A DNA stretch of 41,144 bases from an uncultured Burkholderiales bacterium (lineage in GTDB: Bacteria; Pseudomonadota; Gammaproteobacteria; Burkholderiales; Burkholderiaceae_C): contig CAIJIT010000167.1 of assembly GCA_903820745.1 (NCBI GenBank), positions 1-41,144 on the forward strand, written 5' to 3'. The stretch's first letter is position 1, and each line of letters starts with the position of its first letter. Made by a program: the position numbers and the translations under genes. The notes under the pieces were generated by a model, which worked only from the letters and a program-made list of their open reading frames with translations, made no database searches and was not told where the DNA came from. Positions 1 through 41,144 of this stretch are shown piece by piece.

Positions 1-190
1 CACGCAAGGCGCAGATTTGCGCTGACCCTTGCAAGGCGACTTGCGGTGCCGATCGGACGCAGGCGACGATCGTCGGCGCCACGAGCTACGCCGCTCTTGA
101 TGCGCAGCCCGGGCCAAAACTGTGGGCCCAAGGTGGGAGCCGAGTGCGTGAATTGCGCATGCTCGGATCTGTGCGGGGGGTGCTCAGTAA

Positions 191-213
191 TGGGTATCCC
201 TACCGCGATCCCC
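191..213 (+). repeat. Left arm of 23-bp perfect inverted repeat
   Basis: The 23 bases starting TGGGTATCCC and ending GATCCCC are the exact reverse complement of 1816-1838. The two arms face each other across the Fic gene and its upstream region, a unit of about 1.65 kb. Just inside this arm is a 14-bp sequence repeated directly at 210-223 and 226-239. The pairing was checked base by base; the next base on either side does not pair. Confidence 0.85.
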
Positions 214-300
214 TCGGTCTGCTGACCCCTCGGTCTGCTCAAGCTAACCTGAATAATGCTGGATCAAGTCAGGCACGATCAACTGTTGGCGTCGACCGAA

Positions 301-371
301 AACTGCGCCATTTCTTTGCCGAAATTGGCGCGGTTCGGTAAACTGCGCCAATCGAATCTCGAACTGCGCCA
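301..371. promoter_or_regulatory. Repeated AACTGCGCCA motif upstream of the fic gene
   Basis: The decamer AACTGCGCCA occurs at 301-310, 341-350 and 362-371, the last ending 8 bases before the Fic start codon. An inverted, slightly diverged copy (ATTGGCGCGGTT, 324-335) makes 301-335 an imperfect inverted repeat. Such clustering looks like an operator. The Fic protein carries an apparent N-terminal DNA-binding domain and may bind its own promoter, but that is inference. Confidence 0.55.
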
Positions 372-379
372 ACCCCGTC

Positions 380-1741
380 ATGTCGTCCACCACTGATTTA
401 CTGAACAGTATTCAGGCATCCCAGAGCGGTTTGACGCTTGCTGAACTCTTGGCCGGGCACCCTGACATTGCCAGACGAACAGCACAGCGCCTGATCGCAA
501 AGTTGATCGAGAGCGGCCAAGTCAAAGCGCTGGGTGAAGGCAGAGCCCGACGCTATTTTTCTGTCGGCGCCCCATCTGGCACCACCACATTGGTCGCCAG
601 AGCCGATATTTTCCCCAGCTTTATTCCCCTGTCGGCTGACAGCCAGGACATCCTTGCTTACATTGACCAGCCGCCAGAAGCTCGCAAGCCCGTGGGCTAC
701 CAGCGCGACTTTCTGGATGCCTACCGCCCAAATGAGACTTGGTATTTGTCCGAGTCGCTACGCCGTCAATTGCACAAGATGGGCAGGACGGCTGACGTTG
801 ATGCGCCTGCGGGCACTTACAGTCGCGCCATCTTGAACCGCTTGCTGATCGACCTGTCATGGGCATCGAGCCACCTGGAAGGCAACACCTACTCCCGGCT
901 CGACACGCGCGAACTCATCGAGCACGGCAAGGCGGCACGTGGCAAGGCCGCTATCGAAACGCAGATGATTCTGAATCACCGGACGGCCATTGAGTTGCTG
1001 GTCGAAAACATCGACAGTGCCGAGTTCAACCGCTACACCTTGATGAACCTGCACAGCGCCCTTGCAGAAAATTTACTGCCCAATCCGGCCGATGAAGGGC
1101 GAATTCGTCGGCACGCCGTCGACATAGGAAAAAGCGTCTATCGCCCACTGTCGACATCACAGCAAATCGAAGACACTTTGGACGCACTTCTCAGCAAGGC
1201 CAATCAGATTCGAGATCCGTTCGAGCAGTCCTTCTTCATGATGGTGCACTTGCCTTACCTGCAGCCCTTTGCGGACATCAATAAACGAACATCCCGATTG
1301 GCCGCGAATTTGCCGCTGTTCCGGGCAAATTTGTGTCCGCTGACTTTTCTGGACGTACCGGAGCCGGCTTACAGTCGCGCCACACTCGGTGTGTACGAGA
1401 TGACCCGATTCGAACTGCTACGCGACCTTTACGTCTGGGCCTACGAACGCTCAACGCAGGAATATCAGGCCATCAAGCAAGACCTGGCGGAGCCCGATCC
1501 TCTTCGCTTGGCTTGGCGTGACTTCATCAAACAGACCATCCGTGAGGTCATCACCCAACCGGAGCTTGACCCACTTTCCTGCATTCAGAGATCCGTGGTG
1601 CAACATGTTCCTAAGCACGAGCAGTCCGACCTGCGAGCACTGCTCGTCGAAGAGCTCCGGCGCCTGCACGAGGGTGTCTTGGCTCGCTATAGTTTGCGAC
1701 CGTCAGAGTACGCGGCATGGAAGGCGTTGCATGGACATTGA
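380..1741 (+). CDS. Fic-family protein with N-terminal helix-turn-helix and non-canonical Fic motif
   Basis: This 453-residue protein begins with an apparent winged-helix/HTH segment (about residues 1-65). A Fic domain follows, with the inhibitory motif S-S-H-L-E-G-N at residues 163-169, matching [S/T]xxxE[G/N]. The Fic core is at about 290-306 and reads Q-P-F-A-D-I-N-K-R-T-S-R. Canonical Fic enzymes have HxFx(D/E)GNGRxxR and transfer AMP or a related group to a target hydroxyl. Here the catalytic His position is Gln295 and both glycines are changed, so ordinary AMPylation is doubtful. The PF, D, N and R positions remain. I recall similar sequences annotated as Fic, so this is probably a subfamily trait and not decay. 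The start codon lacks a good Shine-Dalgarno sequence. The gene lies between perfect inverted repeats and behind a repeated motif, suggesting a self-contained, self-regulated cassette. Confidence 0.85.
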   Translation: MSSTTDLLNSIQASQSGLTLAELLAGHPDIARRTAQRLIAKLIESGQVKALGEGRARRYFSVGAPSGTTTLVARADIFPSFIPLSADSQDILAYIDQPPEARKPVGYQRDFLDAYRPNETWYLSESLRRQLHKMGRTADVDAPAGTYSRAILNRLLIDLSWASSHLEGNTYSRLDTRELIEHGKAARGKAAIETQMILNHRTAIELLVENIDSAEFNRYTLMNLHSALAENLLPNPADEGRIRRHAVDIGKSVYRPLSTSQQIEDTLDALLSKANQIRDPFEQSFFMMVHLPYLQPFADINKRTSRLAANLPLFRANLCPLTFLDVPEPAYSRATLGVYEMTRFELLRDLYVWAYERSTQEYQAIKQDLAEPDPLRLAWRDFIKQTIREVITQPELDPLSCIQRSVVQHVPKHEQSDLRALLVEELRRLHEGVLARYSLRPSEYAAWKALHGH

Positions 1742-1808
1742 CGACCTCAGGTTCAAATCCGTGAATCACAATTGAACCCAGATTCAGGTGCGCCGCTCTC
1801 CATCGCCT

Positions 1809-1825
1809 CGCGATCGGGGATCGCG
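1809..1825. repeat. Short hairpin after the fic gene
   Basis: CGCGATC-GGG-GATCGCG forms a perfect 7-bp stem with a 3-base loop and overlaps the outer end of the right inverted-repeat arm. There is no T-run after it, so it is not a standard Rho-independent terminator. Confidence 0.5.
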
Positions 1826-1838
1826 GTAGGGATACCCA
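1816..1838 (-). repeat. Right arm of 23-bp perfect inverted repeat
   Basis: This is the exact reverse complement of 191-213. It continues into three direct copies of CCCAAGCG spaced 12 bases apart (starting at 1835, 1847 and 1859). The pair could mark the ends of a small mobile cassette carrying the Fic gene, or paired binding sites. Confidence 0.85.
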
Positions 1839-1893
1839 AGCGTGTCCCCAAGCGTGACCCCAAGCGCGGATTTACGACATCACACCTTGCAAG

Positions 1894-2232
1894 TTGACAA
1901 AAACCCGTAATAATTACGCCCTGGCGCAACCAATTCGGGTTCCATTGAATGATGCAAACATGTTGCGCATCATTCGGGATTTGGCCCAGAAGTCTGAAAA
2001 CGTGTTTATCGAGCCTCACGCCAAGAAGCGAATGAAGCAGCGCAACATCACACGCACTCAGGTTTACGCGTGTTTACTCAAGGGAGTGATCGATGAGCCT
2101 GCCCACGAAAACATTCGGGGCAATTGGAAATGCACCTTGCGCCACCATCATGCGGGCGAGTTGATTCGTGTGACAGCGGCTGTTGAAAAGGATGACAACG
2201 GTGATTGGATTGCGGTGGTGACCGTGTTTTGA
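1894..2232 (+). CDS. DUF4258-family putative toxin
   Basis: A small protein of up to 112 residues. The core at about residues 33-112 matches the DUF4258 pattern, with a segment rich in H, A, K and R (PHAKKRMKQRNI), then a beta-rich C-terminus ending AVVTVF. DUF4258 proteins are small and often sit beside a helix-turn-helix partner in toxin-antitoxin-like pairs; some are thought to have a RelE-like fold. The listed start is a TTG. An ATG at 1960 would give a 90-residue protein close to the usual family length and is equally plausible. The HTH gene starts 13 bases downstream, so the two are almost certainly co-transcribed. Confidence 0.7.
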   Translation: MTKTRNNYALAQPIRVPLNDANMLRIIRDLAQKSENVFIEPHAKKRMKQRNITRTQVYACLLKGVIDEPAHENIRGNWKCTLRHHHAGELIRVTAAVEKDDNGDWIAVVTVF

Positions 2233-2245
2233 CCAAGGATTAACC

Positions 2246-2677
2246 ATGTACCACTACACAGAATCAGGACTGCAAAACGTCTATTTGAGCAACGGCTTCA
2301 AAACCCGCAAAACGGCGGGCGGCGATGCTGTGGCCATCGTGGACGCTGGCGGACTGCATCAAGCCATTGGCCGCCATGTTGCAAGCAAAAGTCACATGAC
2401 CGGTGCAGAGTTCCGGTTTTTGCGCAAAGAACTCGACTTTTCTCAAACTCGTTTTGGCGCGTTGCTGGACGTGTCTGAAGAGGCCGTGTCGCTCTGGGAG
2501 CGGCGTGGCCGCATACCTAAAAGTGCCTGCCGCTGGATGCAAGCACTTTATCTGGAGTCGGTGAACGGCAACGTGCGGGTGAAGGACTTGATTGAGCAAC
2601 TAGCCAATCTTGACCGCGAGCAACACGAAAAAATGGTGTTTGAAGACACCGAAGCCGGATGGCGCGAGGCGGCTTGA
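2246..2677 (+). CDS. HTH (MqsA/YgiT-like) antitoxin-type regulator
   Basis: A 143-residue protein with an AAGGA Shine-Dalgarno sequence before the ATG. The N-terminal half (YHYTESGLQNVYL region) is typical of regulators paired with DUF4258 proteins. Residues about 52-105 form an XRE/MqsA-type helix-turn-helix containing LRKELDFSQTRFGALLDVS and a following VSLWERRG. It probably binds and neutralises the upstream DUF4258 protein and represses the pair. The C-terminus is acidic. The partner assignment comes from gene order and family habit, not from direct evidence. Confidence 0.75.
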   Translation: MYHYTESGLQNVYLSNGFKTRKTAGGDAVAIVDAGGLHQAIGRHVASKSHMTGAEFRFLRKELDFSQTRFGALLDVSEEAVSLWERRGRIPKSACRWMQALYLESVNGNVRVKDLIEQLANLDREQHEKMVFEDTEAGWREAA

Positions 2678-2678
2678 T

Positions 2679-3008
2679 TTATCCAGCCCGGCGCAGGCTG
2701 ACGGTGTCAATGCGCATGGCCACCGGCTTGCTCAGAATGTTCAGCAAAATCATCGAACGGCTTTCGACATCGGTGTTTTGGCAGATGGCTTCAAGCCCGG
2801 CAAACGGACCGTCGGTAACGGTGACGTTGTCGCCTTTCGAAAACAAAGGCTCTGCAGGTCTATCTTGTTCACGTGAGCGGATTAGTTCAATCAGTTGTCC
2901 GTCCACCTTGGCGGGTTGACCACCAAACCGAACCAACTGGTTCACGCCCAGGGTAGAGCGAATCGGGGACCAGTTTTGACCGGAGCCAGTGGTATCGAGC
3001 CGGATGAA
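2679..3008 (-). pseudogene. 5'-truncated NusG/RfaH-like antitermination protein
   Basis: The minus strand encodes the end of a NusG-type N-terminal domain (FIRLDTTG, NWSPIRSTLGV, LVRFGG), followed by a KOW-domain C-terminus (FSKGDNVTVTDGPFAGLEAI). Family members are about 160-180 residues. Here similarity stops at about 3008, where the sequence changes into IS debris, so roughly the first third is missing. A GTG at 2945 could still give an 88-residue KOW protein. RfaH-like proteins promote transcription through long operons and are often carried by mobile elements, so the intact version may once have served a long operon. Confidence 0.75.
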
Positions 3009-3124
3009 TGGTCGGCGTCAACTACCTTGGCCGGCGACCGATTGATTCCCGCATTCGGCCCGGTGGGCCATCCATGCGGGCTACTTTTGGTCAGGTTTCG
3101 GTCGGTGCCAACACCGTGCTTACG

Positions 3125-3602
3125 TCAAGCGATCACCACGATAGTCCGCCCAGTGGTGCGAAAGCGAGAAGGCTTGCGCACCCTGGGGCGGTGCCGTTCA
3201 TGCAGGGTTTGTTTGCGTTAGTGACGACGCGCTTGTGGTGCTCGCAGAACTGCGTGTAAGCCCACGTTCTTTGTTCAGGAGGGCCGCCCGGTACTCCTGC
3301 CAGTGCAGGGCCAGGGTGACGCCCTTGCTTTGCATCTCGATGTGAACGAGGCCGAAAGGCGGCTCGTCCACCTTCGAGGCGGGTACATCATGCCCGAGGA
3401 GCCGCCGCTCGAGCGAGGCCTCGTCCATGTCAGCGACGGCACATCAATCCAGTTGGGCCGCCCCGGCCAAGCTGAGGTATTTGGCGACCGCGCCCTTGGC
3501 GATGTCCAGACTGAACGCGATGGCCTAGTGAAATAGGCCGCCGGCGTACTTGAGCCGAAGAATGTCTTTGATCATGCGTATGTCCATTCGAGGCTGAGGC
3601 AT
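3125..3602 (-). pseudogene. IS21-family istA transposase remnant
   Basis: From an ATG at 3602 the minus strand reads like the start of IS21 IstA: MIKDILRLKYAGGL, AIAFSLDIAKGAVAKYL and LAGAAQLD. It carries an in-frame TAG after GGLFH and a TGA after AAQLD. Similarity continues with HWQEYRA, then shifts frame to WAYTQFCEHHKR and again to a segment ending GRTIVVI. With at least two stops and two frameshifts it cannot be functional. No istB partner follows. The 3' part (about 3010-3125) is unrecognised and borders the broken NusG-like gene. Confidence 0.75.
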
Positions 3603-3744
3603 CAACTCTCCGATCCCAATGGACGGAAGCCTATGGCCTCAGCGGTGGTTCATACGCAACACCAGCAACGATCTCTTGACAGATCGAATCATCGATCAAA
3701 CGGTCTTCAAGAATGACCTGGTCACGACCACACGGCGAAAAAAC

Positions 3745-4020
3745 TCACCGCGACTCTTTGACCATGCGCAGTACATCCTCATCTGTCAGCTTGCTAGCGG
3801 CGGGCAACGCGTTGATTGCTGCATGCCGACTCCACGCATCGAAATCCGCCACCGCACTGCTGCGTTTGCTTCGAGCATTGGTCAGCTCTGCCATGTCTTG
3901 CGGCGAAACAATGAACGCGGCCGTGCGCCCATGCCGGGTGATGGTGACCGGCTCACGCTGCACAGTGTCGAGCAGTTGGCCAAAACGGTTTTGGGCCTCA
4001 ACAGAAGTAACCGTGATCAT
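3745..4020 (-). CDS. Phd/YefM-family antitoxin, apparently orphan
   Basis: A 91-residue protein with the standard N-terminus of type II Phd/YefM antitoxins: VTSVEAQNRFGQLLDTV, then PVTITRHGRTAAFIVSP. These proteins bind a toxin through the C-terminus and repress their own operon through the N-terminus. The ATG follows an AAGGAG sequence by 8 bases. The upstream region holds CTGTACAG (4048-4055) next to a TATACT hexamer, suitable for autoregulation. Normally a toxin gene would start at or just after the stop codon. Here only short frames follow before the istA remnant begins, so the toxin seems to have been lost. Confidence 0.8.
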   Translation of the reverse strand: MITVTSVEAQNRFGQLLDTVQREPVTITRHGRTAAFIVSPQDMAELTNARSKRSSAVADFDAWSRHAAINALPAASKLTDEDVLRMVKESR

Positions 4021-4332
4021 GGGCAGCGCTCCTTAAAACTAGCTAACCTGTACAGTATAGAAAAATCCAATCCAATTTTTCGTACAACGATCCACTCGGC
4101 ATCAAGTTGACGACCCGCCTGGGAAGCACCGCGACTGGTATTGGGGCTGTTTTCAACGAGCGGGATGACTGGCCGAAATCGGGAGCGGGGGCTTCGCATG
4201 CGCAACAGCGGTTCGGCATCGATGACGACTCGTGGTGAATAATGGATTTCGGAGTGAAATGTCTTGGTCAGTGAATCATCAATACCGCAGGGAACGATAC
4301 AGGCTTATCGGGAAACAGAATTCCGGGTTTTT
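4021..4332. other. Intergenic stretch without a recognised gene
   Basis: Apart from the antitoxin promoter and the CTGTACAG palindrome near 4048-4055, I see no gene or clear structure in this stretch. Confidence 0.5.
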
Positions 4333-4554
4333 TCAGCCCAGCGGCGGAGCACCGCCTTGCCACACCCCTTGACGGCGCGAGGCTGCACGTTTTTCTCGGC
4401 CACGCTCCCCCGCTATCTCTCGCGCGAACAGTGCAAATGAAGTTAGCAGGTTCAGCGTCAAGCGTCCCAGCGGGCCTGAGGTGTCAATCGACTGCGTCGC
4501 CGATACCTCATCCGCCAATTGGGACGACCCGAGATTCGCAGCCTTAGTGGTCTT
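4333..4554 (-). pseudogene. Serine recombinase (resolvase) fragment
   Basis: The minus strand encodes about 60-70 residues matching the end of the catalytic domain of serine recombinases: SIDTSGPLGRLTLNLLTSFA, then FAREIAGERGREK and a final GGAPPLG. Family members normally have F or Y variants of the same pattern followed by a large C-terminal domain. Both the catalytic-serine N-terminus and the C-terminal domain are absent. It is a relic of an integrase or resolvase. Confidence 0.75.
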
Positions 4555-4577
4555 ATGAAAGATGGGTTCGCGGAACG

Positions 4578-4800
4578 CTTACGGAACGCGAGCGCTTTGC
4601 GCAGCTGATCGGCCACGCGCTAAAGACCGCAGGCAGCCAGCACAACTTGCTGGCCGACACCGGCATGGAAGTCCTGCGCCAGGCCTCCAAGGGACTGCTC
4701 CGTCAGGCCGGGCGAGTCCTGAACACGGTCATGCGCCTGGCCATGCCCAAGGGCTTGAACCACCTGCCCGACGAGATCTTGCCGGTAGCCCGAGTCGGCA
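4578..4800 (+). pseudogene. Fragment of a transposition-associated AAA ATPase (ExeA/TniB-like)
   Basis: In the plus-strand frame ending near 4800 I read LTERERFAQLIGHALKTAG, then LADTGMEVLRQASKGL, RQAGRVLNTVMRLAM and GLNHLPDEIL. This is the C-terminal part of ATPases that partner transposases (ExeA-like, IstB/TniB type). The Walker motifs and the upstream half are missing, and the reading frame decays after DEIL. Confidence 0.6.
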
Positions 4801-4813
4801 AAGACAGAGCCGT

Positions 4814-4890
4814 GTCCTCAAGCGATTTGACTACCCCCAACTGGCCAAAGCCGAGCGCGGCGTGGTGCTGGCCTATGTTCGATTTTCAGT
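4814..4890 (+). pseudogene. Possible N-terminal fragment of another transposase
   Basis: The plus strand encodes LKRFDYPQLAKAERGVVLAY. This resembles the N-terminus of some IS integrase/transposase proteins (FDYPQLPRAERGVVL-type). It is only about 25 codons long and runs into the 3' end of the lyase gene on the other strand. Confidence 0.35.
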
Positions 4891-6790
4891 CTTCGCCGAT
4901 CACGTACTGACGCTCATCGGCGACCCGCCGAAGCTGGTCCACCGTGTTCCCCGTCAGCTCAGCGATAAACGAGAGCGGGACCTGCATGCCGTTGTCTTCT
5001 GCAGACTTCCGGATGCGCAGCGCGTTCAGCGGCGAGGTCTGGAAGTGCCGGCGGATCTCCGGGCCGATCTGATCAAGCCCGCGCGAGTACATGTCTCCTG
5101 ACTTGAGGCGCAACCAAGCTTGCGAATATTCGGTTCCATCGCAATCCGCCACCACGTTGACGACGGCGGGCTTGCCGGACTCAAGGGCACGCTTCATTGC
5201 GGGCTGAAGGTCCTCGGCGCGTTCCACGTACTCGCCATGGGCTCCCAGCGCTTGGAAAGCTTGGTCCCAGCGGTTGTTCCTTCCCACCGACCAGTCAATG
5301 TTCGGGTGGATGTCATCGCCCTGGAGAGAATTGCCCCCCCAGGAACTGTTATTCAAAACGACCACGATGCACGGCAGCTTATTGTGGATCATGGTCTCGA
5401 TGTCAGGGCCCGAGATCCCGATCCCCCCATCGCCGACCAGTGTGACGACCTGCTTGCCCGGGCGCGCCACAGCGGCTCCGATCGACATGCCGACGCCTTG
5501 GCCGAGGGCGACACGCGGCCCGGCATCCAGGATCTGGCCGGCAAACCTCGCACGCAGCGCGTCGGTCAAATACAGGGAACCTGAATAGGAGTCGTAGATC
5601 ACGGATGCGTCCTGGTCCACGACGTTTGCGAGGATGTCCGTGAGTTCGTACGTGTGAATGGGCTGCGCATTTCGATACTTCTCGAGCAGCTTGGCTCGCT
5701 TCGCGATCGATTGTTCCTTCACCGAACGCAACTTCTGCATCCATTCGGTGCGGTCCGCCGGTTTGCCCGGTACCTTCTGGCACAGGGTGAGCAACTGCTC
5801 GAGGACAAGCCTGCTCGAGCCAACGACCATCTCCTTGGTGGGGAGGGCGTACCACAGCTCACTGCCCGTCTCATTGATCTGGACGTAGGTGACTTTGCCA
5901 CGCGGCCAGTCAGGCGCTTCGAACCATGATTCCAGTTCGCCAGCGCGCATGCCGACGAGAAGTACCAAGTCTGCATCTGCAAGGATGTGACCGCGCGCCG
6001 AGGCTGGCAGACCCAGCGGATGGTCCTCCGAGACTGCTCCCCGAGCGGTCCGCCGAGTATTCACGGGGATGTTCAGTTCGGTCGCTAGCGCAAGCAGAGC
6101 GTCGCTACCGCGCGTCCAGTAGACGCCGTCGCCGGCAACGATCAATGGTCGCTTGGAGGCAGTCAAGAGTTCGGCGATTCTGATCAGCGCTGCGGGGTCA
6201 CCTGCGCTTTCGGGCATCCTGGGTTGACCTTGCGCAGCGAGGTACTTGCGCTGGGGCTGAGGACCAAAGCGCCACTGGTTGTTCAGCGGGATTTCGAGGC
6301 ATACAGGCCCCGGGGGATATGCACAGGTGTCACGCAATGCCTTCTGCGTCCAGTAGGAGTTCATCTCCCAGTCTGTTAAGCGCTTCGTCCACTTCGTGAC
6401 CGTCTTGAAGCATTCCGCCGCATAGCCTTCCTGGAGAACTTCCAGTCCGTCACCGGCAGTTCCGTGCTGGCCGACCAGGAGGAGCATGGGGCTGAGGGCG
6501 CCGATGCCCTGCGACAGCGGCGCCAAGTAGTTCGACATGCCGCCGGACGAAGACGCATAACAGACGCCTGTCTTCTGGGTTATTCGTCCGTACGCATCGG
6601 CGGCGAAGCCTGCGGATTGCTCGTGCCTGAAGTGAATATTGTTCACTCCGAGGCGGCAAGCTTCTTCGAGTACATTGTTGATGTACCCGTGAATGCCGAA
6701 CATATGCGTGACGCCGTTCTCGAGCAGCGTGCGCGCAACCGCAGTACCCCCTGTAAGCCTCACACCCGAATCACTTTGCATGTCTTCCAT
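4886..6790 (-). CDS. ThDP-dependent lyase/decarboxylase-like enzyme
   Basis: A 634-residue thiamine-diphosphate enzyme of the acetolactate synthase/2-hydroxyacyl-CoA lyase superfamily. The N-terminal PYR domain carries the conserved glutamate in HEQSAGFAADAYGR (about residues 56-69). The C-terminal PP domain has GDG about 27 residues before NN (LVGDGGIGISG through VVLNNSSWGG), the ThDP/Mg binding motif. The ETM...LP...NN arrangement is closer to oxalyl-CoA decarboxylase and 2-hydroxyacyl-CoA lyases than to ALS. About 80 residues follow the PP domain, an extension absent from many relatives. The ATG has a GAGG sequence 7 bases upstream. The gene diverges from a TetR regulator and shares an operator type with the acyl-CoA ligase operon. 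Cleavage of a CoA-activated 2-hydroxy acid is my inference; the substrate is unknown. Confidence 0.85.
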   Translation of the reverse strand: MEDMQSDSGVRLTGGTAVARTLLENGVTHMFGIHGYINNVLEEACRLGVNNIHFRHEQSAGFAADAYGRITQKTGVCYASSSGGMSNYLAPLSQGIGALSPMLLLVGQHGTAGDGLEVLQEGYAAECFKTVTKWTKRLTDWEMNSYWTQKALRDTCAYPPGPVCLEIPLNNQWRFGPQPQRKYLAAQGQPRMPESAGDPAALIRIAELLTASKRPLIVAGDGVYWTRGSDALLALATELNIPVNTRRTARGAVSEDHPLGLPASARGHILADADLVLLVGMRAGELESWFEAPDWPRGKVTYVQINETGSELWYALPTKEMVVGSSRLVLEQLLTLCQKVPGKPADRTEWMQKLRSVKEQSIAKRAKLLEKYRNAQPIHTYELTDILANVVDQDASVIYDSYSGSLYLTDALRARFAGQILDAGPRVALGQGVGMSIGAAVARPGKQVVTLVGDGGIGISGPDIETMIHNKLPCIVVVLNNSSWGGNSLQGDDIHPNIDWSVGRNNRWDQAFQALGAHGEYVERAEDLQPAMKRALESGKPAVVNVVADCDGTEYSQAWLRLKSGDMYSRGLDQIGPEIRRHFQTSPLNALRIRKSAEDNGMQVPLSFIAELTGNTVDQLRRVADERQYVIGED

Positions 6791-6834
6791 CTTTCGTCCT
6801 CACGAAAAAGTTGCGCAACTCGCCACACGCACAA

Positions 6835-6850
6835 CATAACATTAGTTATG
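6835..6850. promoter_or_regulatory. TetR operator, copy 1 (CATAACATTAGTTATG)
   Basis: A perfect 6-bp inverted repeat, CATAAC-ATTA-GTTATG, in the divergent region between the lyase and tetR. It lies just downstream of the predicted lyase -10 element and 45 bases upstream of the lyase ATG. The same arms and spacer length recur at 14544-14559 before the acyl-CoA ligase. A bound repressor here would block the lyase promoter. Confidence 0.75.
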
Positions 6851-6851
6851 C

Positions 6852-6880
6852 AGATTAAAGCGTCTTTCTTCCTAAGTCAA
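6852..6880 (-). promoter_or_regulatory. Candidate sigma-70 promoter of the ThDP enzyme gene
   Basis: Reading the minus strand, TTGACT (6880-6875) is followed 17 bases later by TAATCT (6857-6852). The -35 is good and the -10 is weak. The operator palindrome starts two bases after the -10, a typical repressible layout. Confidence 0.5.
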
Positions 6881-6958
6881 GTAAAAAACTAGGATTTTTG
6901 TGAACAAGCGTTATGATCGTTCTACAAGACCCGATTTGCTGGGCTGCACAACAGAACC

Positions 6959-7618
6959 ATGACCGAACAAGATCTTCGTGAAGTCCTCCTTAGAGCCACT
7001 GCGCGTCTGTTCGAACGGAGGGGCTACGCTGCAGTCACCCTTCGGATGATCGCGGCCGAGGCGGGCGTGACTACGGGCAGCCTTTATTACTACTTTAAAG
7101 ACAAGGAAGAGGTTGTCCGCGTCATTCTCGAGACCGGCCATCGTCGGGTGTACGAGGAGGTACTTCGCGCAATCACCGATCTGGGCGAGTCTGCGACATG
7201 GGCAGAGAAAGTTCGTGCCGGTGTTCACGCGCACGTCGCCACGCTGTTCGAGCGTGGTAGCTTCTCTGCAGCCAACATCCGGATCTACTCCCACGTACCC
7301 GAACACCTTCGCGAAGAGGCGAAACCTGCCCGCAGAGCCTATGAACGGTTCTGGATCGACCTTCTCGCGAGTGGCGATTCACCTTTGGATGTGCCTGCCC
7401 GCCATATGGCCATGTTTCTGTTTGGTGCCGCTAACTGGACTTTCGAATGGCATCGTGAAGGGCGAGAGACGTTGGACGAGATCGCTAGCGATTTGGCAAG
7501 GCTGTTCATCGGCCCGGAGCCGCAGAACACCAAGGCCTTCGAGGCAACGTCGCCGACGCGAACGAAGATTACGGCCAGGCCGCAAAATCAGCCTAGCCAG
7601 CGCTTACGCCTGCGGTAG
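6959..7618 (+). CDS. TetR-family transcriptional regulator
   Basis: A 219-residue regulator. Residues about 6-55 form the TetR DNA-binding domain (ATARLFERRGYAAVTLRMIA, GVTTGSLYYYFKDKEEV). The rest is a helical ligand-binding domain of TetR_C type. It is transcribed away from the ThDP enzyme gene and toward livF, with which its 3' end overlaps tail-to-tail by 31 bases. Its position and the two identical-type palindromes point to it as the repressor of both the lyase and the ligase/transporter operon, released by the substrate or its CoA ester. A half-site GTTATG at 6911-6916 might add autoregulation. Confidence 0.9.
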   Translation: MTEQDLREVLLRATARLFERRGYAAVTLRMIAAEAGVTTGSLYYYFKDKEEVVRVILETGHRRVYEEVLRAITDLGESATWAEKVRAGVHAHVATLFERGSFSAANIRIYSHVPEHLREEAKPARRAYERFWIDLLASGDSPLDVPARHMAMFLFGAANWTFEWHREGRETLDEIASDLARLFIGPEPQNTKAFEATSPTRTKITARPQNQPSQRLRLR

Positions 7619-8400
7619 TGCTTCACATCCTTGAAGCTCTGCCGGTCGGATCCGGACAGGCCTAAGTAGAACTCCGACACGTCTTCGTTCTCCCGCAGCT
7701 GCTTTGCAGACCCTTCGAGAACGACGCGACCTGATTCGAGCACGTAACCTCGATGCGCATAGCGTAGCGCTAGGTTTGTATTTTGTTCTGCAACCAAGAA
7801 GGTTACGCCGGCGCTCTCGTTGAGTTGATGCACGAGTTCGAAGATTTCCTGAACGACGCGCGGTGCGAGTCCCATGGAGGGCTCATCCAGGAGGATGACA
7901 TCGGGCGTCGCCATCAGGGCTCGACCAATCGCACACATCTGCTGCTCACCGCCCGAGGTATATCCGGCTTGTGAGCGTCGCCTCTCCTTCAACCGCGGAA
8001 AGTATTCGTAAACGCGCTCGAGGTTGGCCTGGATGTCTGTACCGTGTCTGCGTACGAACGCGCCTGCGAGCAGGTTCTCCTCAATCGTCAGGTGGCCAAA
8101 GCAGTGTCGACCCTCCAAGACTTGGATGCAACCGGATTTCACAAGCTCGGTCGGCTCCAACCCGCGAATGTCGCGGCCGTGAACCGCGATGCGTCCGCGA
8201 GTGACGTCTCCACGCTCCGACGCAAGAAGGCCAGAGATGCTCTTGAGTGTCGTGGACTTTCCCGAACCATTTGCGCCGAGTAGAGCAACGATCTCACCGC
8301 GGCGAACCTGAAGGGATACGCCTTTGATCACGAGGATCACATGGTCATAAATGACCTCAATGTTCTCGACGTCTACAAGCGCAGGGGCAGCATCATTCAT
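7588..8400 (-). CDS. livF: Branched-chain amino-acid-type ABC transporter ATPase (LivF)
   Basis: One of the two ATPases of a HAAT-family importer, which takes up branched-chain amino acids, amides or aromatic/organic acids. From the chosen ATG at 8400 the protein has about 270 residues: Walker A GANGSGKST, signature SGGEQQM, Walker B VILLDEP, then a switch His region. The frame stays open further upstream, but that part would overlap the binding-protein gene, so the ATG after GGGGGC is preferred. It is the last gene of the ligase/transporter operon and ends with a basic tail (YRRRKRW) after YLG. It overlaps tetR at the 3' ends. Confidence 0.88.
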   Translation of the reverse strand: MNDAAPALVDVENIEVIYDHVILVIKGVSLQVRRGEIVALLGANGSGKSTTLKSISGLLASERGDVTRGRIAVHGRDIRGLEPTELVKSGCIQVLEGRHCFGHLTIEENLLAGAFVRRHGTDIQANLERVYEYFPRLKERRRSQAGYTSGGEQQMCAIGRALMATPDVILLDEPSMGLAPRVVQEIFELVHQLNESAGVTFLVAEQNTNLALRYAHRGYVLESGRVVLEGSAKQLRENEDVSEFYLGLSGSDRQSFKDVKHYRRRKRWLG

Positions 8401-8422
8401 GATGCCCCCAACGTGAGTTGTA

Positions 8423-9736
8423 TCAGCGGCAGTCACCGGGTGTGATTCCTTTTTCTTTGGCAAACGCCGCCGCCGATTTTTCAATCATTGGCCTTACGGA
8501 GCTTTGGTCCGAAGCGACCCACGATCCAATCGACACCCACTTTGCGCCATCCCACTGGGTGAAACGAATGGCCGCACCGCCTTCATGGTCAAGACAAGAG
8601 GTCTTGAACGTCGGCATCATGTCAGTCGCGCCAAGTTGCATGAGCCGCTCCGGCGTGAAGTTCAGGTGCTCCAATCCGTAGCTCATCTGCTCGCCGGTTA
8701 TGCGCTTGCCCTTCCCGTAGTGCTCCTGCGCAACCCGTATGCCTTCCATCAAGATGATGCCCTGCATCAGGCCGCGGATGTATCGAACACTTCCGACGTC
8801 CTCCCGTGGCCCGGCGCCCTTGCCCTTGGCGTACACGTGTTTGAGGACGTCCTGAACGACGGCGTACTGGGTGCCAGATCCATGGAGAGCGGCAGCGATA
8901 TAGCCCTTCGCAGAGTTGCCGGCCGGAATCGTATCCTCTTCGGCGCCGCTCCAGTAGTTACCGACAATCTTCTCGCGCGGAAACGCGATGCCGGCAGCTT
9001 CCTTGAGTGCGTTTTGGGTGACCAGTCCGGCCCCCTGCAGGATGATCCAGTCGGGATGGTATTGCCGAATCTGAAGCCACACGGCCTTCTGATCAATCCC
9101 GGGCGGCGTCACCGGCATGTGCTTGATCTCGAAGCCTTTCGCTTCGGCTTGCTGCGTGAGCACCGGGATGGTTTCCTTGCCGTATGCCGAGTCGTGATAA
9201 AGATTGACAATCTTCTTGCCCTTGAGCGAACCGCCGTCGCGGCTCTCGATGAACTTCACGATCGACGTTTCCTGGCTCCAAAAGTTTGACACCAGCGGGA
9301 AGCCATAAGGAAAGACCCGACCGTCCGAAGCGTCGGTTCGGCCGTTTCCGATCATCACCACAGGAACCTTGTCCGCCGTGGCCTTGTCTAGAATTGCGTA
9401 TGAAAGCCCCGTTCCGTACGGCAGCCACGCTGTAGCCCCGCCGTTTTTGTTCTTCAGTCGTTCGTAGCACTCGACCATACGGTCGGGCTGGTACGCGGTT
9501 TCGCACTCTTCCCAAGTGAGCTTCACGCCGTTGATACCCCCATCTCGTTCGTTGAGCAGTGTCATGTAGTCCATGTACGCGACCATAGGTGGTGTACCGA
9601 ATCCGGCCATCGCTCCGGTACGGTAGACGGTGACAGGCATAAACTGCCCCACCGCCTGCGCAGATGCGGTTGATGCTGCGGCGAGCGCTAATGCTGCCAA
9701 AAGAGTGTGGCGTACGCGTGTCTTCAAAGTGGCCAT
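8423..9736 (-). CDS. Periplasmic substrate-binding protein of the Liv-type transporter
   Basis: A type I periplasmic binding protein (Peripla_BP family) of about 437 residues. The ATG at 9736 has GGAGA 9 bases upstream and begins a classic signal peptide (basic start, LLAALALAAAS, cleavage after ASA). The mature protein starts QAVGQFMPVTVYRTGAMAGF. It would capture the substrate outside the inner membrane and hand it to LivH/LivM. The family covers amino acids and aromatic or aliphatic acids, and the sequence alone does not show the ligand. The companion CoA ligase suggests a carboxylic acid. Confidence 0.88.
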   Translation of the reverse strand: MATLKTRVRHTLLAALALAAASTASAQAVGQFMPVTVYRTGAMAGFGTPPMVAYMDYMTLLNERDGGINGVKLTWEECETAYQPDRMVECYERLKNKNGGATAWLPYGTGLSYAILDKATADKVPVVMIGNGRTDASDGRVFPYGFPLVSNFWSQETSIVKFIESRDGGSLKGKKIVNLYHDSAYGKETIPVLTQQAEAKGFEIKHMPVTPPGIDQKAVWLQIRQYHPDWIILQGAGLVTQNALKEAAGIAFPREKIVGNYWSGAEEDTIPAGNSAKGYIAAALHGSGTQYAVVQDVLKHVYAKGKGAGPREDVGSVRYIRGLMQGIILMEGIRVAQEHYGKGKRITGEQMSYGLEHLNFTPERLMQLGATDMMPTFKTSCLDHEGGAAIRFTQWDGAKWVSIGSWVASDQSSVRPMIEKSAAAFAKEKGITPGDCR

Positions 9737-9774
9737 GACGGAAATCTCCATGTGGTTGGGTGAGGAAAGGGGTA

Positions 9775-10836
9775 TCAATAGGGAAAGGGCCAGATCCGCA
9801 TTTTTTCGCGCAGATTCAGACCGATACGTGCAAGCCCATGCGGCTCAAAAATCAGAATACCTAGCATCGCCCCGCCGTAGATCAGCAGCTGGATGTGGCT
9901 CACAAGGTCTGCTTGAAAAGCGCGCCCGATCGTTGCAAAGGTGGCGCTAAGAAAGATCGGCAAGAACACGATGAATGCGGCGCCCAGGAAAGGGCCCAGG
10001 ATGGTGCCAAGTCCGCCAATGATCACCATGAAAAGGACCTGGAATGAACGGTTCAGGTCGAACGCTTGGGTCTCCACGGTACCAATGTAGAAGAAGACCC
10101 AGAGCGCACCGGCGAGGCCGCAGAAGAACGAGCTCACCGCAAAGGCGCTCAACTTGGCGCGCATCGGACTTACCCCGATACTTTCAGCGGCGATGTCCAT
10201 ATCGCGGATGGCCATCCACGACCTACCTGTTGCCGAACGAGCAAGGTTCTTCGCGGCAATGGCAGCGATAAGGGTAATCACATACAGCAGCAGAAATCTG
10301 GACTGCGGGGTCACGAAGTCGTACCCGAACATGTGCAGTTGCGGAGCACTGATCACGCCTGTACTGCTGTTGCCCGAGAACCAGTTCACGCGCTGGAAAA
10401 GCCACTCCACAAAGAACTGCAGAGCAAGAGTTGCAACCGCGAGATAGAAGCCTTTGATGCGCAGTGAAGGCACTCCGAACACGATCCCTGCAACGGCTGC
10501 GATGCCTCCGGCAAGCACAAAGCACACGAGTTGATTGAGCTCAGGCAGACGCGTGCAGAGGTTGTACGCCGCGAATGCCCCAATCGCCATGAACCCGCCC
10601 GTGCCCAGGGAAAGCTGTCCTGCGTAACCAACCAAAATGTTCAGCCCCAGGGCAGCGACTGAAAACACCATGAATGGAATAAGGATCGACACGATCCAGT
10701 ATTCGGAAAGGGCAAAAGGCAGCAATGCACCGGCCGCCGCGAGTGCGATCACCGCCCAGCGATCTTGCTCGACGCGGAAGATGGCGTGATCGGCCCGATA
10801 GGAGCTGATGACACGTCCTGAGTCGCGGTAGTACAT
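9775..10836 (-). CDS. livM: Branched-chain amino-acid-type ABC transporter permease (LivM)
   Basis: A 353-residue integral membrane permease with about 8-10 hydrophobic segments and the LivM-type motif LGLNILVGYAGQLSLG near residue 65. The C-terminal part contains the EAA-like loop (ESIGVSPMRAKLSAF) that docks on the ATPase, and GGLGTILGPFLGA. It pairs with LivH to form the membrane channel. It lies 3 bases after livH and 38 before the binding-protein start, in one operon. Confidence 0.9.
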   Translation of the reverse strand: MYYRDSGRVISSYRADHAIFRVEQDRWAVIALAAAGALLPFALSEYWIVSILIPFMVFSVAALGLNILVGYAGQLSLGTGGFMAIGAFAAYNLCTRLPELNQLVCFVLAGGIAAVAGIVFGVPSLRIKGFYLAVATLALQFFVEWLFQRVNWFSGNSSTGVISAPQLHMFGYDFVTPQSRFLLLYVITLIAAIAAKNLARSATGRSWMAIRDMDIAAESIGVSPMRAKLSAFAVSSFFCGLAGALWVFFYIGTVETQAFDLNRSFQVLFMVIIGGLGTILGPFLGAAFIVFLPIFLSATFATIGRAFQADLVSHIQLLIYGGAMLGILIFEPHGLARIGLNLREKMRIWPFPY

Positions 10837-10839
10837 CGT

Positions 10840-11751
10840 CTAAACCCTCTCAATGATTTTTTCGCCAAGTAGTCCCTGCGGTCGAAAGACCAGGAACACC
10901 AGGGCAAGTGCGTAGGCGAACCAGTTCTCCAGCGCCCCCCCCACATAAGGGCCGAGGTAGACCTCAGCCAACTTCTCGCCGGCCCCGACGATCAGCCCGC
11001 CAAGCACCGCTCCCGGTATCGACGTAAATCCGCCCAGAATCAGGACGGGAAGCGCCTTGAGCGCCAGCACGGACAGTGCAGGTTGGACACCTAGCTTCGC
11101 TCCCCACACCAATCCGGCGAACAGTGCAACGATGCCGGCGACGGCCCAAACCACGATCCACATCTGCTTGAGGGAAATACCGATCGACAGAGCGGCTTGG
11201 TGGTCGTCGCCGACGGCTCTCAGCGCACGTCCGAGGTGACTTCGTCGGAAGAAGATTCCAAGCGCGGTGACGACGGCGAAGGCGATCCCGACGGCGACCA
11301 TGTCGAGTTTGCGAATTAACATACCCCAGACCTCGACGGGTTCATCCGATACGCCGATATCCAGCATTGTCGGTCTCGATCCCCACAGCATCAAAGTGAA
11401 TCCATCGAGGAGGAAAGTGAGCGCAATCGTCGCCATGAACAGAGTTATCTGCGGCTGGTTGACGAGCGGCCGCAGGACAAAGCGCTCTACGACGAACGCG
11501 AGCAAAATCATGATGGCCGTCGTGATCGCAAAAGAGGCGAGAAATCCAAAGTCGCCCGGAGATTTACTACCCAAAGCTGCAGCTACCCCCACAAACGTCT
11601 GGGCTGCGAAGAGAACCATCACGCCTTGCGCGAAGTTGAAGACGCCCGAAGCCTTGTATATCAAGACAAACCCCAAGGCGACCAATGCGTAGAGAGTTCC
11701 CGAGGTCAGCCCTGCCACGAGTACCTCGATGAAGAACAGGAGGTCCGTCAT
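10840..11751 (-). CDS. livH: Branched-chain amino-acid-type ABC transporter permease (LivH)
   Basis: A 303-residue membrane permease beginning with a LivH-type N-terminus (GLTSGTLYALVALGFVLIY, then GVFNFAQG). It has about eight hydrophobic segments, a cytoplasmic coupling loop (GRALRAVGDDHQAALSIGIS) and the usual GGFTSIPGAVLGG region. Its start overlaps the livG stop by 4 bases, which indicates translational coupling. It forms the permease heterodimer with LivM. Confidence 0.9.
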   Translation of the reverse strand: MTDLLFFIEVLVAGLTSGTLYALVALGFVLIYKASGVFNFAQGVMVLFAAQTFVGVAAALGSKSPGDFGFLASFAITTAIMILLAFVVERFVLRPLVNQPQITLFMATIALTFLLDGFTLMLWGSRPTMLDIGVSDEPVEVWGMLIRKLDMVAVGIAFAVVTALGIFFRRSHLGRALRAVGDDHQAALSIGISLKQMWIVVWAVAGIVALFAGLVWGAKLGVQPALSVLALKALPVLILGGFTSIPGAVLGGLIVGAGEKLAEVYLGPYVGGALENWFAYALALVFLVFRPQGLLGEKIIERV

Positions 11752-12545
11752 GCGTGCTCCTGCCCAAGATATGCGTCGATCACAGCCTGATTTCCTTTGA
11801 CTTCGTCGGGGGTACCGTCAGCAATCTTTCGCCCGTATTCAAGAACCACAACTCGGTCGCTGATATCCATTACGACGCTCATGTCGTGTTCGATGAGCAC
11901 GATCGTGGTCCCCAGTTCCCTATTCACGTCGAGAATGAAGCGACACATGTCCTGTTTCTCTTCAAGGTTCATGCCCGCCATGGGTTCATCGAGGAGCAAA
12001 ATGCGCGGCTCGAGGGCCAGCGCTCGTCCGAGCTCGACGCGCTTCTGCAAACCGTAGGGCAGGCGACCGACTGGAACGCGTCGAATGTGTTCAATCTCGA
12101 GAAAGTCGATGATCTCCTCGACCTTCTCGCGATGCTGCAGCTCTTCGCGCACCGCGCGCCCCCAGAAGAGGGCATGTTCAAAAATTCCTGTTCGCGTCTT
12201 GATCAACCTGCCGCTCATGATGTTGTCAAGCGTGCTCATACCCTTGAACAGGGCGATATTCTGAAAAGTTCTTGCGATCCCGGCGCGGGCAGCATCGACC
12301 GGTCGCATGCTTTTGCGTTGTTCGCCGAACACGAAAATGGCACCCTGCGTGGGCTTGTAAAACCCATTCAGAATGTTGAGCGCCGAACTCTTCCCCGCAC
12401 CGTTGGGGCCGATAAGCGCCCGGATTTCACGGTCTCGGACGTCAAAGGAAACGCCGTTCAATGCCTGCACCCCGCCAAACTTCAACGAGACGTTCTCCAG
12501 TGCAAGCAGCACTTGGGCGTCCTCGGATCGCCTTGACGTATTCAT
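11748..12545 (-). CDS. livG: Branched-chain amino-acid-type ABC transporter ATPase (LivG)
   Basis: The second ATPase of the importer, 265 residues. Walker A is GPNGAGKS, the LivG-specific GIARTFQN follows, then the signature-like LPYGLQKRVELGRAL and Walker B ILLLDEPMAGM, with H-loop IEHD. The signature lacks the standard LSGGQ and reads LPYGLQ, a common LivG variant. The start overlaps the ligase stop by 4 bases. Confidence 0.9.
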   Translation of the reverse strand: MNTSRRSEDAQVLLALENVSLKFGGVQALNGVSFDVRDREIRALIGPNGAGKSSALNILNGFYKPTQGAIFVFGEQRKSMRPVDAARAGIARTFQNIALFKGMSTLDNIMSGRLIKTRTGIFEHALFWGRAVREELQHREKVEEIIDFLEIEHIRRVPVGRLPYGLQKRVELGRALALEPRILLLDEPMAGMNLEEKQDMCRFILDVNRELGTTIVLIEHDMSVVMDISDRVVVLEYGRKIADGTPDEVKGNQAVIDAYLGQEHA

Positions 12546-14503
12546 AACGCGACCTGGGTGAGCTGCGTCGGTACATCATCGATGCGGACCACTGCCTTGA
12601 TCGATAGCGTCCTGCCGTCTTCCAGAGTCGCAACGATATCGACAGCGGCCTCCGAGACATCGCTGTACAACGCGTCGATAAGGGGTGCGTAGCGGTCCGC
12701 GATCACCCGCCGCCTGAGTTTTCCCGTTCGAGTCAGTTCGCCATCGTCCGCATCGAGCTCCTTGTTCAAAATGAGGAATTTGTGGATTTGGGATGCTGCT
12801 AGGGATGGTTCATCGGCCAGTTGCCGGTTGACTCGTGAGACGGCGTCGCGCACCAGTTCGTACACTTGTGGCAGCGCCGCCAGTTGTGCATAGCTGGTGT
12901 AGGCAATCCCGTTGCGCTCTGCCCAATTGCCGACGGAATCCAGTTCTATATTGATGAACGCAACGACGCCGTCTCGTCCTGCCCCGAATGCAACAGCCTC
13001 TTTGATGTGTGGCGAGAATTTCAAGCGGTTCTCGATGTACTTGGGCGCGAAGATCTCTCCTGAAGCGAGGCGACCGACGTCTTTGGCACGGTCTATGATC
13101 TTGATGTGGCCATCATTCGTGAAAAGGCCCGCGTCGCCGGAATGCACCCACCCGTCCAGCGTTTTGACCTTTTGGGTCTCTTCATCCGATGCGTAATAGC
13201 CACTGAAGACACCGGGGCTGCGGTATAGCAGTTCCCCGCTTTCGTCAATTTTTACTTCGACAAGTGGCGCCGGCGGACCCACCGTATCGGAGCGGACATC
13301 GCCATTACGATGAACGCAGACATAGACGCTCGACTCGGTCTGGCCATATACCTGCTTGAGGTTGACGCCCAGCGATCGATAGAAGTCGAAGATTTCAGGG
13401 CCAAGCGCTTCACCTGCGGTGTACGCCACTTTCAGGCGTCGTAGACCCAAGGAATTCTTTAGGGGCGAATAAAGCAGCAAGCCGCCCAGCGCGTACCCAA
13501 ATCGCGCGAAGGCTGGAACCCGCTTGCCGTCCAATACGTCCCGACCATACATCCTGGCAAGCTTCATGAAGAAGTCAAAAAAACGATGCTTCAAGCCCGC
13601 GCTGCTTTGCATGCGGATGTGAATATCGGTGAGGATGGATTCGAAGATTCTGGGTGGTGCGAAGAGGTAGGTGGGTCCGGCTTCTCGCAGATCTGCCATT
13701 ACAGTGTCTTGACTCTCGGGGAAGCACACCGTGAAGCCAACCACGCTCGCTTGAACGTGCGAATAGAAATGGTCTCCCACCCAAGCCATCGGCAGGTAGG
13801 CGAGCATCGTGTCCTGCGTCGTGAGTCCTTCGAGCTGCGCCGTCGCGCTTGCGATGCTGAGCATGTTGGCGTGCGTGAGCACAACCCCCTTCGGCCTGCC
13901 AGTTGTCCCAGACGTGTAGCAGATGACGCATAGGTCCGCAGAGGTGCCACTCGCAATTAGATGTTCCGCTTGAGAAGTCAGGGCGGCAACGTTGTCGCGG
14001 CGTGTGCCCGTCAGCGATGCAAAGCTCACGATGCCTCCGCTGACATCGTCCCTTAAGCCCTTGGATTCGATGTAAACGATGCAGCGCAAGGCGGGCAAGC
14101 GGCTGCGCAGCGACAGCAACTTATCGACTTGCTCCTGGTCCTCGGCAAACACGACTTCTATGTCCGCCTCCAAGAGCGGGGGCAGGAGCTCATCGGAAGA
14201 CGCGTCGTTGTAAAGCGGTACCGGGACTGCACGGATGAACTGCGTAGCGTGCACTGCCATGTACAGCTCGGGGCGATTCCTGCCAATCACGCCGACTCGC
14301 GCACCTGGCTGTATGTCAAGCGCCAATAGTCCTCTCGCAACTGCAAGAGTCGTTTCCCTGACCTGGGCCCACGTGTAGGTTCTCCAGATGCCAAACCTTT
14401 TCTCCCGCATGCACACGCCGTCCGGCCGCATGCGGGCATGGCGCATTACGTGCTGCGGAACTGTCATCGCGTCGTTATTCGCGGTGATATGTGGAGAGGG
14501 CAT
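12542..14503 (-). CDS. AMP-forming acyl-CoA ligase (long-chain/FadD15-like)
   Basis: A 653-residue ANL-superfamily enzyme that activates a carboxylic acid to acyl-AMP and then acyl-CoA. The P-loop motif CYTSGTTGRPKGVVLTHAN lies near residue 195. Further on are YGQTESS, GWVHSGDAG and the hinge/A8 region IIDRAKDVGRLASGE, and near the C-terminus TRTGKLRRRV with the catalytic-type lysine. The length and lid match the long-chain/FadD15-like subgroup often found with Liv transporters in Burkholderiales, whose true substrates are often aromatic or branched acids. It is first in the operon and has operator copy 2 41 bases upstream. No clear Shine-Dalgarno was found, and ATG 14467 is an alternative start. 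Confidence 0.88.
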   Translation of the reverse strand: MPSPHITANNDAMTVPQHVMRHARMRPDGVCMREKRFGIWRTYTWAQVRETTLAVARGLLALDIQPGARVGVIGRNRPELYMAVHATQFIRAVPVPLYNDASSDELLPPLLEADIEVVFAEDQEQVDKLLSLRSRLPALRCIVYIESKGLRDDVSGGIVSFASLTGTRRDNVAALTSQAEHLIASGTSADLCVICYTSGTTGRPKGVVLTHANMLSIASATAQLEGLTTQDTMLAYLPMAWVGDHFYSHVQASVVGFTVCFPESQDTVMADLREAGPTYLFAPPRIFESILTDIHIRMQSSAGLKHRFFDFFMKLARMYGRDVLDGKRVPAFARFGYALGGLLLYSPLKNSLGLRRLKVAYTAGEALGPEIFDFYRSLGVNLKQVYGQTESSVYVCVHRNGDVRSDTVGPPAPLVEVKIDESGELLYRSPGVFSGYYASDEETQKVKTLDGWVHSGDAGLFTNDGHIKIIDRAKDVGRLASGEIFAPKYIENRLKFSPHIKEAVAFGAGRDGVVAFINIELDSVGNWAERNGIAYTSYAQLAALPQVYELVRDAVSRVNRQLADEPSLAASQIHKFLILNKELDADDGELTRTGKLRRRVIADRYAPLIDALYSDVSEAAVDIVATLEDGRTLSIKAVVRIDDVPTQLTQVAL

Positions 14504-14543
14504 GAAGGCGTGTCTCGTAAGTAGATTTTCTAGGTTGTTTGCA

Positions 14544-14559
14544 CATAACCTGTGTTATG
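14544..14559. promoter_or_regulatory. TetR operator, copy 2 (CATAACCTGTGTTATG)
   Basis: A perfect inverted repeat with the same arms and the same 4-bp spacing as 6835-6850; the arms extend to 7 bp (ACATAAC/GTTATGT). It lies 41 bases upstream of the ligase ATG. A -35-like TTGACC (14586-14581, minus strand) is 21 bases from the palindrome, close to the 24-base distance at copy 1, although the -10 is poor. Both promoters thus have similar geometry. Confidence 0.75.
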
Positions 14560-14606
14560 TTGGTATTTGATCTGGTTGGCGGTCAATCGTCACTAGGGGT
14601 AAACCC

Positions 14607-14717
14607 ATGCGACCCACCGTCCAGCACTCCTTCGCGGTGGAGGCACTCGGCGGTGCGGTAGCCGAAGCGTTTGCACCCAAGCCCAAGGTGACCACCAAGG
14701 CTGCGGCCAAGGCCTAG
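14607..14717 (+). CDS. Possible 36-residue small protein
   Basis: A short frame with an AGGGG sequence 8 bases before the ATG. It encodes a small protein ending in a basic alanine/lysine-rich tail (TTKAAAKA). It is 25 bases upstream of the GIY-YIG-like gene and on the same strand, so the two could be co-expressed. No family is recognised, and it may be chance or a leader peptide. Confidence 0.25.
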   Translation: MRPTVQHSFAVEALGGAVAEAFAPKPKVTTKAAAKA

Positions 14718-14742
14718 CCAGAGTCCTAGTCCACAATTCCCC

Positions 14743-15063
14743 ATGCGCGCAAAGCACCACGTCTACGTTGTCGAGTTGTCCAAGGACGTTTTGTATGAAG
14801 TCAAGTTCATCAAGTCCAACCCGGGCTATGTGACGGGCAAGCCCTGTGTGTATGTGGGAATGACCGGGCTGGACCCGGACCTGCGCTTTGACAGCCACAA
14901 GGCGGGCATCCGGGCCAACAAGTACGTCACCCGCTATGGCCTGCGTTTGATGACCGAGCTGTTTGAGCACCTCAACCCCATGCCCTATGGTGACGCGCAG
15001 TACATGGAGGTGGACTTGGGCATCCGCCTTCGGGTGCAGGGCTATGGGGTCTGGCAGGCCTGA
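14743..15063 (+). CDS. GIY-YIG nuclease-like small protein
   Basis: A 106-residue protein whose pattern resembles the GIY-YIG fold: VYVVEL near the N-terminus, then CVYVGMTGLDPDLRFDSH (the YIG-like strand followed by the Arg region) and a late E in MEVDLGIRLR. GIY-YIG domains cut DNA in repair enzymes, homing endonucleases and restriction enzymes. The first strand is less canonical than GIY, so activity is uncertain. No extra DNA-binding domain is present. It stands alone between the catabolic module and toxin-antitoxin debris. Confidence 0.55.
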   Translation: MRAKHHVYVVELSKDVLYEVKFIKSNPGYVTGKPCVYVGMTGLDPDLRFDSHKAGIRANKYVTRYGLRLMTELFEHLNPMPYGDAQYMEVDLGIRLRVQGYGVWQA

Positions 15064-15138
15064 CGCCGCCAATTGCACCGTAATCGCGTTTTAACTCACG
15101 CTAAATCGAGGCATAACCGGCGTAAAAGTGGGGTATTG

Positions 15139-15155
15139 TGCCTAATTTATAGGCA
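15139..15155. promoter_or_regulatory. Palindrome TGCCTA-ATTTA-TAGGCA
   Basis: A perfect 6-bp inverted repeat with a 5-base AT-rich spacer, followed by GTTTT. It lies between the GIY-YIG-like gene and the MNT gene and could be a weak terminator or an operator for the downstream toxin-antitoxin genes. Confidence 0.4.
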
Positions 15156-15273
15156 GTTTTGCAGACCTTGGCCAGACGGATGACAGGCATAGCGCGGATA
15201 CTGAATCGTGATTTTTTTGGGTGTTTCTGTCGTCGGCACAAGAAGTGCAGACCCTCAGCAACATTGGAGAAAA

Positions 15274-15645
15274 ATGTCCAAATACTGGTTCCCCAAAATG
15301 TTTAATAATCAGGCAATGAACGCCTCGCTAGCAAAGCAACTCCCAAGCATTGCCGCTTTATGCCAGCGCTATGGCGTTGCACATCTGGAGTTGTTCGGAT
15401 CGGCGACCTCTGCCGAGTTCAATCCTGAGTCGAGTGACTTTGATTTTCTGGTGGAGCTCGATAAGAGCAGTCCAGGATCGCCCGCCCGACGCTGGATTGA
15501 ACTGGCGGAGGCGCTGGAGAAATTGTTGGGGCGACACGTTGATCTGGTGAACCCGCATTACATCCGCAACCCTTATTTCGCACAGGCTGTAAACGCTAGC
15601 CGCACCGTCGTCTATGACCGACAAGTCACCCAAGCTGCTAGTTGA
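15274..15645 (+). CDS. MNT-type nucleotidyltransferase (MntA/HepT-system antitoxin)
   Basis: A 123-residue minimal nucleotidyltransferase. The active-site pattern GS-x-n-DxD is present as LFGSATSAEF, then SSDFDFLVEL, plus a third acidic region in GRHVDLVN. In HepT/MNT modules this protein AMPylates and so neutralises the HepT toxin. The ATG at 15274 is preferred because GGAG lies just upstream; an ATG at 15298 is possible. Its 3' end overlaps the start of a truncated hepT. Confidence 0.8.
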   Translation: MSKYWFPKMFNNQAMNASLAKQLPSIAALCQRYGVAHLELFGSATSAEFNPESSDFDFLVELDKSSPGSPARRWIELAEALEKLLGRHVDLVNPHYIRNPYFAQAVNASRTVVYDRQVTQAAS

Positions 15646-15775
15646 TGCCTTAGGTGCCATTGGGTCTGCGAAGGATTTCGTAGATGGCTGCACATTTGCA
15701 GATTACGCCGAGGACAAGATCCGCAAAGCCACGAAGCGTGAAGCAGACATTTACTTCCAAAAAATCCAAGACTGA
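15614..15775 (+). pseudogene. Truncated HepT-like toxin
   Basis: The frame starts at an ATG inside the end of the MNT gene, as is normal for MNT/HepT pairs. It reads like a HepT N-terminus: LLVDALGAIGSAKDFVDG, then TFADYAEDKIRKAT. It stops after 53 residues. HepT proteins are usually about 110-140 residues and their RNase motif (Rx4HxY) is in the missing C-terminal half, so this copy should be inactive. The last codons overlap the BrnA-like gene in another frame, which suggests that a recombination joined the two modules. Confidence 0.6.
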
Positions 15776-16013
15776 CTGGGATAGGCTCGCAAGCACCGCA
15801 ACTCCCGGCACCCCAACCGGCGAGCATCCGGAAGCCGATGTCAAACACATCGTTCGCGGCATTGTTCGGAAGGGATTGCAACCTGCACCTTCAAAATCAC
15901 TCGTCTCGCTGCGCGTGGACCAGGATGTTCTTGAATGGTTTAAGTCGCAAGGCGTCGGCTACCAAACCAGAATCAATGCAGTACTTCGCGCATTTCGGGA
16001 TGCGTCGGCCTAA
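15738..16013 (+). CDS. brnA: BrnA-like antitoxin
   Basis: About 91 residues from a GTG start. The N-terminus (SKKSKTDWDRL) and the C-terminal ribbon-helix-helix-like part (VSLRVDQDVLEWFKSQG, YQTRINAVLRAFRDA) match antitoxins of the BrnA/BrnT type, which bind BrnT and repress their own genes. The usual order is brnT then brnA. No BrnT is visible upstream; the site is occupied by the truncated HepT. It therefore looks like an orphan. The start codon choice is uncertain. Confidence 0.65.
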   Translation: MKQTFTSKKSKTDWDRLASTATPGTPTGEHPEADVKHIVRGIVRKGLQPAPSKSLVSLRVDQDVLEWFKSQGVGYQTRINAVLRAFRDASA

Positions 16014-16239
16014 CCCCTCAACCGGAGCACCGGTGAGATGGTTTGACTTGCAGGCCCGCCGAGGGGAAAGGCTGATTTTCAGCAGATCAAACGGCGCGCG
16101 CCCACCCAGGCCAGGACACTTGTCCCAGGGGAATCGTTAAAAATACGATGAAGTTAGACAGCCCAGGCCAAGACGGGGGCGTTTTTGGCCGATCCCGCTG
16201 CAGCCGCCCTGCATGTGTGAAGTGGGCCTCCGCCAGTGA

Positions 16240-16752
16240 TCACAAGGGCGTGGCGGGTGGGTCGAGTCGGGCGATCAGTTCAACGAAGAACGTCATCATT
16301 TCAGGGTCCTGATGCTCGGGGCCCGCTAGCATGAGTTGGACAACCTGGCGGTAGCATTGGGCAGCCTCACGGCTGAGACCACGCGCTTCGTAGACCATGC
16401 CCAGCCGATGATGGCCATCATGAACCTGGGGCCAGCGAACAAGAAGTTCGCGCGCGGCGGCTTCGGCCTCATCCAGTCGCCCGTCTTCGATCAAGTCGAC
16501 GACGGCGTTGGACTCCTGGTACTGCAGATCTGATTCCTCGAACGCCTCCATCGCTTCTTGCATTTGCGAAGCGCTGTACCACTTACGGTACTGGGCGTTT
16601 TCCACGCGGTACATTGCGGTTTGAGCCTCAAGCTTGGCGCGCTGGGTCGCCAGGGCAAGTTGTTCTGCAGCCTGATCCTTTGCCATACAGCAATGCTTGT
16701 ATTTTTTGCCGCTGCTGCATGGGCAAGATTCGTTGCGTCCGGTCTTTGACAT
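16240..16752 (-). CDS. SEC-C motif protein with TPR-like helices
   Basis: A 170-residue protein. It starts with a SEC-C zinc motif (GRNESCPCSSGKKYKHCC: C-x-C-x8-C-C), a small zinc-binding module also found at the C-terminus of SecA. A charged helical, possibly coiled-coil stretch follows (about 28-75), then two or more TPR-like repeats (RLDEAEAAARELL; HRLGMVYEARGLSREAAQCY). The function is unknown, perhaps protein binding. It sits on the same strand as the transfer operon, just downstream of traG, but no shared function is evident. Confidence 0.75.
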   Translation of the reverse strand: MSKTGRNESCPCSSGKKYKHCCMAKDQAAEQLALATQRAKLEAQTAMYRVENAQYRKWYSASQMQEAMEAFEESDLQYQESNAVVDLIEDGRLDEAEAAARELLVRWPQVHDGHHRLGMVYEARGLSREAAQCYRQVVQLMLAGPEHQDPEMMTFFVELIARLDPPATPL

Positions 16753-16829
16753 GGTGCGCGACTATAGCAACAAGGCAGCCACAACCCGCGCATTGGGGCA
16801 GGGGGTCTGCTGTACGACATTTGTATATC

Positions 16830-16849
16830 ACTGAGTAAATTTACTCAGT
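16830..16849. repeat. Perfect 20-bp palindrome after traG
   Basis: ACTGAGTAAATTTACTCAGT reads the same on both strands, with no spacer. It starts 3 bases after the traG stop codon at the end of the transfer operon. There is no T-run for a Rho-independent terminator on the operon strand, so a dimeric-protein binding site or recombination-related site is as likely as a terminator. Confidence 0.7.
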
Positions 16850-16852
16850 AGT

Positions 16853-19762
16853 TTACAAGTCACCCGGACTGTCTGCAACCGCCGATCCTTTGTAGCGGAT
16901 GCGGTTTCCTCCCGATCTGGGGGCAAGGCTTGCGCCGGGTGGGGCGTCTGCTTCAAGCGGTTTCTCGCGGTTCGCGGCCCCTTGTGGCTGTGCGCCGATA
17001 TCCGGTGTCTGGGCCCCGGCGCCCACGGTGTCCCAGACCGCCCGATTGGCGCCATGGTTCGGGCTGACCTTGCCGGCCTGCACGGCTGCGTTGTAGTTCT
17101 CGCTGAGCTTGGCGGCGTCCTCGGAGATCTGCTTGCGGCCCTGGTCGATGAAGCCGGATGCGGCCTTTTGTCTGTGCTCGATCGGGCCGGACAGGTCGTT
17201 CGTGACGGGTCTGGCGGGCTGCTGGCGACCCCGGATCTGCGCATCGTTGTGTCTGGCTTGTTGGGCCAATTCGTTGCTGTCGCTGCTGCTGCTGTTGCCG
17301 TGGCGGTCGTCCAGGGCGCGCTCTGGGGAGGACCCGTCGAGCTTGTCGGCCAGAGTTGGGGTCGGGCCGAGTGGGCTGTCGGCGGGGACATGGCCGGTGG
17401 GGGTGCTGCCGCCGCGGGCATAGGCGTAGGCGATCTCGGTGACGGCGCGCTCAAGCTTGAGCGGATCTTCTTCGTGCAGCAGTCCGCGTTCGGACAGTCT
17501 GCGGGCCGCGTAGTTGGTGAAGTCGGTCTGGGTGCCGCTGCCCCATTCGCGCATGAACTGTGCGCTGCGGGCCAGCTCCCTCGATCGACCGAAGGCGCTG
17601 TCGCTGGAGGACTGGCGTTCGCTGGCCTCGCGGGACGAGGCCTCAAAGCTTTCGGTCGAGGCCGAGCGGGTGTTGCGAGCCCATTGGTAGGCCTGCGACG
17701 AGCGGAACTCCTTGAGCAGCGTGCTGGCATCGGCGACCTGGGTGCTTTCGCTGGCCTTTCGTGCGAAATCGTGGGCGCTTTGCAGTCGCTGCTGATCGAT
17801 GGCATGGCCTTCTTTTCGGGCGATGGCGCCGATCTCGGTCAGCGGAATATTGGCGCCTACAGAGACCGAACTGGCGATGGTCCTGCCCACGCTCGAATCG
17901 TCGCTCAGCCCGAGTCGGCGGTTGACGTCCCTGGCCAGCGAAGTCACGGTCTGGAGTTGGCTCGAAGTCGAGCCCCCTTCAGAGGTAGTGCTGGCCCCGC
18001 TGCGCTGGCGGGATTGTTCGAAGCCGTCCTGGATGCCCAGCGCATGACTGAGCGCGGTGGCCTGGCTGTGCTGCATGGCTTCGCGCTGCGTGGTGGCGAA
18101 CGATTCGGCCTCGCGGGCGCTGTGTCCCATGGCGCTGGCCTGGCGCTCGGTGACGGTGAAGGTGCTGGCCAGCCGGCTCAGGCTGGCCTGATAGCGGAAC
18201 ACACCGGCATCCTGTCCGCTGCCCTGGAGGGTGGTGCCGTGCGCGTCAGTGCTGCTCGACATGAAGGCCGAGGTGCGGGTGGGGGCCAGTTGCTGCTGGT
18301 CGAAGGAGACCGAATCCTGGCTGATCAGCCCTTTGCTGGCGCTGGCGGCTTCGCCGGCCGAGGCCGACTGGATGGGGCTGACCGCCGTCACGGCCTGGAA
18401 GGCGACTTCGCCCCCCTTGATGATGGCTGTGGCGATGATCGGAATCGACACCACCATATAGCCGGCGATCGCCTGGTCGGAGATGGCGCCCTGGTAGATG
18501 CTGGCCGCGGTGTCGAGCGCGAGTCCCTGCGCGCCTGAACCCATGCGTGCAGCCGCCGCCAGGTTTCTGGCGCTGGCCAGAGTGCCGACATAGTTCAGGA
18601 TGGCATAGAGCGGTGGCCAGAGCTGGATCCAGACCAGGCTCATTGCGAAGCTCTTGATGGCCATGGCCAGCCCTCGACCTTGCGCGAGCAGGAACAGCAG
18701 GAACACGAAAGGAAACACCGCATAGATCACCGCTTCGATGACGTTGCGCACCATGGGCAGCGCCTGGGCGGCGATACGGCCCATGGTCAGGAAGGAGGCG
18801 TTGGTGGATGCGGTGGCGTTCGCGCGCGCCGTGGCCAGCATGGTCGCTGCGGGGTCGTTGAGCTTGAGTCCGGCCAGGCTGAAGCTGTCCTGCACCACGT
18901 TGATCATGATGTTCTGGCGCAGCAGGTCGGCTGCGCCCTGGGCGGCCGCAGCGATCCGGGTCTTGGCGTAGGCCTGCTCGATCTGGCTGTCGATCACGGC
19001 TGGCGCCAGCGCCGGGTCAAGGGAGGGGTTCAGCTCGAAGGCCAGCAGGGCGCGGGCACGGGCGAGTTCTGGCGGCAGGCGCTTGGCGAACTGGGTGTAA
19101 ACGTTCGGGCAGGCATCGACCTGTACTGGCAGGCCCCAGGTCGAGAAGCGGGCCGGGTTGGTATGCGCCATCATGGACCAGATGTCGGTGCTCTGGGCAA
19201 AGGCAGCTGGGTCAAGGGTGCCGTCCTGCAGGTCGTAGACGGTGCAGTTGTAGATGTAGGCGATCAGGTCAGTACGCAGTTGCGGGTCGTCGATATGGGC
19301 GCCGCGCGAGGCCTGGATCAGCCGGTTGCCGAACATCACGCCGTTCTTCTGGTAGGTCAGCGCTGCGGGCAACTGTGCATTGGTGTCCGGGATCACCTGG
19401 AAAGCGTTCTCAAAAAACCGCGTCATGGTGTCGCCCACCTGGCTGGTGAAATGGCCGAAGAAGGCCACGCCGATGGGCACGTTGCCCACCGCCACTGGCG
19501 GCTGGCTGCCAAGCTTGTCGATGACCACCACTTCGACCTTGGGCACGAACATGATGTTGTAGACCAGCATGAATCCGATCAGCCAGCCCCAACCGGCAAA
19601 ACGTCCGGGCGTGAAGAGTCCCGCGAAAGCGGCCACCAGCAAGCCGGTGACGGCTACCGTCTTGATCAGGCCCAGATAATCTGAGCCGCCCATGATGGCC
19701 GCGATGGCATTGAAGACGCCGGTCAGCGTGTCGACATTGCCATAGGCGTAGATCTCGAACAT
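16853..19762 (-). CDS. traG: TraG mating-pair stabilisation/assembly protein
   Basis: A 969-residue protein, near the length of F TraG (938). The N-terminal half is a TraG_N membrane domain: start FEIYAYGNVDTL, hydrophobic stretches around residues 30-75 and 340-470. The C-terminal half is a long hydrophilic, Ser/Gln/Ala-rich region (about 480-969) expected in the periplasm. In F-type systems TraG is needed for pilus assembly (N-terminal part) and for mating-pair stabilisation and entry exclusion (C-terminal part). It is the last gene of the tra operon, after traH. Long frames on the other strand and in other phases over this GC-rich region are shadows. Confidence 0.9.
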   Translation of the reverse strand: MFEIYAYGNVDTLTGVFNAIAAIMGGSDYLGLIKTVAVTGLLVAAFAGLFTPGRFAGWGWLIGFMLVYNIMFVPKVEVVVIDKLGSQPPVAVGNVPIGVAFFGHFTSQVGDTMTRFFENAFQVIPDTNAQLPAALTYQKNGVMFGNRLIQASRGAHIDDPQLRTDLIAYIYNCTVYDLQDGTLDPAAFAQSTDIWSMMAHTNPARFSTWGLPVQVDACPNVYTQFAKRLPPELARARALLAFELNPSLDPALAPAVIDSQIEQAYAKTRIAAAAQGAADLLRQNIMINVVQDSFSLAGLKLNDPAATMLATARANATASTNASFLTMGRIAAQALPMVRNVIEAVIYAVFPFVFLLFLLAQGRGLAMAIKSFAMSLVWIQLWPPLYAILNYVGTLASARNLAAAARMGSGAQGLALDTAASIYQGAISDQAIAGYMVVSIPIIATAIIKGGEVAFQAVTAVSPIQSASAGEAASASKGLISQDSVSFDQQQLAPTRTSAFMSSSTDAHGTTLQGSGQDAGVFRYQASLSRLASTFTVTERQASAMGHSAREAESFATTQREAMQHSQATALSHALGIQDGFEQSRQRSGASTTSEGGSTSSQLQTVTSLARDVNRRLGLSDDSSVGRTIASSVSVGANIPLTEIGAIARKEGHAIDQQRLQSAHDFARKASESTQVADASTLLKEFRSSQAYQWARNTRSASTESFEASSREASERQSSSDSAFGRSRELARSAQFMREWGSGTQTDFTNYAARRLSERGLLHEEDPLKLERAVTEIAYAYARGGSTPTGHVPADSPLGPTPTLADKLDGSSPERALDDRHGNSSSSDSNELAQQARHNDAQIRGRQQPARPVTNDLSGPIEHRQKAASGFIDQGRKQISEDAAKLSENYNAAVQAGKVSPNHGANRAVWDTVGAGAQTPDIGAQPQGAANREKPLEADAPPGASLAPRSGGNRIRYKGSAVADSPGDL

Positions 19763-19780
19763 CGGGGGCCGGCGCTGAGT

Positions 19781-21241
19781 TCAGGACCCCCGCGGTCCGG
19801 CGCTGGCACTGAAATCGAGCATCGCCTTGACGGCCGGCGGCATGGCACTCCAGAGTTGACGCTCCAGCGCTTGCAGATCCTGCGTCATCGATGCGACCGA
19901 TCGCACCTTGGCATAGGCGGTCTGCTTTTCTGCCAGCAGTTGCCGCTGCGCCTGCTGCGCGTTGGCCTTGATCGCGTCCAGATATTTCTGTTCGATCTCG
20001 GTGCGTCGCAGCGCCTGCGACAAGGCGCTCAAAGCCTGGCTGAGCGAGCGGCTAAGGAAGGTCTCGGCATAGTCGAGCGCGATCACGTCTTTGTAGGTCT
20101 GAATCAGCGTCTCGGCAGTCCCGGAACCCGGCACGGCGTTGGCCACCGCCAGCATCTTGTACACCGGCTCACTGGTGTTGTTGATGAAGCCGATGTCGTC
20201 GCCGGACTGGGGGCTGCGGTTGACGATGTTGTCGGACATGCGGCGCAGCCGCTCGCTGACCAATTGCGTGAAGGGTTTGACCGATACCGTCGTGCGCGTT
20301 GGGTTCAGGCATTGGGCAGGCTCGTCGCAGACATAGACGTCGACATCAACGTGACCGGGTGCGGCCGAATCGGCGCGGCCGAGGAGCAGATCGCGCAGGC
20401 CGGTCAGGGTGGGCTCCAGATAGCGCGGACTGGCGCCACTGCCATCGTCGGCCGGCGGCGTGAGGATGACGCTGCCGGTCATGCTCATGATCAGTTCGCG
20501 CTCCTGCTGGCTGATATTGCCGCCCACCTGGTTCAAGGCGAGCCAGGTGACGTTGCCCTTGACGAAGGTGACGTTGCGCAGGTTCGGGTCGGTGGAGTTG
20601 GCCGCCGTCTTGACCACCGAGGGTGCGTTTGTGGCGCAGTTCAGGCGCGCCTCGGCACGGTCGGCCACGCTGCCCAAGTACTGAGAAATGTTGGCGCAGC
20701 CGCTCTGCACGGAGCTGTCGTAGCCGCCGACCACGCCGTTGACCAGCGCCTGCGCGGCCTCGCAGGAGTTGATGTTCATCGCGTTGATCTTGTTCATCTG
20801 GTCCTGCAGTTCGGTCAGCAGCTTGTCGATGTCGGGCGAGATCGATTGCAGGGCCAGCTTGAACGCATAGCCGACCGCGTTGGCCCCGATGTTTTGCAGC
20901 AAGGCGATGAACTGCTGCTTGTTGATGAAGGAGAACGCACCGCCGTAGATGTCGATGCCGCCGCACCCGGCGCGCAGGCTGGGCAACTGCGCGTTGACCA
21001 ACGGGTAATTGCGGCCCGGGGCCCGCATCATCAGGCTGCCACCGGTGTACAGATTCATCGCCTGGCCCCGGAAAGCGCCCGGGCTCGTGACGTTGCCGAT
21101 GGCGCCGAGATCGTTGAACATCGACTGCATTTGGGCATTGAGATCGGCCGGCAGGGCGGCTGCCGGTGCGAGCAGCAGCGCCAGGGACAGAGCGGTGGCG
21201 GTGAGGCGCCTGCTGGGGGTGCTGGAATGGGCCGTGGTCAT
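19781..21241 (-). CDS. traH: TraH pilus assembly protein
   Basis: The true start is the ATG at 21241, which overlaps the traF stop (ATGA) and gives 486 residues. The signal peptide includes ATALSLALLLAPAAALPA. The mature protein opens with ADLNAQMQSMFNDLGA and then the family core GCGGIDIYGGAFSFINKQQF and NINSCEAAQALV. The later part is coiled-coil-like. F-type TraH is a periplasmic/outer-membrane-associated protein required for pilus extension, acting with TraF, TraU, TraW and TrbI. An upstream extension of this frame is only a shadow of traF. Confidence 0.9.
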   Translation of the reverse strand: MTTAHSSTPSRRLTATALSLALLLAPAAALPADLNAQMQSMFNDLGAIGNVTSPGAFRGQAMNLYTGGSLMMRAPGRNYPLVNAQLPSLRAGCGGIDIYGGAFSFINKQQFIALLQNIGANAVGYAFKLALQSISPDIDKLLTELQDQMNKINAMNINSCEAAQALVNGVVGGYDSSVQSGCANISQYLGSVADRAEARLNCATNAPSVVKTAANSTDPNLRNVTFVKGNVTWLALNQVGGNISQQERELIMSMTGSVILTPPADDGSGASPRYLEPTLTGLRDLLLGRADSAAPGHVDVDVYVCDEPAQCLNPTRTTVSVKPFTQLVSERLRRMSDNIVNRSPQSGDDIGFINNTSEPVYKMLAVANAVPGSGTAETLIQTYKDVIALDYAETFLSRSLSQALSALSQALRRTEIEQKYLDAIKANAQQAQRQLLAEKQTAYAKVRSVASMTQDLQALERQLWSAMPPAVKAMLDFSASAGPRGS

Positions 21242-22065
21242 TGGATGCCTCCTGGATGGTTCGCGCCTGCGTCGCCTGCCAGGGCAGCGATTCGCTCGAG
21301 CAGATCGGACATCGACATCAGGCCGAAGCCGACCGGACGGATTTCGCGCCTTGCCGGGGCCGTGAGGTAGAGCGCCGGCACTGCGCTGGGCTTGAGGCGC
21401 GCGGCCAGGCCGTTGTCGGGGCGGGCGTCGGGGAAGTCGGGCAAGGTGGCGCCGTCCAGGCTGATGGCCAGCACCGTCATGCCCAAGTCCTGCTCGAAGC
21501 GCTTGAGAATCGGTGCGAATCGGTGGCAAAACGGACAGTCGCTGCGGAACACAAAAATCAGTCCGTGGGTGGCTGCCAGGCTGCGCACGGTCTGTGCGTC
21601 GCGGTCGCGCTGCTGATCGTCGAAGACGTTGATCGCCATCGCGTTGGTCGGTCGGCCGTTGAGCCCGTAGTCGAGGTCGGGTGCGCGCCATACCAGGCGC
21701 TGCCAGCGCTCGGCAAACAGTTGCGACTTGTCCATCACCATGCGCTGGTAGCGCATATAGGCCATCAGGTTGTCGTCGCTCGGGTTCATCACCGCCACGC
21801 GCTTGAGGTCTTCCAGGCCTTGCTGCAGCGCTTGGAAATCGCTCAGCGGCTTCTTGCGCGGGTTCTCTGTCGGTGGGGGGGTGGCAGGCGCGGGGTCGCG
21901 GTACCAGAACCAGCCTTCCCGGTGCTGTAGCCAGTAGGGTGGGGCCGCGGCCAAGGCGGGTACGGCCGTCGGGATCTGTGCGTCCCCCAGCGACTGGGCC
22001 GCGCAGCCGACCCCAAACAGCAGCGTCAAGCAGATGGCCAGGATCAACGGCCGGGCGATGGTCAT
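21238..22065 (-). CDS. traF: TraF pilus assembly protein with thioredoxin motif
   Basis: A 275-residue periplasmic protein with a signal peptide (LILAICLTLLFGVGCAAQ). Its N-terminal half carries the TraF pattern YWLQHREGWFWYRDPAP. The C-terminal thioredoxin-like domain contains an intact C-P-F-C (FRSDCPFCHRFAPILKRF), unlike F-plasmid TraF, which lost its CxxC. With the DsbC-like protein in this operon it probably helps form or shuffle disulphides in the Cys-rich TraN, TraU and TraH. It overlaps traH by 4 bases and begins 3 bases after the small upstream gene. Confidence 0.88.
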   Translation of the reverse strand: MTIARPLILAICLTLLFGVGCAAQSLGDAQIPTAVPALAAAPPYWLQHREGWFWYRDPAPATPPPTENPRKKPLSDFQALQQGLEDLKRVAVMNPSDDNLMAYMRYQRMVMDKSQLFAERWQRLVWRAPDLDYGLNGRPTNAMAINVFDDQQRDRDAQTVRSLAATHGLIFVFRSDCPFCHRFAPILKRFEQDLGMTVLAISLDGATLPDFPDARPDNGLAARLKPSAVPALYLTAPARREIRPVGFGLMSMSDLLERIAALAGDAGANHPGGIQ

Positions 22066-22068
22066 GGT

Positions 22069-22461
22069 CTATCGCTCCTGAGCCAGACTGCCGTCACTGC
22101 AGAAATTCAACTGGTAGACCAGGGCCTGGTCCTGGCGGCGGCCGTTGATCCGCACCGCACGCTGATGCGTGCTGACTTCCAAGCGGACGCAGTCGGCTCG
22201 GCTCAGGCGGCTCAGGCGGCGCACGTCGATCTCGATTGGGCTTGTCGCGTCGAACGTGCGCACGACATAGGCCGCGCCGGCACCGACGAGGAGCCCCTGG
22301 GCCTGGCCCTGCTCGACGGCCTGCATCAGCAGCGGCTTGATCTCGGTGACCACGACGCGGTCCGCTGTACCTGCCCCTGCGGCTTGTGCTGCGACGCAGG
22401 TCAGCGCTGCGGCGATGCCATGGAGCGCTCTTGTCAAACCGGGTCCGGGACGGTGTGTCAT
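22069..22461 (-). CDS. Small secreted protein of unknown function in the transfer operon
   Basis: A protein of about 130 residues from the ATG at 22461, lying between the C-terminal traN gene and traF. It has a signal-peptide-like N-terminus (LTRALHGIAAALTCVAAQAAGA). The mature part is about 100 residues, with two cysteines and a mixed alpha/beta look (VVVTEIKPLLMQAVEQGQA, AYVVRTFDA, IEIDVRRLSRL). I do not recognise a family. Its position among the periplasmic assembly genes and its secretion signal point to a role in pilus assembly or mating-pair contact. It begins 9 bases inside the end of the traN C-terminal gene. Confidence 0.65.
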   Translation of the reverse strand: MTHRPGPGLTRALHGIAAALTCVAAQAAGAGTADRVVVTEIKPLLMQAVEQGQAQGLLVGAGAAYVVRTFDATSPIEIDVRRLSRLSRADCVRLEVSTHQRAVRINGRRQDQALVYQLNFCSDGSLAQER

Positions 22462-22468
22462 GGGTGAC

Positions 22469-23722
22469 TCAGTGCGGGAAGTAGCTGTTGACGCGCTGCC
22501 GGGCCTGCTGCTGCAAGGCTGTGACATCGGGCAGCTTGGGTGCGATCTCGGCGTAGAACTCGCTCAGGTCCATGCGCGAGAAGTCCAACGACTGCAGCTC
22601 GGCGATACTCAAGCCGCTGCAGTCCGGCGTCCTGGCGCCGCCCCATGGCCGGCCGAGCTGGGTGCGTCCTTGTTCATTGAGGAGGCGGCCGAGCCGGGAG
22701 TTGAAACAGCAGTAGGTCTGCGTGGTCTCGACGCAACTGCCGATGATGGGGATCTTCACCGAGCAGTAGCTGCCCGCGCTGTGGCACAGGCGCTGATCGT
22801 TTTTCATGGCCAGGACTTGTTCGGCCTGATCGCAAGACAGCAGTCCCGAGAGCTGGATGGCCAGCATGGCCAGGGTCCAGGGGCCCGGAACCATCGAGGT
22901 GATGAAGCTGCCCACCGACAGGTCGCCCCCGATCAGGCCGGCCAAGGCCGAGGAGCCGCCGCCGGCGCTGAACAGGGATTCGAAGCCCTGGATCACGACA
23001 TCGGGGGCATCCGAAGCGAACAGCGCGTCGTAGGTGTAGCTCGATCCCGCCGCGCCGAGGAGTTGCCCCCCGGCGCCCGCGATCAGGTTCATCCCGGAAA
23101 ACAGCGATCCGCCGGTCCCGCCACCTTTGCAGCAGTTGAGCAGGCCGAAGAGCTTCTTGCGACAGCGGTTGTCGTAGCCCTTGAAGACCGCCAGCGTATC
23201 CATGTCAAGGTATTGACCGGCCTGGCGCTGCACTTCCAGTCCGGTGACGGCGCGGGCGAAGTCGACATCGGGCGTGTGGCGGGTGTCAAAGCAATGCCCG
23301 TCAGCGCAGAATTGCTGGCCTGCGCAACTCGTCACGCTGGAGCTGGTGCCCGCGGCGATACGGCATTGCCACTGCTGCTCATAGACCATGCAGGCGCCCG
23401 CAGCGCTGCTTTCCACACAGCTCGAGCCGACTTGGCTGCAGCCCTGATCGCGCAGCGGCTGGCAGTCGTCGGTCAAGGTTGGCGACAGGCAGCTGTACTG
23501 GGTGCGGGTTTGCCAGCAGTCCCGGTAGACCGGATGGCCACCAATGTCATGGGTAGACGGTCCATCGATACAGGTGTCGGACCGCTTGACGCAGTCAGCG
23601 GCTTGCGACAACGACAAGCCGGCACACAGGGCGGCCGCCGCAAGCCCCGGTAGCCAGCGCCGGCCCCCGCAGTGTCTGCTGCTGGTGGCGTTCAACGCGT
23701 ACGGGCTTCGAGCGCTGCGCAT
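22469..23722 (-). CDS. traN: TraN C-terminal half as a separate secreted protein
   Basis: A 417-residue Cys-rich protein (more than 25 Cys) matching the C-terminal part of F/SXT-type TraN. Examples are CVKRSDTCIDG, YRDCWQTRTQYSC, CCKGGG and the terminal CVETTQTYCCFNSRLGRLLN with GGARTPDCSGLS. TraN is the outer-membrane adhesin that stabilises mating pairs. In relatives it is one long polypeptide. Here the gene has its own ATG and a hydrophobic signal-like stretch (WLPGLAAAALCAGLSLSQAA), and overlaps the N-terminal gene by 31 bases in another frame. This argues for a natural split, not a sequencing frameshift. Confidence 0.8.
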   Translation of the reverse strand: MRSARSPYALNATSSRHCGGRRWLPGLAAAALCAGLSLSQAADCVKRSDTCIDGPSTHDIGGHPVYRDCWQTRTQYSCLSPTLTDDCQPLRDQGCSQVGSSCVESSAAGACMVYEQQWQCRIAAGTSSSVTSCAGQQFCADGHCFDTRHTPDVDFARAVTGLEVQRQAGQYLDMDTLAVFKGYDNRCRKKLFGLLNCCKGGGTGGSLFSGMNLIAGAGGQLLGAAGSSYTYDALFASDAPDVVIQGFESLFSAGGGSSALAGLIGGDLSVGSFITSMVPGPWTLAMLAIQLSGLLSCDQAEQVLAMKNDQRLCHSAGSYCSVKIPIIGSCVETTQTYCCFNSRLGRLLNEQGRTQLGRPWGGARTPDCSGLSIAELQSLDFSRMDLSEFYAEIAPKLPDVTALQQQARQRVNSYFPH

Positions 23723-24669
23723 TGATCGTCCCAGGTATCGGTGAAGCTCAGTGTGGTCGGCATGGCAAAGCGGCTCAGGCCGTAGTAGCTCGTGCCCTGA
23801 CAGGGGTTGGCAAACCAGGCGCCGATGTCGCAGTTGGCGCCGTCACAGGACTGGCTGAAGAAGGTTTGGTAGCACAAGGAGTCATCGATCTGCGAAGGCC
23901 CGGGAGTCTGGGGAATCTGCGTGTTCAGCACGCCGGGGACTTGCTGCGAGCCCAGATCCATGTAGACCCGCCCGCTGACCTTGTCCAGGGTGAAGACATG
24001 CATCAGGTAACTGTCGGTGCCGCAGCTGAAATCAAACGCCAGGGAGTCTGTGCAGTCCGGGCAGGGGTCGGCGGTGACGCGGGTCAGGAACTGTCCGTCC
24101 GAGCAGCCCGGCGTCTGCAGCGGCGAGACGATCAGCCGCTTGACGCAGCTGAGCGAATCCGTCTGGCGGTACTGGTGGCACAGCTTGCTCTCAAAGCGGT
24201 CCGGCGTGGTGCTGGTCAGCACTGTGCAGTCGCTGTAACTGCCGGCGATATTGCCGGCAATGCGCTGCGAATCGCCGGTGATGGCTTTCGCGTTGGTCAG
24301 CAGCGGGTCGGTCGGCGCGATGCTAAAGCTCGGCCGGCGCATCGGATTGGTCTGGGAAAAGTTGACCGCGTTGCAGGCCTGCGCGGCATAGCCCGGACTG
24401 GTGCCCAGGCCCGGGCCTGCGCAGGCGTTGGCCGCCGCTGCGGCGGCCCCCGCGATGCCGGTGCCAACGAAATAGGCTGTTTGCGGCGGGTTGTTGTTGT
24501 AGCCCGGCACGCTGGCTTGCGCGGTATTGCTGTCCAAACGGGCCCTTGCGGCAGCGTTGCCGCTGCTGCCCAGCGCTGCGCCCTGCCGGAATGCTTCCGA
24601 GGATGACTGGGCCCGCAGCGTCGGGATCAGCACGACGGTCAGCACGACGGCGGCGATGCGCCAATTCAT
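23692..24669 (-). CDS. traN: TraN N-terminal half as a separate secreted protein
   Basis: A 325-residue protein with a signal peptide (AAVVLTVVLIPTLRAQS). Next come the N-terminal hallmarks of R27/SXT-type TraN: SSEAFRQGAALG, VPGYNNNPPQTAYFVG and SDCTVLTSTTPDRFESKLC. A Cys-rich stretch follows. The frame ends after EARTR, where full-length TraN would continue. The rest is supplied by the next gene. The stop overlaps the next gene's start by 31 bases. Its ATG overlaps the stop of trbC by 4 bases, so expression is probably coupled. Confidence 0.78.
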   Translation of the reverse strand: MNWRIAAVVLTVVLIPTLRAQSSSEAFRQGAALGSSGNAAARARLDSNTAQASVPGYNNNPPQTAYFVGTGIAGAAAAAANACAGPGLGTSPGYAAQACNAVNFSQTNPMRRPSFSIAPTDPLLTNAKAITGDSQRIAGNIAGSYSDCTVLTSTTPDRFESKLCHQYRQTDSLSCVKRLIVSPLQTPGCSDGQFLTRVTADPCPDCTDSLAFDFSCGTDSYLMHVFTLDKVSGRVYMDLGSQQVPGVLNTQIPQTPGPSQIDDSLCYQTFFSQSCDGANCDIGAWFANPCQGTSYYGLSRFAMPTTLSFTDTWDDQCAALEARTR

Positions 24670-25424
24670 GAGTTGTGCAGTCTTTCAAGCAGGGCGCTGG
24701 CGGGGATGGCCGCCCCTGGTGCGCGCCGCAGCAGGGTCTCGAGCGCATAGTCGAGGCTGACGTCGCCCGCGACCGACAGGTAAGAGCTCGGCGGCGTCAG
24801 GGCGTTGCAGCCGCCGCTGCACTGGGTCTGGCCCGCGCTTGGCGCCAGCGCAGCCCCCGGTGCCGCCGCCTCGGCCAGCGTGAGCACGAAGGTTGGCGCG
24901 GCGGTGACATGGAAGCGGCTGAACGCTTCCGGGTCAATGACCCAGGCCACCGTGCGGGTCTCGATCAGCGCGCTCACTGCGGCCAGCGTCTGGCGCATTG
25001 ATTGCGCCTTGAGTCCGCGCAGCACCAGGGTGGCGCCCGAGCGGGCGGCTTGGTCGACCAAGCGCTGCAAGCTGCCGCGCGGCATGTCCAGGGTGATGAA
25101 GATGCGCAGCGCGCTGCCCGCGTTCGCGGCCGCATTGTTCAACGCTGCACCTTGGCGGGCCAGTGCCGCGATGTCGACGCTGCCCGGCGCCGCAGGGGCG
25201 GCCTGAATGCGGGGGATCTGGGCCCCAGGCTCGGCGGCCAGGCGCTCGAGGCTTGGAAACGGCCGGGCCTTGAGGGCGCGCGCCATGTCGTCCGGGCTTG
25301 GCCAGCGCTCCGGTGATGGTGCTGGGGGCGCAGCGGACGCCGCGGACAGAGGCTGTGCAAGCACGAGGCAAGGGGCGAGAAGGGCGGCGGCGAGCCAGCG
25401 CCGCAGGTCAGTAGGCACCGGCAC
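24666..25424 (-). CDS. trbC: TrbC, F-type pilin assembly protein
   Basis: A 252-residue periplasmic protein with a signal peptide (LAAALLAPCLVLAQPLSAAS). The conserved TrbC core is present: LRIFITLDMPRGSLQRLVDQAARSG, TLVLRGL and VAWVIDPEAFSRFHVTAAPTFVL, then VAGDVSLDYALETLL near the end. In F this protein works with TraW (they occur fused in some plasmids) in pilus assembly. It overlaps traU by 17 bases and traN by 4. Confidence 0.88.
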   Translation of the reverse strand: MPVPTDLRRWLAAALLAPCLVLAQPLSAASAAPPAPSPERWPSPDDMARALKARPFPSLERLAAEPGAQIPRIQAAPAAPGSVDIAALARQGAALNNAAANAGSALRIFITLDMPRGSLQRLVDQAARSGATLVLRGLKAQSMRQTLAAVSALIETRTVAWVIDPEAFSRFHVTAAPTFVLTLAEAAAPGAALAPSAGQTQCSGGCNALTPPSSYLSVAGDVSLDYALETLLRRAPGAAIPASALLERLHNS

Positions 25425-26436
25425 AGCAGTTCCTTTTGCGAAAGATCTGATACGAAAAGTCTTCGCCTTTGATCGGAAAGGCCTTGCCCGCTCCCCAGGT
25501 CAAGGTGGTGCGGCCGTAGGGCTGGCAGCATTGCCCGTTTTCCTGGGCCGTGGCCGCCACCGGGTAAACCATCTGCAGCTTGTAATGGGTCTTGTCCATG
25601 ACCGGCAGCGGGTAATAGCCGCAAAGGCCGGCGCTGCCGGCGCCGTCGAAGGTTGCCAGTTGCCGATGCATCTTTGCAGTCATGCGCTCGGCCAGCAGCA
25701 CCGACGCCTGCACGTCACCGACATGGGCGCTGACATGGCCGGTCATTGGATAGAGGGAGCCCTGGCAACCGGCGCACCAGAAGAGGCTGGCCAGTGGCAT
25801 GCCCGCGCTGGCGGCCACGCAGTCAGCCGCGCAGGCGGCCTTGGCGACCGGGTTGGCGAACAGCACCGCCTCGGGGTTCAGGATCGCGGCCAGCTCATCG
25901 TCGGCCCACAGCGGGTCGATTTCGGTCAGGTAGGCCAGATCGAGCGAGCCTTTTTCCAGGCAGGGGAAGTCGAGCAGCACTTCCATCCAGCTCAGGATCG
26001 GGTTGGCGTACCAGTGCACCTGATAGAAGCTGTTGCGGGTCTGGCTGTCGTGACCTGCCTGCGCTCCACGCGGCACCTCGAGGCCGGGGTCCAGCGTCAG
26101 ACCGCCCAGACCGACCATGCAAAAGGGTGTGCGCGTGACGTCGACCAGACGCACCGGCTCCCAGAAGCCGATCGCCACGCCGATGCGGGGAGGGTTGCTG
26201 CAATAGCAGACCGGCGACGCTGGGTTGCCGATGTCGGGTTGTCCGTTCTGGAGCAGGGCGGCCGAGCCCAGCGTGAGCGGAAACATGCAACTCCAGCAGA
26301 TGTCGGTGACCGGGTTCATGAACTTGCCGTGGCAGGATCCGTCGGCCGCTGCGGGCGCGCACAGGCTGGCCAGAGTCACACCGGTGGCGATGAGCCGGCC
26401 CCAGCGGCGTGCCAGTGCGGAGCTAAAGAAGTTCAT
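25408..26436 (-). CDS. traU: TraU, DNA transfer/pilus protein
   Basis: A 342-residue protein from the ATG at 26436, with a signal peptide (ATGVTLASLCAPAAADG). The mature start SCHGKFMNPVTDICWSCMFP is the classic TraU opening, followed by CYCSNPPRIGVAIGFWEP. About 20 cysteines are spread along the chain, needing DsbC-type help. F TraU is a periplasmic protein needed for DNA transfer more than for pilus formation. The longer upstream frame belongs to traW overlap and is not used. Confidence 0.9.
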   Translation of the reverse strand: MNFFSSALARRWGRLIATGVTLASLCAPAAADGSCHGKFMNPVTDICWSCMFPLTLGSAALLQNGQPDIGNPASPVCYCSNPPRIGVAIGFWEPVRLVDVTRTPFCMVGLGGLTLDPGLEVPRGAQAGHDSQTRNSFYQVHWYANPILSWMEVLLDFPCLEKGSLDLAYLTEIDPLWADDELAAILNPEAVLFANPVAKAACAADCVAASAGMPLASLFWCAGCQGSLYPMTGHVSAHVGDVQASVLLAERMTAKMHRQLATFDGAGSAGLCGYYPLPVMDKTHYKLQMVYPVAATAQENGQCCQPYGRTTLTWGAGKAFPIKGEDFSYQIFRKRNCCAGAY

Positions 26437-27082
26437 CAATGTGCAGTCGGTTGCCGCTTTGCGTGACGAGTGCGGGCACATGGCGGATCCCCAGGCGTCG
26501 GGTGAGCTGGCCCTCCTGGTCGTAGAACACGGCCTGCTTGAGTTGTTTCATCAGATCCAGATAGGAGCCGCCGGTCAGGATCAGTTTCAACGGACGCTGG
26601 TTGAGCAGTTGCCGGGCATGGTCGACTTGCGCGGCATCACGGGCATCAATGAACAGCAGTGGACGCGACAGCGACACGATGTCGAGCGGATTGATGCGCT
26701 GGCCGGGCGCCACGATCACCCGGCCTTGGTCATCGGTGATCGGAAGACTCACCTCGATACTCGGGTCGTACTCGAAGCTGCGTGCCCGGGTGGTCCGGGT
26801 GATGCCGGGCACCGGGGTCGGTTGCTGGACTTCGAGTTGGATGCGGGCCTGGCTTTGGCGCTGCAGGCTCGCCAACCCACCACTGGCTTGTAGTTCGCGC
26901 AGCCTGGCCTGGATCACCTCGATCAGGCTGGGTTCGCTGATGGCGTACAACGGTCCGATGACGCCGAGGTCGGCGGCTTGAGCCGGGCTCAGTGCGCTCA
27001 GCGCCATCAGCGCCCTGATCGCCCATACTGCCCATACTGCGCATAGCGCTCGCAGTGCCGGCATCGCCCGCCTCAGGCTCAT
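26423..27082 (-). CDS. traW: TraW pilus assembly protein
   Basis: About 219 residues from the ATG at 27082, 4 bases after the peptidase stop. The signal peptide is unusually Ala/Trp-rich (LCAVWAVWAIRALMALSA) and is encoded by a partly repetitive stretch (GCCCATACT repeated near 27027). The mature chain matches TraW: ADLGVIGPLYAISEPSLIEVI, the central RPLLFIDARD and a C-terminal domain with LTGGSYLDLM and GIRHVPALV. TraW acts in the periplasm with TrbC. It overlaps traU by 14 bases. Confidence 0.88.
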   Translation of the reverse strand: MSLRRAMPALRALCAVWAVWAIRALMALSALSPAQAADLGVIGPLYAISEPSLIEVIQARLRELQASGGLASLQRQSQARIQLEVQQPTPVPGITRTTRARSFEYDPSIEVSLPITDDQGRVIVAPGQRINPLDIVSLSRPLLFIDARDAAQVDHARQLLNQRPLKLILTGGSYLDLMKQLKQAVFYDQEGQLTRRLGIRHVPALVTQSGNRLHIDELL

Positions 27083-27086
27083 CGGC

Positions 27087-27632
27087 TCAGAACAGCACAT
27101 GGGCGCGTCCGATGATCTGGGATTGCGACACCCAACCCGTGAGGCGGTAGCGTGAATCCAGGCTGTCCGGGTGTGGGGCTCGCAGGTAATAGCGATCTGG
27201 CGGCAGCAGGCCGGTGGGCCCGGCTTCAAGCGGGATGCCTTGGCGGCTGAAGGGCTTGGCGATGCCCATCGAGCGGCCGTTGACAAAGAACTCGGCGTCG
27301 ATCCGGCTGACGGTGTCACCCGGCACGCCGGCGATCTGCTTGACGAAGGTGACGCCGGCCGGGTAGGGGCCGCCACCGGGCCAGTCAAACGCCGCGAAGT
27401 CGCCGCGACCAGGTTGCTCGCCCCGATGGATCAAAAACAGGTGCGCGGGCAGGCTGTCGGTGACATTCAGACCGAGCCTGAAGTTCGCATCGAACCAGCG
27501 CAGGGCCAGCGCTGCGAGCAAGTAGACGATGCCCCAGCGTTTGAGGTGGCGCAGAATCCTGTGGCGCAGGGGCGCGTGCTCAAAGCGGGTAAACAACATC
27601 GGGGCGGACCAGCCTGCATGGCGCTTGATCAT
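27087..27632 (-). CDS. S26-family signal peptidase (TraF/TrhF-type)
   Basis: A 181-residue inner-membrane peptidase from the ATG at 27632, which overlaps the trbI-like stop (ATGA). One membrane segment (WGIVYLLAALALRWF) is followed by the serine motif region N-V-T-D-S-L-P-A-H-L-F, with the Ser as probable nucleophile. Then comes the lysine region FVKQIAGVPGD and a C-terminal VSQSQIIGRAHVLF. Such enzymes, found in R27- and SXT-like systems, process or cyclise the pilin. The substrate here is probably the TraA pilin. Confidence 0.85.
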   Translation of the reverse strand: MIKRHAGWSAPMLFTRFEHAPLRHRILRHLKRWGIVYLLAALALRWFDANFRLGLNVTDSLPAHLFLIHRGEQPGRGDFAAFDWPGGGPYPAGVTFVKQIAGVPGDTVSRIDAEFFVNGRSMGIAKPFSRQGIPLEAGPTGLLPPDRYYLRAPHPDSLDSRYRLTGWVSQSQIIGRAHVLF

Positions 27633-27994
27633 GGTCGAAGCCCCAGACGCTGGCGCAGTTGGGGTGTCAGATCGGGCAGCTGCGCGCTGCTGCCGAGCAT
27701 CGCGCCGCGTGTCAGCACCAGGCAGCCGCATTCTTCAGGGAGTGTGTCGATCATCCGGCTGAGCACCCCCCCGAAAGCCGCTGCGCGCTGGATGGCCGCG
27801 GCGCGTTCGAGGTCGCTGCTGTCGCGCCTGACCAGCGCTGCAGCCACCTGGCTTTCTTCAAGCCGGTAGAGCTCGGCGATGTCCAGTGTCGCGAACCTGG
27901 CCGGGCGCGGCCACCAGGCCCAGACGCCGCCGATCATCAGCAGACTGAGCAAGGCGTTGAGGCCGATCAGCCGCGCCGCATCGCGCCGGGTCAT
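27629..27994 (-). CDS. trbI: TrbI-like inner membrane protein
   Basis: A 121-residue protein with one N-terminal transmembrane helix (LNALLSLLMIGGVWAWW) and a periplasmic part. The part ending (CLVLTRGAMLGSSAQLPDLT) resembles the AVI-G-DIT ending of F-type TrbI, which affects pilus retraction. The position between traC and the peptidase also fits TrbI. It overlaps the neighbours by 4 bases on both sides. Sequence similarity is weak, so position carries much of the call. Confidence 0.65.
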   Translation of the reverse strand: MTRRDAARLIGLNALLSLLMIGGVWAWWPRPARFATLDIAELYRLEESQVAAALVRRDSSDLERAAAIQRAAAFGGVLSRMIDTLPEECGCLVLTRGAMLGSSAQLPDLTPQLRQRLGLRP

Positions 27995-30555
27995 GCGAGT
28001 CCCCGGTCGCGCAGAACGGCGTCGATCGCCTGCGCCACGCTCATGCCGGTGGCTCGCCAGGCGTTGATGGCGCTGAAGTCCTCGGCGCGACTGCTGAAGA
28101 GCAGCAGGCTGCAGGGGTCGACGATCAGGCGCCCGATGCCGTTGCCGGCGGGCGAATGAATGAAGACCTCGGAGAAGGCGCCATGCTCGGTGCGCAGCGA
28201 CTGCAGCAGGCGCTTCATCGCGTCATCCATGGTGAGTTGGCCGAGTTTGTCCATCATCTCAATGGACTCGGGTTTCTGGCGCAGCAGAAACATCCAGTCG
28301 GAATTGTCGAGTGCCGCCTTGGCCGCCGGATTGCGGTAGTAGTCGTCCACGCCTTGAGTGGCCGACATGAAAGCGCCCTTGTACTTGCGGGCACGGCGGT
28401 AGCCCGCTTCGATGAATTCGGCCGTGGCGCCACCCGACAGCAGGTCCCAGGCCTCGTCGATGATGACGATCTTCTTGCGGTCGCGCGAGAAGTACATCTC
28501 GCGGGTGATGCGATACATCACGATCAGCAGCACCACCGTTTGCAGGTCCTTCTTGGCCTTGAGCTCTTCGAGCTCGAGCACGATGAAGTCACTGCTGAAG
28601 TCGATGCTGGCGTGCGAATCGAAGTACTTGCCGTAGGTGCCGTCGCGCGTGTACGGGTGCAGCATCGCGGCCAGGTCCTTGAGGCGCCGGTCGCCTTGGG
28701 CAGCCGTGTTGTCGCCGACCTCGTCAAGCGCGCCGGTCGCCAGCAGATCGTGAATGTCGGTGATGGTCATCTCGCGGCCTCTGGCTTTCCAGACCTTCTT
28801 GATCGCCGCACCCAGCGTTGAGTATTGAAATCCTTCCAGTGCTTCGCGCGGCGAGACCATCTGTGCGAGCAGGGGCTGTAGCAACTCCATGTCCTCGTCG
28901 ATGTCGTCGACGAAGGTGAAGGGGTTCAGCGATAGACCGGCGTTTTCTGTGAACTCGATGAAGCTGCCGCCGAAGTTGCGACAGGCTTTTTCGTAGGAGC
29001 GCCCGACGTCGATGATCCAGACGCGCGCGCCGGTGCCCAGGTACGAGACGGCGATCTCGTTGAGCAGCAGCGACTTGCCCGAACCCGACGTTCCGGCGAT
29101 CGCGACGTTGTAATTGCCGGCCGGGTTGTCATAGACATCAAGCTGCATCAGCTGGCCGCGGCGCCCTCCCAGGAGCAGCACCGGCGTGCCGGTGCCTTGC
29201 CACTCGGCAACCAGCGGCGCCAGATGCACTGCATTGGCCGAGGTCTTGGTGCTGCAGCGCTTCATGCGAGTCAGGTCCGCATGAAAGGGCGTCGACAGCG
29301 TCATGGGCAGCGCGCCGATCAGGCCCTGGCTCATCATCATCGTGTCGCGCGAGAGCTCGAAGCCGCGCGCACGGAAGATCGAGCGTGCGGCCTGTTCGGC
29401 GCGCGCCATCTCGCGCGGCGGCGCGAACAAGACCAACTGGTGATGCAGGTCGACGAGTTGCTGTCCATCGTCCATGGCTTTGAGCACGATGTCCCAATCG
29501 GCCTTGCGTTCTTGCATGTCCGGCAGGAAACGTGCCATATAGCTGCTGGCGTTGGTGGTGGCTCGCGCCGACTTCAGGTAGGCCCAGTTGCGCGTGGCTT
29601 CGGCATCGAGCACATGGACGCCCAGCGTGAGCATGAAAGGGCAGGAATATTGCAGCGTGGCCTGGTAGAGGTCGCCGATCAGGCTGCCCATGCTCCAGAG
29701 CGCAAAGCGGGGCGGAAACGAGCGCACCGACAGCAGCCGCAGCTCACTGGGCTCGCCCTGCGCGGGGTTGTCCAGTCCGATGCAGGTCTGCTGGATCGTC
29801 AAGCGCGTCGAGCGGTCAATCACTTGATGGCGCAGTTCCCGGCCCGGGTCATAGCTCAGGGGCAGGCCGTCGCCGGACTGCCGGTGCGGATCGAGCAGGG
29901 CTGACACCCAGTTGATCAACTCGGCGGCGGTCCACAAGCGCGAGGGAAATCCTGCCGCGTGCAGCGTGGCACGGTGCCCGTCGCGCAGCAGAGTCAGCTC
30001 GTCGATGCGGTTGAGGTCGTCCGGGTTACCTGGCAGGCTCACGCTGATGATCAGCCGGAAATTGCGCAGCAGATAGCTCTGGTTGGGCAACAGGGAAGTT
30101 CGTGCGCCCGCCAGGTAATGACCGACCCGGCGCCGCGCCATGGTGCGGTGGAGGTTGGCGTGCCGGCCCGGTCGGCCCAGGCCGTCGAACTCGGGCCGGA
30201 TCTGGTCAGGCAGTCTCAGGTCGGCGTAGCCGCCGAGCGTGCTCCGGATGTCCGGGCTAGCGAGCAGATGGAACTGGATGCCGGTACCTGCGGGTGACGC
30301 TGCGTAGAGCGCCGTGAGCACCCTGGCCATGTCCTCGTCGGCGCCGGACTGCGGGCGTAGTTCCAGGCAAAACCCCAGCGCATCCCGGTTGATGAAAATC
30401 TGCCTCTCCTCCAGATAGGCCAGGTAGGGCAACCATTGAGAAAACCGGGCGCTGTCGTTGGGTGCCGGCATCCGCTCGGCGCTCGACGGCAGCACAGGCC
30501 CGGCCCCGAAGTTCGAAAGCGCCGATTCAAGGTCATTGATCAGTTGTCGCAGCAT
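27991..30555 (-). CDS. traC: TraC, F-type T4SS ATPase (VirB4 family)
   Basis: An 854-residue cytoplasmic/inner-membrane ATPase that powers pilus assembly. The N-terminal half is the TraC_F domain (FSQWLPYLAYLEERQIF near residue 40). Walker A is GTSGSGKS (about 488-495) and Walker B is IVIIDEAWDL (about 697-706), followed by MSATQGVDDYY and RQKPESIEMM. The length matches F TraC (875). The start lies 2 bases after the traV stop. Confidence 0.93.
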   Translation of the reverse strand: MLRQLINDLESALSNFGAGPVLPSSAERMPAPNDSARFSQWLPYLAYLEERQIFINRDALGFCLELRPQSGADEDMARVLTALYAASPAGTGIQFHLLASPDIRSTLGGYADLRLPDQIRPEFDGLGRPGRHANLHRTMARRRVGHYLAGARTSLLPNQSYLLRNFRLIISVSLPGNPDDLNRIDELTLLRDGHRATLHAAGFPSRLWTAAELINWVSALLDPHRQSGDGLPLSYDPGRELRHQVIDRSTRLTIQQTCIGLDNPAQGEPSELRLLSVRSFPPRFALWSMGSLIGDLYQATLQYSCPFMLTLGVHVLDAEATRNWAYLKSARATTNASSYMARFLPDMQERKADWDIVLKAMDDGQQLVDLHHQLVLFAPPREMARAEQAARSIFRARGFELSRDTMMMSQGLIGALPMTLSTPFHADLTRMKRCSTKTSANAVHLAPLVAEWQGTGTPVLLLGGRRGQLMQLDVYDNPAGNYNVAIAGTSGSGKSLLLNEIAVSYLGTGARVWIIDVGRSYEKACRNFGGSFIEFTENAGLSLNPFTFVDDIDEDMELLQPLLAQMVSPREALEGFQYSTLGAAIKKVWKARGREMTITDIHDLLATGALDEVGDNTAAQGDRRLKDLAAMLHPYTRDGTYGKYFDSHASIDFSSDFIVLELEELKAKKDLQTVVLLIVMYRITREMYFSRDRKKIVIIDEAWDLLSGGATAEFIEAGYRRARKYKGAFMSATQGVDDYYRNPAAKAALDNSDWMFLLRQKPESIEMMDKLGQLTMDDAMKRLLQSLRTEHGAFSEVFIHSPAGNGIGRLIVDPCSLLLFSSRAEDFSAINAWRATGMSVAQAIDAVLRDRGLA

Positions 30556-30557
30556 GC

Positions 30558-31181
30558 TCAGGACTCGGTGGGAGCAAGTTCAGTGGCCGGTCTGGCCTCG
30601 GGGGCCGGCGCGGCGAAAGGTGCGTTCAGTGGCAGCGATGGCGTCACGAATGACGACGCCGACGGCTGCACGGAGGGTTGCACCAAGGGCGGCGTGGCAA
30701 AGTCCCGCGGGGCACGCGGCGCCGGGCGAACCCGGTCAATCAGCCAATGCCCGGTGTCGACCACGACATGGACAAAAGACGCCTCGTGCAGGTCGCCGTC
30801 CGCGTCTTCCCAAGGCGCGATCCACAAGCGCAGGACGCGCGCAGATGAACGCAGCGGCGCGGCAATGGACGCGCTGGCGCGGGCTGTCCTGAGACCGCTT
30901 GCTGCAGCGACAGTTTGTCCGGTCAGGGCCGGGTCTGTCTTGCGCGTCGGCGCGTCCGGCAGACCTTGCGGGGGCAGGCTTGCCGCGGCAAGGCTGGCGG
31001 CAAGAAATGAATCCGCATTGGCATAGACGCCCGAGACGGAGCTGCACTGCGCGCCGATGGGCGCTTTGCAGGCATAGCCATCCGGGCTGCCAAGGCCGGA
31101 CAGCGACGAGGCGCAGCCGCCCAGGACGAGCAGGGTCGTGAAAGTCAGGCTTGGCGGGATCGACCGAGCCGTCTGTTTCAT
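30558..31181 (-). CDS. traV: TraV outer-membrane lipoprotein
   Basis: A 207-residue lipoprotein with a type II signal peptide and lipobox L-G-G-C at about residue 23. The following SSLSGLGSPDGYACKAPIG is the TraV core. A later conserved stretch reads VLRLWIAPWEDADGDLHEASFVHVVV, and the C-terminus is Pro-rich. TraV, TraK and TraB form the outer-membrane core channel. The ATG overlaps the stop of the DsbC-like gene. Confidence 0.88.
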   Translation of the reverse strand: MKQTARSIPPSLTFTTLLVLGGCASSLSGLGSPDGYACKAPIGAQCSSVSGVYANADSFLAASLAAASLPPQGLPDAPTRKTDPALTGQTVAAASGLRTARASASIAAPLRSSARVLRLWIAPWEDADGDLHEASFVHVVVDTGHWLIDRVRPAPRAPRDFATPPLVQPSVQPSASSFVTPSLPLNAPFAAPAPEARPATELAPTES

Positions 31182-31996
31182 CGCGCAGTGCCCTCGGCGC
31201 TGACCGGCGCAGGGGCGGCCGACCGTGCCAGCCAGGCCTCGACTTGCTCTTTGCTTGCCGCGCCCGGCAGCATCCTGCCGTCTGCAGCAATCAGCGTGGG
31301 TGTGCCGTTGATGCCCAGTCGCTCACCCAGCGCCACGTTGCGATCCACCGGATGCGGGCAAGCCGCCGGTGTGACTTCTTCGCCGCGCCACATCAAGGCA
31401 TGCCAGGCAGCGCTGGGGTTCTTGGCGCACCACAGCGAGACCGCCTTGGCATGGGCTTGCGGGTGCAAGGACACCAGCGGCATCAAGAAGGTGTAGAGCG
31501 TCACGTCGCTCAATTCCCTGAGGTCCGCTTCGAGCTTGCGGCAATAAGGGCAGTCCGGGTCGCTGAAAATCGCCAGCACCCGGCCCCCCGTGCCGCGCAC
31601 CTCCTTGATCGCATCGGCCAGGGGCAGAGCGTCGAAGTCGATGCGTGCAAGTCCATCCTTGCGTTCGGCGCTGAGGTCGCGCTGAGACTTCATGTCGTAC
31701 AGGTGACCGAACAGGAAGTACTGGCCGCTCGGGTCCACATAGGCCAGATTGGCACCCATCACCACTTCGAAGACCCCGGGCCAGGCGGTCGTGTTGATGG
31801 CCCCGAAATGGGTGGACGGGTATTGCGTGCTCAGGCGCTGTCCGATCGCCCGGGTGGCGGCTTGCTGGTCGGTATCGGTCGTCGTCGCCGCGGCGCAGGG
31901 CAGCGCTGCGGCCAACCATGCCGCCAGAGCGGCTGCCACGATGGGAGCGTGCCGGGCGCTGTGCTCGGCCCGCAGGCGGGGTTTATTCATCGTCAT
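31178..31996 (-). CDS. dsbC: DsbC-like disulphide isomerase
   Basis: About 270 residues with a signal peptide (AALAAWLAAALPCAAA), an N-terminal dimerisation domain and a thioredoxin fold with the active site C-P-Y-C in FSDPDCPYCRKLEADL. The cis-proline region is NGTPTLIAADG. Transfer-operon DsbC proteins reshuffle disulphides in Cys-rich pilus proteins such as TraN, TraU and TraH. GGAG lies 8 bases before the first ATG (31996); the ATG at 31990 is an alternative. It overlaps traB and traV. Confidence 0.9.
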   Translation of the reverse strand: MTMNKPRLRAEHSARHAPIVAAALAAWLAAALPCAAATTTDTDQQAATRAIGQRLSTQYPSTHFGAINTTAWPGVFEVVMGANLAYVDPSGQYFLFGHLYDMKSQRDLSAERKDGLARIDFDALPLADAIKEVRGTGGRVLAIFSDPDCPYCRKLEADLRELSDVTLYTFLMPLVSLHPQAHAKAVSLWCAKNPSAAWHALMWRGEEVTPAACPHPVDRNVALGERLGINGTPTLIAADGRMLPGAASKEQVEAWLARSAAPAPVSAEGTAR

Positions 31997-33323
31997 CTTC
32001 GGATCTCCTCAAGGGGTTGGCGCGTGCTGCGAGTTGTGGGTAGGTCTGCGGGTCCGACGCGGCCGCGTCCAGCGATCCCTGCAAGGCGATGCCCTGAGTG
32101 AGCACCACATCGACGCTGCGCCCAGCGTCGATCTCGATCACTGGGAAGACTTTTTCTGCCAGGGTGATGTAGTACTGGGCCAGGCGGTCGAGGGCCTTGC
32201 CCACACCGTTGCCCAGCCCCGCTTGGAGTTGTTTGCCGGGCTCCACGGTGCTGGTGCTGCCCAGGGGCGAGATCGACGTCATGGTCGAGCTCTGCGTGAA
32301 GGCCTGGCCGATGCCGCTCGCCACACCGGCCAGCAAGGCGTTGGCGAGGATCTGCCCCTGCTTGGAGACCAGTCGGCCGCGCATGCCCGCCTTGCCGTCC
32401 TCTCCTGCCACATAGCCCTTGATCGGTACATCAATGGCCATGCCGTTGCGCGTGACGCAGGACAGCGACTCGGTACGGATATAGGCCCGCTCGGAGCTGA
32501 CGTCGCCGTAACCCGCGCCGACGACGAAGCATTCCTTGACATTGGCACGAAACTGATTGGGCAACACCGAGTTGTCCATCAGTCGCAGCAGCACCGGTTG
32601 CGGGTTGTGCTGGGCCTGCCCGCCTGTGGGTGCATCAAGGCCGCCGAGCAGCAGCGCCCGGGTGAAGGCGCCGCTGGGGAGGTAGCGGCGGGTGTCCCGC
32701 GGCAGGCCGGTCTTGGCTGCCATTTCGGCATTTGTTTTGCCGGTTGCACTCGGCAGCGGATCGGCCAGCGTGATGCTGACGATGCCCGCAGGCGCGCCCG
32801 GCATCGGCCCGTTCGGTGCCGGCATAAAGTTCGGGTTCGGGTTCGGGTTCGGGTTAAGGGGTCGGTTGGCCTGGGGCAACGGTGGCCAGAGCATCCGCTG
32901 CGGTGCGCCGTTGGGCGCACCGTCGGGCGCATCGGGCCCAAAACTCGGCCGCTGGGCTGGTGCCGCGATCGGTGGTGGCGGCAGAGCGGTCAGGCCGTTG
33001 GCTTCGAGCTTGTGCAGTCGCTCAAGCATCTCGCGGCTCTGGCCTTGCATCTCCTTATCGCGCTGCGCGAGGTCGCGTGACGCGATCTCGATGGCGTGAA
33101 GCTGGGCATCGGCCTGTCCGCGCCAGGCGTCGCGCGGGTCGACCTGGGCGCCGGGGGAAATGATGTTGGTCGACTTCGGTTTGGCCGGGGCGGCGTCACC
33201 CGGCCGGGTGCCCGTGAGCGACACCGAGATCACCGTGCCGGCGACGATCAATGCGCCGACCCCTGCCAGCAGCAGGTACTGGCGGTGCTTGACGGTCAGG
33301 GGATTTCGGGCCGGCTCACTCAT
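31983..33323 (-). CDS. traB: TraB, inner-membrane scaffold of the T4SS core (VirB10-like)
   Basis: A 446-residue protein: short cytoplasmic N-terminus, one transmembrane helix (YLLLAGVGALIVAGTVISVSL), then a coiled-coil stretch (SRDLAQRDKEMQGQSREMLE) and a Pro/Asn-rich linker with a PN dipeptide repeat. The C-terminal TrbI/VirB10-like beta domain (about 240-446) contains NSVLPNQFRANVKECFVVGAGYGDVSSERAYIR and VKGYVAGEDGKAGMRG-like text. It bridges the two membranes. It overlaps traK by 8 bases and dsbC at the other end. Confidence 0.9.
   Translation of the reverse strand: MSEPARNPLTVKHRQYLLLAGVGALIVAGTVISVSLTGTRPGDAAPAKPKSTNIISPGAQVDPRDAWRGQADAQLHAIEIASRDLAQRDKEMQGQSREMLERLHKLEANGLTALPPPPIAAPAQRPSFGPDAPDGAPNGAPQRMLWPPLPQANRPLNPNPNPNPNFMPAPNGPMPGAPAGIVSITLADPLPSATGKTNAEMAAKTGLPRDTRRYLPSGAFTRALLLGGLDAPTGGQAQHNPQPVLLRLMDNSVLPNQFRANVKECFVVGAGYGDVSSERAYIRTESLSCVTRNGMAIDVPIKGYVAGEDGKAGMRGRLVSKQGQILANALLAGVASGIGQAFTQSSTMTSISPLGSTSTVEPGKQLQAGLGNGVGKALDRLAQYYITLAEKVFPVIEIDAGRSVDVVLTQGIALQGSLDAAASDPQTYPQLAARANPLRRSEDDDE
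32829..32855 (+). repeat. Hexanucleotide tandem repeat inside traB
   Basis: Four and a half copies of GTTCGG (plus strand), encoding the Pro-Asn dipeptide repeat of the TraB linker on the minus strand. Gain or loss of a unit would alter linker length by two residues without a frameshift. Confidence 0.8.
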
Positions 33324-34023
33324 CGCGCTTGCGCTCCCGGATCACGAAGAGCCGTGTGGCTTCACCCGGGTGCAGGACTTGCCGCTCCAGGCTGATGGCC
33401 ATCACGCCTGGCTTGAACAGTTCGGCCTCGGCCAGCTCCACCGGACTGTCCAGGGTATTGCTCAACTGGTAGGTTTCGCCCACCACGCCGCGGCCCAGCA
33501 GCATGCGCTGCAGCGTCAGGCGACTACCCGGCCAGAGGACAACATCAAGCGCGCTCTCGCGGACTTCCATGTCCTCGGGCAGGGCGTCGCTGGCCAGCGC
33601 GAGCAGCAAGTTCTTGATGCTGCGGACATGCCGGCCGCTGGCTTGGTTGCCTGCGGGTGCGGCGCTGCGCGTGCGCGGCTCGCGGACCACGATCGAGTCG
33701 CTCGGCGTGTCGACCGGTTGCAGCAGCAGCGCCACGGTGGCGCCCTCCGAGCTGATGAACAGGTTGATCGGCTTGCTGCTTTGCGGATCGACGGGTCGCA
33801 CAAAGATTTGCCCCTTCTCGTCGTCCTTTTCCAGCAAGAACTCGCCCGCGTTGCCGGTGACCTTGCGCACACGACCCTGCTCGAAGGCGATACGGGTGAG
33901 TTCCCTGGCTGAGATCTTGCCGAGCGCGGTCTGCCCGTCCTGCGCGTCGATGACCTGCAGCGCGTGAGCGGGATCAGCGAGCAGCAGCGGCAGCAGGATG
34001 AGGCTGGATTTCCAGGGGATCAT
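33316..34023 (-). CDS. traK: TraK, secretin-like T4SS core protein
   Basis: About 235 residues from the ATG at 34023, chosen because it begins a signal peptide (SSLILLPLLLADPAHA). The mature protein starts LQVIDAQDGQTALGKIS, followed by beta-rich segments (FEQGRVRKVTGNAGEFLL, INLFISSEGATVALLLQPVD) typical of TraK, the VirB9 counterpart. It overlaps traE by 50 bases and traB by 8. A longer frame up to 34071 is the traE overlap. Confidence 0.87.
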   Translation of the reverse strand: MIPWKSSLILLPLLLADPAHALQVIDAQDGQTALGKISARELTRIAFEQGRVRKVTGNAGEFLLEKDDEKGQIFVRPVDPQSSKPINLFISSEGATVALLLQPVDTPSDSIVVREPRTRSAAPAGNQASGRHVRSIKNLLLALASDALPEDMEVRESALDVVLWPGSRLTLQRMLLGRGVVGETYQLSNTLDSPVELAEAELFKPGVMAISLERQVLHPGEATRLFVIRERKRDE

Positions 34024-34579
34024 TGGGGTTGGTCTCGCGAAATGCTTTGAGAAAGACACGGCCGCCGACATACTGCAACTCGATGACGTAGGCCTTCGAG
34101 ACTTCCGAGACGCGGCGGTCGCTGACGAATGTGGTGAGTTGCCCGCGCACGCCCACGCGCTGGGTTGCCTCGTCGACCACCAGGTCGCGGGCGCTGAAAA
34201 CTGTCGAGGCGCCGTCGCGCTTGAGTCCCTCAGCGCTGGCGGCCATGGCCGCGCGCAATTCGCCCAAGGACGCGGGCGCGGCGTATTGCATCAGGAGGCC
34301 GGCCTGATAGTCGACATTGAGCGGCGTGACGTCGAGCGTGAGTTGCAGCAGAAAATAGGCCATCTGCTGCAGGTACTCGGAGCTGACCCGCTCGGACTCG
34401 ACCCAGAAGGTCTTGTGGATCGATGGAGGCACCAGAACGATGCGCTCGCGACCAGACAGATGCAGGGTCAGGACCGCCAGCACGAGGTTGACGAGCAGCG
34501 AGCCGCTCAGCAGCAGCGCCAGAAAGATCGTGGCTCGCCTGGCCCCTGCAATATCGGCGCGCAGCCAGGCCAGCTTCAT
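33974..34579 (-). CDS. traE: TraE, T4SS inner-membrane protein
   Basis: A 201-residue protein from the ATG at 34579. It has one N-terminal transmembrane helix (ATIFLALLLSGSLLVNLVLA) followed by the TraE signature region IVLVPPSIHKTFWVESERVS and YLQQMAYFLLQLTLDVTP. It belongs to the VirB5/TraE-like F core set needed for pilus formation. The ATG overlaps traL by 4 bases. Confidence 0.88.
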   Translation of the reverse strand: MKLAWLRADIAGARRATIFLALLLSGSLLVNLVLAVLTLHLSGRERIVLVPPSIHKTFWVESERVSSEYLQQMAYFLLQLTLDVTPLNVDYQAGLLMQYAAPASLGELRAAMAASAEGLKRDGASTVFSARDLVVDEATQRVGVRGQLTTFVSDRRVSEVSKAYVIELQYVGGRVFLKAFRETNPNDPLEIQPHPAAAAAR

Positions 34580-34866
34580 CCTTGCAACTCCCGCTGACAG
34601 GAGGGCGGTGTACGGCTGAGCCCGGACACCTGTGCCGGCAGGTGCCAGTACAGCAGATGCAGGGCGAAGGCAGGATGCTCGCCGGACTTGGCTTTGCCAA
34701 AACTCCAGGCCAGCAACAGGCCGACGGCACAACCGCTGAACAAGTAGCCCGCCACCATCCCGGCCAATACCGCCCCCATGAAAATCAGGGCGACATCGAT
34801 CTCCCACCAAAACATGCGGGGCGCATCGTTCAAGCGGCGCGCAATGTCGAGCGAGGCATCAATCAT
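34576..34866 (-). CDS. traL: TraL, T4SS inner-membrane protein (VirB3-like)
   Basis: A 96-residue protein with the TraL pattern: RRLNDAPRMFWWEIDVALIF, two membrane helices in the middle, then FGKAKSGEHPAFALHLLYWHLP and a PPSCQRELQG ending. In F-type systems TraL works in the inner membrane during pilus assembly. It lies 13 bases downstream of the pilin gene and is coupled to traE. Confidence 0.88.
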   Translation of the reverse strand: MIDASLDIARRLNDAPRMFWWEIDVALIFMGAVLAGMVAGYLFSGCAVGLLLAWSFGKAKSGEHPAFALHLLYWHLPAQVSGLSRTPPSCQRELQG

Positions 34867-34879
34867 GGCCGGGTCCCGC

Positions 34880-35185
34880 TCAGATCGTCGCCGTCATGAT
34901 CGAGTCGATGATGGTCGGCACGTAGACCATGAAGAGCGCGAACACGACGCCGGCCAGGGCAGGCACCGGCGAGGACCTCGCCACGCCGATGCCTGCGCCG
35001 AGGATGAATGCGGCCACGGCGATCGCCTTGCCCAGATAACCGGTTGCCCAGTTCAGCAACGTCGTGTACATGGTCTGGAACTCGGCCCCGGTGGTGCCGG
35101 CGAAGGCCGAAGTGGCGCCCAGCGCCAAGAAGAGGGCCACCGGGGCGAGAACGGCCAGGGTGGCAATGCGGCGAGAAGGGTTCAT
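34880..35185 (-). CDS. traA: TraA-type pilin precursor
   Basis: A 101-residue precursor from the ATG at 35185 with AAGGA upstream. The long signal sequence (IATLAVLAPVALFLALGATSAFA) is followed by a mature part of about 70 residues with two hydrophobic helices (YLGKAIAVAAFILGAGIGVA; AGVVFALFMVYVPTII) separated by a short polar loop. This is the layout of F- and R27-type pilins. It is likely matured by the S26-type peptidase encoded further down the operon. Confidence 0.82.
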   Translation of the reverse strand: MNPSRRIATLAVLAPVALFLALGATSAFAGTTGAEFQTMYTTLLNWATGYLGKAIAVAAFILGAGIGVARSSPVPALAGVVFALFMVYVPTIIDSIMTATI

Positions 35186-35243
35186 GGGAAGATCCTTTGA
35201 GAGGGTTGCAGCGGTTGGGGGTGGATGCGGGCCTGCGCAGCCG

Positions 35244-35735
35244 CTACTGCGCGCTCGCCGAGAGCAGCGACCCAGATCGGGATCCCGATCCCGTCCAGGA
35301 AGCCACATTCATCGCTGACAACTCGCGCCAGACGCGCAAGGCGTAGGCCCGGCGCAGCGCGGGTGTTTGGGCGTTGTAAGCGCCGACGGCGTCCCAGGTG
35401 TAGCCCAGGCGCTGGACCTTGCCGGCCAGGATCCAGGCACCGACGTGGATGCTGGTGCAGGGATCGAACAAGTCGCGCTCGGAGATGCCCTGGGCGGCCA
35501 AGGTTGGCAGCCAGTCCGAGTTGATTTGCATCAGGCCGATGTCGCGCGACCCATTGCGGTTGCGGCCGATGGCTTGCGGATCAAGTCCTGATTCGATGCG
35601 TGCGATGGCGTAAAGCAAGGCCGTGTTCAGGCCGTAACGCACGCCTGCTTGTTCCCAGCAGGCGTGCGCAGGCATCACCGCGATCAGGCTGATGGCCAGG
35701 ATCCACCGCATGCGGGGGCACATCGACTGGGGCAA
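35244..35735 (-). CDS. Lytic transglycosylase (SLT) of the transfer system
   Basis: A 163-residue secreted protein that opens the peptidoglycan for the secretion channel. The start is a TTG with AAGGAG 6 bases upstream. Signal peptide RWILAISLIAVMPAHA, then SLT domain with catalytic Glu in AIARIESGLDP, and the motifs GRNRNGSRDIGLMQINSDWLP and VGAYNAQT. The 3' end encodes a GSGSRSGSLL tail over the repeat GATCGGGATCC. It is the first gene of the minus-strand transfer operon. Confidence 0.87.
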   Translation of the reverse strand: MPQSMCPRMRWILAISLIAVMPAHACWEQAGVRYGLNTALLYAIARIESGLDPQAIGRNRNGSRDIGLMQINSDWLPTLAAQGISERDLFDPCTSIHVGAWILAGKVQRLGYTWDAVGAYNAQTPALRRAYALRVWRELSAMNVASWTGSGSRSGSLLSASAQ

Positions 35736-35855
35736 CGCATTCTCCTTAACGACTGGTCCATGGGTATGCCGCGTTCAAAGCAGCTCGAAGCCATCGTAGA
35801 CAGGCAAGGCAGCACATGCATGGCAAATCGGGGCCCGGCAGAAGTCCTGATTGCG

Positions 35856-35869
35856 CCCGGTAAACCGGG
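35856..35869. repeat. Palindrome CCCGGT-AA-ACCGGG
   Basis: A perfect 6-bp inverted repeat with a 2-base spacer in the divergent region upstream of the relaxase-like gene. Confidence 0.6.
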
Positions 35870-35986
35870 TCCGGCAGGACGCCCTCAGGCCGGCTTCAGG
35901 GTGCGGCTGGGGCAGGCCGTGGCGCTGAAACCTCGCGCAGCACCGGTGTCAAGACCGAATCAGTGCTTTTTTGAGGCCTTGGACGC

Positions 35987-36003
35987 GGCGGAACTTGTCC
36001 GCC
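35987..36003. repeat. Palindrome GGCGGA-ACTTG-TCCGCC
   Basis: A perfect 6-bp inverted repeat with a 5-base spacer, ending 19 bases before the relaxase-like ATG. It could be an operator or part of an oriT. Confidence 0.6.
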
Positions 36004-36022
36004 AGCACGAAATACTGATCGG

Positions 36023-37348
36023 ATGGACGACACCAAATGGCAACCCGAGCCTGTTCTGGACGCACAAGCGCTGATCGACAGGACCGGCCTGGGCAATGCG
36101 CTGCTGGTGTTGCGAATCAAGCTGGCTTTCCCGGCCGAAGTGTTCGCGCTCGCGGTGCGCCCGCTGATCGACGGCTGGGCCGAATTCGTGCAGTTGCTGC
36201 CTGTGACGGGGTCACCGGTGTTTGACCACCCCGGCGGGCAGCTGCAGCGGGCTGTGACTGCGGCGCTGCGCGCACTGGACCGCCGGCGCACCCAGATCTT
36301 GCCCCGCGGTGCGGCGCCCGAGGTCATCGGCGCCCAGGCCCATCGCTGGACCTACGCGGTGTTCGTCGCGGCCCTGCTGCGTGATGCAGCTTGCGTGCTC
36401 GACGGCTTGTGGGTGTGGCTGCCCGGTGGCGCCGACTCGCCGCGACTGTGGGACCCGGCTCGGGGATCGATGCGGTCCTGCGGTGCGCTGACTTACCTGT
36501 GCGCGGCCTTGCCGCCGGGGCAGACTGCGGCTCGCATCGACCCGGCGCTGGGCGAGCAGTTGTTCCACCAACTGGTTCCGCCGGCGGTCCAGCACTGGCT
36601 TGCAGAGGATGTGGCGCTGAGGACCGAGTTGAGCGCTTGCCTGGTTCATCGTCCTGGTGATTTTTTGGGCGATCTTTCCGGCGATTGTTCGGGAGCATGC
36701 AGCGATCAGGGCGGGATCATCAAGCAGTTGCTGGCCCTCGATGCGCCGGCGCCCCGGCCGCCCGTCGCGCCGGCGCCAGGCCCTGGTCATGACCTTGACC
36801 CTGTCGCTCCCCGCCCAGCCATGACCGGCCCTGTCACGAATGGCGCCACCCTTGACGCAGTCGTCGAGGTCGTCCCGGCAGTGGCTGAGGTCCCTGATCG
36901 CTCTGTCGTGCAAGCGCCGCTTGTGCTGGCCGGTCCGGCCTGTGCCTCGTCAGCGCTTGCACGGCAGTTCATGGCGTGGCTGGATCAAGGATTGCGCGGC
37001 GGGGGTCTTGCCGTCAACAGTCCACAGGCTTTTGTGCACCGCGTGGCTGCGGGCTTGCTCCTCGTGGCGCCGCAGATTTTCCGGGAGTTCGCGCGGCAAG
37101 AAGGTCTGGGTAAAGGGCCGGTTGCCGATGTCGTCAGGCGCGTGCAGCGCGAGGTGTTGCGGCAGCGCTGGCATCAGTTGGCCGTCCAGGGCGGCAACAT
37201 CCTGTGCTTTGAGCAAAGGCGACGCGACGGCAGCATTGCCCTGATCAAGGGCGTCTTAATTCGCCTACCGCAGCAGCACCTCGGCGTGCTGCCGGCCATT
37301 GACCCTACGCTGCTGCGGAGTGATCCGGCGCCCGGTCCGGTGCCTTGA
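36023..37348 (+). CDS. TraI_2/MOBH-type relaxase-like protein with degenerate HD site
   Basis: A 441-residue protein with two recognisable parts. Residues about 10-200 match the TraI_2 domain of MOBH relaxases (GWAEFVQLLPVTGSPVFDHP; HRWTYAVFVAALL). Residues about 320-425 match the TraI_2 C-terminal domain (FMAWLDQGLRGGGLAVNSPQ; VLIRLPQQHLGVL). MOBH relaxases nick oriT with a metal-dependent HD-type domain whose motifs are usually GGLLxH and LLHDxGK. Here they read GGQLQR (second His to Arg76) and LLRDAAC (His to Arg120; Asp121 kept). One His remains (His69). Length is below the usual 600-700. It may be inactive, regulatory or divergent. Its stop overlaps the traD start (TGATG). Confidence 0.72.
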   Translation: MDDTKWQPEPVLDAQALIDRTGLGNALLVLRIKLAFPAEVFALAVRPLIDGWAEFVQLLPVTGSPVFDHPGGQLQRAVTAALRALDRRRTQILPRGAAPEVIGAQAHRWTYAVFVAALLRDAACVLDGLWVWLPGGADSPRLWDPARGSMRSCGALTYLCAALPPGQTAARIDPALGEQLFHQLVPPAVQHWLAEDVALRTELSACLVHRPGDFLGDLSGDCSGACSDQGGIIKQLLALDAPAPRPPVAPAPGPGHDLDPVAPRPAMTGPVTNGATLDAVVEVVPAVAEVPDRSVVQAPLVLAGPACASSALARQFMAWLDQGLRGGGLAVNSPQAFVHRVAAGLLLVAPQIFREFARQEGLGKGPVADVVRRVQREVLRQRWHQLAVQGGNILCFEQRRRDGSIALIKGVLIRLPQQHLGVLPAIDPTLLRSDPAPGPVP

Positions 37349-39342
37349 TGGCCTATCCTCTGGAATCCATGCTGCGACCCGCTCATGAGTTGCTTGGGGC
37401 GGGTGTCTCGGCGTTGGGGGCTGCTCTTGTGTATGGGATGCCGGGGGTGTTCCTGCTGCAGCCTCCTTGGCATGGGCTGCTTGTTCTGTCCTTGCTTGTG
37501 CATGCCGCATGGCGCGGCGCGGGCGGCGCGCGCACGCTGCGTTACCGGGCCCGTCTGAAACGCCTGCACCGTTACGAGTTGAGCGCGGGCGAGATCCCTT
37601 GGTCGAGCGAGCGGCTGTTCCTGGGGCGAGGTTTTCAGTGGGATCAGCGCCACACGCAGCGCCTGGCCGAGGCCAGGCTTCCTGAGCATCAGCATTTGTT
37701 GCAACCGGGTCCGCTCGGTGGTGTGTGGGCGCGATTGCGTGCGCAGGAAGCCGCACCCCTCCACCTGGGGGGTGATCCGGCGATCCACGGCGTCGAGCCC
37801 AACGAGACCGAGGTCTGGATGGACATAGCCGAGCGGGTCGGTCACACCCTGGTGCTGGGCACGACGCGGGTGGGCAAGACCCGCCTGGCGGAGTTGCTGA
37901 TCACCCAGGATATCCGGCGCGGCGAGGTGGTGATTGTCTTCGACCCGAAGGGCGACATCGGCCTGCTGTGTCGCATCTACGCTGAGGCCCAGCGGGCAGG
38001 GCGCGCGGGGGAGTTCTTCATGTTTCACCTCGGGCATCCCGAGATTTCGGCACGCTACAACCCGGTGGGAAATTTTTCTCGCATCACCGAGGTGGCCACG
38101 AGGATCGCCGGGCAGTTGCCATCCGAAGGGCAGTCTGCTGCCTTCAAGGAGTTTGTCTGGCGCTTCGTCAATGTGATGTCGCGGGCGCTGGTGGCCCTGG
38201 GGCGCAAGCCGGACTATCAGGAGATCAATCGCTATGCGTCCGACATCGAGCCGCTATTGATCGACTACTTTGAGCAATGGCTTGACCGCGAGCCGGCCGC
38301 CGCGGGTTGGCGCGAGTCCTTGCAGTCCATGGCGATTGACAAGAAGAGCCTGGACAAGGGCCTGCAGTCTCGCGGCGTGCGTGCGGTCAGCTTGGTCGAG
38401 TATGCAAGGCGCTGCAAGCTCTACGATCCGATCGCGCACGCGCTGGCCTCGACCCTGAACTACGAGAAAAGTCATTTCGACAAGCTGGTGGCCTCGCTGC
38501 TGCCCTTGCTGGAAAAGCTCACCAGCGGCAAGACTGCGGCGCTGCTGTCGCCAGCGCTGGACGATTGCAGCGACTGGCGACCGGTCTTTGATTGGAACTC
38601 GGTGATCAATATGGGCGGCATCGTCTACGTCGGGCTCGATGCGCTGTCGGACTATGAGGTTGCCGGAGCCGTCGGCAATTCGATGTTCGCCGATCTCACC
38701 AGCGTTGCCGGCAGTCTCTACAAGTTCGGCCCCGGGCGCGGTCTACCCATTGAGATTCCCGAAAAACGCATCGCGATCCATGCCGACGAATTCAACGAGT
38801 TGATCGGCGACGAGTTCGTTCCGCTGCTCAACAAGGCCGGCGGTGCCGGGTTCCAGGTGACGGCCTACACGCAGACCTGGTCGGACGTTGAAGCCCGCAT
38901 CGGCTCGCCAGCCAAGGCCGGTCAGGTCGCCGGCAACTTCAACACGCTGATCATGCTGCGCGTGAAGGAGGTGGCCACGGCCGAGTTGCTGACTGACCAG
39001 TTGCCTGATGTCCAGGTGCTCTCGACGATCGCGTCCTCATCGGTTTCCGATACCAGCGATCCCGGCGAATTCACCGATTTCGCCAGCCGCAACGAGGACC
39101 GGATCGCGGCCGGGACCGTGCGCATCCTGGAGCCCGCAGATCTGGTCCAATTGCCCAAGGGCCAGGCCTTTGCATTGATCGAGGGCGGGCGTTTGTACAA
39201 AGTTCGCATGCCCCTGACTGGTGCGGCACTCGACCCCTTGATGCCCGTGGGGATGAGCGCGATCGGGCAAGCGCTGCGCAGTCGACTTGACGGGCCCTGG
39301 AACCTGCCAGACCTGCAAGCCCAAGCCGAGTGGGCCTCTTGA
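37348..39342 (+). CDS. traD: TraD coupling protein (SXT/TOL-type T4CP)
   Basis: A 664-residue ATPase that brings the relaxosome to the secretion channel. Two hydrophobic segments lie near residues 15-55. Walker A is GTTRVGKT (about 171-178), with VVIVFDPKGDIG nearby, and a Walker B-like IAIHADEFNELIGDE at about 473-490. TYTQTWSDVEARI-like text matches the SXT/TOL family. The start overlaps the relaxase stop, and the end overlaps the DUF4400 gene by 13 bases. Confidence 0.9.
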   Translation: MAYPLESMLRPAHELLGAGVSALGAALVYGMPGVFLLQPPWHGLLVLSLLVHAAWRGAGGARTLRYRARLKRLHRYELSAGEIPWSSERLFLGRGFQWDQRHTQRLAEARLPEHQHLLQPGPLGGVWARLRAQEAAPLHLGGDPAIHGVEPNETEVWMDIAERVGHTLVLGTTRVGKTRLAELLITQDIRRGEVVIVFDPKGDIGLLCRIYAEAQRAGRAGEFFMFHLGHPEISARYNPVGNFSRITEVATRIAGQLPSEGQSAAFKEFVWRFVNVMSRALVALGRKPDYQEINRYASDIEPLLIDYFEQWLDREPAAAGWRESLQSMAIDKKSLDKGLQSRGVRAVSLVEYARRCKLYDPIAHALASTLNYEKSHFDKLVASLLPLLEKLTSGKTAALLSPALDDCSDWRPVFDWNSVINMGGIVYVGLDALSDYEVAGAVGNSMFADLTSVAGSLYKFGPGRGLPIEIPEKRIAIHADEFNELIGDEFVPLLNKAGGAGFQVTAYTQTWSDVEARIGSPAKAGQVAGNFNTLIMLRVKEVATAELLTDQLPDVQVLSTIASSSVSDTSDPGEFTDFASRNEDRIAAGTVRILEPADLVQLPKGQAFALIEGGRLYKVRMPLTGAALDPLMPVGMSAIGQALRSRLDGPWNLPDLQAQAEWAS

Positions 39343-40052
39343 TTCACGGGCAGACGGCCTTCCACGAGGGTGTGCTGGGCGGTATTGTGCTGGGGCCTTT
39401 CAAGCTGGTGTTCGCTGTGGGGCTGGCCCTGATGCTGTTGCTGTGCGTCGCCTTGAGCATCGACTGGTTTTTTGTGGCGCGGATCTGGCCCGACGGCGTG
39501 GTCCATTTGCGCCATCTGCTGGCCGAAGAGCTCGGGCAGGGCATTGCGCTGGCAGCAAAACAAGGCGGCACGGCTGGGCAGATCAGCGGACCGGCCAACG
39601 GCCTGTACGGCGTGCTGTTCGAAGCCACCGGCATTCATGAGATGGGCATGCGCTTCGCCAATCCATGGGCTTTGTCAATTCCGGATACGCTGGTCCGGCG
39701 CGCTTACCTGGCCCATCGCGAGGCGGTCGAGACGGCGATGCTGGGCACCCAATTGTTGGGCGTGCGTTTGGCCATCCTCGCGCGATTTTTGCCGCCGCTG
39801 CTGCTCGCGGTCGCGGTGGGTGCGCTGGACGGACTGACCCAGCGAGCGATTCGGAGGTCTTGCGGCGGGAGGGAATCAGCCAGCCTCTATCACCGAGCGA
39901 AGTACTTGCAGATGGTGCTGCTGGGCTTGGGTGGGGCGGGGCTGTTGATCTGGCCCGCACCGGTGGCTTGGGCATGGTGCGCAGGGCTGATCGCCGTCAT
40001 GACCGGTGGCCTGGCGCGGCTGCAGTGGACTTATTACAAGAAGCACTTGTAG
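39330..40052 (+). CDS. DUF4400 integral membrane protein of conjugative elements
   Basis: A 240-residue membrane protein from a GTG start within the traD end. It has an N-terminal hydrophobic segment (FKLVFAVGLALMLLLCVALSI), a central domain, and two C-terminal hydrophobic stretches around residues 150-165 and 200-225. Text such as YHRAKYLQM and the length fit the DUF4400 family that follows traD in SXT/TOL-like elements. The function is unknown; a role in coupling or exclusion has been suggested for the region in relatives, but nothing here proves it. Confidence 0.75.
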   Translation: MGLLIHGQTAFHEGVLGGIVLGPFKLVFAVGLALMLLLCVALSIDWFFVARIWPDGVVHLRHLLAEELGQGIALAAKQGGTAGQISGPANGLYGVLFEATGIHEMGMRFANPWALSIPDTLVRRAYLAHREAVETAMLGTQLLGVRLAILARFLPPLLLAVAVGALDGLTQRAIRRSCGGRESASLYHRAKYLQMVLLGLGGAGLLIWPAPVAWAWCAGLIAVMTGGLARLQWTYYKKHL

Positions 40053-40630
40053 TGCTGCTGCGAGTTACCGCTTCACGCCCGGTCGGGTCGACGTGGATGC
40101 GGCGCTCGTCACTCCTGGCGACTCAAAACGCAGGCCTTGAATAAAACGGACAAGGCCTCAGCAGGGATGGACCTGGCCAGAGCCGCCGTGGCCTGGCCTC
40201 GTCCCGACAAGAGCAATGGCTTTGCGACCGTCGACGACGAGGCCCGCTTGGCGCATCTGCTTGACAGCAAGCGAAAGTTGTATTCCTTCAGCCCCGGTGG
40301 CGCATGTCATGCTTCCTTCATTCATGCCTGCGCCATCGACCTGCCAGGAGGAACGGGTACAAGTCCCTCTCGGCAAGAGCGCAGAGCGAGCCCGGTCTGT
40401 CCCGGGTCATGCGCTGGGCACTGCGCGGCGCGCCGCGAAGCATTGACAGGGCCCGGTGCAGGCCAGCCCTTGAGTCGCGCAGGAATTTGGATCCGTGTGC
40501 CGACCGCTTTCGACGCGCAAGCGCCCATGAGATCTTGGTCCAGAGGGCCGCAGGCGCCACGTTGATGCCGATTGACCTATTTTTAAAGGCCGCTTTCTGT
40601 ACTGGACAGTGCCCAGTTCTCCGGTAGCGT
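40053..40630. other. Region without a recognised gene
   Basis: A plus-strand frame from a TTG at 40137 to 40565 is open but its product is unlike any family I know and has no Shine-Dalgarno sequence. An imperfect hairpin (ACTGGACAGTGCCCAGT, 40601-40617) lies just before the transposase 3' end and may be a terminator or part of the IS end. The transfer operon may have been cut here by the IS. Confidence 0.4.
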
Positions 40631-41144
40631 TCATGCTGCCATGCGCTCGGTATCAGGTGGCGGGTCATGGCGGCGGTATTTGCGCATGATTTTCGCGAGG
40701 TCAGGTGCAAAAGCGGGAACCGAGAAAAATACCGTGAGGGTGGAGCGCAGTGCGTTGGCCACGATCAACTCGGAGGGCGGCATGGCCGGATTCATGGTGC
40801 GCAGCCAACTGCGAAAGCAGCGTCAAACCTCAGCAGTGTGATTGATGGACAGGTGCTGCAATAGCCCTTGAGCGATGCAGCCGAGCTGGACGTGAACGTG
40901 GTAGGCGCGCAGCTTGCGGCGGATGGCTTGACGGTAGGTGTCTGAGGTCATGTGAAGATATTGATCCCCACTGCCGCGTCGCACCGGCTTCATGTCAGCC
41001 ATCCAGAAGTGATATGCGTACGCGCCGATGACGTGAACGGCTTGGCGAAATCCAAGTTCGATCTTGAACCGGTAGCCGTAGAGCTCAAGCATCTCCAGTG
41101 GTTCGAGGGTTGTATCTGTGGATAGCAGGAAGATGGTTCCGCGC
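40631..41144 (-). pseudogene. IS4-family-like transposase, C-terminal part with in-frame stop
   Basis: The minus strand enters from the window edge and reads LSTDTTLEPLEMLELYGYRF, then KIELGFRQAVHVIGAYAYHFW and IRRKLRAYHVHVQLGCIAQG, the C-terminal part of an IS4-like DDE transposase. A TGA stands where relatives have Trp (INHTAEV-stop-RCFRSWLRT). The same frame then continues with NPAMPPSELIVANALR to a stop at 40631. A single TGG-to-TGA change explains this. The 5' end lies beyond the window. Confidence 0.75.

Follow-up and report, generated by a model that had tools for sequence, protein, structure and literature searches.

The locus described here raises the question of whether a single TetR repressor could govern both a ThDP-dependent enzyme and a transporter operon, and of what reaction such a regulon might serve. 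It belongs to an uncultured Burkholderiales bacterium (GCA_903820745.1, contig CAIJIT010000167.1), whose genome amounts to 5.12 Mb in 357 contigs. The whole stretch of DNA that was analysed, 41,144 nucleotides in length, is referred to as the window. The ThDP-dependent enzyme (634 aa), a putative C-C lyase of the 2-hydroxyacyl-CoA lyase type according to its Pfam domains and PDB relatives, is encoded on the minus strand at positions 4886-6790. The tetR repressor gene (6959-7618, plus strand, 219 aa) is divergent from it and codes for a protein with TetR_N (PF00440, 65.2 bits, cut-off 24) and TetR_C_24 (51.8 bits, cut-off 26.4) domains. A six-gene operon, whose genes overlap or are separated by short gaps, is read leftward on the minus strand from 14503 to 7588. 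Its first gene codes for an AMP-forming acyl-CoA ligase (12542-14503; FadD11-like, AMP-binding_C_3). On the basis of domain and family matches, the following genes encode a LivG-type ABC ATPase (11748-12545), a LivH-type permease (10840-11751), a LivM-type permease (9775-10836), a periplasmic substrate-binding protein with a Peripla_BP_6 domain (8423-9778; the frame opens with TTG at 9778 and contains in-frame ATGs at 9751 and 9736) and a LivF-type ABC ATPase (7588-8484; the frame opens with TTG at 8484, the probable start being ATG at 8400). The ends of livF and tetR overlap, tail to tail.

The palindrome CATAAC-N4-GTTATG is present in two exact copies in the window. The putative operator O1 (CATAACATTAGTTATG, 6835-6850) lies in the ThDP/tetR intergenic region, 45 from the start of the ThDP gene (6790), and the putative operator O2 (CATAACCTGTGTTATG, 14544-14559) is found 5' of the ligase/transporter operon, 41 from the ligase start (14503). 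These are also the only exact copies in the 5.12 Mb of the genome. Allowing one mismatch adds two sites, on contigs C256 and C266, and the shorter ATAAC-N4-GTTAT adds a single copy on contig C284; these near-matches were set aside, all three being located within open reading frames. Outside open reading frames, the exact sites of the genome are the two of the window only, in a scan that allowed up to one mismatch. Both sites are preceded by a TTGAC element on the minus strand. TTGACT (6875-6880), the presumed -35 of the ThDP promoter, ends 24 bases before O1, and TTGACC (14581-14586), the presumed -35 of the operon promoter, ends 21 bases before O2. The two copies, their distances from the genes and the spacings of 24 and 21 bases had all been announced in the earlier note, and each was recovered from the coordinates.

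The number of copies is by itself a poor guide. With up to three mismatches, eight sites occur in the window for a mean of 5.7 in shuffled sequences, and 22 of 100 shuffles reach at least eight. Duplicated 6+6 inverted repeats of any kind amount to two kinds in the window for a mean of 1.3 over 60 shuffles. Some duplicated repeat of this sort is thus expected by chance, the duplication alone is not significant, and the case must therefore rest on position, confinement and conservation.

Concerning position, TTGAC starts 30 bp upstream of the palindrome at O1 and 27 bp upstream at O2. An automatic sigma-70 promoter scan of positions 4500-15300 returned no promoter, so that the promoters, and with them the -10, are presumed from the TTGAC element. 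At this spacing the operators would sit at or just past the presumed -10, a position suited to a repressor. The tetR start follows 109 bases after the end of O1, which lies inside the divergent intergenic region; tetR is probably autoregulated through O1, a point that goes beyond the earlier note. A lone half-site, GTTATG (6910-6915, plus strand), stands before tetR within a three-mismatch palindrome (6900-6915) of chance level and is possibly a weak autoregulation site. No TTGAC was found upstream of this weak site at 6900, nor in the tetR-facing direction of O1.

Conservation was sought through the ThDP protein, which is rarely encountered. Among GTDB genome contigs it matched three loci, one in Xanthobacter tagetidis (75% identity) and two in Amycolatopsis jejuensis, and in a plasmid collection three further loci, one in a Rhodococcus erythropolis record and two in Pseudonocardia records, at 56-58%. 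In samples of 399 and 274 genomes searched at E 1e-100, and of 398 searched at E 1e-80, the gene was recovered each time from its own genome alone; the samples overlap, and few candidates per genome were scored. X. tagetidis alone among the ThDP loci found holds the whole module, in a different arrangement: the liv and ligase genes are read leftward, tetR and the ThDP gene rightward. Identities over the aligned stretches are 75% for the ThDP enzyme, 70% for LivG, 68% for LivF, 67% for the substrate-binding protein, 57% for the ligase and 45% for TetR, and the helix-turn-helix stretch TTGSLYY is identical in the two TetR proteins.

The core TAAC-N4-GTTA occurs exactly twice in the 20.4 kb of the X. 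tagetidis locus (L006), as CATAACAGTCGTTATT before the ThDP gene and as CCTAACAACCGTTATT in the ligase/tetR intergenic region, the latter being imperfect beyond the TAAC core. A third, poorer site (CCTAACAGGCGTTTTG, position 9755 of L006) has two mismatches and no TTGAC upstream. At the two exact sites, read in the direction of the ThDP and ligase genes, TTGAC begins 28 and 33 bp ahead of the palindrome; it was not found in the tetR-facing direction of the intergenic site. Over both species, TTGAC thus starts 27-33 bp upstream at four of four sites facing ThDP or ligase genes; the background at 25-36 bp, a range picked after the sites were seen, is 1.4% in the window and 0.9% in L006. If the X. 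tagetidis tetR is taken to start at TTG 8974, some 100-110 bp separate the end of a putative operator from tetR in both species, within the intergenic stretch that tetR shares with the gene divergent from it. When palindromes with four-base arms and spacers of 0-12 were enumerated, TAAC-N4 was the only kind present in each of the four 150-bp promoters, and not one of 2000 random quartets had any such kind in common, the random pieces having been drawn from anywhere, mostly from genes, and being richer in GC than promoters. Loss of the palindrome from orthologous loci had been named in the earlier note as a refuting condition; the core is kept before both genes in this one species. The actinobacterial ThDP loci L007-L010 contain no TAAC-N4-GTTA. 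X. tagetidis has been described, in the accessible part of the literature, as a thiophene degrader; no link between this trait and the module was found there, and nothing to the point on the ThDP enzyme in Xanthobacter appeared among the matches listed.

The core was then looked for around related tetR genes. A profile built from both TetR proteins found matches in 8 of 398 genomes of the phylum, including that of the window, at nine places, and 70 plasmid records at E 1e-12, of which 16 were taken with one place each. The 24 loci examined, of 13-20 kb each, comprise the eight genome places other than the window and the 16 plasmid loci. TAAC-N4-GTTA occurs at 17 sites in 11 of them, for about two expected from base composition. 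Seven palindromes permuted from these letters occurred 0, 7, 3, 2, 0, 0 and 8 times in the same loci, which indicates that the base-composition expectation understates chance. No exact core was found in 13 of the 24 loci, the high-scoring L041 included; the operators of such loci may lie elsewhere or be different. The site is present in 8 of 9 loci with a TetR score of at least 108 bits versus 3 of 15 others (Fisher p 0.002, with a cut picked after the table was seen). The loci are not independent, since L050-L053 share one type of cluster and L054, L063 and L064 a second, and they represent some six systems. In the 7.3 Mb of one genome (G937), the variant TCTAAC-N4-GTTAGA has just three exact copies, none further than about 8 kb from the tetR gene, and these sites stand between genes for a carboxyltransferase, a thiolase, acyl-CoA ligases and enoyl-CoA hydratases. 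The core is also found before another Liv/AMP-ligase operon in Polaromonas JS666, and it starts 38-42 bp before tetR in four annotated plasmids. A tree of 26 TetR sequences places the window and X. tagetidis proteins together (support 0.88), the loci with and without sites being intermixed in the rest. The tie between TetR and palindrome drawn in the earlier note is supported by this co-occurrence, at the level of sequence.

Two other origins of the palindrome were considered. It could be the site of a CRP/FNR-type regulator encoded elsewhere, responding to a nitrogen-oxide or oxygen signal. Its TAAC-N4-GTTA core and spacing are identical to those of the CRP/FNR motifs GTAAC-N4-GTTAC (HcpR2) and TTAAC-N4-GTTAA (NssR), and these motifs were the only match to spellings of the palindrome in the accessible part of the literature (PMC1274295). 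Such a global regulator should nevertheless have sites throughout the genome, whereas O1 and O2 are the only exact copies, and the core is found with the cognate tetR of X. tagetidis and, in 11 of the 24 loci, with related tetR genes, directly before tetR in the four plasmids; a CRP/FNR-type site is accordingly judged quite improbable. Even less credible, to the point of being nearly negligible, is a coincidence or a copy left by a recent DNA duplication, devoid of any regulatory role. A duplicated 6+6 repeat is indeed expected by chance at this window size, but O1 and O2 differ in their spacers and in their flanks and therefore do not represent a single segment in two copies, and neither the conserved core in X. 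tagetidis nor the absence of shared palindromes among the random quartets fits an accident. One TetR repressor acting on two putative operators in one regulon is considered likely. The link between the ThDP gene and the ligase/transporter operon put forward in the earlier note would accordingly stand, in view of the conserved core.

TetR-family proteins bind operators as dimers. The TetR protein of the module (6959-7618) would bind both CATAAC-N4-GTTATG operators in this form and, as these would overlie or just follow the presumed -10, would block the ThDP gene and the six-gene operon; by its position upstream of tetR, O1 would probably also mediate self-regulation. When the right carboxylic acid enters the cell, ligase present at a low level would convert it to a CoA thioester, which would most likely free the operators from the repressor. 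Uptake, activation and C-C cleavage would then be switched on together, and the ThDP enzyme would most likely split a 2-hydroxyacyl-CoA into a carbonyl compound and formyl-CoA.

The closest worked example of such regulation is the MbdR regulon of Azoarcus sp. CIB, in which, according to the accessible text, a TetR repressor controls the use of 3-methylbenzoate with 3-methylbenzoyl-CoA as the inducer (PMC4424350). There as here, a five-protein ABC transporter and a CoA ligase are encoded in one operon and catabolic enzymes in another, and the arrangement reappears in the module inasmuch as the transporter/ligase operon and the catabolic unit share the candidate sites O1 and O2 as sequence. MbdR has several operators that overlap promoters, also at its own gene, and the first CoA thioester of the pathway is inducing (PMC4424350). 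By analogy, the ligase of the module probably produces the inducer, in the form of a CoA thioester. The two systems differ in other respects: MbdR is distant in sequence from the TetR protein of the module (4uds, E 1.8e-9), its operator is ATAC-N10-GTAT, a pattern that the CATAAC-N4-GTTATG sites do not match, and its catabolic enzymes belong to an anaerobic aromatic pathway for which the accessible text mentions no ThDP lyase (PMC4424350).

Other TetR repressors resemble the module in one trait or another, as far as their accessible descriptions go. The mycobacterial BkaR and KstR are autoregulated repressors of acyl-CoA and lipid catabolism with AAC/GTT half-sites, but the BkaR core, GTTA-N-T-N4-A-N-TAAC, has the half-sites in the opposite order and the KstR core, TnnAAC-N2-GTTnnA, is unlike TAAC-N4-GTTA (PMC3920632, PMC1995591). 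In Pseudomonas, the TetR repressor AtuR/RdmA controls acyl-CoA catabolic genes for acyclic terpene utilisation; its inverted-repeat sites at the promoter, AGCAAGCGCTTGG/CCAAGCGCTTGCT, are unrelated to TAAC-N4-GTTA (PMC9973270). Betaproteobacterial TetR regulators include FadP and LiuQ, for which the accessible text gives no motif (PMC5343134). TAAC-N4-GTTA as the operator of a TetR protein was not found in the openly accessible texts consulted on TetR regulators of acyl-CoA or aromatic catabolism.

The reaction served by the regulon depends on the ThDP enzyme, which carries the Pfam TPP_enzyme N, M and C domains over residues 13-546, with about 80 residues past the last of them. Its nearest solved structures in PDB are 2-hydroxyacyl-CoA lyases/synthases, followed by benzaldehyde lyase; the best single-sequence match scores 191 bits, and the 2-hydroxyacyl-CoA lyases/synthases were the top relatives in three queries. 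Several of these top entries are named oxalyl-CoA decarboxylase. Among the best 25 of 51 matched NCBIfam models, no curated cut-off was reached (185 bits for NF058623, with a cut-off of 600), and the best model, acetolactate synthase, remained far under its own. A fold search with an AlphaFold2 model was set aside, the model having been computed from three input sequences with a mean pLDDT of 54.6. His34, Glu57 and Gln120 are invariant across four aligned ThDP-enzyme sequences. Glu57 sits in RHEQ and is taken here to be the ThDP-activating Glu, while Gln120 aligns with the Gln of FQE in lyases of the RuHACL group; RuHACL-type lyases have a Val at the position of His34.

The actinobacterial cluster of AcHACL and the HCL ligase, which acts on 2-hydroxyisobutyrate, offers the nearest parallel for this part of the module (PMC7176365, PMC8760513). 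From the accessible text of these papers, it similarly pairs a CoA ligase with a ThDP lyase, which there are sequential and substrate-induced. AcHACL also has a C-terminal stretch past the ThDP fold, and its active site uses Gln128 and His44; the Gln corresponds to Q113 in RuHACL (PMC8760513). That His34 of the present enzyme is the counterpart of His44 is a guess. In these lyases the acid/base Glu (E493 in AcHACL, E477 in RuHACL; PMC8760513) is carried by the helix that follows the NN motif, and the corresponding stretch here contains acidic residues, among them an invariant Asp493, in a gapped alignment that does not fix the position. AcHACL scores only 146 bits with the single sequence and 171 bits with the profile, below other lyases, which places the ThDP enzyme in another family. 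Unlike in the AcHACL cluster, the ligase of the module is FadD11-like, and no Liv transporter is described for AcHACL in the accessible text (PMC7176365, PMC8760513).

The enzyme could also act on free acids, as an acyloin lyase resembling benzaldehyde lyase or as a relative of acetolactate synthase, with O1 and O2 still bound by TetR. This alternative would change what is proposed for the enzyme and leave the rest of the preferred explanation intact. Benzaldehyde lyase and formolase follow the 2-hydroxyacyl-CoA lyases closely with the family profile (209 versus 230 bits), and acetolactate synthase provides the best NCBIfam model. The co-regulation of the ThDP enzyme with a CoA ligase favours, on the contrary, a CoA-thioester substrate; a Pseudonocardia relative of the ThDP gene likewise adjoins a PaaK-type AMP-ligase gene, and 2-hydroxyacyl-CoA lyases led all three PDB queries. 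Free acids as substrates are thus held to be rather unlikely, and we infer from these family relations that the enzyme most likely cleaves a 2-hydroxyacyl-CoA into a carbonyl compound and formyl-CoA. No gene for a formyl-CoA or aldehyde enzyme was found among the module genes scanned. Two genes elsewhere in the genome exceed the cut-off of TIGR03253 (formyl-CoA transferase); the host can thus probably handle formyl-CoA, which is no proof of the route. Where the earlier note spoke of an uptake-and-cleavage regulon, the regulon is backed by the conserved candidate operators, and cleavage is inferred from distant similarity to C-C lyases.

The right half of the window contains genes of an F-type conjugation system (TraG, TraH, TraN, TraU, TraC and TrbI) and a TraI_2 relaxase, beside which the module is probably mobile cargo, a reading that is consistent with its rarity. 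A paralogous Liv/ligase operon is present in the same genome (contig C162; ligase 48% identical). No relative of the module TetR was found there in 18 kb at E 1e-3, and this operon is therefore uninformative on the operator.

The regulatory circuit appears to be of a familiar, ordinary kind, and the lyase family and the operator motif appear little studied. It is tentatively proposed, with somewhat less than even confidence, that the module represents an undescribed mobile catabolic route, by which some acid would be taken up, converted to its CoA thioester and made one carbon shorter by release of formyl-CoA, that its ThDP lyase would form a new family of proteobacteria and actinobacteria, and that its repressor would come from a broad TetR subfamily reading TAAC-N4-GTTA. 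The association of a little-studied ThDP family with a specific uptake system and a CoA ligase narrows the search for its substrate. 2-Hydroxyacyl-CoA lyases are of interest to one-carbon chemistry, and a new family with its induction switch could be useful as an enzyme and a biosensor. For the TetR subfamily, which adjoins several acyl-CoA catabolic clusters, the palindrome provides a directly testable candidate operator and, if the proposal is true, TAAC-N4-GTTA would be usable for predicting acyl-CoA catabolic regulons across many bacteria.

A variant of the presumed operator, TCTAAC-N4-GTTAGA, occurs as a perfect palindrome at positions 2376, 5656 and 8598 of L042, a locus of a TetR relative in genome G937. 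These three sites lie in an acyl-CoA catabolic cluster separate from the module of the window, and a whole-genome count found no further copies in the 7.3 Mb of G937. Among the other loci of TetR relatives, the annotated TetR genes of L054 (8287-9621), L064 (8263-9621) and L063 (8368-9711) are of similar length, 1335-1359 bp. In both L054 and L064, the TetR query matches two separate stretches within the long gene, so that these long genes probably encode fused tandem TetR domains.

The ThDP-enzyme relative carried by the Pseudonocardia plasmid pBCI1-2 (L010, 14938-16877) is annotated as two adjacent genes and looks as if it were broken. On two other plasmids, from Roseovarius THAF8 (L059) and Diaphorobacter HDW4B (L065), genes for a B12-dependent acyl-CoA mutase and a weakly related TetR adjoin a similar ligase/Liv operon, as if the mutase substituted for the ThDP lyase. 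In the host genome, outside the window, two neighbouring genes (G000:C352:13163-16288) score above the formyl-CoA transferase cut-off.

At the left edge of the window, a Fic/DOC-domain protein of 453 aa is encoded at 380-1741, and the small adjoining genes may, judged by eye only, be toxin-antitoxin-like. The region 16853-39342 holds the F-type conjugation genes TraG, TraH, TraN, TraU, TraC and TrbI, and also encodes a relaxase of the TraI_2 type and a coupling protein that resembles TraD. Judged from this gene content, the window is therefore one part of a conjugative element.
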